Position numbers and translations under genes: made by a program. From Candidatus Thiodiazotropha sp. LNASS1 (GTDB lineage: Bacteria; Pseudomonadota; Gammaproteobacteria; Chromatiales; Chromatiaceae), in contig NZ_OZ156465.1 in the NCBI RefSeq assembly GCF_964212655.1, forward strand, positions 4,650,001 through 4,714,000: a stretch of 64,000 nucleotides of DNA. The letters are read 5' to 3'. Numbering within the stretch: the stretch's first letter is position 1; each line of letters begins with the position of its first letter. Shown here one piece after another: positions 1 through 64,000 of this stretch. The notes under the pieces were generated by a model that was not told where the DNA came from, did not search any database, and saw nothing but the letters and a program-made list of their open reading frames with translations.

Positions 1-875
1 GGCCAGCGTGGTGGATTGTTGGGGATGCCTGCAGCCACCAGTTTCTGAAAGCTCGGTCTGCCACGTGCATTGGAGTGATTGCCGCCGATCCAGACAGCCA
101 GTTTCGAGTGTTGCGGATCATTGATCTGCATCGGTGGGCAGGGGGGGTAACAGGCGCCGCAGCAGACGCACTTGCGTTCATCGACCTCCAAGGAGGGTTT
201 GCCATTCACCATCGCCGGGCGAATGGCGGCGACAGGACAGCGGGCGACCACCGAGGGGCGTTCACAGACATTCGCCACCTGATCATGGTTGATCTTCGGC
301 GGTTTGGTGTGTTGGATATTGATGGCGATATCCCCCTGTCCGCCACAGTTGATCTGGCAGCAGGAGGTGGTGATATGGACCCGGTTCGGCATATTCCAGG
401 CGCGGAATTCGCCGATCAGCTGGTCCATCATCGATTTCACCACGCCGGAGGCGTCGGTGGCGGGGATGTCGCAGTGGAGCCAGCCCTGGGTATGGGAGAT
501 CGAGGTAACAGAGTTCCTGGTGCCGCCGACGATAAAGCCGTTGCGCTCCAGCTCGTCGATCAGCGGGTCAACCCTGGCACCGTCCGCCAGCATGAATTCG
601 ATATTGCTGCGAATGGTGAAGCGTACATAGCCATCCGCATAGCGGTCGCCGATCTCGCAAAGCTTGCGCAGGGTGAACAGGTCGAGGATGCGTTGCGTGC
701 CCACGCGCACTGTCCAGATCTCGTCACCGTCATGGGCGACATGCTTCAGTACACCGGGTTTGGGATCTTCATGGTATTTCCATTGTCCGAAGTTTTTCTG
801 CATCACGGGATGCATATATTGCATGCCATCGGGACAACCGCTTTCAATCGGGACTCTGCGTTGTTTGGCTGGCAT
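1..875 (-). CDS. dsrB: Dissimilatory sulfite reductase beta subunit (partial, C-terminus outside window)
   Basis: Beta subunit of siroheme dissimilatory sulfite reductase, which in sulfur oxidisers runs in reverse and oxidises stored sulfur to sulfite in the cytoplasm. The reading frame starts at the ATG at 875-873, preceded by a GGAG ribosome site just after the dsrA stop, and stays open to the window edge (291 codons; the family is about 355 residues). The translation shows the paired-cysteine motif TSCCQINCGG in the middle and a ferredoxin-type cluster motif (CVCCGACYPPCPP) near the end of the visible part. It lies 11 bp after dsrA, the usual dsrAB order. The oxidative direction is inferred from the organism, not from a residue. 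Confidence 0.96.
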   Translation of the reverse strand, partial: MPAKQRRVPIESGCPDGMQYMHPVMQKNFGQWKYHEDPKPGVLKHVAHDGDEIWTVRVGTQRILDLFTLRKLCEIGDRYADGYVRFTIRSNIEFMLADGARVDPLIDELERNGFIVGGTRNSVTSISHTQGWLHCDIPATDASGVVKSMMDQLIGEFRAWNMPNRVHITTSCCQINCGGQGDIAINIQHTKPPKINHDQVANVCERPSVVARCPVAAIRPAMVNGKPSLEVDERKCVCCGACYPPCPPMQINDPQHSKLAVWIGGNHSNARGRPSFQKLVAAGIPNNPPRW

Positions 876-886
876 CGAATCGGCTC

Positions 887-2143
887 CTAGGCTGCATTGG
901 CATCGCTGCTGTTTTTACGCTCTGTCCACTTCGCGGCCTCATGCTCCCAATTGTCGGTTCGGATATAGGAGTTCTCCCGCGGATGAACGATCATGTTGGG
1001 ATCCATTTCAATATTCAATGCATCGAGAAAGTTGACCAGGCCGATGCGCTCGATCATCTCCCCGATGCGCTCATGTTCCAATGCGTTCTCGGCGAAGAAA
1101 TCGATCACCTCTTCAGCGAGTTCCACCAAACGCTCATAATCCGCTTCCGTCTCCACCTTCATGAAAGGCACGATGACGGTGCCGAATCGGTCGCCTATCT
1201 TGAGTGTGCGCTTGCCGCCGATGAGCACGCTGATGCCGCGGTCATTTCCCGGTGAGAGGGCCTTCGGCATCACGTTCAGGCAGTGCATGCAACGTACGCA
1301 GTTGCGGTTGTCCACACTGAGAGTATCGTCGTCATTGAGGGACAAGGCATGGGTCGGGCAGCGGGCGATGACATTGTCCACCAGATACTTCCGCCCTTTG
1401 TCGGCGACATATTCCCGCACCGCCTCCTGATCCACCTGCATCTCATCGCGCCAGGTACCGATTACCGCAAAATCGGCCCGCTCGATGGCGTTCATGCAAT
1501 CGTTGGGACAACCGGAGACCTTGAACTTGAACTTGTAGGGCAGGGCGGGGCGGTGCATCTCGTCAAGAAAGTTGTTGACCAGGCTACGGTGGATATCGTG
1601 CTCATTAGTACAGGACTGTTCGCATCGGCCAGAGCCGACACAGGATTGTGCCGTCCTGACACAGGGGCCGGCCCCTCCCAGATCGAAGCCATAGTCATTG
1701 ATCTCATCGAAAAATCGCTGGGTGTTCTCCGTGGTGGCGCCGATGAACATGATGTTACCCGTCTGGCCATGAAAGGTGACCAGGCCCGAGCCCCATTTCT
1801 CCCAACTGTTCGCAAGCTGCCGCAGGCAGTCGGTGGTGTAGTAGTTGCCCGCGGGCGGTTGAACCCGCAGGGTGTGAAACTCCTTCGATTTCGGGTACAG
1901 GTGGCCGATTTCGGAAAAGCGCGGGATGATCCCGCCGCCATAGCCGAAGACACTGACGGTTCCCCCTTTCCAGTAGCCTTTGATCGTCTCATAAGAGTGT
2001 TCCAACTGCCCCAACAGGTCATTGGTTGCTTCACGAATGCGGGGGTCGCTGTGATGGTCACGCAAGCGCTTTATACCGGTGATGAAACTGGGCCACTCGC
2101 CACTCTCCAGCTGGTCAAGCATCGGTGTCTGGTGCTTTTTCAT
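887..2143 (-). CDS. dsrA: Dissimilatory sulfite reductase alpha subunit
   Basis: Alpha subunit of the DsrA2B2 enzyme, 418 residues, the usual length. Cysteines for the siroheme-coupled [4Fe-4S] site are visible in CVRTAQSCVGSGRCEQSC (residues 161-178) and SGCPNDC (212 and 216). A ferredoxin insert follows (C262 and CVRCMHC at 282-288). The ATG at 2143 is preceded by GGTGAG. It is the first dsr gene here, so its promoter should lie in the AT-rich gap at 2144-2444. In sulfur oxidisers dsrEFH, dsrC and dsrMKJOP normally follow; they would lie beyond the left edge. Confidence 0.97.
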   Translation of the reverse strand: MKKHQTPMLDQLESGEWPSFITGIKRLRDHHSDPRIREATNDLLGQLEHSYETIKGYWKGGTVSVFGYGGGIIPRFSEIGHLYPKSKEFHTLRVQPPAGNYYTTDCLRQLANSWEKWGSGLVTFHGQTGNIMFIGATTENTQRFFDEINDYGFDLGGAGPCVRTAQSCVGSGRCEQSCTNEHDIHRSLVNNFLDEMHRPALPYKFKFKVSGCPNDCMNAIERADFAVIGTWRDEMQVDQEAVREYVADKGRKYLVDNVIARCPTHALSLNDDDTLSVDNRNCVRCMHCLNVMPKALSPGNDRGISVLIGGKRTLKIGDRFGTVIVPFMKVETEADYERLVELAEEVIDFFAENALEHERIGEMIERIGLVNFLDALNIEMDPNMIVHPRENSYIRTDNWEHEAAKWTERKNSSDANAA

Positions 2144-2444
2144 ATCGGCTCACCCAATTGAATAACTGTTAACAAAAATAGAAATTATAATCATCCGTAT
2201 TCCTATAAAAATAGTTGATTAAAACAGTATGTTTATATCACCAATGGAATAGTGCGGATTGATATCTATTAAAGATTTTTCTATATTTTTCAATCAACTG
2301 TAGAAAAAACTTCAGATGATCATATAATAGCCGTAATAAGATAGTGGGATTAGGCCGCATATATGTACTGCGATGAAGCATCTATGCTGGTCATGCATAG
2401 TGCTCTCTGAATTGGTTTTTAAATAGTTATCAGGGTAAATAAAG
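2144..2444. promoter_or_regulatory. Divergent promoter region of dsrA and the REC-GGDEF-EAL gene
   Basis: A 301-bp AT-rich gap between divergent genes. On the minus strand a perfect TATAAT lies at 2189-2184, about 40 bp before the dsrA start. No good TTGACA-like box sits 17 bp upstream of it, so activation by a regulator is plausible. On the plus side the start codon at 2445 is preceded by CAGGGTAAATAAAG, a weak ribosome site. No gene is seen inside. Confidence 0.4.
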
Positions 2445-4793
2445 ATGACTGCCACTGGGGACTCACACAATAGGTATCTGCTGCAACAGCTCCCTGAGAT
2501 CCTCGCTAATATCGAGGTGAATTGGCCGGTGCTGCCCTCGGGTATGTGGAACGCATCAGGGGTGAGATCGGTGTTGCGCCATCTCAATGAAATGACAAGA
2601 AAGAGCCGCCAGGCGGGCCTGGTCAATGTCAATAAAATTACCCAGGTCATCGATCAGGCGATCAACGAAATCTTTCAGGAAGATGCCCAACCCGATGCAG
2701 ATGAGATAGATCACCTCAATCAATATCTCGAAGCGCTGAAGGCTGCCGTAACCGCTTCCCAGGCGCCCAGCGGTGTCGAGACAGCAATGCAGTCATACTA
2801 TCAAGTGATCTATCTGAATCATGAGGATAGCGTCAAGGATCAAATCACCGAAGCGATACAGAAGAATGGATGGCGTGTCTTAAGCGTCCACAGTGTTCAA
2901 GATCTGCGCGCGGCGACGGCCGATGAGAAGGCGAAGGCCGTGCTTGTCGACACAGAGCACCTACAGCACATGGGGGAGGTGAATCAACTCCTCGATGAGT
3001 TGCGTACACAGAAGAAAAAGCGGCCCGAACTGATCTTTCTCTCGGATCGGTGTGATATTGAAATCCGTCTCGAGGCCTTGCGATCGGGTGCTACCCAGTG
3101 TTTTTCAAAACCGATCAACATCGCCGATCTGATGTTGAATCTCAAGCAGATCATCTCTCCTGATGTGAAACCCCATAATCGGGTATTGGTGGTCGAGGAT
3201 GATGAATCCCAGGCGAAATTCGCCAGTACACTGTTACGCAAAGGCGGTTTGGAAACCCTGGCGATTACCGATCCACTGGGCGTGATGGAAGCAGTGGAGC
3301 AGTTTCAGCCGGATCTTATCCTTATGGATCTCTACATGCCGGGTGCGAACGGGATCGAGTTGACCCAGGTGATACGCGAGAGGGGTGAATCGTTGACAAT
3401 ACCCATCGTCTTTCTCTCCGGAGAAGATGACTTGGAAAAGAAGTTGCTCGCTCTCCATTCGGGTGCTGATGACTTTCTGACCAAACCGGTCAGACCGCAA
3501 CATCTGCTGGCTACCGTTAAAACACGCATCAACAGAGCCAAAGAGGTTTTCACGGCAGGCCGAAAGGGACACATCGATCACTCCACGGGATTGCGCAACA
3601 GAAGGGAGTTGTTGCAGCAGATCGATCTCAGCAACCAAACGATGCAAAAGGGAGAGATGGCCGGTGCACTGTTTTCCATAACCCTTGCCGACCGGGAGCA
3701 ACACCTCAGCAGTGATGAGAGCGAGGCGATCAACAACCTTGTGCTGGATGTCGCCGATCTGGCCGGCGCACTGTTCGGTAAACGCGACATTATCGCCAGA
3801 ACGGGGGGGCAAAGTCTGGGTGTTCTGATTCATCGCAAAACAGCAGCGGAGATCGAAGAGATCGGTTCAGCGCTCTATGAGCAACTCAGTGAAGCCCTTG
3901 CCGACGATCAGGCAACAGGAGGCGGGCATCGTTTCGGTGTCGGCCTGGAACTGATCGATGCAAAACAGCTGGACGCCTATCTTCATCTCACCAGGGGAGA
4001 GGCGGCGTCGCTGCAGGCCTATCGCGAGGAACATGACGGATATCTGCGCTATCATGAGCAGACAGCCGGCGAAGAATCCGGTGAACAGGCCGCCGATGAA
4101 TTCCAGAAGCAACAGTTTCTCAATGCCCTGAAGGCGGGTCTGATAGAGTTCCATGAGCACAAATTCAGCGCATCCCACGATATAGGCAAGGAGATCAGTG
4201 AACAGATACCGGTGCCTGCGCCGGCGACCGATATCGTTTTGATCTCGGATGATATCTATTTGACCGCCGAACGTCATGGAGCGAGTAATCTGCTCGACAA
4301 ATATATTTGTCATAATGCGATAAAAATGCTTGGGCAAGCTGCGCTTCATGGTAATACAAATCAATTGCTCATTCGCTTGTCCGCCCATGCGGCCGGTGAC
4401 GAAACTGTTCTCGAATATTTAAAGTCCGAATTGCGCAATATGCAGTTGATAGGCACCGGTTTAATCATAGAGTTCAACCTTCCCTCACTGGCCTCAAACC
4501 TTAAGCAGGCACGTCACTTTCTCGGTGAAATCTCGGCTATGGGGATCACCACGTTGCTTGGTAATTTCGCCTGTAATGAGACCGCCTATAAAGTGTTGGC
4601 CTACCTGAAAGCCGATGGAATACGGCCACATATCTCCCTGATGCAGACAAACCATGAAAAGATCCATGAGATCGCCACTCATGTACACTCACTGCAAGCA
4701 AAGATCATTCTGCCCAGGGTGGAGAAATTCGGTCAGATCAGTTTGCACTGGTCCGAGGCGGCGGATTATGTTCAGGCCGATTATGATGATTGA
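2445..4793 (+). CDS. Double-receiver protein with degenerate GGDEF and EAL domains
   Basis: A 782-residue cytoplasmic signalling protein. Residues 1-100 are helical and could be Hpt-like. Receiver 1 (about 120-235) keeps D169 and K222 but has lost the acidic pocket. Receiver 2 (about 246-365) is complete, with EDD at 251-253, D295 and K347. A GGDEF-like domain begins with DHSTGLRNRREL but reads GGQSL (454-458) where GGDEF is expected. A C-terminal EAL-like domain lacks the EAL, DDFGTG and KID motifs. It should therefore make or break no c-di-GMP and more likely acts as a phospho-controlled receptor or scaffold. It is divergent from dsrA, and a link to sulfur oxidation is only suggested by position. 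Confidence 0.85.
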   Translation: MTATGDSHNRYLLQQLPEILANIEVNWPVLPSGMWNASGVRSVLRHLNEMTRKSRQAGLVNVNKITQVIDQAINEIFQEDAQPDADEIDHLNQYLEALKAAVTASQAPSGVETAMQSYYQVIYLNHEDSVKDQITEAIQKNGWRVLSVHSVQDLRAATADEKAKAVLVDTEHLQHMGEVNQLLDELRTQKKKRPELIFLSDRCDIEIRLEALRSGATQCFSKPINIADLMLNLKQIISPDVKPHNRVLVVEDDESQAKFASTLLRKGGLETLAITDPLGVMEAVEQFQPDLILMDLYMPGANGIELTQVIRERGESLTIPIVFLSGEDDLEKKLLALHSGADDFLTKPVRPQHLLATVKTRINRAKEVFTAGRKGHIDHSTGLRNRRELLQQIDLSNQTMQKGEMAGALFSITLADREQHLSSDESEAINNLVLDVADLAGALFGKRDIIARTGGQSLGVLIHRKTAAEIEEIGSALYEQLSEALADDQATGGGHRFGVGLELIDAKQLDAYLHLTRGEAASLQAYREEHDGYLRYHEQTAGEESGEQAADEFQKQQFLNALKAGLIEFHEHKFSASHDIGKEISEQIPVPAPATDIVLISDDIYLTAERHGASNLLDKYICHNAIKMLGQAALHGNTNQLLIRLSAHAAGDETVLEYLKSELRNMQLIGTGLIIEFNLPSLASNLKQARHFLGEISAMGITTLLGNFACNETAYKVLAYLKADGIRPHISLMQTNHEKIHEIATHVHSLQAKIILPRVEKFGQISLHWSEAADYVQADYDD

Positions 4794-4882
4794 TAACGTT
4801 GTTCTGAAAAAGCACGCAACCCTCTTAACATCAATTATCTGAGAGTGTCTGTTGTAATGGAGTGTAAGCTGTTGCAGTCTGG

Positions 4883-5233
4883 TCAGTGGCTCTCGTTAAT
4901 CAACTTTACCCTGGTCTCAGCAGATCCCTTATCAATCTCCAGTACAAGTTCACAATATTCCGTTTGCGTATCCAGCGGTGTGGGATCGTCGGCACAGCTG
5001 CAGCCTGCGATGATGCCGGCATAGATGATCGAGACCCGGCAGCGAATGAACGCTGTATCTTCCTCACTATCGATGACGATTGCACCGAAGGGTTCCGAGC
5101 TGACCATGCTGCTGAGGCTCAAGCCTTGTTGCAGGGGAAGCTGATCCGCGTCGATCGCTTCCAGTTCATCCTTAAGGACCCGGTCGAATCCTGGGCTGTT
5201 CCAGGCATCCCTGGCTTTGGGGAGTTGAATCAT
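4883..5233 (-). CDS. Conserved hypothetical protein, 116 residues
   Basis: A small soluble protein with no signal peptide. The start at 5233 has a GGAGCAGAG ribosome site immediately upstream. The N-terminus (IQLPKARDAWNSPGF) and an acidic core are followed by a C-x-C pair (GCSCADDP) and one more cysteine, so metal binding is possible. I recall similar hypothetical proteins in gammaproteobacteria but know no function. It stands alone, convergent with the signalling gene on its left and divergent from the GTPase pair on its right. Confidence 0.7.
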   Translation of the reverse strand: MIQLPKARDAWNSPGFDRVLKDELEAIDADQLPLQQGLSLSSMVSSEPFGAIVIDSEEDTAFIRCRVSIIYAGIIAGCSCADDPTPLDTQTEYCELVLEIDKGSAETRVKLINESH

Positions 5234-5322
5234 CTCTGCTCCATGGCTGGTTTAACGTCAGTTTCTACCGTATTCTGTTCGATCAGGATTATGCCGGAAG
5301 GTTTCTACCCGTATCTACAACC

Positions 5323-6825
5323 ATGACAGAGCAGCAGGTTCCCACTTCACAAAAGCGCATATTACGTCTGCTGCTGTTGGTGGCGTTACTGTTTCTTTTG
5401 CTGCTGGCGTTGTTGATCATGCTGCAGCTAACCGAATCGGCGCTCAGTGTGTGGCAGATGCTCGAACAACTCTCTCCCGCCTTGTTGGTGGTCTACGCCA
5501 TCGGTCTGTTCGGTTTCGCGCTACTGGTCTCGATCCTGAGTTGGCTGCTTCTGCGACCGGTAAAACGCAAACCTGCAGAGCAAGTGTTGGGGGCTTCACT
5601 GCCGCAGGATCGGGAGACTCTGACCGAAGCGCTGCAGCAAGCGGATACCCAGGGGATAGATACGGCCGGGGCGCGTCAAGAGTTGCGGGAGCTCGACCGG
5701 CGGGCGGCGCAAATGACGCTCTATGTGGTTTTTTTCGGTGCCGTATCCGCGGGCAAGAGTGCGCTTATCAAAGTAATTGCAGGTGCCGAGGATATTGAAG
5801 TCGATCCTCGCGCCGGCACTACCCGGCGTATCGCCCACTATGAGTATGCCGAAGGCGAGGGTGTCAACCTGCAACTGACCGATGCCCCGGGTATCCTCGA
5901 CACCGATCCTGAGCATGTGAAGATGGCCCGCGAGGAGGCCAGGCGCGCCCATCTGGTGATCTATGTCTGTGACGGGGAGCTGACCCGTGATCAACATCGG
6001 GAGCTGGAGGCACTCAAGGCCCTCGAACGGCCGCTGATCGTGGCCTTGAACAAACAGGACCGCTATAGCGAGGAGGATCTCAAGGCCATTCTCGCCAGGC
6101 TTCGAGAACGGTTGCCGGAAATTGAAGTCATACCGGTTCAGGCGGGGGGGAAAGAGCAGGTAACGCGTATCGACGATTCCGGCAAGGAGTGGCACGAGCT
6201 GCGTGACAGGGAAGCAAAGATCGGGGAATTGATGAGTGCGATCAAGCTTCGAATCGAAAGCGAGGGGGAGCGGCTCGATGCACGGCGGGATGAGAGTCTG
6301 GTGCGGTTGGGCGCCGAGAAGCTCCACCTGGCGACTCAGACCCATCGTCGTCAGGAAGGCGAGAAGCTGGTGCGACAGTACACCGGCAAGGCGATGGTGG
6401 GCGCCATGGCGGCGATCAGCCCCGGTACCGATGTCCTGATACAGGGCTATCTGGGGATGCAGATGGTGAAGGCCCTCACCTCCCTGTATGAGGTGAAGGC
6501 CCGCGAGGTCGACGTTGAACACTTTATTGACCTGGCCAGTCAGAATGTGGGCAAACGCATGACCTTGCTGTTGGCCATGACCGGCAATGTATTGAAGGCG
6601 TTTCCCGGTGTGGGAACAGTGACGGGAGGTTTGATTCATGCCGTTGCCTATGGCTTGATATTCGAAGGTTTGGGCAAGGCGGTGGTAAAGACCCTACAGG
6701 AGAATGGAACGCTCAAGACCGTTCAGGCGTTGGACTATTTCGAGGAGGCACTGAGTGGAGATCTGGAAAGCCGTGCAAAATATTTTGCCCGGCTGGCTGT
6801 GGAAGAGTTCAGAAAAAAAGAGTGA
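5323..6825 (+). CDS. Membrane-anchored Era-like GTPase with C-terminal DUF697
   Basis: A 500-residue GTPase. Two transmembrane helices lie at about 14-38 and 50-76, followed by a cytoplasmic G domain with P-loop GAVSAGKSA, G3 DAPG and G4 NKQD. A helical, partly hydrophobic C-terminal half with GK/GVGTVTGG stretches resembles DUF697. Members are thought to act at the inner membrane, but their role is unknown. The start ATG at 5323 has only a distant GGAAGG. The gene overlaps the next GTPase by 71 bp, so the two are translationally coupled and may pair. Confidence 0.85.
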   Translation: MTEQQVPTSQKRILRLLLLVALLFLLLLALLIMLQLTESALSVWQMLEQLSPALLVVYAIGLFGFALLVSILSWLLLRPVKRKPAEQVLGASLPQDRETLTEALQQADTQGIDTAGARQELRELDRRAAQMTLYVVFFGAVSAGKSALIKVIAGAEDIEVDPRAGTTRRIAHYEYAEGEGVNLQLTDAPGILDTDPEHVKMAREEARRAHLVIYVCDGELTRDQHRELEALKALERPLIVALNKQDRYSEEDLKAILARLRERLPEIEVIPVQAGGKEQVTRIDDSGKEWHELRDREAKIGELMSAIKLRIESEGERLDARRDESLVRLGAEKLHLATQTHRRQEGEKLVRQYTGKAMVGAMAAISPGTDVLIQGYLGMQMVKALTSLYEVKAREVDVEHFIDLASQNVGKRMTLLLAMTGNVLKAFPGVGTVTGGLIHAVAYGLIFEGLGKAVVKTLQENGTLKTVQALDYFEEALSGDLESRAKYFARLAVEEFRKKE

Positions 6826-8116
6826 ACCCGGTAAAGGGGAGCATGACGAAGACCATCTCCATCTGGCGAGGGAGAACCTGCGCGAGCTGCTCGAGGATGA
6901 GCGCCTGCCGAATAGTGTCCGTGACAGTCTGAAAGACGACTTCATGCAGGTCGAGGCGATGCTCGACAAGCTGGAGCATGGCCATCTGCATATTGCGGTC
7001 TTCGGCCGGGTCAGTGTCGGCAAGTCGGCACTGCTGAATGCCCTGCTGGGGGAGGAGCGGTTTACCGTCAGCGCCCTGCACGGTGAGACACGTCACAGCG
7101 ATATGGCGCCCTGGCAGGAGGTTGAGGCCGGTGGGGTCTTTCTGATCGATACCCCCGGGATCAACGAGATCAGTGGCGAGGAGCGCGAGCGGATGGCGGA
7201 GGATGTGGCGGGCCGCGCCGATCTGGTGCTGTTCGTATTGGATGGCGACCTGACACAAACCGAGTTGCAGGCCATTCGATCCCTGCATCAGCGTAATCGT
7301 CCGATCCTTGTGGTGCTCAACAAGTCTGATCGCTATACCGCTGAAGAGCTGGAGCTTCTGCTCTCCAGCCTGCAGGAAAAGCTATTGGATGTGGTCGCTG
7401 CTCCCTATATCGTGCCTGCCGCGGCACACCCCGCAGAGCGGATATATCTGCAAACGGACGAGCAGGGTCGAGAGCGGGAGGTCCGCAAACGCCCACTGCC
7501 CGATGTAACACAACTGGCCGGCAGTCTCTGGCAGCTGGTCGAGCGGGAGGGAATGGTGCTCTCCGCCCTGAATGCCAGCCTGTTCGCCGGTGAACTCAGC
7601 GATGAGGTTGCAGGCCGTATCGTGAAGGTGCGCCAGGATGTGGCAGAGCGGGTGATACGGGGCTACTGTCTCGGCAAGGGGGTGGCGGTAGCGCTGAATC
7701 CGATACCGGTGGCCGATCTGGTGGCGGCCCTGGCCCTAGACGCTTCGATGGTCATGCACCTGGCCCGCGTCTATGGGATGTCGGTTTCCAGGGGAGAGGC
7801 GGGGGAACTGATAAAAACCATCGGTGCCCAGATGGCGCTGCTGATGGCCACCGTGTGGACGGTGAATGTGGCCGCCAGCGCGCTCAAGGCGGGCAGTGCC
7901 GGCCTCTCGACCCTGGTTACTGCGGCGGCCCAGGGGGCGATGGGTTACTACACCACCTATATCGTCGGAAAGGCAACCCAGCGCTACTTTGCCCAGGGGC
8001 GCTCCTGGGGGAGCGGTGGGCCGAAGACGATCGTGCAACAGATCCTGGAGTCCGTGGATAAAGACTCCATCCTGCAACAGGCGAAAGAAGACATTCGACA
8101 GAGATTGCGGGCCTAG
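6755..8116 (+). CDS. Second GTPase with DUF697, overlapping the first
   Basis: A 453-residue GTPase. The start is GTG at 6755, chosen because GAGGAGG (6742-6748) sits six bases before it, inside the end of the upstream gene. The G domain has GRVSVGKSALLNALLG, DTPG and NKSD. The C-terminal half contains hydrophobic helices (GKGVAVALNPIPVADLVAAL and a later AALKAGSAGLSTL stretch) typical of DUF697. Unlike its partner it has no N-terminal membrane anchor. The two are paralogues in tandem and probably form a heteromeric or sequential GTPase module at the membrane. Function unknown. Confidence 0.87.
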   Translation: MEIWKAVQNILPGWLWKSSEKKSEPGKGEHDEDHLHLARENLRELLEDERLPNSVRDSLKDDFMQVEAMLDKLEHGHLHIAVFGRVSVGKSALLNALLGEERFTVSALHGETRHSDMAPWQEVEAGGVFLIDTPGINEISGEERERMAEDVAGRADLVLFVLDGDLTQTELQAIRSLHQRNRPILVVLNKSDRYTAEELELLLSSLQEKLLDVVAAPYIVPAAAHPAERIYLQTDEQGREREVRKRPLPDVTQLAGSLWQLVEREGMVLSALNASLFAGELSDEVAGRIVKVRQDVAERVIRGYCLGKGVAVALNPIPVADLVAALALDASMVMHLARVYGMSVSRGEAGELIKTIGAQMALLMATVWTVNVAASALKAGSAGLSTLVTAAAQGAMGYYTTYIVGKATQRYFAQGRSWGSGGPKTIVQQILESVDKDSILQQAKEDIRQRLRA

Positions 8117-8203
8117 ACGGAATATTATATCCGCCGGAATATCTGCATATGGAAGTTGCGGACATTCGCGGTGATTGGCGTCCATTTGCGGCCACATTGA
8201 GCT

Positions 8204-8893
8204 TCAGTAGTTGACCTCGACCGCAGCGCAGAGATAGCGCATCAGCGCATCGGTCTGCTTGAAACCCCGGGTAACGAAATTACAGAACGATGGTTTGTCA
8301 ATCTCATTACCGTCAAATGCCTTGAGCGCGATGAAGTCTTTGCGTTTTAGATCCTCTATCAGGGGATGGTCGGCAGGGTAGCCTCTCGGGGGCCTGATCA
8401 AGCTATCACCCACGAGTTGAAAGTGTTTGCGGAATGGTTTCTCACGTAGTGTAGCCTGCCAGGCAGCAGGATTGTCCGTAATAAAGTTTCTGATTTTTCC
8501 CAGTGTCTTGGGATCGGGATGCCATATGCCGGCGCCGAGAAAACAGTTGCCTGGTTCTATATGAAGATAGAAACCCGGAGCATGCACGTCCTTACCCAGA
8601 CTATGTCTGAATTGAATGCCGATATTGGTTTTATAGGGTGTCTTGTCCTTGGAGAAGCGGGTATCACGATAGACACGCATCAAAGAACCACCGGTTTTTT
8701 TGGCAATGGCACGAAACTGGTTTGAGATGCCATTCAGTTTTGGCGCCATCTCCTCAATAAATGCGAGTGCCGGTTCCCTGACGGCAGATTCATATTGCTG
8801 TTTGTTGTCAGCGAACCATGCGCGATCGTTATTCTGTGCCAGTGCTTCAAGAAAAGGGAGTGTCTGTGGCGGGAAACCCTTGAACCTATTCAT
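8204..8893 (-). CDS. DUF2461 family protein
   Basis: 229 residues, the usual size for DUF2461 (TIGR02453). The N-terminal FPPQTLPFLEALAQNNDRAWFADNKQQYE and the central RVYRDTRFSKDKTPYKTNIG signature identify the family; the later FYLHIEPGNCFLGAGIW is also typical. Biochemical role unknown; probably cytoplasmic. It starts 12 bp after the stop of the cysteine-rich gene on the same strand, so the two probably form an operon. No clear ribosome site is visible. Confidence 0.9.
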   Translation of the reverse strand: MNRFKGFPPQTLPFLEALAQNNDRAWFADNKQQYESAVREPALAFIEEMAPKLNGISNQFRAIAKKTGGSLMRVYRDTRFSKDKTPYKTNIGIQFRHSLGKDVHAPGFYLHIEPGNCFLGAGIWHPDPKTLGKIRNFITDNPAAWQATLREKPFRKHFQLVGDSLIRPPRGYPADHPLIEDLKRKDFIALKAFDGNEIDKPSFCNFVTRGFKQTDALMRYLCAAVEVNY

Positions 8894-8905
8894 ATACAGA
8901 TGGGT

Positions 8906-9151
8906 TCATATGCCGTATTTGCTGTGAATGGCGTGCCTTACCGGACAGGTGCAGACGATCTCCTTGCCCAGTCGGGAACTGTAGGGGCAGTCGCTGCCCT
9001 TGCCGCAAATCATTCTTGACGTGTTATCGGCGGTTAAGCTGATGCCACACAACATATAGTCGCTATCTGTGAGACAGGCGTGTTGCTTACTGCACTTTTT
9101 CGCCTCTAACAGGGTTTCCAGCGGAATATTCAATCGTCTGGGATTCTGCAT
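8906..9151 (-). CDS. Small cysteine-rich protein, 81 residues
   Basis: A soluble small protein with seven cysteines (C20, C26, C35, C49, C55, C67, C69), spaced like an iron-sulfur or zinc site (C-x5-C and C-x-C-P). ATG at 9151 is preferred over an in-frame GTG at 9178 because the extra residues look unrelated to the rest; neither has a strong ribosome site. It lies just upstream of the DUF2461 gene. I do not recognise a family. The regular cysteine spacing and codon use argue that it is a real gene. Confidence 0.6.
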   Translation of the reverse strand: MQNPRRLNIPLETLLEAKKCSKQHACLTDSDYMLCGISLTADNTSRMICGKGSDCPYSSRLGKEIVCTCPVRHAIHSKYGI

Positions 9152-9238
9152 CAGCCTAGAGTATCCCAACCAACTCACGAAACACCGGCGCTGCCGGCCA
9201 GTCGCGGCATTCCGTTTGAGATAGTTGGCCCCGGAACG

Positions 9239-9475
9239 CTAAATTCCACCGATCAGTGACGCATGCACACCACTTTGCTGGAAGTGAGAGAGCAGGTCTC
9301 TGGAATGGATTGTCTGTGGATCGTAGTCAACCACCATCAGGTGGGGTGTCTTGATATGAGTGCATGCGCTCACGACTCCCCTCACTCCGGAGAGGCTTTT
9401 TTCTATATGATGTATCTGATCATGAGACAGGTCTTCATTAATATGAACAACAGCATTGGCATCGAAACGGATCAT
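9239..9475 (-). CDS. HMA-like ferredoxin-fold protein without the metal motif
   Basis: 78 residues starting at ATG 9475, which follows a strong GGGAGGAG site; the longer open frame to 9556 has none. The pattern (DANAVVHINEDLSHDQIHHIE..., VRGVVSAC..., LMVVDYDP..., GVHASLIGGI) matches the beta-alpha-beta-beta-alpha-beta fold of heavy-metal-associated domains. The usual metal-binding C-x-x-C is missing: there is only one cysteine, plus several histidines. It could be a histidine-based metal carrier or a structural relative. Stands alone. Confidence 0.72.
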   Translation of the reverse strand: MIRFDANAVVHINEDLSHDQIHHIEKSLSGVRGVVSACTHIKTPHLMVVDYDPQTIHSRDLLSHFQQSGVHASLIGGI

Positions 9476-9700
9476 CTTCTCCTCCCACCTTGTATTTCTG
9501 TTAAGTTTGAAATTAGCGCAGATGACTGGGAATACAATGTGGGGATACCCCATCACTTTGTAGGGTTAAACCCCTGTTTATTAGATTGGATAGTCGGTTA
9601 ATCCGGTGTATCCCCGTGAGCTGTCGGTTAAAGTAAGGTTGCATGAGGTAATGAGTTGTCGAAATAAAATGAGTTAGCGGGCAAAATTGATGCTGTAATC

Positions 9701-9808
9701 GCTGGCGTTATCATTCGCTCATGTAGAATAACTACACAACGCTCATTCTGCCTTGCTGGAAAAAATAGTCCCCGCAGGGCCGGTTGGATGAGTGTTAACA
9801 GGCCCTGG
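9701..9808 (-). mobile_element. Half copy of the miniature inverted-repeat element
   Basis: The reverse complement of this stretch matches the left half of the full element at 45191-45453: the terminal repeat (9776-9806), then the stretch containing GAGCGAATGATAACGCC. The other half is missing and homology stops abruptly near 9701. The outer end is flanked by CTGG where full copies have CTAG. It lies 12 bp before the antiporter start, so it probably carries the antiporter's 5' leader. The rest of the 345-bp gap (9476-9700) holds nothing I can identify. Confidence 0.8.
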
Positions 9809-9820
9809 TGACGAGGTTCT

Positions 9821-11548
9821 ATGCATCTCGATACATTTCTGTTTTCAGCTTTACTATTGTTGATCGCAACATCGGTTGCCGTGGCCTTGTTCAAGCATTT
9901 GGGGTTGGGGTCTGTTTTGGGATTGCTCGTGGCCGGTATAGTTGTCGGTCCCTATTCTCCCGGTCCCTATGTGACGGAACATGTCGAGGATGTCAGGCAT
10001 TTCACCGAACTGGGCGTGGTACTGCTGCTGTTCATCATCGGCCTGGAGATGAGGCCGCGGCGCTTGTGGGCCATGCGCCGTGAAGTTTTCGGCCTGGGGA
10101 TGCTGCAGATTATCCTGACAGGCCTGATTTTGGCGCTCTATTTTTTTTATCAATGGCAATCCTCCTGGTTACTCTCCCTGTTGATAGGGCTTTCCTTTGC
10201 GCTATCGTCGACTGCCTTTGTGATCCAGATCCTGCAGGAGCGGGGCGAGATCGCCAGCCGGCACGGCATGACCGCCTTTTCAATCCTTTTGATGCAGGAT
10301 CTTGCTATCGTGCCGCTGTTGGCGCTGGTGCCTATCTTTTCCGAGACGGGGGGTGTCTCCGCCGAAATCCCTGCCTGGCAACAGTTGATGATCGAGATCG
10401 GCATGATTGCCATGGTGGTGGTTGTAGGTCGTTATGTGCTGCCAATAGCACTCAACCAGTTGGCGAAACAAGGCAATAGGGAAGGATTCCTCTTGGTCGT
10501 CATGCTGGCGGTTTTCCTGGCTGCCTGGGTCATGGATCAGGTGGGTCTCTCCATGGCTCTGGGCGCCTTCGTCATGGGTATGTTGCTATCGGGGTCGAGT
10601 TATCGTTTGCAGATACAGGCATTCGTTGAACCTTATAAAGGTTTGTTGATGAGTCTGTTTTTTGTCGCCGTGGGTATGTCGATCGACTTCAATGCCATCT
10701 CGCAAGAGTTGGTGGTCTTTGTTCAACATATTCTGGTCATAGTGTCGATCAAGCTGCTTGTACTGTTTCTGCTTGTCCTTGGCTTCGGCTATTCCAAGCA
10801 AATAGCGATTCGGGTCAGTTTCTTTCTCGCGCAAGGGGGTGAGTTCGGTTTCGTTCTGTTTGCGGCAGCAAAAGCACTGAATGTGATCGATGAGGGCACA
10901 TTCGTAATTGCCGTGGGTGTGATTTCAGTCAGTATGTTGCTGACCCCGATACTGATACGTGTCAGCGATCGATTGGCACAGCGAATGGATAGTGTCACGA
11001 CCAAAACCGATCATCTGCGTTATCCATCGGATAAGGGGGTGGAGGGCCGGCGGGTGATTATCGGCGGCTACGGACGAGTGGGACATACGGTGGCGGTATT
11101 GCTGCATTCCAGCGGTGTGCCGGTTGTCGTCTTTGATACTCATCCCGACCGTGTCGCCCAGGGCAAGAAGGATGGCCTTCCGGTCTACTACGGAGATATC
11201 AGCGATCCCGATCTGCTCGACGCCGCCAATGTGGGGAGTGCCTCTTTGGTTGTTTTGACAATCGACAGCGGGACTATTGCCTTACGTACCATCTCCCATG
11301 TGCGCAACGCATATCCACACATCCCGGTAGTCTCAAGGGCGCGCGACCTCGAGGCTTGCGGTCATCTGCTCAGCGCAGGTGCAAGCCACGCCTTTCCTGA
11401 AGCGCTGGAGAGCAGTCTGCGTCTGGGTGCCATAGCATTGCAGATGGTCGATGTACCGAAGGATGATGTCGATATGCTGCTTCAGGGAGTGAGGCAGGAC
11501 AACTATACCTTGGTGGTGTCGGAGGAAGATAAGGTGCGGAAAAAATAG
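9821..11548 (+). CDS. Kef-type cation:proton antiporter (CPA2) with TrkA-N domain
   Basis: 575 residues. The first about 385 form the multi-pass Na+/H+-exchanger fold of the CPA2 family, with the conserved GLEMRPRRLW and FALSSTAFVIQ segments. A Rossmann RCK/TrkA-N domain follows (VIIGGYGRVGHTVA at about 412, then VFDTHPDR). It probably exports K+ (or Na+) in exchange for protons, under nucleotide or thiol control as in KefB/KefC. No KefF/KefG ancillary gene is adjacent and no terminal C-domain is present. ATG at 9821 lies just after the truncated repeat, with GACGAGG as ribosome site. Confidence 0.92.
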   Translation: MHLDTFLFSALLLLIATSVAVALFKHLGLGSVLGLLVAGIVVGPYSPGPYVTEHVEDVRHFTELGVVLLLFIIGLEMRPRRLWAMRREVFGLGMLQIILTGLILALYFFYQWQSSWLLSLLIGLSFALSSTAFVIQILQERGEIASRHGMTAFSILLMQDLAIVPLLALVPIFSETGGVSAEIPAWQQLMIEIGMIAMVVVVGRYVLPIALNQLAKQGNREGFLLVVMLAVFLAAWVMDQVGLSMALGAFVMGMLLSGSSYRLQIQAFVEPYKGLLMSLFFVAVGMSIDFNAISQELVVFVQHILVIVSIKLLVLFLLVLGFGYSKQIAIRVSFFLAQGGEFGFVLFAAAKALNVIDEGTFVIAVGVISVSMLLTPILIRVSDRLAQRMDSVTTKTDHLRYPSDKGVEGRRVIIGGYGRVGHTVAVLLHSSGVPVVVFDTHPDRVAQGKKDGLPVYYGDISDPDLLDAANVGSASLVVLTIDSGTIALRTISHVRNAYPHIPVVSRARDLEACGHLLSAGASHAFPEALESSLRLGAIALQMVDVPKDDVDMLLQGVRQDNYTLVVSEEDKVRKK

Positions 11549-11849
11549 TGTTTTCTGAGTATTCGGGGAAATCGGGGAGTTGATTGGATATATATCAAGC
11601 CAATTAATATGATAATCAGTTAATTGTAAAGTATACTTAAAGTATTTTCTTAATATATTAACATAGTTTAACACTCAGATATTACAATTGAAATGTTTCT
11701 CGTCTAAGCTGACAGTTACCAGGACATATCCTGTGAAGCCAAGAGAAAAGAGGGTTAATCAGAAAAAGACTACAAGCCTGCCAGTCAAATCTGATATCAG
11801 GTAATTGCAGATAAGGTTATGCTGGTCTTACAAGTCGGGGAGAGACGAG
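11549..11849. other. AT-rich intergenic leader, no gene seen
   Basis: 301 bp between the antiporter and a small gene. The first half is very AT-rich (runs like TTAATATATTAACATAG) and could hold promoters. The second half, from about 11700, is more balanced and could be transcribed as a leader of the 57-residue protein. I could not match it to a known riboswitch or a clear terminator. Confidence 0.3.
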
Positions 11850-12023
11850 ATGCCAAAATTAACCAGCGGGATAACTCAGAAGGAACGGCTGAAAGTGATC
11901 CAGTCCATCGATATGATGAAGACGACAAGAAATGATCATGAGAGGCAAATATTAAAGCGTTACAGGGATATGGTGGCCAGAGAGTTTTTGAACGTACAGG
12001 CGCCAGCATTGGGCGGTGACTAG
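11850..12023 (+). CDS. Orphan small basic protein, 57 residues
   Basis: ATG at 11850 preceded by GGGGAGAGACGAG, a good ribosome site; the longer frame from 11805 has none. The protein is highly charged and probably one or two helices (TQKERLKVIQSIDMMKTTRNDHERQILKRYRDMVAREF). No signal peptide or cysteine. No family recognised. A strong hairpin at 12071-12096 closes the transcription unit, which supports a real expressed gene. Confidence 0.6.
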   Translation: MPKLTSGITQKERLKVIQSIDMMKTTRNDHERQILKRYRDMVAREFLNVQAPALGGD

Positions 12024-12070
12024 TTTACTAAGCTGCTTTTTGCGGCGACTCCAAAACCTTCACCATAAAT

Positions 12071-12096
12071 CAGATCCCGGCATTTGCCGGGATCTG
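12071..12096. terminator. Perfect 11-bp hairpin between convergent genes
   Basis: CAGATCCCGGC and GCCGGGATCTG pair perfectly around a 4-base loop. There is no long T-tract on either side, but the position between two convergent genes fits a bidirectional terminator. Confidence 0.7.
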
Positions 12097-12141
12097 TGTT
12101 ATGGCCCTATTGAAGTCTCCTTCCAACAGAGATGAAATCGT

Positions 12142-12909
12142 TCAGGTCGAGCTGATATCAGCCTGTGTCTCCGCAGGTGCTGACAACGCTTGACCATGTA
12201 TAGCCTTGCTGTCCGGACCCATCAGATAGAGATAGTTGCTCATGATATGGTCGGGCTGCGGCAGGGTAGTGGGATCCTCCCCGGGATAGGCCCAGGCGCG
12301 CAATGAGGTCTGCGTCGGGCCAGGGGCAATGCTGTTGACGCGTATCTGACTGTTTTCCAACTCATCGGCAAGTGTCTGCATCAATCCTTCGACGGCGAAT
12401 TTGGATACCCCGTAGGCACCCCAATAGGCCCTGCCTTTTCGACCCACCTGGTCGGATGTGAACAGGATGGAGGCGTCTTCCGCCTTACGCAGCAGGGGCA
12501 GGCAGGCCTGGGTCAGCAGAAAGGCCGCGTTCAAATTGACCTGGATGACACTGTTCCATGTCTCTGGATCGAAATCGTCGATTCGGCTCAACAGTGCAAG
12601 TTTGGCTGCATTGTGTAGCAGGCCATTCAGTTGACCGAACTCCTGATAGAGGCTCTCCCCCAGGGCATAGTAATCCTCTTTCGGCGCCTTCTCCAGATCG
12701 AAGGGAATCAGTGCCGGTGTCGACCATCCGGCGGCATCAATCTGGTCGTAGGTCTCTTCCAGTCTGCGTTCGTTGCGTCCCAGCAGCACAACAGTCGCGC
12801 CATGTTCAGCAAATTTTTTAGCTGCTGCCTGACCGATACCGCTACCGGCGCCGGTTATCAGAATAATGCGTTCCTTGAGGATATTTTTATCAGGATTGTA
12901 GTCTTGCAT
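12142..12909 (-). CDS. yciK: YciK-type short-chain dehydrogenase/reductase
   Basis: 255 residues from ATG 12909. The NAD(P)-binding TGAGSGIG motif and the catalytic Y-x-x-x-K (YGVSKFAVEG) of short-chain dehydrogenases are present. The start (NPDKNILKERIILITGAGSGIG) is typical of YciK, an oxidoreductase of unknown substrate. The gene is third in a ubiG - gph/mupP - yciK run on the minus strand, the same order as in Pseudomonas, which supports the name. Confidence 0.9.
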   Translation of the reverse strand: MQDYNPDKNILKERIILITGAGSGIGQAAAKKFAEHGATVVLLGRNERRLEETYDQIDAAGWSTPALIPFDLEKAPKEDYYALGESLYQEFGQLNGLLHNAAKLALLSRIDDFDPETWNSVIQVNLNAAFLLTQACLPLLRKAEDASILFTSDQVGRKGRAYWGAYGVSKFAVEGLMQTLADELENSQIRVNSIAPGPTQTSLRAWAYPGEDPTTLPQPDHIMSNYLYLMGPDSKAIHGQALSAPAETQADISST

Positions 12910-12991
12910 GGGATGGTTGGCTCTTGTCCGGGCGTGCATTATAGCTGCCAGTGGTCTCAAGCGATATTGAAAATTCTCAACAAACCCGTAT

Positions 12992-13642
12992 TCACAGCCA
13001 GTCGAGTATCTCCAGCGGATGCTTGATCTGACCATCCGCCTGCCATGCAAGGGGATTGTCGTTTTCGTCCAGATAGCCGAACAGTGCGACCAGGGTCTTG
13101 GTGCCTGCATTGCGGCCTGCCTCGATATCCCGTATAGCGTCACCGACATAGAGGGCCTGAGCCGGATCTATACCCGTCTTTTGGCAGGCATATAGGATAG
13201 GTTCCGGATGTGGTTTTGCGTGGGAGGTGGTATCACCGCTGACGATGGCACTGGCGCGCTGACTCAAGCCGAGTTGTTGCATCAAGGCATCTGTCAGCCA
13301 AGCGGGTTTATTGGTAACAATGCCCCAGTAGATTCCACGTGCCTCGAGTTCGTCGATCAAACTCTCCATGCCGTCGAATGGTTTGGTGAATTCTGCAATA
13401 TTATCGGCATAGGTATGCAGAAACTGCTGCTGCAGTTCAATGTAACCGGGATCATCAGGTTCAATGTCAAATGCCACCTTCAACATAGCCCGGCTGCCGT
13501 GAGATACGGCAGGGCGTACCTTTTCGAATGAAATCTCTTCCCGGCCAACCTGGGCAAGCACACGATTCAATGCGAAATGGAGATCTGCGGCGGTGTCGGC
13601 GAAGGTGCCGTCAAGATCGAACAGGACACACTTGATTGTCAT
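12992..13642 (-). CDS. HAD phosphatase, MupP or phosphoglycolate phosphatase
   Basis: 216 residues. HAD motifs are LFDLDGTFADT (nucleophile Asp), a VTNKPAW threonine motif, the lysine in SHAKPHPEP and the acidic VGDAIRDIEAG. By sequence it would be annotated as Gph (2-phosphoglycolate phosphatase). Its place between ubiG and yciK is that of Pseudomonas MupP, the N-acetylmuramic acid 6-phosphate phosphatase of cell-wall recycling, so that role must be considered. Start: ATG 13642 is preferred to an in-frame TTG at 13651. Confidence 0.9.
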   Translation of the reverse strand: MTIKCVLFDLDGTFADTAADLHFALNRVLAQVGREEISFEKVRPAVSHGSRAMLKVAFDIEPDDPGYIELQQQFLHTYADNIAEFTKPFDGMESLIDELEARGIYWGIVTNKPAWLTDALMQQLGLSQRASAIVSGDTTSHAKPHPEPILYACQKTGIDPAQALYVGDAIRDIEAGRNAGTKTLVALFGYLDENDNPLAWQADGQIKHPLEILDWL

Positions 13643-13686
13643 TGCAGTCAACTACCAGTGGCCAACATTCGGCACCCGGCTTGTCA

Positions 13687-14397
13687 TCACGCTTCTCTGG
13701 TGGCGGCAACCAGATAGTTGACATCCACATCACCAGTCAATCTGTAGATCTGAGTGAGGGGGTTGTAACCCATTCCGGTCATACCGTTGGTGGTCAGGTC
13801 GGCCTTCCGCAGCCAGCTATTGAGTTCGGAAGGACGGATGAACTTGGTATAATCATGTGTCCCCTTGGGTAACAGTTTCAACACATACTCGGCGCCTACG
13901 ATGGCAAACATATAGGATTTCGGGTTGCGATTGATGGTGGAGAAAAACAGCTTGCCTCCTGGCTTGACCAGTTGGGCGCAGGCATTCACCACCGAGGCTG
14001 GATCGGGTACATGTTCCAGCATCTCCATGCAAGTGATTATATCGTAGTGTTCCGGCTGCTCTTCCGCCAGGCGCTCGACCGGGATGCGTTCGTAGTTGAT
14101 CTCCAACCCTGACTCCAACAGATGCAACCTGGCAACCTGCAGCGGGGCCTCACCCATGTCGATGCCGGTTACCTGAGCTCCGCAGGCGGCCATGCTTTCG
14201 GACAGGATTCCACCGCCGCAGCCCACATCGAGCACCCGTTTACCCTCTAAAGGGGCGAGGCGCCGGATATATTCCAGGCGTAGCGGATTGATCTCGTGCA
14301 GGGGTTTGAACTCACTGTTCGGATCCCACCAGCGGGACGCCAGCTCTTCAAACTTGCTGACCTCTGCATGGTCAACGTTGATCTGTTCAGTGCTCAT
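13687..14397 (-). CDS. ubiG: Ubiquinone biosynthesis O-methyltransferase UbiG
   Basis: 236 residues. It carries out both SAM-dependent O-methylations of ubiquinone synthesis, on the membrane surface. The SAM site [12 protein letters not shown], the N-terminal [32 protein letters not shown] and [14 protein letters not shown] are UbiG signatures. It begins 70 bp after the deaminase gene and lies 44 bp before the HAD phosphatase, so it probably sits in the same operon. Confidence 0.96.
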
Positions 14398-14467
14398 AAT
14401 GATCGCTGCAGTAACTCCTTAACCTTTAGGTTACACATCACGGCGTCCTTTTTCGAGCGATGGAGTA

Positions 14468-15799
14468 TTAACTGTCGACATCCGATGCAAAAATGCGTTC
14501 CCGCCATTCGTCGGTGCGCGCCAGCAGTTGTTGCGTATCCAGGGTTGTCAGACTACCCGCACTGACAACGGGCCGGCCAGCCACCCAAACATGGGTAACC
14601 TGCTCACGGCCGGCGGCATAGACCAGTTGAGAGATGGGGTGGTAGGTTGGCAGGGTATTGATCCGGTTCAGATCCACCGCCACTATGTCGGCCGACTTTC
14701 CGGGCTCGAGTGATCCTGTCTCTTGCTGCAGGCCAAGCGCCCGGGCGCCATTGATGGTAGCCATCGAGAGCGCCTTGGCGGCGGGCAGCGTGCTGGCGTT
14801 ATTCGCCACCCCTTTGGCCAGCAGGGCGGCGCTGCGCATCTCACTGAACATATCCAGATCGTTATTACTGGCTGCGCCATCAGTACCCAGCGCCACATTG
14901 ATCCCCGCTTCCATCAGTTCAGCGACCGGGCAGAATCCGCTCGCCAGTTTCAGATTCGACTCGGGGCAGTGCACCACATGCCCGCCACTGGCCGCGAACA
15001 GCTCGATCTCATCACCTTCGAGATGGGTCATGTGCACCGCTGCCAGCGCAGGCGACAGCAGTTCCAGTTCGTTCAACCTGGCCAACGGGCGGGTGTCATG
15101 GTGTTGCAGGCCCTGCACGATTTCGTCATGGGTTTCGTGGACATGCATATGGATAGGTATCTCAAGCTCATCCGCCAGGATGCGGATTCGTTCCAATATC
15201 CCATTCCCGACAGAGTAGGGGGCGTGGGGTGCGAATGCGGTATGAATGATGGGATTGGTGCGAAATTGATCGTGTACCTGCAGGCCTTTATGCAGGTAGT
15301 CGTCACCGTCACTGGCCCAGGCGGAGGGGAAATCGATGGCGATCAGGCCGAGTACTGCCCGGATACCCGCACTGTTCGCAACCCGTCCGGTAATATCGGG
15401 AAAAAAATACATGTCGTTGAAGCAGGTGGTACCGCCCAGGAGCATCTCTGCAATCGCCATTTGGCTGCCGTCATGGATGAATTCCTCACTGACCCATTTG
15501 GCCTCCGCGGGCCATATATGCTCGTTCAGCCAGGTCATCAGCGGCATGTCATCGGCCAGTCCTCTGAGTAGGGCCATCGCTGCATGGGTATGGGTATTGA
15601 TCAGACCGGGTATCAGCGCATGACCCGGCAGATTGGTTTCCTGTGTCGACTGATATTGGGACGCAACCTGCTCGGTGGGTAATATGGCGGCTATGCGACC
15701 CCGGTTAACCACCAGTGTATGGTTGGTATACACCAGGTTTTCAGGGACCACGGGAATGATCCATTCGGCATGGATGAGTTGATCGACCTGTTCAGGCAT
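14468..15799 (-). CDS. mtaD: 5-methylthioadenosine/S-adenosylhomocysteine deaminase
   Basis: 443-residue amidohydrolase. Metal ligands are visible in the early NTHTHAAMALLRG and in the later MHVHETHDE and the LGTDGAASNNDLDM loop. Family knowledge: it deaminates MTA and SAH, feeding methionine salvage through the inosine derivative. It is divergent from mtnA (127-bp gap), the next enzyme family of salvage, as in Pseudomonas. A related TRZ/ATZ-type hydrolase with another substrate cannot be excluded. Confidence 0.88.
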   Translation of the reverse strand: MPEQVDQLIHAEWIIPVVPENLVYTNHTLVVNRGRIAAILPTEQVASQYQSTQETNLPGHALIPGLINTHTHAAMALLRGLADDMPLMTWLNEHIWPAEAKWVSEEFIHDGSQMAIAEMLLGGTTCFNDMYFFPDITGRVANSAGIRAVLGLIAIDFPSAWASDGDDYLHKGLQVHDQFRTNPIIHTAFAPHAPYSVGNGILERIRILADELEIPIHMHVHETHDEIVQGLQHHDTRPLARLNELELLSPALAAVHMTHLEGDEIELFAASGGHVVHCPESNLKLASGFCPVAELMEAGINVALGTDGAASNNDLDMFSEMRSAALLAKGVANNASTLPAAKALSMATINGARALGLQQETGSLEPGKSADIVAVDLNRINTLPTYHPISQLVYAAGREQVTHVWVAGRPVVSAGSLTTLDTQQLLARTDEWRERIFASDVDS

Positions 15800-15926
15800 C
15801 GTCTTATCTCTGTTAATTATGAGTATTGTGAGACACTACACGTGCACCCGGAATAAATGCAACGACAGCTTAGCAGTTGATAACCCGAATATTTAACAAG
15901 CAACAGACTTTTCGCAGTGGCTAATT

Positions 15927-17006
15927 ATGGATCTCTCCCAATACATGACTCAGGTAACGGCCGACGACGCGATCGTTTGGCGGGATGGACATCTGTTCCT
16001 GCTGGATCAGCGCAAGCTGCCCGGCGAGGTGACCTTCCTGGAATTGAACAACGCGGCCGAAACCGCCCGGGCGATTACAGACATGGTGGTGCGCGGTGCG
16101 CCGGCGATTGGCATCACCGCAGCGTATGGTGTGGTTCTGGCCGGAGGCATGGCCTTCCAGTCATCCGCAGAGCATTGGAAGGAGGTTCTCAAGGCCGACC
16201 TTGAATGCCTTAAACGATCCCGTCCAACCGCGGCAAATCTCTTTTGGGCGCTGGGCAGGATGGAGGTGCTGATAAAGGGTCTGCCTGAAGCCGGAGATCC
16301 CAGGGAGGCGCTGTTGCAAGAGGCCTTGGCGATCCATAAAGACGATATCAAGGCAAACCGGCATATGGGGGAGCTGGGTGCCTCCCTGCTGGATGTCGAT
16401 AGCGGTGTCATCACCCATTGCAACGCCGGTGCCCTCGCCACCGGCGGATACGGTACTGCGCTGGGAGTGATTCGATCCGCCTATAAGCGGGGACTGATTC
16501 GGCAGGTCTTCGCGGATGAGACCCGGCCCTGGCTGCAGGGAGCGCGCCTGACCGCCTGGGAGCTGTTGCAGGACGGTATACCTGTCACTCTCCTGGCCGA
16601 TGGGGCGGCCGCTCATCGCATGGCCCAAGGGGGCGTCGACTGGATCATTGTGGGATCGGACCGGATCGCGGCAAACGGTGACGTGGCGAACAAGATCGGC
16701 ACATACAGCCTGGCAGTGGCAGCCAAGTACCATGGTGTAAAGGTGATGGTGGCGGCGCCTACCTCAACCATCGATATGGGTATCGCTTGTGGCAGCGAGA
16801 TACCTATCGAGGTAAGGGGTGAAGATGAGTTGCTCTCCTGCGGGGGGCGTCAGATTGCCGCGAACGGTGCGGGGGTATGGAATCCGGTGTTCGATATCAC
16901 CCCGGCTGAATTGGTTGATGCGATTGTCACAGAAAGAGGCGTTGTCCTTTCGCCAAATGAGAAAAAGATAGAAAAAATGATGGCGAATACGCCTGAGAGC
17001 CTCTGA
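15927..17006 (+). CDS. mtnA: Methylthioribose-1-phosphate isomerase
   Basis: 359 residues. Converts methylthioribose-1-phosphate to the ribulose form in methionine salvage. The catalytic cysteine lies in [14 protein letters not shown] and the catalytic aspartate in [18 protein letters not shown]. The tail [15 protein letters not shown] is typical. It is preceded by the divergent deaminase and followed, after 113 bp, by gyrA, again the Pseudomonas order. Confidence 0.96.
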
Positions 17007-17119
17007 AAACGGATTTCAGGCGTTTTTTATACAGCACAGTGTAGGGGGCTATGGTACAATGCGCTTTTTCTGACGCCCCACTGTGTTAGTGGGGGCGATA
17101 GCAAAAGACAACGAGCCAG

Positions 17120-19696
17120 ATGACCGAATTCGCCAAAGAAGTACTCCCAGTCAATCTCGAAGACGAGATGCGGCAATCCTACCTGGACTATGCCATGAGC
17201 GTAATCGTCGGCCGGGCCCTGCCCGACGTGCGTGACGGACTCAAGCCTGTCCATCGCCGCGTGCTCTATGCGATGAATGAACTGGGTAATGATTGGAACA
17301 AGCCCTACAAGAAATCGGCGCGTATCGTGGGCGATGTGATCGGTAAATACCATCCCCATGGCGATACCGCCGTCTACGACACCATCGTCCGCATGGCCCA
17401 GCCATTTTCCATGCGCTATATGCTTGTCGATGGACAGGGAAATTTCGGATCGGTGGACGGGGACTCCCCCGCGGCGATGCGTTATACCGAAGTGCGTATG
17501 GCGCGTATCGCCCACACCATGCTGGACGACCTGGACAAGGAGACGGTCGATTTCGTTGCCAATTACGATGAAACGGAACGGGAGCCGGCCGTTTTACCGG
17601 CGCGGATTCCCAACCTGTTGGTCAATGGATCGGCCGGTATTGCGGTCGGTATGGCAACCAATGTGCCGCCGCACAATATTACTGAAGTAGTCGATGCCTG
17701 TATTGCGGTAATCGATGATCCGGAGATCTATATCGATCAGCTGATGTCCCATCTTCCAGGCCCCGATTTTCCCACGGCGGGCCTGATCAATGGCGCCAGC
17801 GGTATCAAGGAGGCCTATCATACCGGGCGTGGCAGGATCTATATGCGTGCCCGCACCGAGATTGAGACGGATGACAACAACGGCAAGCAGACCATCATCG
17901 TCAATGAGCTGCCCTATCAGGTAAACAAGGCGCGCCTTATCGAAAAGATCGCCGAGTTGGTGAAGGAGAAACGGATCGAGGGTATCACCGAATTGCGTGA
18001 CGAGTCGGACAAGGAGGGGATGCGCATCGTCATCGAACTGCGCCGGGGCGAGGTGGCGGAGGTGGTACTCAACAACCTCTACCAACAGACTGCCATGCAG
18101 AGTGTGTTCGGCATCAACATGGTGGCACTGGTGGATGGCCGTCCACGGCTGCTCAATCTCAAACAACTGCTTGAGTTCTTCATCCGTCACCGCCGCGAAG
18201 TGGTGACCCGGCGCACCCTGTTCGAGCTGCGCAAAGCACGGGACAGGGCTCATGTGTTGGAAGGCCAGGCAGTGGCGCTGGCCAACATCGATGAAGTCAT
18301 TCAATTGATAAAACAGGCGGCCAATCCGGCGGAGGCGAAGAGCGCGCTTCTGGCCCGTTACTGGCAATCGGAAACCGTTGAATCAATGCTTCAACGTGCG
18401 GGTGCCGCCAGTACCCGGCCTGAGGAGCTGTCTGATCAGTTCGGTCTTACCGAGCAGGGATATCGTCTGACCGAAGTGCAGGCTCAGGCCATCCTCGATC
18501 TGCGACTGCACCGCTTAACGGGCCTTGAGCAGGATAAAATCATCAAGGAATACGAGGAGCTGCTGGATAAAATTGCCGATCTTCTCGATATTCTCGGCAG
18601 TCCCGACCGACTGATGCAGGTGATTCGGGAAGAGCTGCTTGAAATACGTGAACAGTATGGCGATGAGCGCCGTACCGAGATCATCGAAAACCGTCTCGAC
18701 CTTACGCTCGAGGATCTGATCACCGAAGAGGATGTGGTGGTGACCCTCTCCCATGCGGGCTATGCAAAAGCTCAGCCGGTCAGTACCTATCAGGCCCAGC
18801 GAAGGGGGGGTAAGGGTAAGATCGCCACCGCAACCAAGGATGAGGATTTCGTCGACAAGCTGTTCGTTGCCAGCACTCACGATACCATTCTCTGTTTCTC
18901 CAACATGGGTAAGGTCTACTGGTTGAAGGTCTATGAACTGCCCCAGGCCGGGCGCAATGCCCGCGGCAAACCGATCGTCAACCTGTTGCCGTTGGATGGG
19001 GAGGAGCAGATCAATGCCATCTTGCCGGTACGCGAATACGAGGCCAATCGTTATGTCTTCATGGCGACCAGCTCCGGCACTGTGAAAAAGACCTCGCTGG
19101 AGGCCTTCTCCAGGCCCAGGGCCAACGGCATCATTGCCGTCGACCTGCGCGACGGGGACAAGCTGGTCGGGGTTGCCATTACCGACGGTGAACAGGATAT
19201 CCTCCTCTTCAGCAGCAGTGGTAAAGCGGTTCGATTCTCCGAATCCAAGGTCAGGGCGATGGGCAGGACCGCCTGTGGTGTCAGGGGGATCCGGTTGGAA
19301 GAGGAACATCAGGTCGTCTCCCTGATCGTTGCCGCCGAAGGTGATGTATTGACCGTTACAGAAAACGGGTACGGCAAACGAACGGCCATCGAGGAGTATC
19401 CGGTGCACGGCCGGGGAGGCCAGGGTGTCATTTCGATTCAGACCTCGGAGCGTAACGGTACTGTTGTCGGTGCCGTACAGGTGGTCGATGAAGACGAAGT
19501 GATGATGATCTCCGATGGCGGCACTCTGGTGCGGAATCGGGTCAGCGAAATTTCGCAGATGGGTCGTAATACCCAGGGTGTGATCATGATTCGTCTCAGC
19601 AGCGATGAACGCCTGATCGGGGTCGAACGGGTAGAAAATCTCGACACCGATACAGACGACGATGCGGATCCGGATCAAACCGATATGGACGATTGA
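17120..19696 (+). CDS. gyrA: DNA gyrase subunit A
   Basis: 858 residues. The breakage-reunion domain starts with [34 protein letters not shown]; the catalytic tyrosine is in [10 protein letters not shown]. The GyrA box QAQRRGGKG marks the DNA-wrapping C-terminal beta-pinwheel, which ends in an acidic tail ([17 protein letters not shown]). In the quinolone-resistance region the protein reads [10 protein letters not shown]: Thr at the position of E. coli Ser83 and Asp at 87, the natural state in Pseudomonas and not evidence of selection. Confidence 0.98.
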
Positions 19697-19754
19697 ACAT
19701 CTCACGCCTTCATCCTGTGAAGATATGTGCATGCTTCGCTTGTGCAGGGAAGAA

Positions 19755-19771
19755 ACTCAATGCGGTTGAGT
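19755..19771 (+). terminator. Weak hairpin after gyrA
   Basis: ACTCAA and TTGAGT pair around TGCGG, followed by ATGATTGTTTT. This is a short stem with a poor T-run. It could end the gyrA transcript before serC, which starts 96 bp further on. Confidence 0.35.
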
Positions 19772-19866
19772 ATGATTGTTTTCGGACTGTGTATTTCCCC
19801 GGCCAGTGCCCACAGAATATTTGATTGATGAAATTCCAAACTATTCACGATATTGAGAGGCTATAG

Positions 19867-20949
19867 ATGTCACGAGTCTTTAACTTTAGTGCCGGTCCCG
19901 CGATGTTACCGGAAGATGTTCTGCAGCAGGCCAGGGAAGAGATGCTTGATTGGCGTGGCAGCGGGATGTCAGTTATGGAGATGAGCCACCGGGGTAAGGA
20001 GTTCATGTCCATTGCTGAGCAGGCGGAATCCGACTTGCGTGCCTTGTTGCAGATTCCTGACAACTATAAAGTGATGTTCCTCCAGGGTGGTGCGTCGAGC
20101 CAGTTTGCCATGGTGCCGATGAATCTGACCCGGGAAAATACCCAAGTCGACTACATCAATACCGGTTCCTGGTCGAAAAAGGCGATTGCGGAAGCCAAGC
20201 GTTTTGCGACTGTCAATCTGGTGGCCAGCACGGAAGAGACCAGGTTCACCACAACGCCTGGTCAGTCGGAGCTCAACCTCGATCCTGGCGCCGCCTATGT
20301 GCACTACACGCCTAACGAGACCATCCAGGGGGTAGAGTTTCCCTATGTGCCGGAGACGGCTGATGTACCATTGGTTGCCGATTTCTCCTCCACCATCCTG
20401 TCACGGCCGATCGATGTCTCGAAGTATGGAATTATCTATGCCGGTGCGCAGAAGAACATAGGGCCCGCCGGTTTGACCATTGCCATCGTACGTGAAGACC
20501 TGATAGGAAATGCCGTCGAAAATACACCGGCAATGTTTCAATATGCGACCCATAGCGACAATGCTTCCATGTACAACACGCCACCGACCTATGGCTGGTA
20601 CCTGGCGGGTTTGGTATTTAAATGGCTACAGCAAAAAGGCGGACTGGCCGGTATGGCTGTGATCAACCGGCGTAAGGCGGAGGCGCTCTACAAAGCCATT
20701 GACGATTCCGATTTCTACGCCAATCCGGTATCACCCGAGAGTCGATCCTGGATGAATGTTCCATTCACATTGGACGACGCCGGGCTGGATGGAAAATTTA
20801 TCGAAGAGGCGGGAGCAGCCGGCCTCAAGACGCTCAAGGGCCATCGCTCCGTGGGTGGGATGCGCGCCAGTATCTATAACGCCATGCCCGAAGAGGGGGT
20901 TCAGGTGCTTATCGATTTCATGGCTGAGTTTGAACGGGTCAACGGATAA
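19867..20949 (+). CDS. serC: Phosphoserine aminotransferase
   Basis: 360 residues, a PLP enzyme of serine (and pyridoxal) biosynthesis. The start VFNFSAGPAMLPEDVL and the PLP lysine in YAGAQKNIGPAGLT identify SerC. The ATG follows GAGAGGCTATAG. The stop is four bases before the serA start, so the two serine-pathway genes are coupled. This opens the amino-acid operon that continues to aroA. Confidence 0.97.
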   Translation: MSRVFNFSAGPAMLPEDVLQQAREEMLDWRGSGMSVMEMSHRGKEFMSIAEQAESDLRALLQIPDNYKVMFLQGGASSQFAMVPMNLTRENTQVDYINTGSWSKKAIAEAKRFATVNLVASTEETRFTTTPGQSELNLDPGAAYVHYTPNETIQGVEFPYVPETADVPLVADFSSTILSRPIDVSKYGIIYAGAQKNIGPAGLTIAIVREDLIGNAVENTPAMFQYATHSDNASMYNTPPTYGWYLAGLVFKWLQQKGGLAGMAVINRRKAEALYKAIDDSDFYANPVSPESRSWMNVPFTLDDAGLDGKFIEEAGAAGLKTLKGHRSVGGMRASIYNAMPEEGVQVLIDFMAEFERVNG

Positions 20950-20953
20950 CAAC

Positions 20954-22129
20954 ATGTACAAAATACTGACATTGAACAACATCTCCGTGGCGGGCCTTGA
21001 TCGTCTGCCGCGTGATACTTATGAAGTCGCCTCCGAAATCACCCACCCGGATGCGATCCTGTTACGTTCCCATAAAATGCATGGCATGGAAATCCCGGAA
21101 ACGGTGAAGGCGATCGGACGGGCCGGCGCCGGTGTCAACAACATTCCGGTGGCCGAGATGACAGGGTTGGGGATTCCGGTCTTCAATGCGCCGGGCGCCA
21201 ATGCCAATGCGGTCAAAGAGCTTGTGCTGGCCGGTGCGCTGCTGGCGGCTCGGAACCTGGGTCCGGCCTGGCGCTTCACTACAGGGTTGTCAGGGGATGA
21301 CGGCGTTATCTCCAAACAGGTGGAGTCGGGAAAGAAGAATTTCGTCGGCTTTGAACTGCCGGGACGTACCATGGGGGTCATCGGGCTTGGTGCAATCGGC
21401 GTCAAGGTTGCCAATGCCTGTCGTGCCTTGGGCATGAACGTGATCGGATACGATCCAACCATAACAGTTCAAAGCGCATGGAAGCTCGCTTCGGAAGTGG
21501 AGCAGGCCTTGAGCGTGGATGATCTGCTCTCCAAATCGGACTTCGTGACTTTTCACGTGCCGCTGACGGATGCCACTGCAAATATGATCAATGCCGAGCG
21601 GTTGAGGTTGATGAAGCCTGGATCGGTGCTGCTCAATTTTGCCCGTAACGGCATTGTCGATGATGAAGCCACCGTGGCCGCCCTGGATAGTGGCCAAATC
21701 TATGCATACGTGTGCGATTTTCCCAGCAACCTGCTGAAGGATCATCCGAGAGTGATTACCCTGCCTCACTTGGGGGCCTCAACCAAGGAGGCGGAGGACA
21801 ACTGCGCTATCATGGTGGCCGAGGAGGTTCGTGACTACCTGGAAAACGGCAATATCACCAATTCAGTCAATTTCCCCAGCATAAATCTGCCGAGAAACGG
21901 TGGTTTCCGTATAGCCGTCGTGAACAGCAATGTACCCAATATGGTGGGACAGATCTCCACCGATCTGGCCAATGAGGGATTGAATATCCTGGATATGCTC
22001 AACAAATCCCGGGACGATATCGCGGTCACCCTACTGGACGTGGACAAGCGACCCAATGCTGAGCTGTTGCAGACGTTGGCTTCCATCGATGGTGTATTAT
22101 CGGTACGCTCATTGTCAGGTGAAGAGTAG
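20954..22129 (+). CDS. serA: D-3-phosphoglycerate dehydrogenase
   Basis: 391 residues from ATG 20954; a longer open frame extends back into serC but has no support. The NAD site is GRTMGVIGLGAIGVKVAN and the catalytic histidine is in TLPHLGAST. A C-terminal ACT domain (RIAVVNSNVPNMVGQISTDL...) suggests feedback by serine. It catalyses the first step of serine synthesis, with serC just upstream. Pseudomonas does not have serA inside this cluster, so this is a local arrangement. The TAG stop coincides with a GGGCC motif resembling the edge of the dispersed repeat. Confidence 0.95.
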   Translation: MYKILTLNNISVAGLDRLPRDTYEVASEITHPDAILLRSHKMHGMEIPETVKAIGRAGAGVNNIPVAEMTGLGIPVFNAPGANANAVKELVLAGALLAARNLGPAWRFTTGLSGDDGVISKQVESGKKNFVGFELPGRTMGVIGLGAIGVKVANACRALGMNVIGYDPTITVQSAWKLASEVEQALSVDDLLSKSDFVTFHVPLTDATANMINAERLRLMKPGSVLLNFARNGIVDDEATVAALDSGQIYAYVCDFPSNLLKDHPRVITLPHLGASTKEAEDNCAIMVAEEVRDYLENGNITNSVNFPSINLPRNGGFRIAVVNSNVPNMVGQISTDLANEGLNILDMLNKSRDDIAVTLLDVDKRPNAELLQTLASIDGVLSVRSLSGEE

Positions 22130-22143
22130 GGCCAAACGGGCGC

Positions 22144-22174
22144 AGAGCCGATTGGATCAGTGTTAACAGGCCCT
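22144..22174 (+). repeat. Solo terminal repeat of the miniature element before pheA
   Basis: A 31-bp stretch ending GATCAGTGTTAACAGGCC and then CTAG matches the right end of the full elements with few changes. The AGGA that probably serves as the pheA ribosome site lies across its outer boundary, seven bases before the start codon. Confidence 0.75.
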
Positions 22175-22185
22175 AGGACCAATCA

Positions 22186-23271
22186 ATGAATGATGATGCG
22201 AAACTGAGTGCCATCCGACAGCGAATCGATGAGATCGATCTGCAACTGCAGCAGCTGATCAGTGAGCGGGCGGAAGCGGCCCAGGGGGTTGCGCGCATCA
22301 AATTGGATGAGGATCCGCAGACAGCTTTTTATCGTCCCGAACGTGAGGCTGAGGTATTGCGGCGTATCAAGGATCGAAACCGGGGACCGCTGCAGGATGC
22401 GGAGATGGCAAGGCTGTTCCGGGAGATCATGTCGGCCTGTCTGGCCTTGGAACAGACCTTGAATGTCGCCTTTCTTGGGCCGGATGGAACCTATACACAG
22501 GAAGCGGTGCTTAAGCATTTTGGGCATGCTGTTCATACCACAGCCATGGGCTCCATACCGGATACCTTTCGCGAGGTCGAAGCCGGTGCCTGCCAATACG
22601 GTGTGGTACCGGTGGAAAACTCCACCGAGGGCGTGATTACCCACACCCTGGATACTTTCGTCAATTCGCCACTGCGGATCTGCGGTGAGGTTTCATTGCC
22701 GATCAATCACCAGCTACTCAGTCGTGGGGACCCCGCGGAGCAGATCAAGGTGGTCTACTCCCATGCCCAATCCCTTGCCCAGTGTCGGGGATGGCTCGAT
22801 CAGCACCTCCCTCATGTTGAGCGGGTTGCTGTCGGCAGTAATGCAGAGGCCGCCAGGCTGGCAACCGAAATAGCCAATGCCGCCGCCATCGCGGGAGAGG
22901 CGGCCGGTGAGATCTACCAGCTAAGTGTTGTGGCATCGAACATTGAGGATGAACCCGGCAATACGACCCGTTTTCTGGTGATCGGCAAGCAGGATTCACC
23001 GCCCAGTGGAGAAGACAAAACCAGTATCATGTTCTCCACCCATAACAAAGCGGGCGGTCTGCATAGTATGCTTACGCCGTTTGCTGAACATGGAATCAGC
23101 ATGACGCGCATTGAATCACGTCCATCCCGCAGGGGACGCTGGGATTATCTTTTTTTCATCGATGTGGAGGGGCACAGAAGCGATGACAATCTCGCCGCGG
23201 CCCTGCATGAGATCGAGCAGGCGGCCACCCAGTTCAAGGTCCTCGGGTCCTATCCCAAGGCAGTCATATAG
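22186..23271 (+). CDS. pheA: Bifunctional chorismate mutase / prephenate dehydratase
   Basis: 361 residues. An AroQ-type chorismate mutase (about 1-90: LSAIRQRIDEIDLQLQQLISER, YRPEREAEVLRRI) is followed by prephenate dehydratase (from VAFLGPDGTYTQEA, with the NTTRFLVIG motif). A C-terminal ACT domain (FSTHNKAGGLHSMLTPFAEHGISMTRIESRPS) is the phenylalanine sensor. It makes phenylpyruvate in phenylalanine synthesis. A solo copy of the dispersed repeat ends 11 bp before its start. Confidence 0.97.
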   Translation: MNDDAKLSAIRQRIDEIDLQLQQLISERAEAAQGVARIKLDEDPQTAFYRPEREAEVLRRIKDRNRGPLQDAEMARLFREIMSACLALEQTLNVAFLGPDGTYTQEAVLKHFGHAVHTTAMGSIPDTFREVEAGACQYGVVPVENSTEGVITHTLDTFVNSPLRICGEVSLPINHQLLSRGDPAEQIKVVYSHAQSLAQCRGWLDQHLPHVERVAVGSNAEAARLATEIANAAAIAGEAAGEIYQLSVVASNIEDEPGNTTRFLVIGKQDSPPSGEDKTSIMFSTHNKAGGLHSMLTPFAEHGISMTRIESRPSRRGRWDYLFFIDVEGHRSDDNLAAALHEIEQAATQFKVLGSYPKAVI

Positions 23272-23299
23272 CCGCTGATTCCTCTTTTCGAGCAGCACG

Positions 23300-24412
23300 A
23301 TGACACGTCAGACAAACCCCTTTCTTGAGCTTGCCGCACCGGGTATCGAGGCCTTGAAGCCCTATTTGCCCGGTAAACCGATATCTGAGTTAGAGCGCGA
23401 ACTGGGTATCACTCACTCGATAAAACTGGCGTCCAACGAAAATCCCTTGGGCGTCAGCGAAAAGGTCATCGAGACTTTGGGCCGGTGTGTGCCTGAGTTA
23501 TCCCGCTATCCCGACGGCGGAGGCTATCGACTGCGTCAGCGGCTTGCCGAAAAGCATGCCGTGGATCCCGCCTGCATTACCCTCGGCAACGGTTCCAATG
23601 ATGTCCTGGATATGGTCGCACGGGTGTTTCTTTCGCCGGATGTCGAGTCTATGTTTTCGCAATATGCCTTTGCTGTATACCCAATCAGCAGTCAGGCTGT
23701 CGGTGCCGGGTTGAGGGTTGCCCCTGCCAAGGCATACGGCCACGACCTTGAGCGGATGCTGCAAATGCTCACGCCCAAGACCAGGGTTATCTGGATTGCG
23801 AATCCGAATAATCCAACCGGTACCCGGCTGACTGACACAGAGCTGTACTCGTTTTTGCTTCAGCTGCCGGAGCATGTCATCGTGGTGCTTGATGAAGCCT
23901 ATTTCGAATATGTTCAGGAGAGTGACTTTCCGGATGGCGCGGCATGGCTGCAGCGCTTTCCCAATCTGATTGTGACCCGCACCTTTTCCAAGGCCTATGG
24001 GCTGGCATCCCTGCGTATCGGATATGGGCTATCGAATCCCGCCATCGCCGATCTGTTGAATCGGGTGCGACAGCCTTTCAATGTCAATGCCCTGGCGCAG
24101 TCGGCGGCATTGGCCGCACTTGATGATGAAGAGTTCATCCAACGTTCGATTGCACTCAACAACAAGGGTATGCAACAGTACCGGCAGGGCTTCGAAGCAT
24201 TGGGGCTCGACTATATTCCTTCAGTGGCTAATTTTATAACCGTCGATGTTGGTGAGGATGCCTCCAGGGTCGATCAGGCATTGCTGCGCGAAGGATGTAT
24301 CACTCGACCGATAGCCAACTACGGATTGCCCAACCATTTGCGCATCTCTGTCGGGCTGGAAGAGGAGAACGATCGTCTCTTGACGACGCTGAAGAAGGTA
24401 CTAAAACGGTGA
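23300..24412 (+). CDS. hisC: Histidinol-phosphate / aromatic aminotransferase
   Basis: 370 residues, class I/II PLP aminotransferase. KLASNENPLG near the N-terminus and the PLP lysine in RTFSKAYGLASLRIGYG are HisC signatures. Between pheA and tyrA it probably transaminates aromatic 2-oxo acids (the Pseudomonas hisC2 position) as well as, or instead of, histidinol phosphate. Its TGA overlaps the GTG start of tyrA. Confidence 0.93.
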   Translation: MTRQTNPFLELAAPGIEALKPYLPGKPISELERELGITHSIKLASNENPLGVSEKVIETLGRCVPELSRYPDGGGYRLRQRLAEKHAVDPACITLGNGSNDVLDMVARVFLSPDVESMFSQYAFAVYPISSQAVGAGLRVAPAKAYGHDLERMLQMLTPKTRVIWIANPNNPTGTRLTDTELYSFLLQLPEHVIVVLDEAYFEYVQESDFPDGAAWLQRFPNLIVTRTFSKAYGLASLRIGYGLSNPAIADLLNRVRQPFNVNALAQSAALAALDDEEFIQRSIALNNKGMQQYRQGFEALGLDYIPSVANFITVDVGEDASRVDQALLREGCITRPIANYGLPNHLRISVGLEEENDRLLTTLKKVLKR

Positions 24413-25281
24413 TTGAAAAGCTTGCGATTATCGGAGTCGGTCTGATTGGCGGCTCTGCCGCCCTGGCCCTGAAGGAAGAGGGTGTGGTGAAGGAAGTGGT
24501 TGGCTGTGGCCGTGGGGAAGCCAATTTGATCAAAGCACAATCCTTGGGCGTGATCGATCACTACACGCATGATGTAGGTGCGGCGGTTAAAGGCGCCGAT
24601 ATGGTCTTGTTGTCAGTACCCTTGGGTGCAATGCGCGACACCCTGAGTGGTATACGCGGTCAGCTTGCCGATCATGCAGTGGTAACCGATGCCGGCAGCG
24701 TCAAGTGCAGTGTGGTAAACGATGTCAAAGCGGTATTCGGCGAAATCCCCGGATTTTTTGTTCCGGGCCATCCCATTGCGGGGACCGAACGCAGTGGCGC
24801 TGAAGCGGCGTTTGCCGAGTTGTATCGTAATCGCCGAGTCATACTCACGCCACTGCAGGAAACGGATAAGGATGCGCTCCTGCGTGTCGAAAGGATGTGG
24901 CAACAGTGCGGGGCGGATGTGGTACAGATGACCGTTGAGCACCATGACGAAGTATTGGCTGCAACCAGTCATTTGCCTCACATGCTGGCATTTACCTTGG
25001 TCGATAGTCTGGCGCGAATGAAAGAGAATGATGAAATCTTTCGCTTCGCCGCAGGCGGCTTCAGGGATTTCACCAGGATCGCATCAAGCAATCCTGTGAT
25101 GTGGCGCGACATCTGTATAGCCAATCAGAGTTACCTGAATGAAATGTTGACGCGCTTTGCCGATGAGCTGCATGAGCTTGCGGAACTGCTGCAAAGTGGT
25201 GATGAAACCGGGTTGCTGGAGATATTTCAACGTGCGAAAAAGGCGCGGGACAGATACGTGGATGGAGTCAATAAAAGCTAG
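24409..25281 (+). CDS. tyrA: Prephenate/arogenate dehydrogenase
   Basis: 290 residues beginning with the GTG in GTGA that overlaps the hisC stop; a longer frame back into hisC is not credible. The NAD site is LAIIGVGLIGGSAALAL and the prephenate-binding motif is VPGHPIAGTERSG, followed by HHDEVLAATSHLPH. It makes tyrosine's precursor. In Pseudomonas tyrA is fused to aroA; here the two are separate. The TAG stop is formed by the first bases of a degenerate copy of the dispersed repeat end. Confidence 0.95.
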   Translation: MIEKLAIIGVGLIGGSAALALKEEGVVKEVVGCGRGEANLIKAQSLGVIDHYTHDVGAAVKGADMVLLSVPLGAMRDTLSGIRGQLADHAVVTDAGSVKCSVVNDVKAVFGEIPGFFVPGHPIAGTERSGAEAAFAELYRNRRVILTPLQETDKDALLRVERMWQQCGADVVQMTVEHHDEVLAATSHLPHMLAFTLVDSLARMKENDEIFRFAAGGFRDFTRIASSNPVMWRDICIANQSYLNEMLTRFADELHELAELLQSGDETGLLEIFQRAKKARDRYVDGVNKS

Positions 25282-25307
25282 GGCCAGTTAGCACTAATCC
25301 AAAAGGC
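25280..25307 (+). repeat. Degenerate end of the miniature element after tyrA
   Basis: AGGGCCAGTTAGCACTAATCC then AAAAGGC resembles the left terminal repeat and follows CT, making the same CTAG edge as in full copies. It lies in the tyrA-aroA gap and provides part of the tyrA stop codon. Confidence 0.6.
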
Positions 25308-25385
25308 ATCTGGCAGATAAGGCAAATATAGTGTCGCTGACCCGATTATTTATGGTTTCAGCGACTGCAAACGAGTGGAATTAAC

Positions 25386-26708
25386 TTGCAACAACAAATC
25401 AATTATCGAATACAACCCGGCGGCAAGCTGATCGGCAACTTGCGTGTGCCTGGCGATAAATCGATCTCCCACAGGTCGATCATGCTCGGTTCGTTGGCTG
25501 ATGGCGTTACTGAGGTAACAGGTTTTCTGGAAGGTGAAGACAGTCTTGCCACTTTGAATGCCTTTCGCCAAATGGGGGTGGCCATCGATGGACCGACCCA
25601 GGGCCGGGTGACTATTCAAGGTGTCGGCATGCATGGGCTGCAGGCGCCGGATGGTGCGCTGGATCTGGGAAATTCGGGAACATCAATGCGCCTGCTGACC
25701 GGTTTGCTGGCGGGGCAGGGCATGGCGGTGACATTGACGGGTGACAGTTCCCTGTCGGGTCGACCCATGCAACGGGTCATCGACCCGCTTTCGCGGATGA
25801 ATGCGAGCATCGGTTCGACAGAGGCTTTCACTGCGCCATTGCAGATTCACCCCCAATCTCGCTTGCAGGGTATCGATTACCAATTGCCAATGGCCAGCGC
25901 CCAGGTCAAATCAGCACTGTTGTTGGCGGGTCTCTGTGCGGAAGGCGAAACCTGTATCACAGAACCGGCGCCCACCAGGGATCACACCGAGCGTATGTTG
26001 CAGGGATTTGGCTATCCGGTGAGACGCGATGGCAACAGGATATGTCTGACTGGCGGGGGGCGATTGAGTGCCTGCGAAATCGACATACCCGCGGATATCT
26101 CATCGGCAACCTTCTTTCTTGTCGGAGTCTCTATCGCTGAAGGGTCGGAGATGGTGTTGCAACACGTGGGCATCAACCCCACCCGGGATGGTGTGATTTC
26201 GATCCTCAAGTTGATGGGTGCCGAGATAGAGCTCCTCAACGAGAGAGAGGTCGGCGGTGAACCGGTTGCCGATATAAGAGTCATGTCGACAGAATTGCAC
26301 GGCATCGATATACCCGAGGAGTTGGTGCCGCTGGCAATCGATGAATTTCCGGCCGTTTTCGTGGCGGCGGCGTGTGCCCGGGGTGAGACGCGATTAAGGG
26401 GCGCAGTAGAGCTGCGGGTCAAGGAGAGCGATCGTATCCAGGTCATGGCGGAAGGTTTGCAGAGACTCGGTATCGAGGCCGATCCGACGCCGGATGGAAT
26501 CGTCATACAGGGAGGCGAGCTACAGGGCGGCAAAGTGGAGAGTCACGGCGATCACAGAATAGCAATGTCATTTGCGATGGCGGGATTGAGGGCGGCAGGC
26601 CCCATTGAGATTGCCGACTGCGCCAATGTCAATACCTCGTTTCCCGGCTTCGTCCCTTCTGCGGCGGATATGGGGCTGCAGATTGCCGAGGTGAAAAATA
26701 GTGGATAG
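25386..26708 (+). CDS. aroA: 3-phosphoshikimate 1-carboxyvinyltransferase (EPSP synthase)
   Basis: 440 residues. The TTG start at 25386 is used because the conserved N-terminus (INYRIQPGGKLIGNLRVPGDKSISHRS) begins only a few codons later and no ATG precedes it. LGNSGTSMRLLTGLLAG and AAACARGETRLRG...LRVKESDR are the conserved active-site segments. The sequence type (DKSISHR, LGNSGTSMR) resembles the class II-like enzymes of Pseudomonas and relatives. It overlaps cmk by 8 bp. Confidence 0.96.
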   Translation: MQQQINYRIQPGGKLIGNLRVPGDKSISHRSIMLGSLADGVTEVTGFLEGEDSLATLNAFRQMGVAIDGPTQGRVTIQGVGMHGLQAPDGALDLGNSGTSMRLLTGLLAGQGMAVTLTGDSSLSGRPMQRVIDPLSRMNASIGSTEAFTAPLQIHPQSRLQGIDYQLPMASAQVKSALLLAGLCAEGETCITEPAPTRDHTERMLQGFGYPVRRDGNRICLTGGGRLSACEIDIPADISSATFFLVGVSIAEGSEMVLQHVGINPTRDGVISILKLMGAEIELLNEREVGGEPVADIRVMSTELHGIDIPEELVPLAIDEFPAVFVAAACARGETRLRGAVELRVKESDRIQVMAEGLQRLGIEADPTPDGIVIQGGELQGGKVESHGDHRIAMSFAMAGLRAAGPIEIADCANVNTSFPGFVPSAADMGLQIAEVKNSG

Positions 26709-27375
26709 GGCGCCGGTCATTACGGTGGATGGGCCTTCGGGATCGGGTAAAGGAACCCTTGCTCAACGCATCGCGGAGGCCTTGGGTTGGCATTTTCTCG
26801 ATAGTGGCGCGATCTATCGCGTTTTGGGCTTAATGGTCGAACGTGCTGGCATCGGCGGTGAAAATGTGGATAAAATTGCCGATATGGCTAAAAGTATGCC
26901 ATTATCATTCGATCAAGGACGGGTGCTGTTGGATGGTGAGGATGTATCGCGGAGCATACGTACTGAAACCATCGGCAATGCGGCTTCCAAAGTGGCTGCC
27001 ATCCCTCAGGTTCGTGAAGCATTACTGGCATGGCAACGCAACTATGCCAGGTCACCCGGTCTGGTTGCAGATGGACGCGACATGGGAACGGTGGTTTTCC
27101 CTCAAGCCAAGGTCAAGATATTTCTCACAGCAAGTGCCGAGGAACGGGCACAGAGACGCTATAAACAGTTGAAAGAAAAGGGGTTAGGTGTTAATCTCGC
27201 CCGTCTTACTGAGGAGATTAGAGAACGGGATGAGCGCGACAGCAAACGTGCCGTGGCGCCACTCGTCGCTTCGGAATCAGCATACCAGTTGGATTCGACG
27301 GCGATGACTATCGATGAAGTTTATGGGCAGGCGATGCAGATAGTAGGCGCGGCCCTGTCCGATATTCAAAGCTAA
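26701..27375 (+). CDS. cmk: Cytidylate kinase
   Basis: 224 residues from GTG 26701, inside the end of aroA. P-loop TVDGPSGSGKGTLAQ; the NMP-binding DSGAIYR; and DGRDMGTVVFPQAKVKIFLTASAEERAQRR. Phosphorylates CMP/dCMP. The aroA-cmk-rpsA-ihfB order is widespread in gammaproteobacteria. Confidence 0.97.
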   Translation: MDRAPVITVDGPSGSGKGTLAQRIAEALGWHFLDSGAIYRVLGLMVERAGIGGENVDKIADMAKSMPLSFDQGRVLLDGEDVSRSIRTETIGNAASKVAAIPQVREALLAWQRNYARSPGLVADGRDMGTVVFPQAKVKIFLTASAEERAQRRYKQLKEKGLGVNLARLTEEIRERDERDSKRAVAPLVASESAYQLDSTAMTIDEVYGQAMQIVGAALSDIQS

Positions 27376-27403
27376 TCATCTGATTCATCAGTCAAGAATG
27401 GTG

Positions 27404-27427
27404 GCCGGTTTTACCGGCTTAATTTTT
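27404..27427 (+). terminator. Hairpin with T-tract between cmk and rpsA
   Basis: GCCGG and CCGGC pair around TTTTA, followed by TTAATTTTT. The short stem with a U-rich tail fits partial termination of the long biosynthetic operon ahead of rpsA. Confidence 0.6.
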
Positions 27428-27443
27428 AACCTAACAACCTGGC

Positions 27444-27500
27444 GGACAAAAATATCACTTCATTTTTCGTCCAGCCTGTGCAACCTAGTGTTGCAGGAAA
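27444..27500 (+). promoter_or_regulatory. Structured rpsA leader (possible S1 autoregulation)
   Basis: Two hairpins precede the rpsA start. The first pairs GGACAAAAAT (27444-27453) with ATTTTTCGTCC (27462-27472). The second pairs TGCAAC with GTTGCA, ending about ten bases before the ATG; the weak AGGAAAC ribosome site starts inside its 3' arm. E. coli rpsA is known to be repressed by S1 through a structured leader with a weak ribosome site, so the same logic is likely here. Confidence 0.5.
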
Positions 27501-27509
27501 CTCAATCCC

Positions 27510-29186
27510 ATGACCGAAAGTTTTGCAGAATTATTTGAGGAGAGTCTCTCCAGTACCCAGCTTCGCAGTGGCGCCATTATTATCGGTACCGTTCTGGATA
27601 TCACACCGGAAGCTGTTATCGTTAACGCCGGCCTGAAATCTGAAGGCGTTATACCTCGCGACCAATTTCTCAATCAGCAAGGAGATATTGAAGTCCAGAT
27701 CGGCGATCAGGTAGAGGTCGCGCTGGATGCTGTTGAAGATGGATTTGGTGCCACCAGACTCTCCCGCGAAAAAGCCAAGCGCGATCAGGCTTGGAAAGTG
27801 CTTGAAAAGGCGCACGAGGCGGAAGAGACCGTTATCGGACGTATCAACGGTAAGGTTAAAGGCGGTTTCACGGTTGAATTGAATGATATCCGTGCATTCC
27901 TTCCCGGTTCTCTTGTCGATGTGCGTCCTGTACGCGATACCGCCTATTTGGAAGGTAAAGATCTTGAATTCAAGGTGATCAAACTCGATCGCCGACGCAA
28001 CAACGTTGTGGTTTCACGCCGGGCCGTTGTTGAACAGGAGTACAGTGAAGAGCGCGATAAGTTGCTCGAAAATCTGCAGGAAGGTCAAGAGATCAAAGGT
28101 GTGGTCAAGAACCTCACCGATTATGGCGCATTTGTTGATCTTGGTGGAATCGATGGCTTGCTGCATATCACCGATATGGCGTGGAAGCGTGTCAAGCACC
28201 CCTCTGAAGTTGTTGAGATCGGTGACGAGATCAACGTCAAGATATTGAAATTCGACCGTGAACGTAACCGTGTCTCGCTCGGTCTCAAGCAGATGGGCGA
28301 CGATCCATGGGTTGCACTGGCACGTCGTTATCCGGAAAGCACACGTCTGTTCGGCAAGGTTACCAACATTGCCGATTACGGATGTTTCGTGGAAATCGAG
28401 GAAGGTGTTGAAGGTCTTGTGCATGTTTCCGAGATGGACTGGACAAACAAGAACGTACACCCATCCAAGATAGTCTCCCTCGGTGACGAAGTGGAGGTCA
28501 TGGTGCTTGATATCGATGAGGAGAGACGTCGTGTCTCGCTCGGTATTAAACAGTGCAAGCCTAATCCCTGGGATGAGTTTGCCGCTACCCACAAAAAGGG
28601 CGACCACGTTACCGGTAATATCAAGTCGATTACCGACTTCGGTATCTTTATCGGACTTGATGGCGGTATAGATGGACTGATTCATCTGTCCGATATCTCC
28701 TGGGATGATGAGGGTGAAGACGCTATTCGCAACTTCAAGAAGGGCGATGAAGTGGAAACCGTTGTCCTCTCTGTCGATCCTGAACGGGAACGCATCTCAT
28801 TAGGTATCAAGCAGCTGGCACAGGATCCCTTTTCAACTTTTGTGGCTGCCAACGAGAAAGGCAGTTTCGTTAAAGGTAGAGTTGTAGAGGTCGATGCCAA
28901 GGGTGCGATGATCAACTTGGCTGAGGGTGTTGACGGTTATCTTCGAGCTTCTGAGCTGTCACGTGACCGTGTAGAGGATGCACGGAGCGTCCTTAAGGAA
29001 GGCGATGAGATAGAAGCGAAATTTATCGGTGTGGATCGTAAGAACCGCTCCATAACGCTTTCCATCAAAGCCAAGGATGCGGATGAAGAGGCGGCCGCTA
29101 TCAAGGGTTATGCACGTGATGCGGCGACCAGTGCACCGACTTTGGGTGATTTGTTGAAAGAGCAGATGGATAATCAAGGCGAGTAG
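27510..29186 (+). CDS. rpsA: 30S ribosomal protein S1
   Basis: 558 residues, the standard six S1-domain form. Repeats such as [55 protein letters not shown] and [28 protein letters not shown] are visible. S1 recruits mRNA to the 30S subunit. Codon use is strongly biased, as expected for a ribosomal gene. Its leader is structured and a long hairpin follows its stop. Confidence 0.98.
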
Positions 29187-29224
29187 AGCCAGGAGTCGAA
29201 TTCGATAGATTCCGAATCGAGGAA

Positions 29225-29255
29225 TCAGGGCCCGCACATTAAGTGCGGGCCCTGA
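29225..29255 (+). terminator. 13-bp GC-rich hairpin between rpsA and ihfB
   Basis: TCAGGGCCCGCAC pairs perfectly with GTGCGGGCCCTGA around ATTAA. No T-run follows, so it may be an attenuator or RNA-stability element separating highly expressed rpsA from ihfB rather than a full terminator. Confidence 0.65.
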
Positions 29256-29284
29256 GTCATCGGCAAATTGGAGAACTGACAAGA

Positions 29285-29596
29285 ATGACAAAATCCGAAC
29301 TGATTGAGATTATTGCCAAGGAGCAGAGCCATCTTGCCTATCGTGATGTAGAGTTGGCTGTAAAGTGCATGATTGAGCACATGAGCCAATCCCTGGCATC
29401 GGGTGAGAGAATTGAGATTCGCGGATTTGGGAGCTTTTCACTCCACTACCGGCCGCCAAGGATGGGACGCAACCCAAAAACGGGTAAGACAGTTGCGCTT
29501 TCCGGTAAGTATGTCCCTCACTTCAAGCCCGGTAAGGAGTTGCGGGATCGCGTGAATCAGTCCTACACAGAAAACATCACTGAGCAGGTGGAGTAG
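29285..29596 (+). CDS. ihfB: Integration host factor beta subunit
   Basis: 103 residues from ATG 29285 with GGAG about 11 bases upstream; an upstream extension in frame is not credible. The HU/IHF fold is clear: [36 protein letters not shown] with the DNA-intercalating proline, then [19 protein letters not shown] bends DNA in transcription and recombination. Follows rpsA as in most gammaproteobacteria. Confidence 0.97.
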
Positions 29597-29625
29597 ATTC
29601 TCCATCGGCTGAAGTTTCGGTGAAT

Positions 29626-29650
29626 GGCGTTTTTTTAATTACGCCTTTTT
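29626..29650 (+). terminator. Terminator after ihfB
   Basis: GGCGT and ACGCC pair around a T-rich loop, followed by TTTTT; positioned between convergent ihfB and phoR. Confidence 0.65.
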
Positions 29651-29668
29651 ATACTCGTTGCCACTCGC

Positions 29669-31048
29669 TTATTCCGGTGATGAGTTCAACAGTTCAGGTT
29701 GGTCACTGGGGAGTTGTTTCGAGGCATCTCGCTCAGCAGAAATCGTAACTGGTTTATCAAGCGATAATTCTTCCGGAAAAGAGCAGGTGAAACTGCTGCC
29801 AACTCCCAACTGACTCGCTATTCTTATTTCGCCATCATGTCGACCGATAATATGTTTGACAATGGCTAATCCCAGTCCTGTGCCCCCGGATTGGCGTGAT
29901 CGCGCCTTATCGACCCGGTAGAAACGTTCGGTCAATCGATGTATATGACGCTCCTCGATTCCCGGCCCGGAATCAGTGACTGTCAGGCAGGCCTCGTTTT
30001 CCAGGTGCAGCCAGGTGACGGTGATCTCTGTGCCGGGGGGTGTATGGATGACGGCATTGAAGACAAGATTCGAGAATGCGCTCGTCAATTCGCTCTCTTC
30101 ACCCAGCAGCCAGAGGTTGTCGTCGACATCCAGATTGATCGTATAACCACCCTTTTGCTCCGCCAACAGCTGTGCCTGATCGATGATTCTGCGCAGTAGA
30201 TCGGGTACGGCGACCGGCTTCTCCGGGGATGGGGCATGTCCAAGCTCGAGTCGGGAAAGTGTAAGCAGATCGTTAATGATGCTGTTCATTCTGTCCGCCT
30301 GCTGAAGCATCAGAGTAAAGGGACGCTCCTGAAACGGCAACATATCATTGTCGGAAAGGTTTTCCAGGTACCCCGCGATAACAGTGAGGGGGGTACGGAG
30401 TTCGTGTGAGACATTCGAGACAAAGTCACGTCTGGTCTGGTTGAGCTTATAGACTTCGGTGATGTCTCTCGCGACTACCAGACGCTGGGCCTTCTTACCA
30501 CCAAATGGTGTAACGCGGAGAGAGATGATCACGGCTTTGTTGCTTGGGGAAGGGAATTCGAGGGGTTTTGAGTAATCGGGATTATTCAGATACTCCGTAA
30601 GATTTTCATGTTTGATGTGTTCTGTGAATGAACTGTTTTCATCCCGTGGCCAGCTTATATTCAACAACTGACCGGCAGCAGGGTTCGCCCATTCAATAAC
30701 GGCGGATTTATTCAGTAATACCAGTCCGTCGGGTATAGAGCTGGTTACCTTTCTGAATCGTGACGCGAAGCGGCTGAGTGTTCTTTTACGTTTTCGGCTT
30801 CTGGAGCGGAACCTCGAGAGCTCTTTATAGATCAGTCCCCAGATATCCGCAGGGTAGGGTGGATCGATCCGCGAACTCCGGTTGATCAGATAGGCGAGCT
30901 TGATCAGGTAGTAACCGTGTTTAGCGAAATAGGCAGCCAATGCCACCGCGATTGCGCTAGGAATCTGCTGCAGCAGATACCCGATAGGCACAAATATCAG
31001 CAGGCTTCCCAGCAGATGATTGATTTCGATTTTCAGATAGCCCTTCAC
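29669..31048 (-). CDS. phoR: Phosphate-regulon sensor histidine kinase
   Basis: 459 residues. N-terminal membrane hairpin (about 9-45), a short linker rich in Arg/Lys, a PAS domain, then HisKA with FVSNVSHELRTPLTVIAGYL and a HATPase domain with N box, DSGPGI and GGTGLGLAIVKHI. Layout and order behind phoB match PhoR, which senses phosphate status through the Pst system (not in this window). The start is GTG at 31048, overlapping the phoB stop as GTGA. Confidence 0.92.
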   Translation of the reverse strand: MKGYLKIEINHLLGSLLIFVPIGYLLQQIPSAIAVALAAYFAKHGYYLIKLAYLINRSSRIDPPYPADIWGLIYKELSRFRSRSRKRKRTLSRFASRFRKVTSSIPDGLVLLNKSAVIEWANPAAGQLLNISWPRDENSSFTEHIKHENLTEYLNNPDYSKPLEFPSPSNKAVIISLRVTPFGGKKAQRLVVARDITEVYKLNQTRRDFVSNVSHELRTPLTVIAGYLENLSDNDMLPFQERPFTLMLQQADRMNSIINDLLTLSRLELGHAPSPEKPVAVPDLLRRIIDQAQLLAEQKGGYTINLDVDDNLWLLGEESELTSAFSNLVFNAVIHTPPGTEITVTWLHLENEACLTVTDSGPGIEERHIHRLTERFYRVDKARSRQSGGTGLGLAIVKHIIGRHDGEIRIASQLGVGSSFTCSFPEELSLDKPVTISAERDASKQLPSDQPELLNSSPE

Positions 31049-31755
31049 GAAGATGGCCGTTTAAGTTGAAAGTTGCCGGGTGAAAATCTATATCCCACAC
31101 TGCGCACGGTTTGCAGAAAATTGTGATGTCCCGATGGAGTGAGCTGCTTTCGCAGGCGTCTTATATGCACATCCACCGTTCTTTCATCCACACTGGCGGT
31201 GACACCCCAAACCTGATCCAGGATCTGGGTTCGGCTAAAGACTCGGTCGGGGTGAGTCATGAAAAAGTAGAGTAAGCGATATTCAGCCGGTGAGAGGTGG
31301 AGTGGGGTGCCGTCAATAGCGACGATATGAAGGCTGGGTTCGATACTCAGGCCGGCAAACTCGATCCCTCTCTCTGTTTGATCGCCACGGTTTCTGCGTA
31401 ATACAGCCTTGATGCGGGCCAACATCTCTCTAGGTGAAAAGGGCTTGGTGATGTAGTCGTCAGCTCCGCTTTCAAGGCCCTTAACCTTGTCCGATTCCTC
31501 AGACCGGGCTGTCAGTAGAATGACAGGGGGTGTATTTGACCGGGCCATTTGTCTCAGCTCTCTGGTCAGGTCGAGTCCTGATCTGCCGGGTAGCATCCAG
31601 TCCATTAGGATCAGGTCGTAGCTTCGCTGGGATAACAGGCGACGGGCGTCTTGGGCATTATCGGCTTCATCAACCCGATATCCCTTGGGTTCGAGGATAA
31701 ATCGAATCATTTCCCGAACCTCGGGTTCATCTTCTACCATCAGTATGCATTGCAT
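31045..31755 (-). CDS. phoB: Phosphate-regulon response regulator
   Basis: 236 residues. Receiver domain with EDE at the start, phospho-acceptor in LMDWMLPGRSG and the conserved KPF. OmpR-type winged-helix output with RVFSRTQILDQVWG and ERTVDVHIRRLRKQL. It activates pho genes in phosphate starvation. It is translationally coupled to phoR; ppk and two phosphoglycerate-type enzymes follow nearby. Confidence 0.94.
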   Translation of the reverse strand: MQCILMVEDEPEVREMIRFILEPKGYRVDEADNAQDARRLLSQRSYDLILMDWMLPGRSGLDLTRELRQMARSNTPPVILLTARSEESDKVKGLESGADDYITKPFSPREMLARIKAVLRRNRGDQTERGIEFAGLSIEPSLHIVAIDGTPLHLSPAEYRLLYFFMTHPDRVFSRTQILDQVWGVTASVDERTVDVHIRRLRKQLTPSGHHNFLQTVRSVGYRFSPGNFQLKRPSS

Positions 31756-32115
31756 CTATCTGTGCACCAAGCTAGGGCCTGTCAACAATAGTCCAGCAGG
31801 CCCAAAATACTATCTTATGGAAGTGACTGCTGGATCGGGGCTGAATCCTGCCCATCTCCTCGTGAGATGCGCACTCTTATTTTGAGTTCATGGATTGTTG
31901 CGCGGATAATTTTATTGCCCGTGTTTATACTGTAATGTCAATTATATGTTATACATGAAGAATATCACTTATATTTTGACCTTTTTACTGGGTAGTATTG
32001 CGCCATGAAATATAATGAATATATTAAATGGCGGTGCTGCATACTTGTGATTCAATGTCTTACCAGTGATAATTACAGGCTGGGCCTAAACGGGCGAGAT
32101 ACATAAAGACACTTC
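31756..32115. other. 360-bp AT-rich gap with a decayed repeat end
   Basis: Divergent promoter region between phoB and the CNNM gene. At 31772-31804 CTAGGGCCTGTCAAC and AGCAGGCCC form a degenerate copy of the dispersed repeat end. The rest, especially 31900-32060, is very AT-rich and may hold promoters for both genes. I looked for a Pho box (two CTGTCAT repeats 4 bp apart) and found only a weak CTGTAATGTCAAT near 31930. No gene seen. Confidence 0.45.
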
Positions 32116-33390
32116 GTGGAAAGTTACCTTATTCTAGCGCTGCTGCTGGTGCTCTCTGGCGTTTTTTCTGGTTCAGAGACTGCCTTGATAAACCTGTCGA
32201 TGGCTCGTGCGGAAGCCTTGTACAGAGAGGGCAGGAGGGGTGCTCAAGCCCTCTATCTGCTGAAAAAAGATCCGAGCCGCATGCTGATTACTATCCTGAT
32301 CGGCAACAATGTGGTCAACATCGCGGCGTCTGCGATGGCAACGGTCATTGCAACCGACTATTTTGGTGACACCGGCCCCGGTATCGCCGTGGGTGTGTTG
32401 ACCATCCTGATCCTGGTGTTCGGCGAGATAACGCCCAAGAGCCTGGCCACCCGTTTTTCAGAACGCATCTCGTTATTTATCGCCCCGCTGATCGTCGGTT
32501 TCATGCGCCTCATCTACCCGCTGGTGTGGCTGTTCTTGCAGTTTACAAACTGGGTGCAATCGTCGACCAAAGCCATGGATGATCCGCTGGTGACGGAGCA
32601 CGAGGTAATTACCTTGATTGAGCATGGTGAGGAAGAGGGAGTCATCGATACCGGTGAGCGGGAGATGATTGAGCGCATCTTCAATTTCAATGATCTGAAG
32701 GCCGAGGATGTCATGACTCCCAGAAGACAGGTATTCCGCATTGACGGTCGGCGCTCGCTGCGTGATGTGTTGCCCGGGATCATGCGGGAGAACTTTTCAC
32801 GCATTCCCCTCTACAAGGAGGATCCGGATGAGATCGTCAGCATGGTTCTGGTGCGTGATCTGATCAAGAATATCGTATCCGGTGAGTTGGACATCCCCAT
32901 TTCCGACCTGGGCCAGGAACCCCTGTACACCCCATCCAATACAACGATTGATGAGCTGGTACGTAAGCTTAAGCTTAAAAGCATTCATCTTGCGGTGGTG
33001 GTTGATGAGCACGGTGCAATGATCGGCGTGGTTTCGTTAGAGGATATGTTGGAAGAGCTGGTGGGTGAGATATATGACGAGACTGATGAAAAACCCAATG
33101 ATTTGATGGTCTTGGGGGGTGGCAAGGTGCTGGTGCAAGGTACCGCTGAACTACGCGTCGTTGAAGAGTATTACGATATGGATATCCCCGGTAAGCCAAC
33201 CGATACCATCAATCGATGGTTGCTCAAGCACACGGAAAGGATCCCCGAAAAGGATGAGAAATTCGAATTGGACGGTTTTGAGGTGCGTGTTCAGGACGCA
33301 TCCCTGCGACGCATACATCAAGTGGTTCTACGGCGGATAATCGCCACCAATCAGGATGATCTCACTGCAGATGTTCAGGACAGTTCCTGA
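32116..33390 (+). CDS. CNNM/CorC family membrane protein with CBS domains
   Basis: 424 residues. A DUF21 membrane domain with four hydrophobic segments (GVFSGSETALINLSMAR; ILIGNNVVNIAASA; VFGEITPKSLATRFSE) is followed by paired CBS domains (EDVMTPRR; VVDEHGAMIGVVSLEDMLEELVGEI) and the small CorC_HlyC domain at the end. Members export or balance Mg2+ and other divalent cations. GTG start at 32116 with a weak upstream site. Its last 16 bp overlap the convergent ppk gene. Confidence 0.9.
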   Translation: MESYLILALLLVLSGVFSGSETALINLSMARAEALYREGRRGAQALYLLKKDPSRMLITILIGNNVVNIAASAMATVIATDYFGDTGPGIAVGVLTILILVFGEITPKSLATRFSERISLFIAPLIVGFMRLIYPLVWLFLQFTNWVQSSTKAMDDPLVTEHEVITLIEHGEEEGVIDTGEREMIERIFNFNDLKAEDVMTPRRQVFRIDGRRSLRDVLPGIMRENFSRIPLYKEDPDEIVSMVLVRDLIKNIVSGELDIPISDLGQEPLYTPSNTTIDELVRKLKLKSIHLAVVVDEHGAMIGVVSLEDMLEELVGEIYDETDEKPNDLMVLGGGKVLVQGTAELRVVEEYYDMDIPGKPTDTINRWLLKHTERIPEKDEKFELDGFEVRVQDASLRRIHQVVLRRIIATNQDDLTADVQDSS

Positions 33391-35597
33391 TTGCTTCTGA
33401 GACGCTGTTTGAAATGGTTCATGAGCTTCTCGCGCATACGTTTTTCCCGATGTTTCTTGGCTGCATCCAAACGCCGTTCAACCACACCGATAAGCGTTTC
33501 CTGACAGTTGAGTGAAGTTTCACCGCTATCGGGTATGCGCCGTACGTAGGTGCCGTCGGACTGCATATCCCAGGCGCTATGCTTGTCACCCAGCTGCACA
33601 TCGAGAATCAAACGCAGTTCCTGGCGCAGTGCCGGTGATTCCACCGGGGTCAGTACCTCTACCCGCTGCATCAGATTACGTTGCATCATGTCGGCGGAAC
33701 CGATGAAATACTCTTCGTCGCCACCATTGAGAAAGTAGATGATGCGCGCATGTTCCAAGAATCTTCCGACTATGCTGATTACGCTGCTGCTTTCGCTCAG
33801 CCCGGGAATGCCGGGACGGAAACGACAGGTATCTCTGACGATAAGATCAACCTTGACCCCAACCTGGGTGGCCTTATAGAGGGCCTTGACGATATCGTGA
33901 TCCTCGAGGGCATTCATCTTCATCTGGATATGCCCGGGATGTCCCTCGTCATGCAGTCTGATCTCTCGTTCGATCTTCTCCACAAGAGACTGTTTTAAGG
34001 TATAGGGAGCTGCCAGAATCTTACGGTAGCTGGGAGGCGGTGAATAGCCGGTCAGATAGTTGAACAGCTCTGTCAGATCCTTACCGGTATCCTCATCGCA
34101 TCCAAGCACCCCCAGATCCGTATAAAGCCTGGCGGTGCCGGCGTGGTAATTACCCGTGCCGATATGGTAGTAGCGACGCAACTGGGAGTAGTCCTTGCGG
34201 ATCACCATGATCAATTTGCTGTGTGTCTTCAGCCCCAGAACACCATAGGTGACATGGATGCCTGCCTGTTCCAAACGTCTCGCCCAGCGTATATTGGCGG
34301 CTTCATCGAAGCGTGCCTTGAGTTCTACCAGCACCGCTACCTGCTTGCCGTTGCGGGCCGCTTTTATCAGGGAGTCGAGTACATTGCCTTCGGCTGATGT
34401 ACGATAGAGGGTCATCTTGATCGCCAGAACCTTGGGATCCTCCGCCGCCGTGCGCAGGAAGCGCTCCACTGTGGTGGTAAAGGACTCATAGGGGTGCTGC
34501 AGCAACAGAGATCCATGCTCTCTGATGATATGAAAGATATTGCGTCGGTCATGTGCCAACTGAGGATGGTCGGATGGGTAGTGGGGTGGATTGCGGAGCT
34601 CTGGAATGTTCAAGGTGGCGATTTCAAACAGGTCTCGAAGAGCCATCATACGATTGATTTCAAATACATCCTGCTCCTGATCGAGACCAAGTTCTGCAGC
34701 CAGCATCCCGCGATGCGTGGGATTCATTCCCGCAGAGACCTCCAACCTTACAATCGGTGCAAAGTGACGTTCACGCAATTCTGTTTCAATGGCTTCCAAC
34801 AGGTCGCTGGCCGACTCCTGGTCCAACTCCAGGTTGGCGTTTCGCGTGACCCGGAACAGATCGCATGATTCAATCTTCATGCCGGGAAACAGCATATCGA
34901 GGTTGTTTGCGATCAGGTTGTCGAGGGTAACGAAAGTGTAATCCTCATCCACCTGGATCAAGCGTGGTGAGACATCCTTGCTGACCGGTACCTTTACCCT
35001 TGCCATATGCAGGTCGTAACCACTGGGAAAACGGAGTGTGACCAACAGGTTGAGCGTTTGGTTGGAGATAAAGGGAAAGGGATGGCTCGGATCCATCGCC
35101 AATGGCGTCAGCATCGGGAAGATGTTCTGCTGAAAATGTTCACGGAGGGTTTGTTGCTGGGTCGCGTCCAGGGCCTCGTATTGGGTGATACGAATTCCGG
35201 CTTCCTCCAGTGCGGTCTGCAGTTCATGATAGATACGCTGTTGCGCCTGCTGGATCTCGAATATTACTGTGTGGCACTCGATCAATTGTTGCTGTGGGGT
35301 CCTGCCGTCTACCGTTGTAGTGGTGAGGCCTGCAGCAAGTTGTTGCTTAAGACCGCCTATGCGTTTCATGAAAAACTCATCCAGATTGCGGCTGACGATG
35401 GCGAGGAATTTAACCCTTTCCAGCAATGGATTTTTCTCCACCTCGGCCTCATTCAGCACCCGGCGATTGAAAGCGAGCCAGGTCAGCTCCCTGTTCAGAT
35501 AGAGACTGGAGTCGTTCAGATCGATGTCGGAGACCGGTTCAACCTCATTGCCGGTCTGGCTGTTTGTGTCGATGGTTGCTTGATCGGGTTGGGACAT
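33375..35597 (-). CDS. ppk1: Polyphosphate kinase 1
   Basis: 740 residues, full length. N-terminal YLNRELTWLAFNRRVL and SRNLDEFFMKR; the ATP/active-site region with the phosphorylated histidine in VLGLKTHSKLIMV; the second histidine region near FLEHARI and the arginines of MQRNLMQRVEVLTPV. Reversibly makes polyphosphate from ATP. Close to phoBR, though PhoB control is not shown by a recognisable box. Convergent with, and overlapping, the CNNM gene. Confidence 0.97.
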   Translation of the reverse strand: MSQPDQATIDTNSQTGNEVEPVSDIDLNDSSLYLNRELTWLAFNRRVLNEAEVEKNPLLERVKFLAIVSRNLDEFFMKRIGGLKQQLAAGLTTTTVDGRTPQQQLIECHTVIFEIQQAQQRIYHELQTALEEAGIRITQYEALDATQQQTLREHFQQNIFPMLTPLAMDPSHPFPFISNQTLNLLVTLRFPSGYDLHMARVKVPVSKDVSPRLIQVDEDYTFVTLDNLIANNLDMLFPGMKIESCDLFRVTRNANLELDQESASDLLEAIETELRERHFAPIVRLEVSAGMNPTHRGMLAAELGLDQEQDVFEINRMMALRDLFEIATLNIPELRNPPHYPSDHPQLAHDRRNIFHIIREHGSLLLQHPYESFTTTVERFLRTAAEDPKVLAIKMTLYRTSAEGNVLDSLIKAARNGKQVAVLVELKARFDEAANIRWARRLEQAGIHVTYGVLGLKTHSKLIMVIRKDYSQLRRYYHIGTGNYHAGTARLYTDLGVLGCDEDTGKDLTELFNYLTGYSPPPSYRKILAAPYTLKQSLVEKIEREIRLHDEGHPGHIQMKMNALEDHDIVKALYKATQVGVKVDLIVRDTCRFRPGIPGLSESSSVISIVGRFLEHARIIYFLNGGDEEYFIGSADMMQRNLMQRVEVLTPVESPALRQELRLILDVQLGDKHSAWDMQSDGTYVRRIPDSGETSLNCQETLIGVVERRLDAAKKHREKRMREKLMNHFKQRLRSNQELS

Positions 35598-35760
35598 GGC
35601 AATAGATATAGTCAGGTTGGGTGGATATCACATTCCATACTTTTATAAAGTATAGGCATCCCGACCGACCTTGCCAGGCAGATTACCATGAAATATTGTA
35701 CAAATACCTTTGCCGGACTCAGCTATAGCATGCGGCTATTGCACGGTTGCATGGCGCGAT

Positions 35761-37035
35761 TCAGAGAATAAAAATACTGTCTTTCGGTCTGAAATTCTCC
35801 AATTGATTCATCTGGTCAAGCATGGATAGCAGAAAGCCGCTGCTATTGATGCGTCCCAGACCGCCGGTATTGCAGGCGAGTTCGGAAAATTCCAGGCAAC
35901 CATCCACTCTGCCGCGAGGATTATAGATCAGACTGGGTATGGGGTCTCCGGTATGACGGCCGGTATTGGTATCGGTGCAGTGATCGGCAGTTATGGCAAT
36001 CACCAGTGAATCATTGATCAGCGGGGCTATGGCGTCATCGATTTTCAACAACATCTCCCGTTTACCGGTGGGATTGAGATCATGTGAGTAGATGTCGGTG
36101 GCTTTGATATGCAGATAGACCATGTCGTGATCATCAAGTGCACTTATCGTGGTTTTTACCTTGGCATGCAAATCCGTATTGTGGTCGGCGGTAAAACGGT
36201 CATGCGTAAAAAGGTCATAACCCAGTAACCTGCCAAGCCCCAGTACCGTACTCTCGCCGGATATCACTGCGGTTTTGAGCTTGAGCTGATTAAGCAGGGG
36301 TTTGACTTTCGGTAGCGTACCGGGTCCTCTACAGATAATGCCATTGGCGGGTGGTAGGTTATTATCAATTCTTTGGCGATTTACCGGATGTTCGGAGAGC
36401 TTCTCATAAATGATCTCCATCAACCGATTCACCGCACTGGCGGTCATCACCGCTGCGCTGTCTGATGGGTCATTGGGAAGGCAGGTGAGCAGGCCCTTGG
36501 TCTTGAACTGGTTGCCGGGATCGGTGTTGGATATGTCATGGGAGAGGCCGCAGCCCTCCATTTGCAATACGACACGGTGTTGGGTTGCCGGGTGCAGGCT
36601 GGCTATTATGCCATCACCCAAATCGACCTGGCCTATCGCAGCAGTCAGGGATTCAGTGCCCGTGTTGATCCTGCCCGCTCTGCGGTCAAGAATATCGTAG
36701 CGATCCTTACGCTTTTTCAAGGTGGCGAAATTGCAGCGGAAATAGAGCGCCTGATCGTTATCGTTCAGACCGACTCCGGATGCCTCTATAGGACCCCGTG
36801 CCAATTTCATTGTATGCTGTTTGGATAGCCCGAATAAGAGACAGATGCCGGTATGTGTACCCACTGGCATGCCGGGGAAGAGCGGATCGACAAGACCGCA
36901 TTGCCCCGCACTCGCCAATCCATCCATATTCGGCGTATCGGCCACTTCAAGTGGTGTTTTGCCACCGAATGCAGGAATTCCTCGATCGCCAAGACCGTCA
37001 AGGATGATCATCACTCCTTTTTGGGTTGTCAACAA
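35761..37035 (-). CDS. ApgM-like phosphoglycerate mutase homologue with Thr nucleophile
   Basis: 424 residues of the alkaline-phosphatase superfamily, closest in layout to the archaeal-type cofactor-independent phosphoglycerate mutase (ApgM). Metal-site motifs are kept: IILDGLGDRG (D13), HIKATDIYSHDLNPTGK and TADHCTDTNTGRHTGDPIP; the ARGPIEASGVGL segment also matches. At the catalytic Ser-Asp of ApgM (PGSDT in archaeal proteins, from memory) this protein reads VGTHTG (T60, H61). A Thr nucleophile is known in phosphopentomutase and other superfamily members, so the reaction may differ. The 2-phosphoglycerate kinase gene lies 167 bp upstream on the same strand and ppk lies downstream. Confidence 0.8.
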   Translation of the reverse strand: MLTTQKGVMIILDGLGDRGIPAFGGKTPLEVADTPNMDGLASAGQCGLVDPLFPGMPVGTHTGICLLFGLSKQHTMKLARGPIEASGVGLNDNDQALYFRCNFATLKKRKDRYDILDRRAGRINTGTESLTAAIGQVDLGDGIIASLHPATQHRVVLQMEGCGLSHDISNTDPGNQFKTKGLLTCLPNDPSDSAAVMTASAVNRLMEIIYEKLSEHPVNRQRIDNNLPPANGIICRGPGTLPKVKPLLNQLKLKTAVISGESTVLGLGRLLGYDLFTHDRFTADHNTDLHAKVKTTISALDDHDMVYLHIKATDIYSHDLNPTGKREMLLKIDDAIAPLINDSLVIAITADHCTDTNTGRHTGDPIPSLIYNPRGRVDGCLEFSELACNTGGLGRINSSGFLLSMLDQMNQLENFRPKDSIFIL

Positions 37036-37202
37036 GGGTTTGCTCCACTAGTCTGCATTTTACCGGTGTTTCTACCTTATGGTTTCAATACTAAATAGGA
37101 CAGACTGTCGTATGGCCGCCATTCCCTGAAAGCTAGTAACATAATTAATGTCTATGATTATTCCAATTGAGTATGGTCCGCCTGATGAGGAATACGGGTT
37201 TG

Positions 37203-38396
37203 TTATTCTGTGCCGAAAACGTCCTCAACCTTAGCATGAAAATCCTTCTGTAACACCTCGATAATGGAGCGCATTACGCGATCCGTGGTTTTATCTCTAT
37301 CATCATTCATTATGATCGGGATGGCGTTGTTGTCAGCTTCGGAAAGCAGGTGTGACTGGAGCATCCATATCGATTCAAAATTCGAAAGATAATCACTCTG
37401 AGCATTTCTCACAGGGGCACTGACGCCCCGGTCTTTCAATTGGTGTTTCAGTCTGTCCTGCTTCAGTACCGCCAGCATGATCGGAACGATAACCGCACTC
37501 TTTTCATCCTTGAACCGCTTCACCAGGGCGGGTGAGACATGAACGCCTTCAAGTATCAGGGAGACCTGCTCATTCAAGGCACGCTGTATCACGGCTTCGC
37601 AAGGGACGGATACCAGCTCAGCCTGGTGTATAAAGCCATGGATCATTCTCTCTTCAGGCGGTTCCTTGGAGTCATCAGAGCCGGGGATTTTGCGCCAGGC
37701 ATTAAATGAGGAGGTATGCAGTTCAGGGAGAAGTTTTATCGGCACCATCATACGCATGACCTCCCTGAGCATATCGGTGGATTGAGTCCGAATGATATTC
37801 AACCGGTGTGCCACCTCGGTTGCGACGGTGCTCTTGCCGCAACCGGTCGTGCCGCCTATCAGGAGTATCAGGGGACGTTGTGTATGTTTGTAATCGACCC
37901 ATACCAGATAGCGCTTTGCAGCCTCTTTGCCGTAGTGTTGTTTCAGTTTATCGTAAGTCAGTCTTCCGATAGTGCTGCTATCAACGGCATCTTGATAGGA
38001 TTCAGCTAAATCTTTATAGACATTCTGTGTAATGTAGGCTGCCTTGTCAGAGCCGAGACCGCTGGACTCGAGTGTGCGCCTATGCTCAATCATAGAGAAA
38101 GGCATGAGGTTGTCTTTATGGTCGCGTACGAAGATCTTCGTGGCGGCAGGATAGATGGTCTCGTAGTTCTCTATAACCTCTTTTTCATCCATCTTCTGCA
38201 GTTCAGACAAAACTATTTTGCGCAGCTCTTCGGTGGTGATCTCATCAACGTTGTTGATCTGCTGCCGAATATCGGATGAGAGCTGGTACGCTGTTTCAAA
38301 AGCAAGCCCGGCATCGGTCAGAGAGCGAGTCAGGATACCTCTGAGAAACGGTGTTCTTATATCATCCGATCTATCGAATACGAGTGTTTTTGCCAT
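37203..38396 (-). CDS. 2-phosphoglycerate kinase homologue with ATP-cone domain
   Basis: 397 residues. The N-terminus (LVFDRSDDIRTPFLRGILTRSLTDAGLAFETAYQLS) is ATP-cone-like, and a second similar stretch follows around residues 85-125. The kinase domain has P-loop LIGGTTGCGKSTVATEVA. It resembles 2-phosphoglycerate kinase of methanogens, which makes 2,3-bisphosphoglycerate, the precursor of cyclic 2,3-diphosphoglycerate. No cyclising synthetase gene is visible here. It precedes the ApgM-like gene on the same strand, suggesting a shared phosphoglycerate-type substrate. Confidence 0.8.
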   Translation of the reverse strand: MAKTLVFDRSDDIRTPFLRGILTRSLTDAGLAFETAYQLSSDIRQQINNVDEITTEELRKIVLSELQKMDEKEVIENYETIYPAATKIFVRDHKDNLMPFSMIEHRRTLESSGLGSDKAAYITQNVYKDLAESYQDAVDSSTIGRLTYDKLKQHYGKEAAKRYLVWVDYKHTQRPLILLIGGTTGCGKSTVATEVAHRLNIIRTQSTDMLREVMRMMVPIKLLPELHTSSFNAWRKIPGSDDSKEPPEERMIHGFIHQAELVSVPCEAVIQRALNEQVSLILEGVHVSPALVKRFKDEKSAVIVPIMLAVLKQDRLKHQLKDRGVSAPVRNAQSDYLSNFESIWMLQSHLLSEADNNAIPIIMNDDRDKTTDRVMRSIIEVLQKDFHAKVEDVFGTE

Positions 38397-38414
38397 ATTG
38401 GTGTTAACCAGGCA

Positions 38415-38519
38415 ACTAGGGCCTGTCTTTCTTGAAGATATACCAGTCAGGGGTTTCAGACTGCTACTGTAGCACTCCTTGGGTTGATTTTGATATTAGG
38501 GCCTGTTAACAGGCCCTAG
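38415..38519. repeat. Two repeat ends, one a perfect joined-end palindrome
   Basis: CTAGGGCCTGTC at 38416 is one end of the dispersed element. At 38500-38515 GGCCTGTTAACAGGCC is two ends joined head to head with nothing between them, flanked by TTAG and CTAG; the symmetry covers 38497-38518. It lies just beyond the stop of the PP2C gene and before the 2-phosphoglycerate kinase start, so it may act as a terminator or be an excision scar. Confidence 0.7.
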
Positions 38520-38526
38520 CAAGGGC

Positions 38527-40263
38527 TTAGAGTTTATCCTCCCATACGTAAATAGCTTCCGCTTTGTTACCTGGTTCAAAGAATTTAAGCTGCTTGACCA
38601 GCGATTTTACCAACATTATTCCGCGTCCGCTGTAAAGGGTCTCATTTGTCACATGTTGTGACAATGTCTTGAATTCGAACCCATGCCCACTGTCTTCCAC
38701 CGTTATCACAATATATCCACTATTGTTGTTTTGATGAATTCTCAATCCGATGCGTATCTGTCCTTCTGTCAATGCCTCCAGGCGTTGCTCCCGTTGTTGG
38801 AAATAGTTGGTGAATCCATCTTCCCCCTGTTTAAGCAAGGAATCCAATTGCAGTACACCGTGATCCAGGGCATTGATATAGAGTTCGGTGAGGATGGTGA
38901 ATAACGGGCGCCGATGCTCATGCAGTCCGGCTGTCTCCTGAATGTAGTTGATAAGTATGGGTACAGGATCGGCCTGACGCAGTTGACTACCGTAAAGAAT
39001 GAGCTGGAACTCGATGCAGTCAGGTTGCTCATGGGAAAACAGGTTTTGCGGCATATCCCCGTCAGTTACAAAATGGTGTGACCCAGATTCCCAGCCAGGT
39101 AACAGCTCACGGATCAGCGGCACTTCGACAACACTGATATCATCATCTTGGGGGGCGTCCTGGCAAAATGCTTCAAGATCCTTGGCGAGTTTATCCATTA
39201 TGTAAGAACTGCTGTCGCTCTTCCTGATGGCCTCAATAAACCGCTTTTGGCCGAACAATTCACCATTCGAATCACGCGCTTCGGTAACGCCGTCAGTTGC
39301 GAGAATAACCCTGTCACCCTCATCGACCCGCAGGTGATGAAAGTCATCCCTGAAATCGATATCCGGAGCGATACCCAAGGGGAGGGATTTTGATGCTATT
39401 TCATACTTTAGACGCATACTCTCATTCTCGATTAAGTAGCAGTCCGGCATGCCGCAATTGATAATTGAGATATGATCCAACTGGTGGTCGACCTTAACGA
39501 ACTGGGCAGCCAAGAACATCCCGGTTGGCAATAGATCATGCAGCTTGTTGTTGATGGCGAAGAGTATCTGTTGGGGAGCAAACCCCTTGGCTGTCATGGA
39601 GCGAAATGCTTCGGAGGTTGGCAGTGCACCCAGCGCTGCGGCCAATCCATGGCCGGTGAAGTCACCCAGCAGGACATGCAGGTCGTGTGATGGGGCGAAC
39701 GCTGTCAGCATCAGGTCGCCACTGAATACGCTGGCAGGTTTCAACAGGCTGCGGATATGCTCGAGGGCCACATTACCGGCGATGACCGCACCGCTGAACA
39801 CCTGTTCGGCAATCTCTTCGTCACGTTGCATGCGACTGTAGAGCATACGGGTGTCCTGATGCAGGGTGCGGATGCGCTCCATGGCCTTAACCTTGGCTGA
39901 TAGCACTGTGAAACTGTACGGCTTGGAGAGAAAGTCGTCGCCGCCAACCTCGACACAACGGGCAAGGGCCTTTTCATCGGACATGGCTGTGAGGAAGATA
40001 ATGGGGACGAAATGGTCACCTGCCAGGCGTTTGATTTCGGAAGCGGCTTCATAGCCGTCCATGACCGGCATCATGACATCCATGAAAATAATATCCGGAC
40101 TCTGTTTTCTGAAATGTTGTATGGCCTCAGCTCCGTTCTCGGCCTCAATTACATTGTAACCGTGTTTTTTTAACAACGCCTTGAGAATCATACGGTTTGT
40201 CACTTCGTCCTCGACAATGAGTGCGATTCCGTTGTGCTGAGGTTGAGTTGAGATTTTTGGCAT
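38527..40263 (-). CDS. Receiver-PP2C phosphatase-HATPase switch protein (RsbU-like)
   Basis: 578 residues. Receiver domain with D62 (FMDVMMP) and K114; a SpoIIE/PP2C phosphatase domain (SGDLMLTAF, LGDFTGHGLAAALGA, VILATDGVTEARD, DDISVVEV); then a GHKL ATPase/anti-sigma-type kinase domain (LYINALDHG, VEDSGHGFEF, SGRGIMLVKSL). This couples a phosphatase and the opposing kinase in one protein, as in partner-switching systems that control an anti-anti-sigma STAS protein. No separate STAS partner gene is adjacent. A hairpin-rich repeat lies upstream at 40356-40575. Confidence 0.88.
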   Translation of the reverse strand: MPKISTQPQHNGIALIVEDEVTNRMILKALLKKHGYNVIEAENGAEAIQHFRKQSPDIIFMDVMMPVMDGYEAASEIKRLAGDHFVPIIFLTAMSDEKALARCVEVGGDDFLSKPYSFTVLSAKVKAMERIRTLHQDTRMLYSRMQRDEEIAEQVFSGAVIAGNVALEHIRSLLKPASVFSGDLMLTAFAPSHDLHVLLGDFTGHGLAAALGALPTSEAFRSMTAKGFAPQQILFAINNKLHDLLPTGMFLAAQFVKVDHQLDHISIINCGMPDCYLIENESMRLKYEIASKSLPLGIAPDIDFRDDFHHLRVDEGDRVILATDGVTEARDSNGELFGQKRFIEAIRKSDSSSYIMDKLAKDLEAFCQDAPQDDDISVVEVPLIRELLPGWESGSHHFVTDGDMPQNLFSHEQPDCIEFQLILYGSQLRQADPVPILINYIQETAGLHEHRRPLFTILTELYINALDHGVLQLDSLLKQGEDGFTNYFQQREQRLEALTEGQIRIGLRIHQNNNSGYIVITVEDSGHGFEFKTLSQHVTNETLYSGRGIMLVKSLVKQLKFFEPGNKAEAIYVWEDKL

Positions 40264-40355
40264 AGTGCTTACCGAAATTATTATTGATATATAGAAATTC
40301 AGGTTTTATTAAATGTAACAAACTCAAATGTGCCCGGTTTTACTCCTGATGTACA

Positions 40356-40575
40356 CTAGGGTCTGTTAACACTAATCCAATTGGCCCTGCTGGGACTATT
40401 TTTTCGTCCCGCAAGGCAGCGTGAGCGAGGTGTAGTGACTCTACATGAGCGAATGCTAACGCCGCTGGGCGTTGCTCGTCGCTCATTTGGAATAACTAAA
40501 CTTCTCTCCTCGCGCCTTGATGGGCGCTTTTTCAGGCGCAACAGGGCCAATTGGATTAGTGTTAACAGGCCCTGG
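40356..40575. mobile_element. Miniature inverted-repeat element, 212 bp (short form)
   Basis: Terminal repeats at 40358-40388 and 40543-40573 match over 31 bp with one difference. The element proper (40360-40571) is flanked by CTAG and CTGG, consistent with a 4-bp target duplication. It equals the 263-bp copy at 45191-45453 minus 51 bp that held the inner arms of its two hairpins. It encodes no protein; small open frames across it are chance. It occupies the 387-bp divergent gap between the phosphatase gene and the Mla-like operon (40264-40650); the remainder of the gap shows no gene. Confidence 0.88.
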
Positions 40576-40650
40576 CTGAAGCTGTGGCCATTAGGCTGCA
40601 GTACCATATTGTGATATGAAGATACGCCAAATCTACCTGGAAACCTATAC

Positions 40651-41781
40651 GTGTCCGAGGAATCGCTGACAATTTCATACCCATCTGAGAGCCGGGCGGT
40701 GCTCTCTTTTAAGGGTTCCTGGACACTGCGTGATGTAAGTTTCGACTGGCAGGGAGTGATACAGGAACTGACTGATCGTAGAGGGCTTGAAGCGATTTCA
40801 CTCGATACCGGCCAGCTTGTTCGTTGGGACAGTCAATTTCTGAGTCTGGTGCTGCATCTGCATGATTTTGCCCACCAGCGGGATCTGCAGCTTGATACTG
40901 AGGGTTTGCCGGAAGGGGTCCGCAGGTTGCTGAAACTGGCTCAGGATATCCCTGAACGCAAAGGTGCACGGCGTCGGGCGCAGTCCTATTCATGGCTCTA
41001 TCGTATCGGAGCAATGACCCTGAAGGCCTGGCGGGAGTCGGTGCTGTTCACGCGGTTTGCCGGTGAACTGACGCTCTCTCTGTGGCGACTGTTCTCCGGT
41101 AGGGCGAATTTTCGCGCAATCGACTTTCTGCATTTCCTTCAGGCAGCCGGTCCGGAGGCTCTCCCCATCGTCAGTCTGATCGGTGTGCTGGTCGGGGCGG
41201 TGCTTGCATTCGTGGGCGCTATACAACTGCAGATGTTCGGCGCTGAGATCTATGTCGCCAATCTGGTGGGCCTGGGATCGGTAAGAGAAATGGGGGCCAT
41301 GATGACCGCCATAATCATGGCCGGTCGAACCGGCTCTGCCTATGCGGCTCAACTTGGTACCATGCAGGTCAACAATGAGATCGATGCATTGAAAACATTC
41401 GGTATCTCTGTAGTGGATTTTCTGGTGCTGCCGCGGTTTTTGGCGCTGTTGATTATGCTGCCATTCCTTACCCTTTGGGCTGACATGCTGGCAATTCTTG
41501 GGGGGTTGATGGTCGGTGTCTGGGTATTGGATATCTCGCTGATCGAATATCTGATTCAGACCCGGGAATCCATGGGCTGGGGCGATTTGGCGGTTGGCAC
41601 GGTGAAGAGTGTACTGTTTGCCATTGTGATCGCCATGTCGGGGTGTCTGCGGGGATTGCAGAGCGGCAGGAACTCTTCGGCGGTTGGGCATGCAACCACT
41701 TCAGCAATGGTGACGGCGATACTGCTGATTGTGATTTGGGATGCCATATCAACATTGATCTTCAATCAATTGGGGATATGA
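40651..41781 (+). CDS. MlaE-like lipid ABC transporter permease with N-terminal STAS domain
   Basis: 376 residues. A STAS-like domain (about 5-100) is fused in front of an MlaE permease (about 130-376) with GVLVGAVLAFVGAIQLQMFGA, LVGLGSVREMGAMMTAIIMAGRTGSAYAAQLGTM and a C-terminal GLQSGRNSSAVGHATTSAMV. In E. coli the STAS protein MlaB is separate; here it is fused. Inner membrane. GTG start at 40651. First gene of a four-gene operon for phospholipid or other lipid traffic between membranes. Confidence 0.92.
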   Translation: MSEESLTISYPSESRAVLSFKGSWTLRDVSFDWQGVIQELTDRRGLEAISLDTGQLVRWDSQFLSLVLHLHDFAHQRDLQLDTEGLPEGVRRLLKLAQDIPERKGARRRAQSYSWLYRIGAMTLKAWRESVLFTRFAGELTLSLWRLFSGRANFRAIDFLHFLQAAGPEALPIVSLIGVLVGAVLAFVGAIQLQMFGAEIYVANLVGLGSVREMGAMMTAIIMAGRTGSAYAAQLGTMQVNNEIDALKTFGISVVDFLVLPRFLALLIMLPFLTLWADMLAILGGLMVGVWVLDISLIEYLIQTRESMGWGDLAVGTVKSVLFAIVIAMSGCLRGLQSGRNSSAVGHATTSAMVTAILLIVIWDAISTLIFNQLGI

Positions 41782-41784
41782 ACG

Positions 41785-42585
41785 ATGGCGATGAATACTG
41801 CATCTGTCGAAACTCCGGCAACATCGCATATCGAGGTTAGGGATCTGACCATGGCATATGGTGATTTCGTGATCCAGCGCGATCTCAACTTTACAATCCG
41901 GCAGGGTGATATCTTTATCGTCATGGGTGGCAGTGGGTGTGGCAAGAGTACCCTGTTGCGTCATTTGATCGGACTGATAAAGCCGGCAAAAGGCAAAATT
42001 TACTATCATGGCCACGGATTCTGGCAGTTGGATGAGGAACGGCGGCAGGACCTGATGCGAAGAATGGGGGTGCTCTATCAAAGTGGTGCCCTCTGGAGCA
42101 ACATGACACTGGTGGAAAATATCTCAATGCCGATCGAGACCTATACGGATCTGTCCACGGCGCAGGCGCGGGAATTGGCATCCTATAAGCTGTCTCTGGT
42201 AGGCCTCAAGGGTTTTGAAGGCTACCTTCCCGCTGAGATCAGTGGTGGTATGCAGAAGCGGGCCGGACTCGCCCGAGCGATGGCGCTGGACCCGGAATTG
42301 CTGTTCTTCGATGAACCGTCCGCTGGGTTGGATCCTGTCAGCGCGAAACGGCTGGACGACTTGATCATCGAGTTGAGTGAGAGTCTTGGCACCACGATCG
42401 TGGTAGTGACCCATGAATTGGCCAGCATATTCGCTATTGGAAATAATTCGGTGTTTCTCGATTCCGAATGCAAGACCATGATTGCTCATGGCAACCCGGG
42501 TGATCTGCTGCAAAGCTGCAATGATCCCAGAGTACAGGCATTTCTGACCCGGGGCACGGATGCCTCATCAACTCCAGGAATCTGA
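41785..42585 (+). CDS. MlaF-like ABC transporter ATPase
   Basis: 266 residues. Walker A GGSGCGKSTLLRHL; the MlaF-type signature AEISGGMQKRAGLARAMALDPELLFFDEPSAGLDPVSA; switch histidine VVVTHELASIFAI. Starts 3 bp after the permease gene. Powers the neighbouring permease and MCE protein. Confidence 0.95.
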   Translation: MAMNTASVETPATSHIEVRDLTMAYGDFVIQRDLNFTIRQGDIFIVMGGSGCGKSTLLRHLIGLIKPAKGKIYYHGHGFWQLDEERRQDLMRRMGVLYQSGALWSNMTLVENISMPIETYTDLSTAQARELASYKLSLVGLKGFEGYLPAEISGGMQKRAGLARAMALDPELLFFDEPSAGLDPVSAKRLDDLIIELSESLGTTIVVVTHELASIFAIGNNSVFLDSECKTMIAHGNPGDLLQSCNDPRVQAFLTRGTDASSTPGI

Positions 42586-42590
42586 ATAGT

Positions 42591-43601
42591 ATGCAATCGA
42601 AGGTCAGTCCAACCCTCATCGGTCTCTTCGTTCTGGCATCGCTGGTATTGGGATTGAGCGCAATATTTCTGCTCTCCGACGGCAATCTGTCTCATCAATC
42701 CACACGCTTTATTCTGTTTTTCGAGAGTGATGTCAAGGGGCTTCAGGTCGGCTCGCCGGTGAATTTTCGGGGCGTCAGGATAGGCAAGGTCGAGTCGATG
42801 TCGATCACCTATTTCAAGGAGAGTGGCGAATTCAGGATTCCCGTCATCATCGGCATCGATGATACGCGGGTAGGGATCGATGGTGTACAGACAGGCAGCG
42901 GTGTATTGATCGGATTGGATGAACTGATCAAGCAGGGGCTTCGGGCGAGACTCAATCTGCAAAGCCTGGTGACCGGAAAACTGGAGATAGAGCTCGATTT
43001 TCATCCCGGCACACCGGTTCGGCTGGTGAGCGCCAACTCTGAATACCGGGAAATCCCCACCATTCAATCGAGTATGGAGCGAATCGCCACCGCATTGGAG
43101 GCGATGCCAATTGAACGGATTATGACACGCCTGTCAGGGATTCTGGACAGTATTGATGAGATGGCCGCCGACGGTGAGTTTGAGCGTTTGAAAGCGTCTC
43201 TGTTCCAGATAACCCGGCGTCTCGATAGTATCACCCAACAGCTGCATCGGGTTACACCTCAACTCATAGACGATAGTACAAATACCCTTGCGGAAGCGCA
43301 GGTAATGCTTACAGAGATAACCCTAACCGCTACCAAATCTCAGCAGTTGATATCGGAAACAGAAGGCAGGTTGGCCAAGGCGTTTACCAGTTGGGAGCGG
43401 ACCATGGCCAATGGCGAGGTGACATTCTCGCAGCTGGGGCAGGTGGCCTCCTCAGCGGATAAGGTGCTCAGTGAGGATTCACCGGTAATGACCGAACTGA
43501 CCGCCGCCCTGCGTGAACTGGGTGCGGCGGCAAGATCCATTCGAAATATGTCGGAGTACCTGGAACGCCATCCCGAAGCCATATTGAGGGGGAAACAGTA
43601 A
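42591..43601 (+). CDS. MCE-family substrate-binding protein (MlaD-like)
   Basis: 336 residues. One N-terminal membrane anchor (about 7-28), then an MCE domain (FESDVKGLQVGSPVNFRGVRIGKVES..., LVTGKLEIELDFHPG) and a long helical C-terminal region likely to form a coiled tunnel or needle, as in longer MCE proteins. Longer than E. coli MlaD (about 180 residues). Located in the periplasm, anchored in the inner membrane; binds lipid. Stop overlaps the next start. Confidence 0.92.
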   Translation: MQSKVSPTLIGLFVLASLVLGLSAIFLLSDGNLSHQSTRFILFFESDVKGLQVGSPVNFRGVRIGKVESMSITYFKESGEFRIPVIIGIDDTRVGIDGVQTGSGVLIGLDELIKQGLRARLNLQSLVTGKLEIELDFHPGTPVRLVSANSEYREIPTIQSSMERIATALEAMPIERIMTRLSGILDSIDEMAADGEFERLKASLFQITRRLDSITQQLHRVTPQLIDDSTNTLAEAQVMLTEITLTATKSQQLISETEGRLAKAFTSWERTMANGEVTFSQLGQVASSADKVLSEDSPVMTELTAALRELGAAARSIRNMSEYLERHPEAILRGKQ

Positions 43602-44212
43602 TGCAATCTACACCTGGTGCGCGAATTCCGATTATCGCGCTTTTTCTTGCGCTGTTGTTTTCAGGCTGTGCCGGGACCTCGTCCCAACCGACCCGTTTCT
43701 ATCGCCTCGATGGCCAGCCGGGTAAAACCGAGGCCATCTCCCTGAAACCTCTGCCCGGGCAGCAGTTATTGGGCATCGGGCCGATAAAATTGGCAGCTTA
43801 CCTGGACCGCCCGCAAATCATTGAGCGCCAGACACAACATCGGCTGCAGCTGCATGAATTCGATCACTGGGCAGGCTCACTGCAAGAGAATATCATCCAG
43901 GTGGTTACTCATTTAATGCGACAAAAGCTGACTGATATGAAGGTCATCGACTATCCCTGGCATGGGACTATCAGGCCGGATTACGAGGTATTGATGACAA
44001 TCAATCGTTTCGAGCGTGAAGGTGACAGGATTTGGTTACAAATGCGCTGGAGTCTGATTAGGAGTAGCGACAACAGGCTTATGGAGATGCAACGGCTTGC
44101 GATCGAAGAGCCTTTGCAGGGTAGCGGTGTTGAAGCCGGCGTGGTTGCCGCCAATCGTGCGCTGGGTCAAATGGCAGAGCGAATGGCCACGGCAATCCTC
44201 TCCATGGAGTAG
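43601..44212 (+). CDS. ABC-type transport auxiliary lipoprotein (PqiC/LetC-like)
   Basis: 203 residues. Lipobox LFSGC (about 20-24) and a domain beginning FYRLDGQPGK, then LGIGPIKLAAYLDRPQIIERQ, typical of ABC_trans_aux/PqiC lipoproteins. Probably an outer-membrane partner of the MCE transporter. It overlaps the mce gene by one base. There is no MlaC gene, so this system mixes Mla-like permease/ATPase with a Pqi-like outer-membrane end. Confidence 0.87.
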   Translation: MQSTPGARIPIIALFLALLFSGCAGTSSQPTRFYRLDGQPGKTEAISLKPLPGQQLLGIGPIKLAAYLDRPQIIERQTQHRLQLHEFDHWAGSLQENIIQVVTHLMRQKLTDMKVIDYPWHGTIRPDYEVLMTINRFEREGDRIWLQMRWSLIRSSDNRLMEMQRLAIEEPLQGSGVEAGVVAANRALGQMAERMATAILSME

Positions 44213-44264
44213 CAATCCCGAGCCTGACCGGAAGACTATCGGGCTAAGGGATCCTGCATTACCT

Positions 44265-44346
44265 CGTTCCCACGCTCCGCGTGGGAATGCATACGAAAGG
44301 TCGGTAATAAGGTGAAGTATGAGTTCCCACCCAGGAGTGTGGGAAC
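44265..44346. repeat. REP-like hairpin repeats
   Basis: TTCCCACG and CGTGGGAA pair around CTCCG (44267-44287), followed by ATGCATAC. A second hairpin pairs GTTCCCAC with GTGGGAAC (44323-44346). The first matches, from memory, a repeat widespread in many gammaproteobacterial genomes. The convergent position between the lipoprotein gene and csiV suits transcription termination or mRNA protection. Confidence 0.7.
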
Positions 44347-44364
44347 TGGAAACAAGCCGCTGCG

Positions 44365-45150
44365 CTACTGAGTCACGGGCTTTTGTTCCACTTGCCCCTG
44401 CGGCTGAGTCTGGGTCGGTGGAACTATTGTCGGAACCGGCACAGGGGTTTCAACGATTTCGGGTTGTGGCGGCTCATAGCGTTCTGCGATCGTCAGCAGG
44501 CCGATCACCGGGTGGTCGATGTAGTGGAGCTTTCCGCTACGCATGCGCCTGCTCTCCTGCATCCGGTAATGCCGGAAGCGTGGCATAAAACCAAAATTGT
44601 CATCATTCGCTTGCGCAGGGCCTCCACGGACGCTTCTATGTAACACAATATCTGCATCCAGGTGCAGATAGCGTTTGATGCTGAATTTCAGGGTGCCCTC
44701 GAGTTTCGGTGGATTGAAATCCGAGACCTTTGCGCCATCTGCGGGCAACAGAGAGAATTGGACCTGTTTAGCCTTGTCGGGATGTTCCATCGGCTGACGC
44801 CATGCAACATGGTAAAGGGGGCGGTAGTCACGGGATCTTCGCATTTGGCGCCAGGCGTCATTCAGGGATCTCTCCTCAGCGGGCAAGGCACGAAAGGCGA
44901 CGGGTTTATTATTCGCTAGAGGTTGTCCCTTTGTGAACCAGGCCGCATTGCTTGGCGACGGCCTTCCCGGATCATCGGGCCATCCCTCAGTGGAGCCGGC
45001 ACCTGGCGCAATGCGTTCGAAGATCAGCACCTCAAATTGATACCAAACGGGGGCGTTGTCATTGTCTGCGCCCGCTGCCGGTAACATCATTGGCTGCATC
45101 ATGAGTGCGCCTATAAGCAGAGCGCTTAACTTTTCCCGGAACCTTCTCAT
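44365..45150 (-). CDS. csiV: CsiV-family periplasmic protein
   Basis: 261 residues. A signal peptide (MRRFREKLSALLIGALMMQP..., cleavage near PAAGA) is followed by YQFEVLIFER, the opening of the CsiV family (peptidoglycan-associated proteins needed for Vibrio cell-shape integrity), with VKLEGTLKF-like and RYLHLDADI segments. A Pro/Gln-rich tail (PVPVPTIVPPTQTQPQ...) may be unstructured. It sits downstream of mfd, the usual neighbour of csiV. A miniature transposon separates the two genes. Confidence 0.85.
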   Translation of the reverse strand: MRRFREKLSALLIGALMMQPMMLPAAGADNDNAPVWYQFEVLIFERIAPGAGSTEGWPDDPGRPSPSNAAWFTKGQPLANNKPVAFRALPAEERSLNDAWRQMRRSRDYRPLYHVAWRQPMEHPDKAKQVQFSLLPADGAKVSDFNPPKLEGTLKFSIKRYLHLDADIVLHRSVRGGPAQANDDNFGFMPRFRHYRMQESRRMRSGKLHYIDHPVIGLLTIAERYEPPQPEIVETPVPVPTIVPPTQTQPQGQVEQKPVTQ

Positions 45151-45186
45151 CTGGTAAACCTTATCAACCCATTCTCATCAATTGCA

Positions 45187-45457
45187 CTAGGGCCTGTTAA
45201 CACTAATCCAATACGCCCTGCTGGGGCTGTTTTTGTGCCCAGCAAGGCAGAATGAGCGTAGTGTAGTTATTCTACATGAGCGAATGATAACGCCGCTGGG
45301 TGCGAAAACAGCCCCAGCCCTTCGGGTTGTGCCTGAAAAAGCGCCACTCGGTGTTGCTCGTCGTTCATTTGGAATAACCAAACTTCTCTCCTCGCGCCTT
45401 GATTGGCGCTTTTTCAGGCACAACAGGGCGCATTGGATTAGTGTTAACAGGCCCTAG
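45187..45457. mobile_element. Miniature inverted-repeat element, 263 bp (full form)
   Basis: Both ends (45189-45219 and 45425-45455) match over 31 bp with one mismatch and are flanked by CTAG on each side, as for a 4-bp target duplication. Inside are two side-by-side long hairpins: arms 45220-45243 with 45295-45318 (21 of 24 paired), and arms 45327-45345 with 45405-45423 (19 of 19). Each has a smaller hairpin at its tip (TGTAG/CTACA; TTTGG/CCAAA). No coding capacity. YTAR targets are typical of IS5-type transposases, so mobilisation in trans by an IS5-family enzyme is my inference. The surrounding gap 45151-45531 holds no gene. Confidence 0.88.
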
Positions 45458-45531
45458 TATATTCTTCGGTCGATACTGGAAAGTGCGCCAGTAGCGGTTT
45501 CATTATGCATGCCATCCTTTGTTGAACCACA

Positions 45532-48500
45532 TCAGTCTATCAGGCTGTCAAGCAGGGTGTGTATTTTTTTAACCCGCCTGTCGGGCACCTCGAGATCGGC
45601 GATATAGCGTAGTTTATCACTCCCATCCAGCTTGTATGTATTGGGTCGGCTCTGGATCAGGCCGATCAATATGGCCGGATCGAGTTTAGGATTCTCATCA
45701 AACAGCAGTCGCGCCCCTTTGGGCCCGGCTTCGATCTTACGAATACCCAGGGGGTGGGCACGCAGTTTCAGCTCTGTGATTTCAAACAGATTCTTGGTCG
45801 CTTCCGGCAGCAGTCCAAATCGATCGATCATCTCAACCTGCAGATCCCGCAGCTCGGTCTGATCCTTGGCACTGGCGATGCGTTTGTAGAGAACCAGACG
45901 TGAATGGACATCGGGCAGATAGTCTTCCGGCAGCAGGGCGGGGATATTGAGTTCGATCTCCGTACCGTGGTCCAGCGGCCTGTCCAATTCCGGTTGTCTG
46001 CCGGCCTTAAGTGCCGCTACCGCCCTATCAAGTAGCTCGGTATAGAGTGAAAAGCCGATCTCCTGGATCTGGCCGCTCTGCTCTTCGCCCAGCAACTCAC
46101 CCGCACCGCGAATCTCCAGGTCGTGGGTGGACAGGGTAAAACCGGCGCCAAGATCTTCAAGGGATTCAATGGCTTCAAGGCGTTTTTTGGCATCCGCCGT
46201 CATGCTACCTGGCGGAGGTGTCAGCAGATAGGCATAGGCCCGATGGTGGGAACGGCCAACACGGCCGCGAATCTGATGAAGTTGGGCCAGCCCCAATTTG
46301 TCCGCCCGGTTGATAATCATGGTATTGGCACTGGGTACGTCGATGCCGCTCTCGATGATCGTGGTGCAGATCAGCAGGCTGAAGCGCTGGTGGTAGAAGT
46401 CGCGCATGATCCCTTCCAGTTCCCGTTCACGCATCTGGCCATGGGCAATCTGGAGCCGAATGCCGGGCAGCAGGGATTCGAGCCGTTGAGCCATGTTTTC
46501 AATGGTGCTGACCTCGTTGTGCAGGAAATAGATCTGTCCGCCGCGCTTCAACTCCCGTTGGCAGGCCTCGATGATGAGGCTGTCATTCCATTGGCTGACA
46601 AAGGTCTTGACCGGATGGCGCAGGGCAGGCGGGGTGGCGATGATGGAGAGATCGCGCATCCCCGACATGGCCATGTTGAGGGTACGGGGTATGGGAGTGG
46701 CGGTCAGGGTCAATAGGTCGACCTCGCTTCGCAGTGTCTTGAGCTTCTCTTTGTGGCGCACGCCAAAGCGATGTTCTTCATCGATGATCACCAAACCCAG
46801 ATTTTTGAATTTGATCTCCTGTGACAACAGTTTATGGGTGCCCACAACGATATCGATAGTTCCATCCCGCAGGCCGTCGATCACCTTTTGCTGCTGTTTC
46901 CCGGTACGGAAGCGGGACAGGCTCTCCACCTTCACCGGCCAGTCGGCGAAGCGATCGGCGAAATTCTGGTAGTGTTGTTGCGCCAACAGTGTGGTTGGCA
47001 CCAATACCGCAATCTGTTTATTGCCCTGGGTTGCCATGAAAGCGGCGCGCATGGCGACTTCCGTCTTGCCAAAACCGACATCGCCGCAGACCACCCGGTC
47101 CATGGGGCGGGTTGAGACCATGTCCTGCAATACAGCGTCGATAGTCTGGAGTTGGTCCGGTGTCTCTTCGAAATCGAATGAAGAGGCGAAGGCCTGATAC
47201 TCGTCATCCGGTGTGGGAAAGGCCACGCCTTGGCGTGCGGCGCGCCGTGCATAAATCTCCAGCAGTTCTGCAGCAACATCACGTATCTGCTTGGCGGCTT
47301 TGCGTTTTGTTTTTTCCCACTGGTCCCCACCTAAACGGTGCAGCGGTGCGTTTTCCGGGGATGCACCGGCATATCGGCTGATCAGATGGAGCGAGGCGAC
47401 CGGTACATAGAGTTTATCGCCGCGGGCGTACTCCAGGGTTAGAAACTCTGTCTGCATGCCGCCTACATTGAGGGTCTGCAGACCGAGATAACGACCCACG
47501 CCATGATCTTCATGCACCACCGGGGCACCCATGTGCAATTCGGTGAGGTTGCGTACAATCTGATCCGGATCCTGACTGACCTTGCGCCGCCTTCGCTCCT
47601 GGCGTACCCGTTCGCCATAGAGCTGGGTCTCGGTGATCAGGGCGATACCCTGTTCCTGCAGCCAAAGTCCCTGTTCCAGTGGCGCCACGCACAGTGCTAT
47701 CTTGATATTGTCGTTGAGAAAGGTATCCCAGCCATCAACGACCTTGGGATCTATATGGAGATCCCGCAGGGTTCCCAACAACATCTCCCGTCGACCGGCG
47801 CCTTCGGCGATAAAAAGCACCCGCGTGGATTTGTTCTCGAGAAAATGCCGCAATGCGGAGGCTGGATCCTTGCTGCGCACCTGGAAAGCGACCGGTGGAG
47901 GCAGTTTGGAATTGAAGTTAATCACATCGGCATAGCCTTTACTGCGTGCCGCTACTTTGTGGTAGCTCAGCATGATTGAGTGACCCTGCTTCAAAAACGA
48001 GGCAAGTTCGTCTGCCGAAATGTAGAGCTTGCTTGGCGCCAGCAGGGGCCGTTCGAGATCGTGACGGCGCTCTTCAAACCGCACCTTCACCTCATTGAAG
48101 AAGATTGTCGCCCGCTCTCTCACCTCTTCCAGTTCCATCACCATATGGTGTTTCGGCAGGTAATCGAAAAGGGTTTCGGTCTGTTCGAAAAACAGCGGCA
48201 GGTAGTATTCAAGGCCGCCGGGCATCCTGCCATCGGAAACATCCTGATAGATCAGGCTTTGCTGCAGATCCCCTTCGAACTGACTACGGTAGTTACGGCG
48301 AAATCGATTGATAGCCGCTTCATCCATGGGAAACTCCCTGGCGGGGAGCATTTCGATGCGTGGGACCTTGTCGCAGGAGCGTTGGCTCTCCGGATCGAAG
48401 GTTCGTATGGTATCGACCTCATCGTCGAACAGATCGATACGATAGGGGCGTTGGCTGCCCATGGGGAAGATATCGAGCAGGGATCCCCTGACAGCGAATT

Positions 48501-49011
48501 CACCATGGGAAAAGACTTGCGAGACACACTGATAGCCGCCATGTTCAAGCTGTCGCCGGGTTTCATCCAGATCGATGCTTTGTCCGCATTCGACAATCAG
48601 ACAATGAGCGTCGAGAAAGCTCTTCGGGGCCAAGCGCTGCATCAATGTGGAAACGGGGGCGACCAGTACGGCCCGCTGCATCCGCGGCAGGCGGTAGAGG
48701 GTCAGCAGTCGCTGTGAGATCAACTCGGGCAAGGGCGAAAAGAGATCGTAGGGCAGGGTCTCCCAATCGGGGAAATTGACCACCGGGACATCCGCAGTGT
48801 CGAGAAAGAATCCCAGTTCTCGCTCCAGCCGGGTGGCTGACTGCATATCATGGGTCACCACCAGAAGCAGGCCCTGATAGGCACTCGCCGCATTGGCGAT
48901 TGCCAGCGCGGCGCTGGATCCATGTAATCCGCCCCATTGCAGCCGTTCGCCGACAGCCTGCGGTAGGATGGGTTCGAATGGAGATAGCGGTTGTATGGGT
49001 TTTTCAGACAT
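45532..49011 (-). CDS. mfd: Transcription-repair coupling factor
   Basis: 1159 residues, full length. UvrB-like N-terminal module, an RNA polymerase-interacting domain ([15 protein letters not shown]), then the RecG-like motor with Walker [25 protein letters not shown] and [19 protein letters not shown], and the TRCF C-terminal domain. It removes stalled RNA polymerase at lesions and recruits UvrA. Followed by a mobile element and csiV. Confidence 0.97.
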
Positions 49012-49285
49012 TGAGCAAGCTTGGTGGACTGGATTGAAAAACAGGCAATTGTCTCACAAATTACTGGAATACGGCCAATCGGGATAGAGATTATTTGATC
49101 TTCAAAACCTTGAGAGTAGCAACCTGTTCGCGCCTGTTATATTCATACTGCATTCTTCATAGAGCTTTATACGTCACACCATTTCACTCTCTATTCCTCC
49201 GAAATATTATGGTAGTCATAGGTTGAGTAAGTAACGTTAATGAGTATTCTAGAGTCCTGTTTGGATACAGCGTTAAGGAGGAGTG
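49012..49285. other. Divergent intergenic region, mfd / pentapeptide gene
   Basis: 274 bp with moderately AT-rich sequence. A TTGAGTAAG...ATTCTAGAG stretch near 49220-49250 could be part of a promoter for the plus-strand gene, and AAGGAGGAG at 49275-49283 is its strong ribosome site. Otherwise nothing recognised. Confidence 0.3.
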
Positions 49286-50362
49286 TTGAAAAAATACGTA
49301 CCTAACCTGATCGGCCTCATGGCCGTGTCGCTACCTGCCCAGCTGCCAGCCAGCGAACAGGCTGTCCGGCAACTGCTCGATCAGAGAAGCTGTCAACAAT
49401 GTGATCTCAGGCAAGCTGACCTGCGGATGCAGGATCTGAGCGGTGTCGATCTGCGTGGCGCCCGGCTTGACAACGCGATGTTCTATCAGGCCGATCTCAG
49501 TGGTGCCCGCTTGGAAGGCGCAACGCTAAGGGGCGCGAGTTTCGCACGAAGCGATCTCCGAGGGGCTTCAATGCAGAATTTGGACCTGTCGCGTGGCAGA
49601 TTCAGCCGAGCCGATCTAAGCGGGGCAGATCTGCGTAACGCTAACCTGAAGGAGGCCAACCTGGAAGGGGCGGATCTCTCTGCTGCAAACCTGAGCGGGG
49701 CCAGGCTTGAGTCAGCCATATTGGCGGGTAGCAGGCTCGATAATGTGGTGTTGGCAGGTGCCGTTCTCGATAGCGCCAATCTTCGTGGAGTCAATCTGAC
49801 CAAGACAGCTGATCTGTCTGGTGCCAGTTTTAAACAAACCGATCTGCGAATGGCTAGGCTATCCGGCCTGGATCTGCAAGAAATCGATTTTACCCGGGCA
49901 AGACTGCTGAAAGCGGATCTAAGCGGTGCAAATCTGAAGCAGGCCCGATTCATCGATGCGGAGCTGAAGAAGGTGGCATTCATTGATGCGAACCTGCATG
50001 GTGCCAATTTCGAAGGGGCGAGAATGCACGGTGCGAAACTCAAGGGCGCGAAACTCGAAGCGGCGACGCTGCGGAGCATGGAGCTCAGTGGGAATCTGAT
50101 CGGTGTGGATTTCTCCAATGCGCGAATTTCGCGGGTGAGGTTCAACGGCGCCAATTTGAAGGATGCGAAATTTCGTTCGGCACAATTGGAGTTTGCCGAT
50201 TTTGAGGGTGCAAACCTCTATGGTGCCGATTTCACGGACGCCAGTTTACACCGCTGCAATCTACGCAAAGCGAATCTTCGTAAAACCCGATTCGATGGTG
50301 TCGATCTCGAGGGTAATCTGCTCGAAGGCGCAATGGGACTGCATCAATCGCCAGTGAATTGA
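49286..50362 (+). CDS. Exported pentapeptide-repeat protein
   Basis: About 358 residues. A TTG start at 49286 fits AAGGAGGAG better than the GTG three bases earlier, which is almost on the ribosome site. A signal-peptide-like N-terminus (KKYVPNLIGLMAVSLPAQLPAS) and a Cys-x-x-Cys (SCQQCDLRQ) come before some 300 residues of A(D/N)Lxx pentapeptides, which should form one long right-handed beta-helix. Most known pentapeptide proteins (Qnr/MfpA type) are cytoplasmic gyrase mimics; the signal here argues for a periplasmic or surface role. Stands alone. Confidence 0.87.
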   Translation: MKKYVPNLIGLMAVSLPAQLPASEQAVRQLLDQRSCQQCDLRQADLRMQDLSGVDLRGARLDNAMFYQADLSGARLEGATLRGASFARSDLRGASMQNLDLSRGRFSRADLSGADLRNANLKEANLEGADLSAANLSGARLESAILAGSRLDNVVLAGAVLDSANLRGVNLTKTADLSGASFKQTDLRMARLSGLDLQEIDFTRARLLKADLSGANLKQARFIDAELKKVAFIDANLHGANFEGARMHGAKLKGAKLEAATLRSMELSGNLIGVDFSNARISRVRFNGANLKDAKFRSAQLEFADFEGANLYGADFTDASLHRCNLRKANLRKTRFDGVDLEGNLLEGAMGLHQSPVN

Positions 50363-50403
50363 GCATTGAAACTTCCGCTCTGCCATGCGGGTCAGGCCGG
50401 ATC

Positions 50404-50703
50404 TCAGGCCTTGAACAGATCCTCTGCCGCCTGGCGTAGGGCATCTTGTGAAGTTTGAGTATCGTTGCCCTTGATCTCCGCGGTGGGTTCGAAATATCCG
50501 CAGAAATTGGCCTTCTCCTTGTCCATAACCCGATCCGCCATTGGCTCTTCACACTGATTGGGTCTGCTTTGTGCGTACCAGCGACAGTTGCGACATACCC
50601 GTGTCGGTTTCCCGCACGATCGACAGGTGGTTTCACGGCCATAATCGACTGCCTCCAATTCACTGCCGCATTGCCAGCATTTACCATTGATCGGATCGTT
50701 CAT
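50404..50703 (-). CDS. Zinc-ribbon conserved hypothetical protein
   Basis: 99 residues. Eight cysteines: C9/C12 and C27/C30, then C37/C40, C51 and C68, which suggest two zinc-binding sites. It contains CRNCRWYAQSRPNQCEEPMADRVMDKEKANFC. A DUF-type protein of unknown role, possibly nucleic-acid or protein binding. It starts 17 bp after the SCO1 gene on the same strand. Confidence 0.75.
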   Translation of the reverse strand: MNDPINGKCWQCGSELEAVDYGRETTCRSCGKPTRVCRNCRWYAQSRPNQCEEPMADRVMDKEKANFCGYFEPTAEIKGNDTQTSQDALRQAAEDLFKA

Positions 50704-50720
50704 GCCATTCTCCCTCAGTG

Positions 50721-51404
50721 CTATCGTGCAATTGTTGTTAGACTGCTAATGGCAATGAAATCATTCGCCATCTTTTCTGCGTCGTGAGGGGGGCTGAAGT
50801 AGGCATGGAAACGACCTTGCGGATCGACAAGAATGATTGAGGCCGAGTGGTCCATGACATATCCCATCGCACTGTCCTCAGTCTCCACCCGCCTATAGAG
50901 TATGCCGAGTGGCTTGGTCAATGCTTGCAGCGCTTCCTCCGGTCCGGTTGCGCCGACGAAGGAGGGATCGAAGTAGGTCACGTATTCGGACAGACGTTCA
51001 AGCGAGTCCCGTTCGGGGTCTACTGATACAAAAGTCACCTGGTAGGGTTTGGTGGATTTCTGAGCCTGGATTCTGTTATGCATCTCAGCAAACAGAGACA
51101 TGGTTGTGGGGCAGATATCCGGACAGTAGGTATAACCGAAACTCATGAAAGTCCAGCGCCCAATCAGACTCTGATTGTCAAAGGCTGCGCCATTGTGGGT
51201 AGTCAACGAAAAAGGCTTGAGTGGCCTGAACTCAGGCATCAGCAATGCCTGTTCGGTCTTCACCGGCTCAGCTACGGGAGCCGAAGCGCTTTTCAGCGGC
51301 GAAAAATACCAGACAACCATCCCGGCAACTACCGATACTGCGATGATCAGTGGTATGAGATTCATACGTGACGTGTCGTTTTCTTTCATCGTGATGTTAT
51401 TCAT
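50721..51404 (-). CDS. SCO1/SenC copper chaperone
   Basis: 227 residues. One membrane anchor near the N-terminus (LIPLIIAVSVVAGMVVWYF), then a thioredoxin fold with the copper-binding YTYCPDICPTTM and the later histidine in MDHSASIILVDPQG. SCO1 loads the CuA or CuB site of cytochrome oxidases in the periplasm. The gene overlaps the end of ctaA by 8 bp. No CuA subunit gene is visible in the window; the only oxidase-like gene is the divergent one at 52532. Confidence 0.94.
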   Translation of the reverse strand: MNNITMKENDTSRMNLIPLIIAVSVVAGMVVWYFSPLKSASAPVAEPVKTEQALLMPEFRPLKPFSLTTHNGAAFDNQSLIGRWTFMSFGYTYCPDICPTTMSLFAEMHNRIQAQKSTKPYQVTFVSVDPERDSLERLSEYVTYFDPSFVGATGPEEALQALTKPLGILYRRVETEDSAMGYVMDHSASIILVDPQGRFHAYFSPPHDAEKMANDFIAISSLTTIAR

Positions 51405-52410
51405 GTCTTCTCGAAACCCAGATAAGTGTCACTATCAATAAGAGCAACAGTGCGGCACCTCCATTGTGTGCTACTGCAATGCTTAATGGAAGGTGCCCGA
51501 TTACATTCGTAATACCAAGGGTAATCTGAATGACCAATAATATCAGAAGGATGAGCCCCAGCTTCCTTAGCAGTGGTGAGGATTCAAGACGTACCAGGCG
51601 CCAGACCAGGAATCCCAGGGTGAGAGCTGTGATCAAGGCGCCAATACGATGGGTTATGTGGATGGCAGTCCTTGCATCGTTTTCAAGCACACCGAATTCA
51701 TAGTTGACACCCAGACCCCGCCACAACACGAAGGCCTCGCTGAAGTCTGTTTCAGGCCACCAGGAATCCGCGTAACAGGTGGGGAATTCGGTGCAAGCCA
51801 GGGCGGCGTAATTGCTGCTGGTCCAACCGCCCAAGGAAATCTGTAACACAAGAACCATCAGTGCGAAGTGTATCAACCTGCGTGTCGTTCTGGAGGTGTC
51901 GATGGCGTGGGCCGGACCGACCGGGCGTAACTTAAGAACCAGAAGACCCAGCAGAACGAATGTGGCAAAACCACCCAGCAGGTGGGCAGTAACAATCGCC
52001 GGTTTCACCAACAGAGTCACAGTCCACATGCCCAGGAGGGCCTGAAAAATGACCAGCAACAACAACAGTGTGGGCAGCAGCAGGGGTTGCATGGCGTAGC
52101 ACCGATTACGCCAGGCAAGCATTGCCAGCATCAGGATGGCTATTCCCAGGCTGCCCGCCAGATACCGATGCACCATCTCTTTCCACGCCTTGTCCTGATC
52201 CAGTGGCCGGTCGGTGTAAGCGCGATTCGCGTCTTCAACCGCTTTTTCGTCGATCGGTACCACCAGCTTGCCGTAACAGCCGGGCCAGTCGGGACAACCC
52301 AGCCCGGCATCCGAGAGGCGCACATAGGCTCCCATCAATATCACACAGAAGGCCAGCAGGCAGGTAAATGCGGCAAGGCGATATTGGTAGATAAATGTCA
52401 TTTCCATCAC
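51397..52410 (-). CDS. ctaA: Heme A synthase
   Basis: 337 residues, about eight membrane helices. The N-terminal half has VRLSDAGLGCPDWPGCYG with MVHRYLAG (a heme-ligand His); the C-terminal half repeats the pattern (SNYAALACTEFPTCY, THRIGAL and VAHNGGAALLL). It converts heme O to heme A for aa3-type oxidases. The partner heme O synthase CtaB is not in the window. Divergent from the oxidase-like gene across 121 bp. Confidence 0.93.
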   Translation of the reverse strand: MMEMTFIYQYRLAAFTCLLAFCVILMGAYVRLSDAGLGCPDWPGCYGKLVVPIDEKAVEDANRAYTDRPLDQDKAWKEMVHRYLAGSLGIAILMLAMLAWRNRCYAMQPLLLPTLLLLLVIFQALLGMWTVTLLVKPAIVTAHLLGGFATFVLLGLLVLKLRPVGPAHAIDTSRTTRRLIHFALMVLVLQISLGGWTSSNYAALACTEFPTCYADSWWPETDFSEAFVLWRGLGVNYEFGVLENDARTAIHITHRIGALITALTLGFLVWRLVRLESSPLLRKLGLILLILLVIQITLGITNVIGHLPLSIAVAHNGGAALLLLLIVTLIWVSRRHE

Positions 52411-52531
52411 ACCAAGGTACGATATGAGCCATTCCTATGGCAAATCTGTGTGGTTCCCGTGGGGTATGGATATTATGCCTGTCTAGCCGTGAACTGGCAG
52501 GCTAAATCGTAGAAAGTTGGGGTGAAAAGTT

Positions 52532-53914
52532 TTGATAGAAGTTGATGACAATGGGGTGATCGTTGTACCTGTCCCTGAGCGGGCGCACAGGAAGCTGGCT
52601 GTGAGATGGTTGCAGTTGGGGGTGTTGGCGCTGGGACTGGCGGGATTGTTTGCCTTGCTGCTGGTGCTCTCGCGCACCCCGGGCAGCGAGGCCTTTTTTC
52701 CCTGGGTGGATTTTTTCCGTACCGCCTTGGTGGTGCATGTGGATCAATCAGTACTGATCTGGTTTCTGGCCATGTCCGGGGTGGTTTGGTGTTTGACTGC
52801 ACAGGCTGGATCCGGATCGATACGGCTGCAGTATCTTGCTTTTGGATTGGCCATGATAGGGGCCCTGGGTATCGCCTTCTCCGCCTTTTTAGGCGATGGG
52901 GCACCGCTGATGAACAACTATGTGCCGGTATTGCAAAGACCTCTGTTCTTCCTCGCTCTGGGTTTATTCGGCTTCGGTATCGCATTGCAGGCACTGATCG
53001 GTCTGAGTACTTATCGAAGCGTCTTGTGGAGCCATCTCCATCTGCCAAGCCTGGCTGCTTTCACGGTCGCCTTGGCGGTATTGATCTCTCTTGCGGCACT
53101 GTTGACGGCTTGGTGGCAGATACCGGCAGAGGTGAATGGGCAGAGTTACTACGAGTATCTTTTCTGGGGGGCGGGGCATAGCCTGCAGTTTGCCTATACT
53201 CAATTGATCATCCTTGCCTGGCTATGGCTTGCCCTGCATAGTGGGGTAGCCTTGCCCGGTGATTCTCGCTGGTACTACTGGCTCTTGATTCTCGGTATAG
53301 CACCGGTGTTACTGGTACCGTTGATCTACCTGTTCTACCAGACAGTGACCATCGAATCCCGTACAGCCTTCACCCAGTTGATGCAATACGGTGGCGGTCT
53401 GGCGGTTACCCCGATTGGCATTCTGATCTTCATCGGTCTGCTGCAGGCGAATAGGGCAGAGCCAAATGAGAGGCCCCTGCGCCGAAGCCTGTGGATGTCG
53501 ATGCTGCTGTTCTTTTCCGGTGGTGCCATTGCACTGTTCATCTCCGGTGTAAATACCATTATTCCTGCCCACTACCACGGTTCCATCGTGGGTGTCACCA
53601 TGGGATTGATGGGGCTCGCTTATCTGTTGCTTCCTAAGCTGGGATATCCGCCTGTACAAGGCAGGCTGGCCGAACTGCAGCCTTGGATATATGGCATCGG
53701 GCAATTGCTGCATATCACCGGATTGGCCATGTCCGGTGCCATGGGCATCCAGCGCAAGACGGCCGGGGCGGCCCAGGGTCTGGATACACTGTCCGCCAAA
53801 CTGGCGATGGGTGTGATGGGTATAGGTGGCTTGCTTGCCGTCATCGGCGGGGTTATCTTCGTTTGGGTCATGTTGCGTATCTTTGTTACAGCCAGGCCGT
53901 TGCGGGAATATTGA
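52532..53914 (+). CDS. Heme-copper oxidase subunit I homologue lacking CuB histidines
   Basis: 460 residues and 12 or so membrane helices with the fold pattern of subunit I. H69 (VVHVDQSVLIWFLAM) and H349 match the low-spin heme ligands and H347 the high-spin heme ligand (IIPAHYHG). H216 (GAGHSLQFAY) is at the first CuB position. The two adjacent histidines expected in helix VII are missing: about residues 255-280 (APVLLVPLIYLFYQTVTIES) contain no His at all. So a normal CuB site, or the FeB site of NO reductases, cannot form. TTG start at 52532 with GGGGTGA upstream. No subunit II or III follows. Confidence 0.75.
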   Translation: MIEVDDNGVIVVPVPERAHRKLAVRWLQLGVLALGLAGLFALLLVLSRTPGSEAFFPWVDFFRTALVVHVDQSVLIWFLAMSGVVWCLTAQAGSGSIRLQYLAFGLAMIGALGIAFSAFLGDGAPLMNNYVPVLQRPLFFLALGLFGFGIALQALIGLSTYRSVLWSHLHLPSLAAFTVALAVLISLAALLTAWWQIPAEVNGQSYYEYLFWGAGHSLQFAYTQLIILAWLWLALHSGVALPGDSRWYYWLLILGIAPVLLVPLIYLFYQTVTIESRTAFTQLMQYGGGLAVTPIGILIFIGLLQANRAEPNERPLRRSLWMSMLLFFSGGAIALFISGVNTIIPAHYHGSIVGVTMGLMGLAYLLLPKLGYPPVQGRLAELQPWIYGIGQLLHITGLAMSGAMGIQRKTAGAAQGLDTLSAKLAMGVMGIGGLLAVIGGVIFVWVMLRIFVTARPLREY

Positions 53915-54136
53915 ATGAAACGATTTATCTATCCATGCATCAGTTAAGGTACTGCTGCCCCTGATCGGTTACCGTTGCAGCTCCCACCTGCACAGAGGCG
54001 GGTATGTTAGCCACTTTCGCCCTGTTGCATGGAAACAATGCCGAAAGCTTTCTGAGGGGACAGGAAGTAAAATACTGGTTGCGTCGTTGACCGGTGTATA
54101 CACTGTGTTGAATAGGCTCTTCTCTTGAGTGCTCAT

Positions 54137-54664
54137 ATGCTTTATTTCTCTTATGGATCAAATATGTCGAGCAGGCGGCTGCTGAGTAGAGTGCCTTCGG
54201 CAAGATTTGTTACTTCGGCGTCACTTCCTGGCCATGAGTTGCATTTTCATAAGAAAAGCCTGGATGGGTCCGCCAAATGCGATGCCTATGAAACAAAAAA
54301 CGACCGGCACGCTGTGAGTGGAGTCATTTTCGAAATCGCCAAGTCAGAGAAGGCAGGGTTGGATAGTAAGGAGGGATTAGGTCAGGGATACGAGGAGAAA
54401 ACGGTTGAGCTCATTGATCCCGATGGTGAGATGGTAGTCGCCTATACCTATTACGCCACATTCATCGATCGCACGTTAAAGCCATACCAATGGTATAAGC
54501 ACCATGTGCTCACTGGTGCATTGGAATATGGTTTGCCTGCGCCATATATAGATAGACTACGGCTAATTGATTCAATGGAAGATCCGGATCCACAACGTCA
54601 TGCACTTGAAATGGCAATCTATGCGAACAGCATGACATCGATCAGCCAAACCCATTATTTATAA
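54137..54664 (+). CDS. Gamma-glutamylcyclotransferase-like protein
   Basis: 175 residues from ATG 54137; the frame extends to a TTG at 54125 but YFSYGSNM should stand close to the start. YFSYGSNMSSRRL is the substrate-binding signature of the GGCT/AIG2 fold, and LGQGYEEKTVEL contains the conserved catalytic-region glutamate. The substrate is probably a gamma-glutamyl peptide but is not proven. Alone in its transcription unit. Confidence 0.85.
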   Translation: MLYFSYGSNMSSRRLLSRVPSARFVTSASLPGHELHFHKKSLDGSAKCDAYETKNDRHAVSGVIFEIAKSEKAGLDSKEGLGQGYEEKTVELIDPDGEMVVAYTYYATFIDRTLKPYQWYKHHVLTGALEYGLPAPYIDRLRLIDSMEDPDPQRHALEMAIYANSMTSISQTHYL

Positions 54665-54863
54665 GGAGTGATATGAAAGCAGCTACGACTTGGTGCAAGT
54701 TGTAAATTATGGATTACAATAGGGAGAAAAAGAGCAGCAGAAATGACGGTTACGGTTAACAGGGATAATGTCAATCAGATGCTTGCGGGTCTGTGACCCT
54801 TGTCGGTAGCGCCATCGGTGGCATTCGTTAAAAGCAAATTTCAATCCCAACAAAGGTACTGGC

Positions 54864-57497
54864 ATGAGAGCGGTTGAAACAGAGAATTCAATCGAGTCGT
54901 TCGAGATTTTTCCGTGGGACAAAAATTTCGAAACAGGTATCACTCTAATCGATGAACAGCACCAGAAACTGGTGCAAATACTCAATCACCTTGCCGTTCA
55001 TCTGGCAAACCGTTCAAGCAAAAAAATCCTGAATGAGGTTTTTGATGAGCTGTTTGATTATGCAGACTATCACTTCAAGGCAGAAGAGGATGTGTGGCGG
55101 AAACACCTCCTCAACGATGAATCGTTAAATTCCCACGAAAAAACCCACAAGTCCTTTATTTCATATGTCATTGAACTCAGGGGCAGGGAGGGCCGCGAGG
55201 ACTATGATCAGGTCATGCAGGATACGGTCGGATTTCTGACCCACTGGCTTGCCTACCATATCCTGGATAACGATAAACGCATGGCCAAAGTGATTCTTGC
55301 CATTGAAAACGGCAAAACTGTCACCCAGGCCAAGCAGTCGGCTCACGAAGAGATGAGTGGCTCAATGCAGCTGCTCATAGAGACAGTGTTAAAAATGTAC
55401 GACAGTCTCTCGTCGCGAACCATGGACCTGATGCGTGAGAAAACGCTGCGCAAGCAGGCTGAACAGGCATTGCTTGAAAACGAGGAAAAGTGGCGTTTTG
55501 TTTTTGAAAGCAACCATGAAGAGGTCTGGGATTGGGATATTCAGAAGAGCAACGAGACACATCAAAGTGTCGAAAACATACTCGTGCATATTATCGACCG
55601 TGAACTTGTTCAGGATTTTAGTTCATCCAGGATTCATCCGGATGATATCGCCCAGGTAAAGCATCATTTGCAGTTGCATCTGGATGACAAAACGCCATTT
55701 TTCACTAGCAAACATCGACTGCTGCATACAGATGGTTCGTGGACATGGGTGCTTAGCCGGGGAAAAGTCGTCAGCCGGAATGAACAGGGTTTGGCATTAC
55801 GCATGGTTGGAACCCATTCCGACATCACCGAGCGTGAGCTGGCGTCAATCATATTCCGCGCAAGCAGTCAGGGGATGATGATTTCTGATAAAGATAACCG
55901 GATTATCAGCGTGAATCCGGCATTCACCGAAATAACCGGTTATCCGCCTGCCGAGGTCATTGGCAAAGATCCCAAATTCCTTGCATCTGAGAGGAACAGT
56001 AAAGAGCTGTACCGCAAAATGTGGGAGGAAATACATGAAAGCGGTCATTGGCAAGCTGAACTCTGGAACAGAAACAGGGAGGGAAGCGAATTCTTTTCTT
56101 ACCTGAGTATCAACACTGTATTGGATGATCAAAATCAGATTGATCACTACATAGGGCTTTTGTCGGATATTACCGAGAAGAAAATAAGTGAAGACCTGGT
56201 GCTCAGGCATGCAAATTACGATGTCCTGACAAATCTGCCAAATCGGCGCATGTTTTTCACTCTTCTGGATAATGAAATCAAGCGAACAAAGCGCAGGCAG
56301 GCCCAATTTGGGCTCTTCTTTATTGATCTTGACCATTTCAAGGAAGTGAATGACACACTCAGTCATGAAATTGGTGATAGGCTTCTGATTGACGCCACAC
56401 GTCGCATGCAAAACTGTATTAGGGAGTCAGATGCAATCGCACGTATTGGCGGCGATGAGTTCGCCATGATTATCAGTGAACTGGGGTACACTTCAAGGCT
56501 GGACGGTATTGCCCAAGAGATCATTGATGAGCTCAGTAAGCCGTTCAAGGTCGATGTCAATCAGATATATATTTCTGCCAGTATCGGCATCACCATTTAC
56601 CCTGATGATGGAGAAGACGCATCGAGTCTTCTTAAAAATGCAGACCAGGCGATGTATCGTGCCAAGAGGTCCGGCCGCAGCCGTTTCAGTTATTTCACCA
56701 CAGAAATGCAGGCAGCTTCGGTCAAGCGACAGTTATTGCTGGGAGATTTACGCAATGCACTATCCAGGAATCAATTCGAGCTGGTTTACCAGCCGATAAT
56801 AGACCTGTCCAACGGATCGGTTTGCAAAGCAGAAGCATTGTTACGCTGGAAACACCCGGAAAGAGGAACGGTATTCCCTGCCGAGTTTATTTCCCTGGCA
56901 GAAGAGTCTGGGCTTATTATCGATATAGGCAACTGGGTTTTTGATGAGGCCATACGGCAACTGGTAGAATGGTCAGACAGAACCAGTGAAGGATTCCAGA
57001 TCAGTATCAACAAATCGCCCTTGCAGTTCCGTAACCGAAATGCGCATCAACAGTGGCTGCAGCAGTTGAAAAAGCTGCAATTGCATGGAAGCAGTGTAGT
57101 CGTCGAAATTACTGAAAACCTGCTGATGGAGAATGAAAGCAGTGTGCATGAGCAGTTGCTGGTGTTCCGGGATCATAGTATCGAGGTGGCGCTGGATGAC
57201 TTCGGAACCGGCTACTCCTCACTCTCTTATCTCAAGGACTTTCATATTGATTTCATCAAGATTGACCAATCATTCGTGCGAAACCTTGAAGAAGATTCGC
57301 AGGAAATGATTCTATGTGAAGCCATGATTGCAATGGCTCACAAGCTGGGAATTAAGGTTATAGCCGAGGGTGTTGAAACTGAAAGCCAGATGCGGTTATT
57401 AAAGCACTCCGGATGCGATTATGCACAGGGTTATTTTTATTCGAAACCTGTTAGTGCTGGAGAATTTGAACATTATCTCCCTGATGCTGAAGACTGA
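54864..57497 (+). CDS. Hemerythrin-PAS-PAS-GGDEF-EAL c-di-GMP enzyme
   Basis: 877 residues. The N-terminal bacteriohemerythrin domain (about 14-145) has all di-iron ligands: H33, H70, E74, H91, H95, H132 and D137. Two PAS domains follow (about 205-330 and 335-440). The GGDEF domain has intact GGDEF, with the RESD inhibitory site five residues ahead. The EAL domain keeps KAEALLRW, ITENLL, DDFGTGYSS and KIDQSF. It is predicted to be a bifunctional synthase/phosphodiesterase whose balance is set by oxygen or another diatomic ligand. Cytoplasmic; no membrane helix seen. Confidence 0.94.
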   Translation: MRAVETENSIESFEIFPWDKNFETGITLIDEQHQKLVQILNHLAVHLANRSSKKILNEVFDELFDYADYHFKAEEDVWRKHLLNDESLNSHEKTHKSFISYVIELRGREGREDYDQVMQDTVGFLTHWLAYHILDNDKRMAKVILAIENGKTVTQAKQSAHEEMSGSMQLLIETVLKMYDSLSSRTMDLMREKTLRKQAEQALLENEEKWRFVFESNHEEVWDWDIQKSNETHQSVENILVHIIDRELVQDFSSSRIHPDDIAQVKHHLQLHLDDKTPFFTSKHRLLHTDGSWTWVLSRGKVVSRNEQGLALRMVGTHSDITERELASIIFRASSQGMMISDKDNRIISVNPAFTEITGYPPAEVIGKDPKFLASERNSKELYRKMWEEIHESGHWQAELWNRNREGSEFFSYLSINTVLDDQNQIDHYIGLLSDITEKKISEDLVLRHANYDVLTNLPNRRMFFTLLDNEIKRTKRRQAQFGLFFIDLDHFKEVNDTLSHEIGDRLLIDATRRMQNCIRESDAIARIGGDEFAMIISELGYTSRLDGIAQEIIDELSKPFKVDVNQIYISASIGITIYPDDGEDASSLLKNADQAMYRAKRSGRSRFSYFTTEMQAASVKRQLLLGDLRNALSRNQFELVYQPIIDLSNGSVCKAEALLRWKHPERGTVFPAEFISLAEESGLIIDIGNWVFDEAIRQLVEWSDRTSEGFQISINKSPLQFRNRNAHQQWLQQLKKLQLHGSSVVVEITENLLMENESSVHEQLLVFRDHSIEVALDDFGTGYSSLSYLKDFHIDFIKIDQSFVRNLEEDSQEMILCEAMIAMAHKLGIKVIAEGVETESQMRLLKHSGCDYAQGYFYSKPVSAGEFEHYLPDAED

Positions 57498-57594
57498 TCT
57501 TGTTATGTATGTCAGGAAACTGAACAGAGTTTAGATTCCATCGTCATGTTAATTGATGAACTGTGATTGGCGGTGCATGGCCCCACACTGCCAA

Positions 57595-58266
57595 CTATTT
57601 TTCCAGGGTATAAGCCATGGCGTAGTGAATCGGCATCGGGCATTCGATCTGAGAAGGTGGCTGTGGTAACGGTTGAGCGGCATCGATGGCTTTACCTGCC
57701 GCTTTTCGCAACAGGCCATGTGGCCCTTTAATGGTCAGTTTTGATACCTTACCGTCACAGGAGAGGTTGAAGCTGACCTCGATCTTTCCCTCCATATTCC
57801 TGCGGCGCGCGACTGTTGGGTAGTATTTTTTTGCTTCAATCACGGCCAGTAATTGTGCCAGATACTGTTCCCGCAGGTTGACCCTGGGTTGAACCCGTGG
57901 AGGCGGCGGTTGTCTTGCAAGCTGTTTCTCCTCAGGGGGAGTGACGGGTTTCGTTTCAGCGACAACTGGCTTGGGTATGGCTTTGCTCCGGATCTTTTTT
58001 TTGATTTTCGGTTTCGGCTTCGGTTTCGGTTTGGGCTTTGGCTTGACGACCTGTTTTTCAACGGTCTTCGGCGGTTGTATGACCTCGGGAATGATTTCCG
58101 GGAGTGGTTTTTGAAATGTCAGTTGCACCAGTAGCTGTGGTTTTTCGATCTGCTCGACGGCGGCCTGGGTGACCATTTTGTCCGACCATTCTGTGACAAT
58201 CATAAGGTGCAGCAGCAGAGAGAACGACAGTGCCAGCAGACGCCAAGCGGTACTTGTTTTGATCAT
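57595..58266 (-). CDS. tonB: TonB energy-transducing protein
   Basis: 223 residues. One N-terminal membrane anchor (about 7-25), a Pro/Lys stretch (KPKPKPKPKPKPKIKKK), and a C-terminal TonB domain with YLAQLLAVIEAKKYYPTVARRRNMEGKIEVSF. Transmits proton-motive energy to the outer-membrane receptor. ATG overlaps the exbD stop as ATGA. Last gene of the seven-gene operon beginning with the receptor at 61876. Confidence 0.93.
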   Translation of the reverse strand: MIKTSTAWRLLALSFSLLLHLMIVTEWSDKMVTQAAVEQIEKPQLLVQLTFQKPLPEIIPEVIQPPKTVEKQVVKPKPKPKPKPKPKIKKKIRSKAIPKPVVAETKPVTPPEEKQLARQPPPPRVQPRVNLREQYLAQLLAVIEAKKYYPTVARRRNMEGKIEVSFNLSCDGKVSKLTIKGPHGLLRKAAGKAIDAAQPLPQPPSQIECPMPIHYAMAYTLEK

Positions 58267-58664
58267 GGCTTCTCTGTGAGAATATCGAGGGATTCGGCAC
58301 CGGCACTACGTGCAGCATCGATCACCTTCACCCCCGCACCGAAGGCAGCGGCCTGGTCGCCCTTCAATCTTACATAACGCTTGTTGGGGGCGTGCAGGGC
58401 ACCGCGCAGTGTATCCTCCAGGTTGTCCAGTGTTGCCGCCCGGCCATCCACCAGCAGTTCTCCATTGGGTAACAGGGCAACCTCCACCGTGTCATCATCA
58501 ACACTTGGTTGGCTGCTTTCCGCCACCGGCAGTTGTATATCGATGGCTTCGTCTTCAATGAAGTGGGCCGTGAGCATGAAAAAGACCAACAGCAGGAACA
58601 CGATATCAATCAAGGGCGTGAGATTGAGTACCTGGCTGGAGCGTCCTTTGTACTCATACTCCAT
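58263..58664 (-). CDS. exbD: ExbD biopolymer transport protein
   Basis: 133 residues. N-terminal LNLTPLIDIVFLLLVFFMLTAHF with the functional aspartate in the single membrane helix, then a periplasmic domain. It overlaps exbB by 11 bp and tonB by 4 bp. Works with ExbB as the proton-driven motor for TonB. Confidence 0.94.
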   Translation of the reverse strand: MEYEYKGRSSQVLNLTPLIDIVFLLLVFFMLTAHFIEDEAIDIQLPVAESSQPSVDDDTVEVALLPNGELLVDGRAATLDNLEDTLRGALHAPNKRYVRLKGDQAAAFGAGVKVIDAARSAGAESLDILTEKP

Positions 58665-59316
58665 CGGTGATGTTCTCCCACTGGTGAGTCTGTTGCACCT
58701 CCGTGGTGAGTGCGGGTTCGAGACTACGTCTCTCCAGTAGCAGCGCGATACAACGGCTTATTTTCTTCGCCCGGCGTTCGACACTCCCTTCCAGAAAATG
58801 CAGCATCAGCAACAGCGGTATGGCAACCGCGAGTCCCACACCGGTAGTGATCATGGCCTCCCAGATCCCACCGGCCAGGGCCTGGGCATCCACTTTGCCC
58901 CCCGCCTGCTCGATAACCATGAAGGCCTTGATCATGCCGGTAATGGTGCCCAGCAGACCAAGCAGGGGAGCGGTGTTGCCGAGTATGCCTAGGGTGCGCA
59001 GGCCGAACTCCATGCGCTGGATCTCCTCGCCACGCACTCGCTCACCCACGCCTCGAAGGTCTTTCACATCCTCGGATTGTGCCTCTACAACGGCACGGAT
59101 CACGTTTGCTTCCGGTCCCTTGAGTGCTGCAATCTGCTGTTGGGCCTGTGAGTCATCGAGTAGTTGTCCCAGTCTTGCCATCCAGCTTTTGGGCAGCTGC
59201 CGCAGGCGTAGAAACAGAAAATAGCGTTCCAGCACAATGGCCAGTCCTATGGATGAGTAGAGGGCAAGGATCCAGATAACCGGCCCGCCCTTGGCAAGGA
59301 GTTCAGTGATGTTCAT
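58654..59316 (-). CDS. exbB: ExbB/TolQ/MotA-family proton channel
   Basis: 220 residues from ATG 59316, whose last bases overlap the previous stop (ATGA). Three membrane segments: GPVIWILALYSSIGLAIVLERYF, then LGILGNTAPLLGLLGTITGMI and ITTGVGLAVAIPLLLMLHFL. Proton channel of the TonB motor; coupled on both sides in the operon. Confidence 0.94.
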   Translation of the reverse strand: MNITELLAKGGPVIWILALYSSIGLAIVLERYFLFLRLRQLPKSWMARLGQLLDDSQAQQQIAALKGPEANVIRAVVEAQSEDVKDLRGVGERVRGEEIQRMEFGLRTLGILGNTAPLLGLLGTITGMIKAFMVIEQAGGKVDAQALAGGIWEAMITTGVGLAVAIPLLLMLHFLEGSVERRAKKISRCIALLLERRSLEPALTTEVQQTHQWENITDGV

Positions 59317-60023
59317 GGTGTGATCCATCCTAATGCGGTGGCACAACCGATCATGACGAGCAGTCCGATGCTGGTGTTTTCCAGGGCGGTGCGGTGGTGT
59401 GCCAGGTGATGTCTGATCTGATGCCCGAAATGGGCCACGCCGAAGGCAAACAAAAGGGTTGGAAAAATGACTGCGCCCATGGCGAAAGCGACACCCAGGG
59501 ATGCTCCAGAGAGGATACTGGCGCTTGTAGCCGCGGCAAGGATTATCGTTGTCAGCGGCGCGCAGGGGTTGAATGCCATGCCCAGCCCCATCAAGTAGAG
59601 GCCCCCAGGCAGACCGCCATGGCTCATGTGACGGTTCTTCTGAGGTGGTATGTTCTCGAATGTTACGGTGCGCGTGCTGGGGCAGGCCGATTTACATCCG
59701 TTGTTGCGGCGTCGCCACAGAATGGAGAGCGCCACCAAAATCGTAGCGCCACCCAATAACCAGCGAGCCCAGGGGCCGGCTACCAGATCTTCCACCCAGA
59801 GACCGGACCAACCCGCCGCTCCCGCCAGTAAAGTGTATCCACTGATGCGTCCCAGGGAGAATGGGAGCAAGGTGCGCCAGGCGCCTGCAATACCATTGTC
59901 GTTGGTGGTGAAGACAGGCCCCAGATAGGGAAGACAGGCGACATTGCATGGGCCGGCACCGAAACTGAGCCCCAGCAACAGTGCGGCACCGAAGCTGAGG
60001 CTGACCGGTTCAATGGGTATCAT
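59313..60023 (-). CDS. CcdA/DsbD-like (SafE-type) membrane protein
   Basis: 236 residues from ATG 60023. About six membrane helices. Two cysteine motifs are placed as in the CcdA/DsbD electron-transfer family: FGAGPCNVACLPYLGPVF in the first helix and GLGMAFNPCAPLTTII in the fourth; the loop also has CKSACPST. Family members pass electrons across the membrane or carry sulfite/metals. Overlaps both neighbours by 4 bp, so it works with the polyferredoxin protein before it and the TonB motor after it. Exact cargo unknown. Confidence 0.75.
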   Translation of the reverse strand: MIPIEPVSLSFGAALLLGLSFGAGPCNVACLPYLGPVFTTNDNGIAGAWRTLLPFSLGRISGYTLLAGAAGWSGLWVEDLVAGPWARWLLGGATILVALSILWRRRNNGCKSACPSTRTVTFENIPPQKNRHMSHGGLPGGLYLMGLGMAFNPCAPLTTIILAAATSASILSGASLGVAFAMGAVIFPTLLFAFGVAHFGHQIRHHLAHHRTALENTSIGLLVMIGCATALGWITP

Positions 60024-61075
60024 GACGATTCTGCCTTCGCTGACATGGGCCGTTTTTTGTACCAGGCGATGAGATTGTCTATTTCCCATTGGGTTTGCTG
60101 TTTCTTACGCTGCTTGAAGTATTGCGGACTGGAACTGAAGATCGGGAACAGGGTGTATTTCAGCTGCAGCACATCCTTGTCAGGACAGAATTCCACGCAG
60201 CGGCCACAAAGCGTACAGTCTTCGAAGGTCACATTACGGCTCTCCATGTCGGTATGGATCTCATGTATATCCATGGGGCAGGCCTTGGCGCAAAGGCCGC
60301 AGCGATCGCAACGAGGCGTACCATTCTTTATCAGACGCAGCAGACCGATTTTGCGAAAAACCGCATGCAGGGCAAGCATGGGGCAGATGCGGCAGAAGGG
60401 CTGGCGCACGGTCAGCGCCAGCGCAATCATCAGACCGAAAATAAAATCCCCCAGCAATGACATCACGATGGTGGTTGTGTTGGCGGTGTCCAGATAGAGT
60501 TGCGTGGTTTCACCGGTAGCCAGGGTGGTAAGTATGCGACTGGGACAGATGCGACAGAAGGGATCGCCCAGATCGTGATTCAGCATGCCCATGCCGGTTA
60601 GCAGGGGAAATGCGAAGACCAGCAGAAGCAAGATGAACCACTTCACCGGGCGAATTCGGCTGACCAGATCTCGGGAGAGTGACTCGTGACGCTGCAGACC
60701 GAGTTTCTGACCAATAATCTGGAGGATCTCCTGGAAGGTGCCCAATGGGCAGATCCAGCCACAGAAGGCCTTGTTCAACACTACGAAAAAGAGCAGGAAA
60801 GTGCCCAGGGTAATGAGCGTGGGCATGACGCCCATCAGCAGGTTTCCCCCTTTGGCGATTGCCTCGCCCAGGCGGTGATCCATCTGGTGCTGGATCGGTA
60901 TCAAGGTACATAGATCGGAGCCTTGAAAATCGTAAGCACAGCTCAGGGCGGGTAGGGCACCGCTGATCTTATCTTCCAGATAGTAACCGGTGATGAGCCC
61001 GCCGTAGACAAAAAAGATAAAGGCGCCAAGCTGTACGATTTTGCGTAATACGGAAAGGTTGATCGGATTACTCAT
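60020..61075 (-). CDS. NapH/NosR/CcoG-like 4Fe-4S membrane protein
   Basis: 351 residues from ATG 61075 with GGAAAGGAG upstream. Four to five membrane helices, Cys motifs CGWICPLGTFQE, CRICPSR and CRICPML at membrane ends, then two classical 4Fe-4S motifs (CDRCGLCAKACP; CTLCGRCVEFCP) in the C-terminal cytoplasmic part. Such proteins pass electrons from quinol or cytoplasmic donors to a periplasmic acceptor. Within this operon it probably reduces an imported metal or its periplasmic carrier. Confidence 0.85.
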   Translation of the reverse strand: MSNPINLSVLRKIVQLGAFIFFVYGGLITGYYLEDKISGALPALSCAYDFQGSDLCTLIPIQHQMDHRLGEAIAKGGNLLMGVMPTLITLGTFLLFFVVLNKAFCGWICPLGTFQEILQIIGQKLGLQRHESLSRDLVSRIRPVKWFILLLLVFAFPLLTGMGMLNHDLGDPFCRICPSRILTTLATGETTQLYLDTANTTTIVMSLLGDFIFGLMIALALTVRQPFCRICPMLALHAVFRKIGLLRLIKNGTPRCDRCGLCAKACPMDIHEIHTDMESRNVTFEDCTLCGRCVEFCPDKDVLQLKYTLFPIFSSSPQYFKQRKKQQTQWEIDNLIAWYKKRPMSAKAESS

Positions 61076-61863
61076 AGCTCCTTTCCTCCACTTCTCTTGA
61101 TACGGCCAAGGAAACCACCGGCGATAAAACCGATGCCGACCACCAATAGACCCAATCGGGTTGATTGCCAATGAGCGGGATTGACACGATAGTCGGCATC
61201 GAGTTGAGTGGTGTAGCGCCTATCCCCTTCAAGGTATTCGCTGCTGACGGTGAATTGACCGAGCCTTTTATCCCGTTCTCCTTCGATCATGCCGGGAAAG
61301 TCGTCGGGGATCTGAAAAGAGACCCGACCGTGGGAATCGGTAGTCGATGATAGCTGGGTGCCGTTGGCGGTATTCAGTCTGACCTCAAGGTCATTGACCG
61401 GTTTACCGTTGAAACGGACCAAATAACCCCAGGTCTGTAATGAGTGATAGCGATAGTGCTCCCGTGGAATCGGATCGGGTACAATCTCAAATTCGGTCTT
61501 TTGTTTCGCCACCAGTTGGGAGGGACTCTGTTTGCTGGGGCGTCCGAACCTGTACTCGTAACGAATCACTGCCTCTTTGTGATCACCCCAATCCTTTTCC
61601 GCCACGATGGCGTGGTAGTTGTCGATTCCGGTCATCGGTATCGTCACAGCATTGTGATCGAGGGTGAGTTGTTGGGTTGAGAGATCCGGTTTCCAGAGAG
61701 TGATGATAGCGCCATCACCATTCTCCAGGACAATTCGCTTTTCGCCGCGGTGATCATGGGCGGGTTGGGGGGGCTTGGTTGCGTCCCCGCCCTCCGCACC
61801 GATTGCAACACCGGCGAGAGAGAGCATATAGGCAGGGATAACAACACCTAACAGTTGATGCAT
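61072..61863 (-). CDS. Periplasmic DUF4198-like protein with C-terminal anchor
   Basis: 263 residues. Signal peptide (MHQLLGVVIPAYMLSLAGVAIGA), a histidine-containing segment (PAHDHRGEKR), then a carboxypeptidase-regulatory/Ig-like fold (LVRFNGKPVNDLEVRLNT...TDSHGRVSFQIPDDFPG). A membrane helix near the C-terminus (LGLLVVGIGFIAGGFLG) faces inward with basic residues. DUF4198-type proteins occur with nickel/cobalt transporters. It starts 12 bp after the receptor gene and overlaps the polyferredoxin gene by 4 bp. Confidence 0.75.
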   Translation of the reverse strand: MHQLLGVVIPAYMLSLAGVAIGAEGGDATKPPQPAHDHRGEKRIVLENGDGAIITLWKPDLSTQQLTLDHNAVTIPMTGIDNYHAIVAEKDWGDHKEAVIRYEYRFGRPSKQSPSQLVAKQKTEFEIVPDPIPREHYRYHSLQTWGYLVRFNGKPVNDLEVRLNTANGTQLSSTTDSHGRVSFQIPDDFPGMIEGERDKRLGQFTVSSEYLEGDRRYTTQLDADYRVNPAHWQSTRLGLLVVGIGFIAGGFLGRIKRSGGKEL

Positions 61864-61875
61864 GGGATGCTTTCC

Positions 61876-64000
61876 TTAAAATTTATAGGTGTAACTCAGC
61901 ATGGCGCTGCGCGGAGAGGCAGCCGAGAAGGTCTTATCGCCGCTGGTGCTCTTCTTGACTTCGAGGGCGTAGAGCTTGTCGAACAGGTTTTCCACGTTCA
62001 GTGAGAGAGCGTGAGAACCGGTTTGATAACTCAGCAACAGGTTCGTGACAAAATCATAGCCGCCATACTTTTCCGTATTGGCATTGTCGACGTAGTAGCT
62101 GCCCCAGCTGTTGCTGCGTAATACCGCTTTGAAACCGGCCGGGTGACTGTAGCCCATGCCGAGGCCGTATTGTTGCCTGGGTATGAAGGGAAGCTGATTG
62201 CCGGAGCGATCGACCGGTGTTTGGGTTCGGCCTGTACGCACCAACTCCTCAAAGTCAGTGAAGCTGTAGTCGCTGTAAGCAAAACTGCCTTCCAGCCAGA
62301 AATGGCGGTTGAGATCGTAGCGCCCGCTTAACTCCAATCCCTTCTTCAACGTCTCGCCGGCATTTTGAAACTCTGTGGTCAGATCCTCATTCAATACCGA
62401 AACGATCTCGTCACTGACCGTGGTGCGGTAGAGGGCCAGGTCGAAGGACCATGCTTGAGCACGCCCCTTCAAACCGATCTCCACATTGCGTGCGGTGGCG
62501 GCATCAAGTTTCGGGTTGCTCTGAATCTCCGACTCCGATGGGACCTGTCCCGACTGGGCGACGACAGTGTAAAGATTCAACAAATTGCTGAGTTCATAGG
62601 TCAGGCCCAGCTTGGGTGAGAAGAGGTTGAAGGTCTTATCTGTATTGGTGATCTCCGGGGTATCGAAGAAGGTATAGCTTGCGGCGCCCCAGCTGTATTC
62701 GCCATAGGCGGTATTGTCGATATCGAAGTGGTTGCGATCGTAACGAAAGCCGATGTCGAGGGTGGTGCGTCGATTCGGTTGCAGGGTCTCCTGGATAAAG
62801 AAACCGTACAATGTATTAGTCGCATCCTCCTCCTCGAGTAATTCGCCGGCTTCATCGGAGTTGGTATGCAGGATGGTTTCAGGCCCCATCGGATTCCAGG
62901 GGGGCGGCGGGCTGGTTTCAACATCCGCGTAGGTGAATTTTTTTGCCCCTTCAGTGTTGTCGCGCCGGGCGGTCACGCCTGCAACCAGGGTACTGGGGCC
63001 CCAGAGTTGGTGCTTGTAGGCCATCTCGAGGTCTGTGCCGAGCACGAGCGTGCCGGGATTGTCGTTGATTGCGCCGGTGACCGGATGGTAATGGTCCCAG
63101 TGATTGGCGTAGATACGCGGTTTCAGGGTCAGGTCGCCCATCTCCTGTTCATAGCGGGAGTTGAAGAACCAGATGGTCGAGTAACGGCCGCTGTGCTGCC
63201 AGGGACTGCTGGTGGTATCTTTCTGCTCTCCACTTTCGAGGTAGCTTTCGAATTCGCTCTCATCCATGGACCCCGGGATCTGCAGATCCGCCTCGTGATA
63301 GCTCAGCTCAGATTCCAGGGTGGCGCCGCTATCGAGCAGATAACCGTGTTTGAATGCGAGCTGCTTGGACTCGAATTCATTCCATTCCCGCCAGTTGTTA
63401 TCGCTCTTACGGTAGGAGGCCGTGAGAGAGTAGGCATTGCTGTCATCGAGATCACCAGCAAGACGGCCATGCAGATTGCCTTGACCGAACTCACCGACAC
63501 CCAGTTTGATGCGGTTGCTGTCGGTATCGAACACCGACTTGGAAATGATCTGAATGGTGCCGCCGGAGGAACCGGCACCGAACAGTGATCCAGGCCCTTT
63601 GGTGATCTCGATGCGCTCGATATCCTGGGTATCGATAAAGTCGAAACGGGAGAAGCTGTCCGGGTCGGTCATCGGTACGCCATCGCGGATGACCATGATC
63701 TCCCGAACGCCATAATTGGCCTTCTGCCCGGCACCGCGGATGATAAGACGGCTGTCATAGGCAGAATTCTTGGAGTTGATCAGAACGCCGGGGCTGCCCT
63801 GGATGGCGTCCTTGATATTGAACATTTTTTCGCTTTCGATGCGCTCGGCATCGATCACGTCGATGGAACCGGCAACATCCTGGGTGCGTCGTTCGACGCG
63901 GGAGGCGGTGACACTGATGATGTCATATTCTTCATCGGTATCTGGCTCTGCAACTTCATTCTCATCAGCGGCGGATATGCTGAGATGAAAAAGGGTGAGA
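61876..64000 (-). CDS. TonB-dependent outer-membrane receptor (N-terminal edge outside window)
   Basis: An open reading frame to the window edge, 707 residues visible. Near the edge the translation gives the end of a signal peptide (LFHLSISAADE), a TonB box-like EEYDIISVTASR, the plug domain (MFNIKDAIQGSPGVLINSK...IMVIRDGVPMTDPDSFSRFD... EITKGPGSLFGAGSSGG) and a long beta-barrel ending in aromatic YTYKF. Substrate not identifiable. It is the first gene of the operon, followed by proteins that could process or reduce the imported ligand and by its own TonB motor. Confidence 0.93.
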   Translation of the reverse strand, partial: LTLFHLSISAADENEVAEPDTDEEYDIISVTASRVERRTQDVAGSIDVIDAERIESEKMFNIKDAIQGSPGVLINSKNSAYDSRLIIRGAGQKANYGVREIMVIRDGVPMTDPDSFSRFDFIDTQDIERIEITKGPGSLFGAGSSGGTIQIISKSVFDTDSNRIKLGVGEFGQGNLHGRLAGDLDDSNAYSLTASYRKSDNNWREWNEFESKQLAFKHGYLLDSGATLESELSYHEADLQIPGSMDESEFESYLESGEQKDTTSSPWQHSGRYSTIWFFNSRYEQEMGDLTLKPRIYANHWDHYHPVTGAINDNPGTLVLGTDLEMAYKHQLWGPSTLVAGVTARRDNTEGAKKFTYADVETSPPPPWNPMGPETILHTNSDEAGELLEEEDATNTLYGFFIQETLQPNRRTTLDIGFRYDRNHFDIDNTAYGEYSWGAASYTFFDTPEITNTDKTFNLFSPKLGLTYELSNLLNLYTVVAQSGQVPSESEIQSNPKLDAATARNVEIGLKGRAQAWSFDLALYRTTVSDEIVSVLNEDLTTEFQNAGETLKKGLELSGRYDLNRHFWLEGSFAYSDYSFTDFEELVRTGRTQTPVDRSGNQLPFIPRQQYGLGMGYSHPAGFKAVLRSNSWGSYYVDNANTEKYGGYDFVTNLLLSYQTGSHALSLNVENLFDKLYALEVKKSTSGDKTFSAASPRSAMLSYTYKF

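Follow-up and report, generated by a model that had tools for sequence, protein, structure and literature searches.

A TonB-dependent receptor operon with a proposed, apparently undescribed route for metal import and reduction

What does a TonB-dependent receptor import when its operon also encodes a membrane polyferredoxin and a thiol-transfer protein? Such an operon lies at one end of the window, the 64,000-nt stretch of the Candidatus Thiodiazotropha sp. LNASS1 genome analyzed here, where all seven ORFs were confirmed on the minus strand (57595..64000) in the order receptor-DUF-PFD-CCD-ExbB-ExbD-TonB. The receptor (724 aa; Pfam Plug, 75.8 bits; TonB barrel, 145.3 bits) covers 61876..64000, its start codon lying outside the window at L002:11051, equivalent to window position 64050. 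After a 12-bp gap (61864-61875) follow the DUF gene (61072..61863), encoding a periplasmic protein of 263 aa with a DUF4198 fold of metal-binding type, a signal peptide and a C-terminal membrane helix; PFD (60020..61075), a NapH-like membrane polyferredoxin of 351 aa with Pfam Fer4_5 and Fer4 matches; and CCD (59313..60023), a DsbD_2/CcdA-like membrane thiol-transfer protein of 236 aa. The motor genes encode an ExbB-type proton channel (58654..59316; 220 aa; PF01618, MotA_ExbB, 96.7 bits), ExbD (58263..58664; 133 aa; PF02472, 101.6 bits) and TonB (57595..58266; 223 aa; PF03544, TonB_C, 43.9 bits). The TonB_C, ExbD, MotA_ExbB, DsbD_2, Fer4_5, Fer4, Plug and TonB barrel matches each exceed the Pfam cut-off. 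Read directly from the sequence, the junctions confirm the tight one-strand packing noted in the first-pass annotation, with ATGA overlaps at DUF/PFD (61075-61072), PFD/CCD (60023-60020), CCD/ExbB (59316-59313) and ExbD/TonB (58266-58263), and an 11-bp overlap at ExbB/ExbD (58664-58654). A search for RNA families in the window gave no match at or above the gathering score. We propose, with a probability of roughly 0.57, that the operon encodes a TonB-driven system dedicated to metal acquisition that also reduces the metal in the periplasm. Its cargo is probably iron.

The gene order is repeated through a comparison set of 67 loci, so the arrangement is not due to chance, and the operon core recurs across many bacterial families. 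Counting by a position rule at low score thresholds, we found a strong DUF in 61 of the 67 loci, CCD in 62, and ExbB, ExbD and TonB all within 8 kb in 43; a receptor is located upstream on the same strand in 58, bearing out the co-conservation of the middle genes with the receptor on which the first-pass annotation had staked its reading. When loci were searched for with only the DUF profile, PFD adjoined the DUF match in 39/39 of them (37 according to the position rule, L066 and L067 by coordinates). Since the DUF-PFD-CCD trio stays together while the operon receptors range from >1000 bits to the window receptor in some lineages to about 100 bits in others, we regard the trio as the core. The position rule places a receptor directly upstream of the trio in 16 of 19 carrier families, which argues against the view that PFD and the CcdA-like protein serve assembly or respiration and only share a transcript with a TonB receptor, a reading that we consider very unlikely even though several NapH-like proteins that have been studied are tied to respiratory oxidoreductases (PMC8238504). 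By coordinates, the receptor is upstream in one further family and downstream in another, and none is adjacent in f15. In family f200, a small extra protein sits between receptor and DUF in ten loci; the L073 copy looks Cys/His-rich on visual inspection and scores 23.6 bits against the metal-stress family LTXXQ (cut-off 24.3), and a profile scan of the L082 copy gave no family match. No other recurrent extra gene family was found inside operons across several families; as most neighbor genes were unannotated, one for heme or thiol chemistry may be among them. In Sulfurovum, a Fer4_5 membrane part and a DUF4198-type domain are joined in a single protein, the DUF4198 match lying below cut-off. 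At E 1e-10, a plasmid collection contained a single relative of PFD, whereas DUF had none there at E 1e-3, and matches to Fer4_5 and DsbD_2 in the genome itself formed no second pair.

By sequence, the assignment of the DUF protein to DUF4198 (PF10670) is marginal (19 bits, under the gathering cut-off of 34), and 13 of the 24 members of set A4 match this family at E 0.01 (best 1.7e-6). By fold, the earlier label "DUF4198-like" holds: residues 37-227 are predicted to adopt the fold of the solved DUF4198 proteins Zcp (PDB 9mhj and kin) and Ni-bound Ideonella DUF4198 (PDB 9gcb), at 15-18% identity. Unlike these proteins, DUF carries a C-terminal membrane anchor and scores below the Pfam cut-off, and its profile found nothing convincing among solved-structure sequences. 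Candidate metal-ligand histidines in type A copies are H36 (43/59), H84 (58/59) and H136 (53/59), the comparison residues in Zcp being H29/H31/H142. The modeled fold is thus of a metal-binding type, which agrees with the earlier suggestion that the periplasmic protein binds or chaperones a metal. The DUF4198 proteins whose structures or functions have been studied point to Ni or Zn, and the same architecture might carry nickel, zinc, cobalt or copper, with the electron carriers protecting or resetting cysteine ligands or reducing Cu(II) to Cu(I). We regard such a cargo as possible but rather unlikely; nickel and zinc, for instance, require no reduction.

PFD has four predicted membrane helices and two ferredoxin motifs, as judged by hydrophobicity and Pfam. 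It has the Fer4_5 motif, membrane helices and two [4Fe-4S] ferredoxin motifs in common with NapH and NapH-like polyferredoxins, and differs in four extra cysteines, C46, C56, C174 and C177, which are kept in 65/65 aligned copies, are missing from E. coli NapH and are predicted to sit in periplasmic loops. A NapH equivalogue was rejected (TIGR02163, 74.1 bits against a cut-off of 213; PRK09477.1, 69 against 234), and the Pfam scan of the seven proteins revealed no nap genes. The PFD profile gave short ferredoxin matches only among solved-structure sequences, and an AlphaFold model built from 26 sequences (pLDDT 38) was too poor to place the loop cysteines relative to each other. As for CCD, both its PF13386 (DsbD_2) score (69.3 bits, cut-off 24.9) and its paired membrane cysteines place it in the CcdA/DsbD_2 group, and the retention of C26 (61/62 copies), C30 (62/62) and C154 (61/62) together with the DsbD_2 match suggests thiol electron transfer. 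On the same evidence we reject the suggestion of the first-pass annotation that a "SafE-like" protein may carry out the inner-membrane step. The CCD profile found nothing convincing among solved-structure sequences. A polyferredoxin encoded beside a DsbD_2 protein is reminiscent of cupric reduction of the CcoG type, in favor of a copper cargo. CcdA-like proteins typically supply thiol electrons, which would also suit a receptor importing an organic or heme-like ligand (disulfide, quinone or heme) that is reduced in the periplasm, the metal site only assisting.

The best NCBIfam model for the window receptor is the siderophore model TIGR01783 (198.9 bits, under the curated cut-off of 223.5), and this model also scores best for all nine operon receptors from other loci. 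The heme model TIGR01785 comes second for the window receptor and 6/9 of the others, in keeping with an organic or heme-like ligand, which we nevertheless hold to be improbable given the metal-binding fold of DUF and the lack, beyond the f200 small protein, of a recurrent extra gene family among largely unannotated neighbors. The copper-receptor model TIGR01778 (cut-off 472 bits) does not appear for the window receptor, where the best 25 of 27 models were listed, or among the matches of the nine others at E 1e-10, which argues against copper; in L075, the operon adjoins a receptor matching this TonB-copper model at 121.8 bits, below its cut-off, and this neighbor, like the f200 small protein, would fit a cargo other than iron.

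The first-pass annotation had looked to a Fur, NikR, CueR or Zur site upstream of the receptor. We scanned 60 upstream regions for six regulators, using consensus motifs and counting a region when it scored above all 20 shuffles (2.9 expected for each regulator), and none stands out: Fur boxes were found in 3/60 regions, FNR in 5, Zur in 1, NikR in 0, CueR in 1 and IscR-type in 2. The lack of Fur enrichment favors a non-iron cargo, and that of NikR, Zur and CueR sites counts against it. In a control on 1000-base stretches, Fur was flagged at 5/11 feoB upstreams, the present genome's included, so the Fur scan has some but limited power. Near-consensus Fur boxes in the genome itself gave three rows at two places (backward control, 1), and no wide conserved block was seen among the aligned upstream stretches listed for 18 close relatives.

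We favor metal import coupled to reduction, as the first-pass annotation did: co-conservation, the metal-binding fold and the lack of an ABC importer agree with that annotation, while its SafE-like import step is not supported and no regulator site stands out upstream. The receptor, powered by its own ExbB-ExbD-TonB, would move a metal complex in oxidized form, a ferric chelate being the likeliest, into the periplasm, where the membrane-anchored DUF4198-fold protein may hold or hand on the metal. The [4Fe-4S] clusters of PFD would pass electrons, from the cytoplasm or the quinol pool, to a site of cysteines and histidines facing the periplasm that reduces the metal, and the CcdA-like protein would keep the cysteines of this site reduced. 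As the operon has no ABC importer of its own, the freed metal would enter via a general importer such as FeoB. Indeed, the Pfam scan of the seven proteins found neither an ABC importer, as the first-pass annotation had stated, nor a FecCD permease; a strong FecCD match in the same genome (3151644) lies about 1.56 Mb from the operon and 2 kb from another receptor.

FeoB (E <= 1e-75) is present in 29/36 carriers and 14/32 other genomes, a contrast that ignores kinship and uses comparison genomes from the head of lists rather than a random draw, two of them (G547 and G605) with weak DUF matches. Full FeoB is missing from 7/36 carriers and is therefore not obligatory. A FecCD permease is present in 24 of the 36 carriers, and 11 of the 12 without a clear one have full FeoB; this absence does not differ significantly from that in other genomes (12/36 vs 5/32, p 0.16). 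In carrier G146, a VIT1-like gene lies downstream (27.7 bits, cut-off 28.1) and FeoB is found on the same contig, 7 kb from the DUF match. The proposed system would explain how bacteria that lack a clear ABC permease of the FecCD type can use TonB receptors for metals, and would point to a role for a recurrent family of DUF4198-like proteins and for an unassigned polyferredoxin clade.

In sister operons, PFD is directly followed by close relatives of PDB 6eno and 7yyl (PDB name "Dehydratase family protein"), which we take to be the double-cubane cluster protein and its ATPase; both are absent from the window operon. To our knowledge, the natural role of the double-cubane protein is unsettled, and we know of no link to metal uptake. 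We tentatively speculate that TonB-coupled importers reduce their cargo at the four-cysteine periplasmic site of PFD, and that in an ATP-boosted branch the double-cubane protein and its ATPase might drive electrons of very low potential through the polyferredoxin, stripping iron from ferric complexes so stable that ordinary reductants fail. Such a branch would give the double-cubane protein a testable physiological task.

Our searches of an open-license library of papers turned up no description of this gene set, only relatives. SO1188, a lead from Shewanella, was set aside as a PepSY protein. In an Acidithiobacillus transcriptome study, a receptor, TonB, ExbB, ExbD and a 4Fe-4S protein are up-regulated on electrodes, which may or may not represent this operon. 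Periplasmic ferrisiderophore reduction of the HiuABC/FoxB type shares the TonB receptor, the inner-membrane reductase and an operon without an ABC importer, and FeoAB is proposed for Fe(II); HiuB and FoxB are, however, PepSY proteins with heme sites, and their operon is described there without a polyferredoxin, DUF4198 or CcdA-like protein (PMC13001220). Another close parallel is with flavinylated PepSY/DUF2271/DUF4198/ApbE clusters linked to iron reduction, which likewise combine a membrane electron-transfer protein with a secreted DUF4198 protein, sometimes include a TonB-type gene and are proposed to reduce iron in the periplasm (PMC8238504). At the fold level, DUF corresponds to their secreted DUF4198 protein. 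PepSY has no match among the seven operon proteins at E 0.1, and DUF2271, ApbE and the FMN-binding domain are found neither among these nor among 28 selected proteins scanned from other loci. In the present operon, electrons would instead run through the NapH-like iron-sulfur protein and the CcdA-like protein, adding an iron-sulfur route beside the known periplasmic metal-reduction routes of PepSY and flavinylated proteins.

Reading the ORFs in the window confirmed the arrangement described in the first-pass annotation, with seven minus-strand genes encoding a receptor, a DUF4198-fold periplasmic protein (DUF), a NapH-like membrane polyferredoxin (PFD), a CcdA-like membrane protein (CCD), ExbB, ExbD and TonB. 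Extending the receptor ORF into the flank beyond the window (L002) placed its start at L002:11051, minus strand, 50 bp outside, preceded by a 412-bp intergenic stretch. On the far side of this stretch lies a long gene (L002:11464-15294) whose 1276-aa product consists of two tandem similar halves and, by eye, looks secreted and beta-propeller-like. The operon looks complete, because the next gene past TonB is on the other strand, ending at 57497; this adjoining gene (54864-57497) encodes, by eye, a hemerythrin-like/PAS/GGDEF/EAL-type signalling protein. The host genome is a single contig of 4.75 Mb. At 97% and 98% identity, respectively, its PFD matches those of Candidatus Thiodiazotropha endolucinida and a Ctena symbiont.

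Querying a genome collection with PFD gave 27 loci, and a 14-row DUF profile (A1), searched in overlapping draws of 369 class and 299 phylum genomes, matched 15 and 34, respectively, the window's genome being in both. Together, the profile searches gave 52 places, and 5 to 20 kb were fetched around 40; the other 12 were the window itself (twice), five places with short loci only (G208:C237, G556, G586, G539, G562), where PFD adjoins DUF in 5/5, and matches in G407, G605, G547 and G647 plus a second one in G448, with E values of 1e-10 to 6e-4. L056, judged by its length to be the contig of L004, was excluded, so that the set comprised 67 loci including the window. In the loci found via DUF alone, PFD lies beside the DUF match in 39/39 (37 by a gene-neighbour position rule, and L066 and L067 by coordinates, as ORF calls overlap there), CCD is present in 35/39 and the receptor lies upstream in 33/39. 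Over the whole set, in which operon neighbours are partially annotated, DUF occurs in 65 loci (61 strong matches; 4 weak, in the sister version described below), CCD in 62 (three of the five misses at a contig edge), and ExbB, ExbD and TonB together within 8 kb in 43 (low score thresholds). The position rule places a receptor in 58/67 loci and adjacent in 16 of 19 carrier families; of the loci missed, three end at a contig edge, coordinates reveal a receptor in L066 and L067, that of L068 is divergent, that of L089 is downstream, and L061 and L070 have none adjacent. The co-conservation on which the first-pass annotation had staked its uptake proposal is thus borne out in most loci, and DUF-PFD-CCD is the core of the operon. 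Receptors of L022-L029 align to that of the window in parts only, at 21-32% identity, while their PFDs reach 59-70%, and L058, L065, L071, L084-L086 and others, of different lineages, again have close receptors (>1000 bits); the receptor seems exchangeable.

Some related operons have further genes nearby. Directly upstream of ExbB, L075:15298-17571 encodes a receptor with an ACGNHMNP motif that matches the TonB-copper model below cut-off (121.8 bits), and receptors clustering with it are found close to the L080 and L090 operons. In family f200, 10 loci (L073:10284-10814 and nine similar ones, L075-L083) encode an additional small protein between the receptor and DUF genes; by eye, the L073 copy is rich in Cys and His, and it comes close to LTXXQ, scoring just under the cut-off.

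Hydrophobicity indicates four hydrophobic segments in PFD, and, given a cytoplasmic ferredoxin end, its outward loops would hold C46/C56/H63/H67 and H167/C174/C177. C46, C56, H63, C174 and C177 are kept in 65/65 aligned copies, one from Sulfurovum and the others from 64 of the 67 loci (L059, L064 and L067 were lost at ORF-picking, and a pattern search found the same cysteine motifs in them), and H67 in 60/65, being absent from the five sister copies. None of the four cysteines is present in E. coli NapH, and among five other Fer4_5 proteins of the window's genome, four have no cysteine before the first CxxxCP motif and the fifth has two. CCD matches DsbD_2 and retains C26 in 61/62, C30 in 62/62 and C154 in 61/62 copies. 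In the proposed mechanism, PFD would reduce the metal, and CCD would keep the PFD loop cysteines reduced.

In the sister version (L068, L069, L095 and L096, the last on a Sulfurovum mangrovi plasmid), the DUF domain is weakly similar and, like PFD, lies ahead of an HGD-D protein, after which BadF-type ATPases come in L069, L095 and L096, the three of these four loci scanned for ATPases; L070 has a BadF domain and no HGD-D match. Sequence comparison places the HGD-D proteins from L069 and L096 much nearer to PDB 7yyl/6eno (E 7e-69 and 9e-61) than to subunits of benzoyl-CoA reductase or CoA dehydratases (best E 1e-20 and 9e-18). We take 6eno to be a double-cubane protein, a type that carries out ATP-driven low-potential reductions. 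In a single 722-aa ORF (L096:9822-11990), a Fer4_5 membrane part is fused with a DUF4198-type domain that scores below its cut-off (20.3 bits), and one genome (G084) has both operon versions.

Iron is the favoured cargo, because of analogy and of FeoB. FeoB (E <= 1e-75) occurs in 29/36 carrier genomes versus 14/32 others (Fisher p 0.002, uncorrected for kinship), and in most searched members of 15/19 carrier families. A strong FecCD permease is missing from 12/36 versus 5/32 (p 0.16); these searches set aside carriers G208, G489, G493, G539, G552, G556, G562, G586, G407 and G647, and counted G547 and G605, with weak DUF matches, among the others. The window's genome has 11 receptor matches, one strong FecCD, adjoining a receptor other than the operon's, and one full FeoB, upstream of which lies a Fur-like box. 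Iron is not backed by regulation: the Fur site that the first-pass annotation suggested looking for did not appear, with no box of the feoB kind upstream of the operon and none beyond chance in relatives. Downstream of the quartet, L062:6104-7153 encodes a VIT1-like protein (just below cut-off), and a full FeoB lies further along the same contig (G146:C28:76290-78371).

In the literature consulted, we found no description of this gene set. Its closest relatives there are the PepSY/DUF2271/DUF4198/ApbE clusters (PMC8238504, PMC12004947, PMC7190382, PMC3751524) and HiuABC (PMC13001220).
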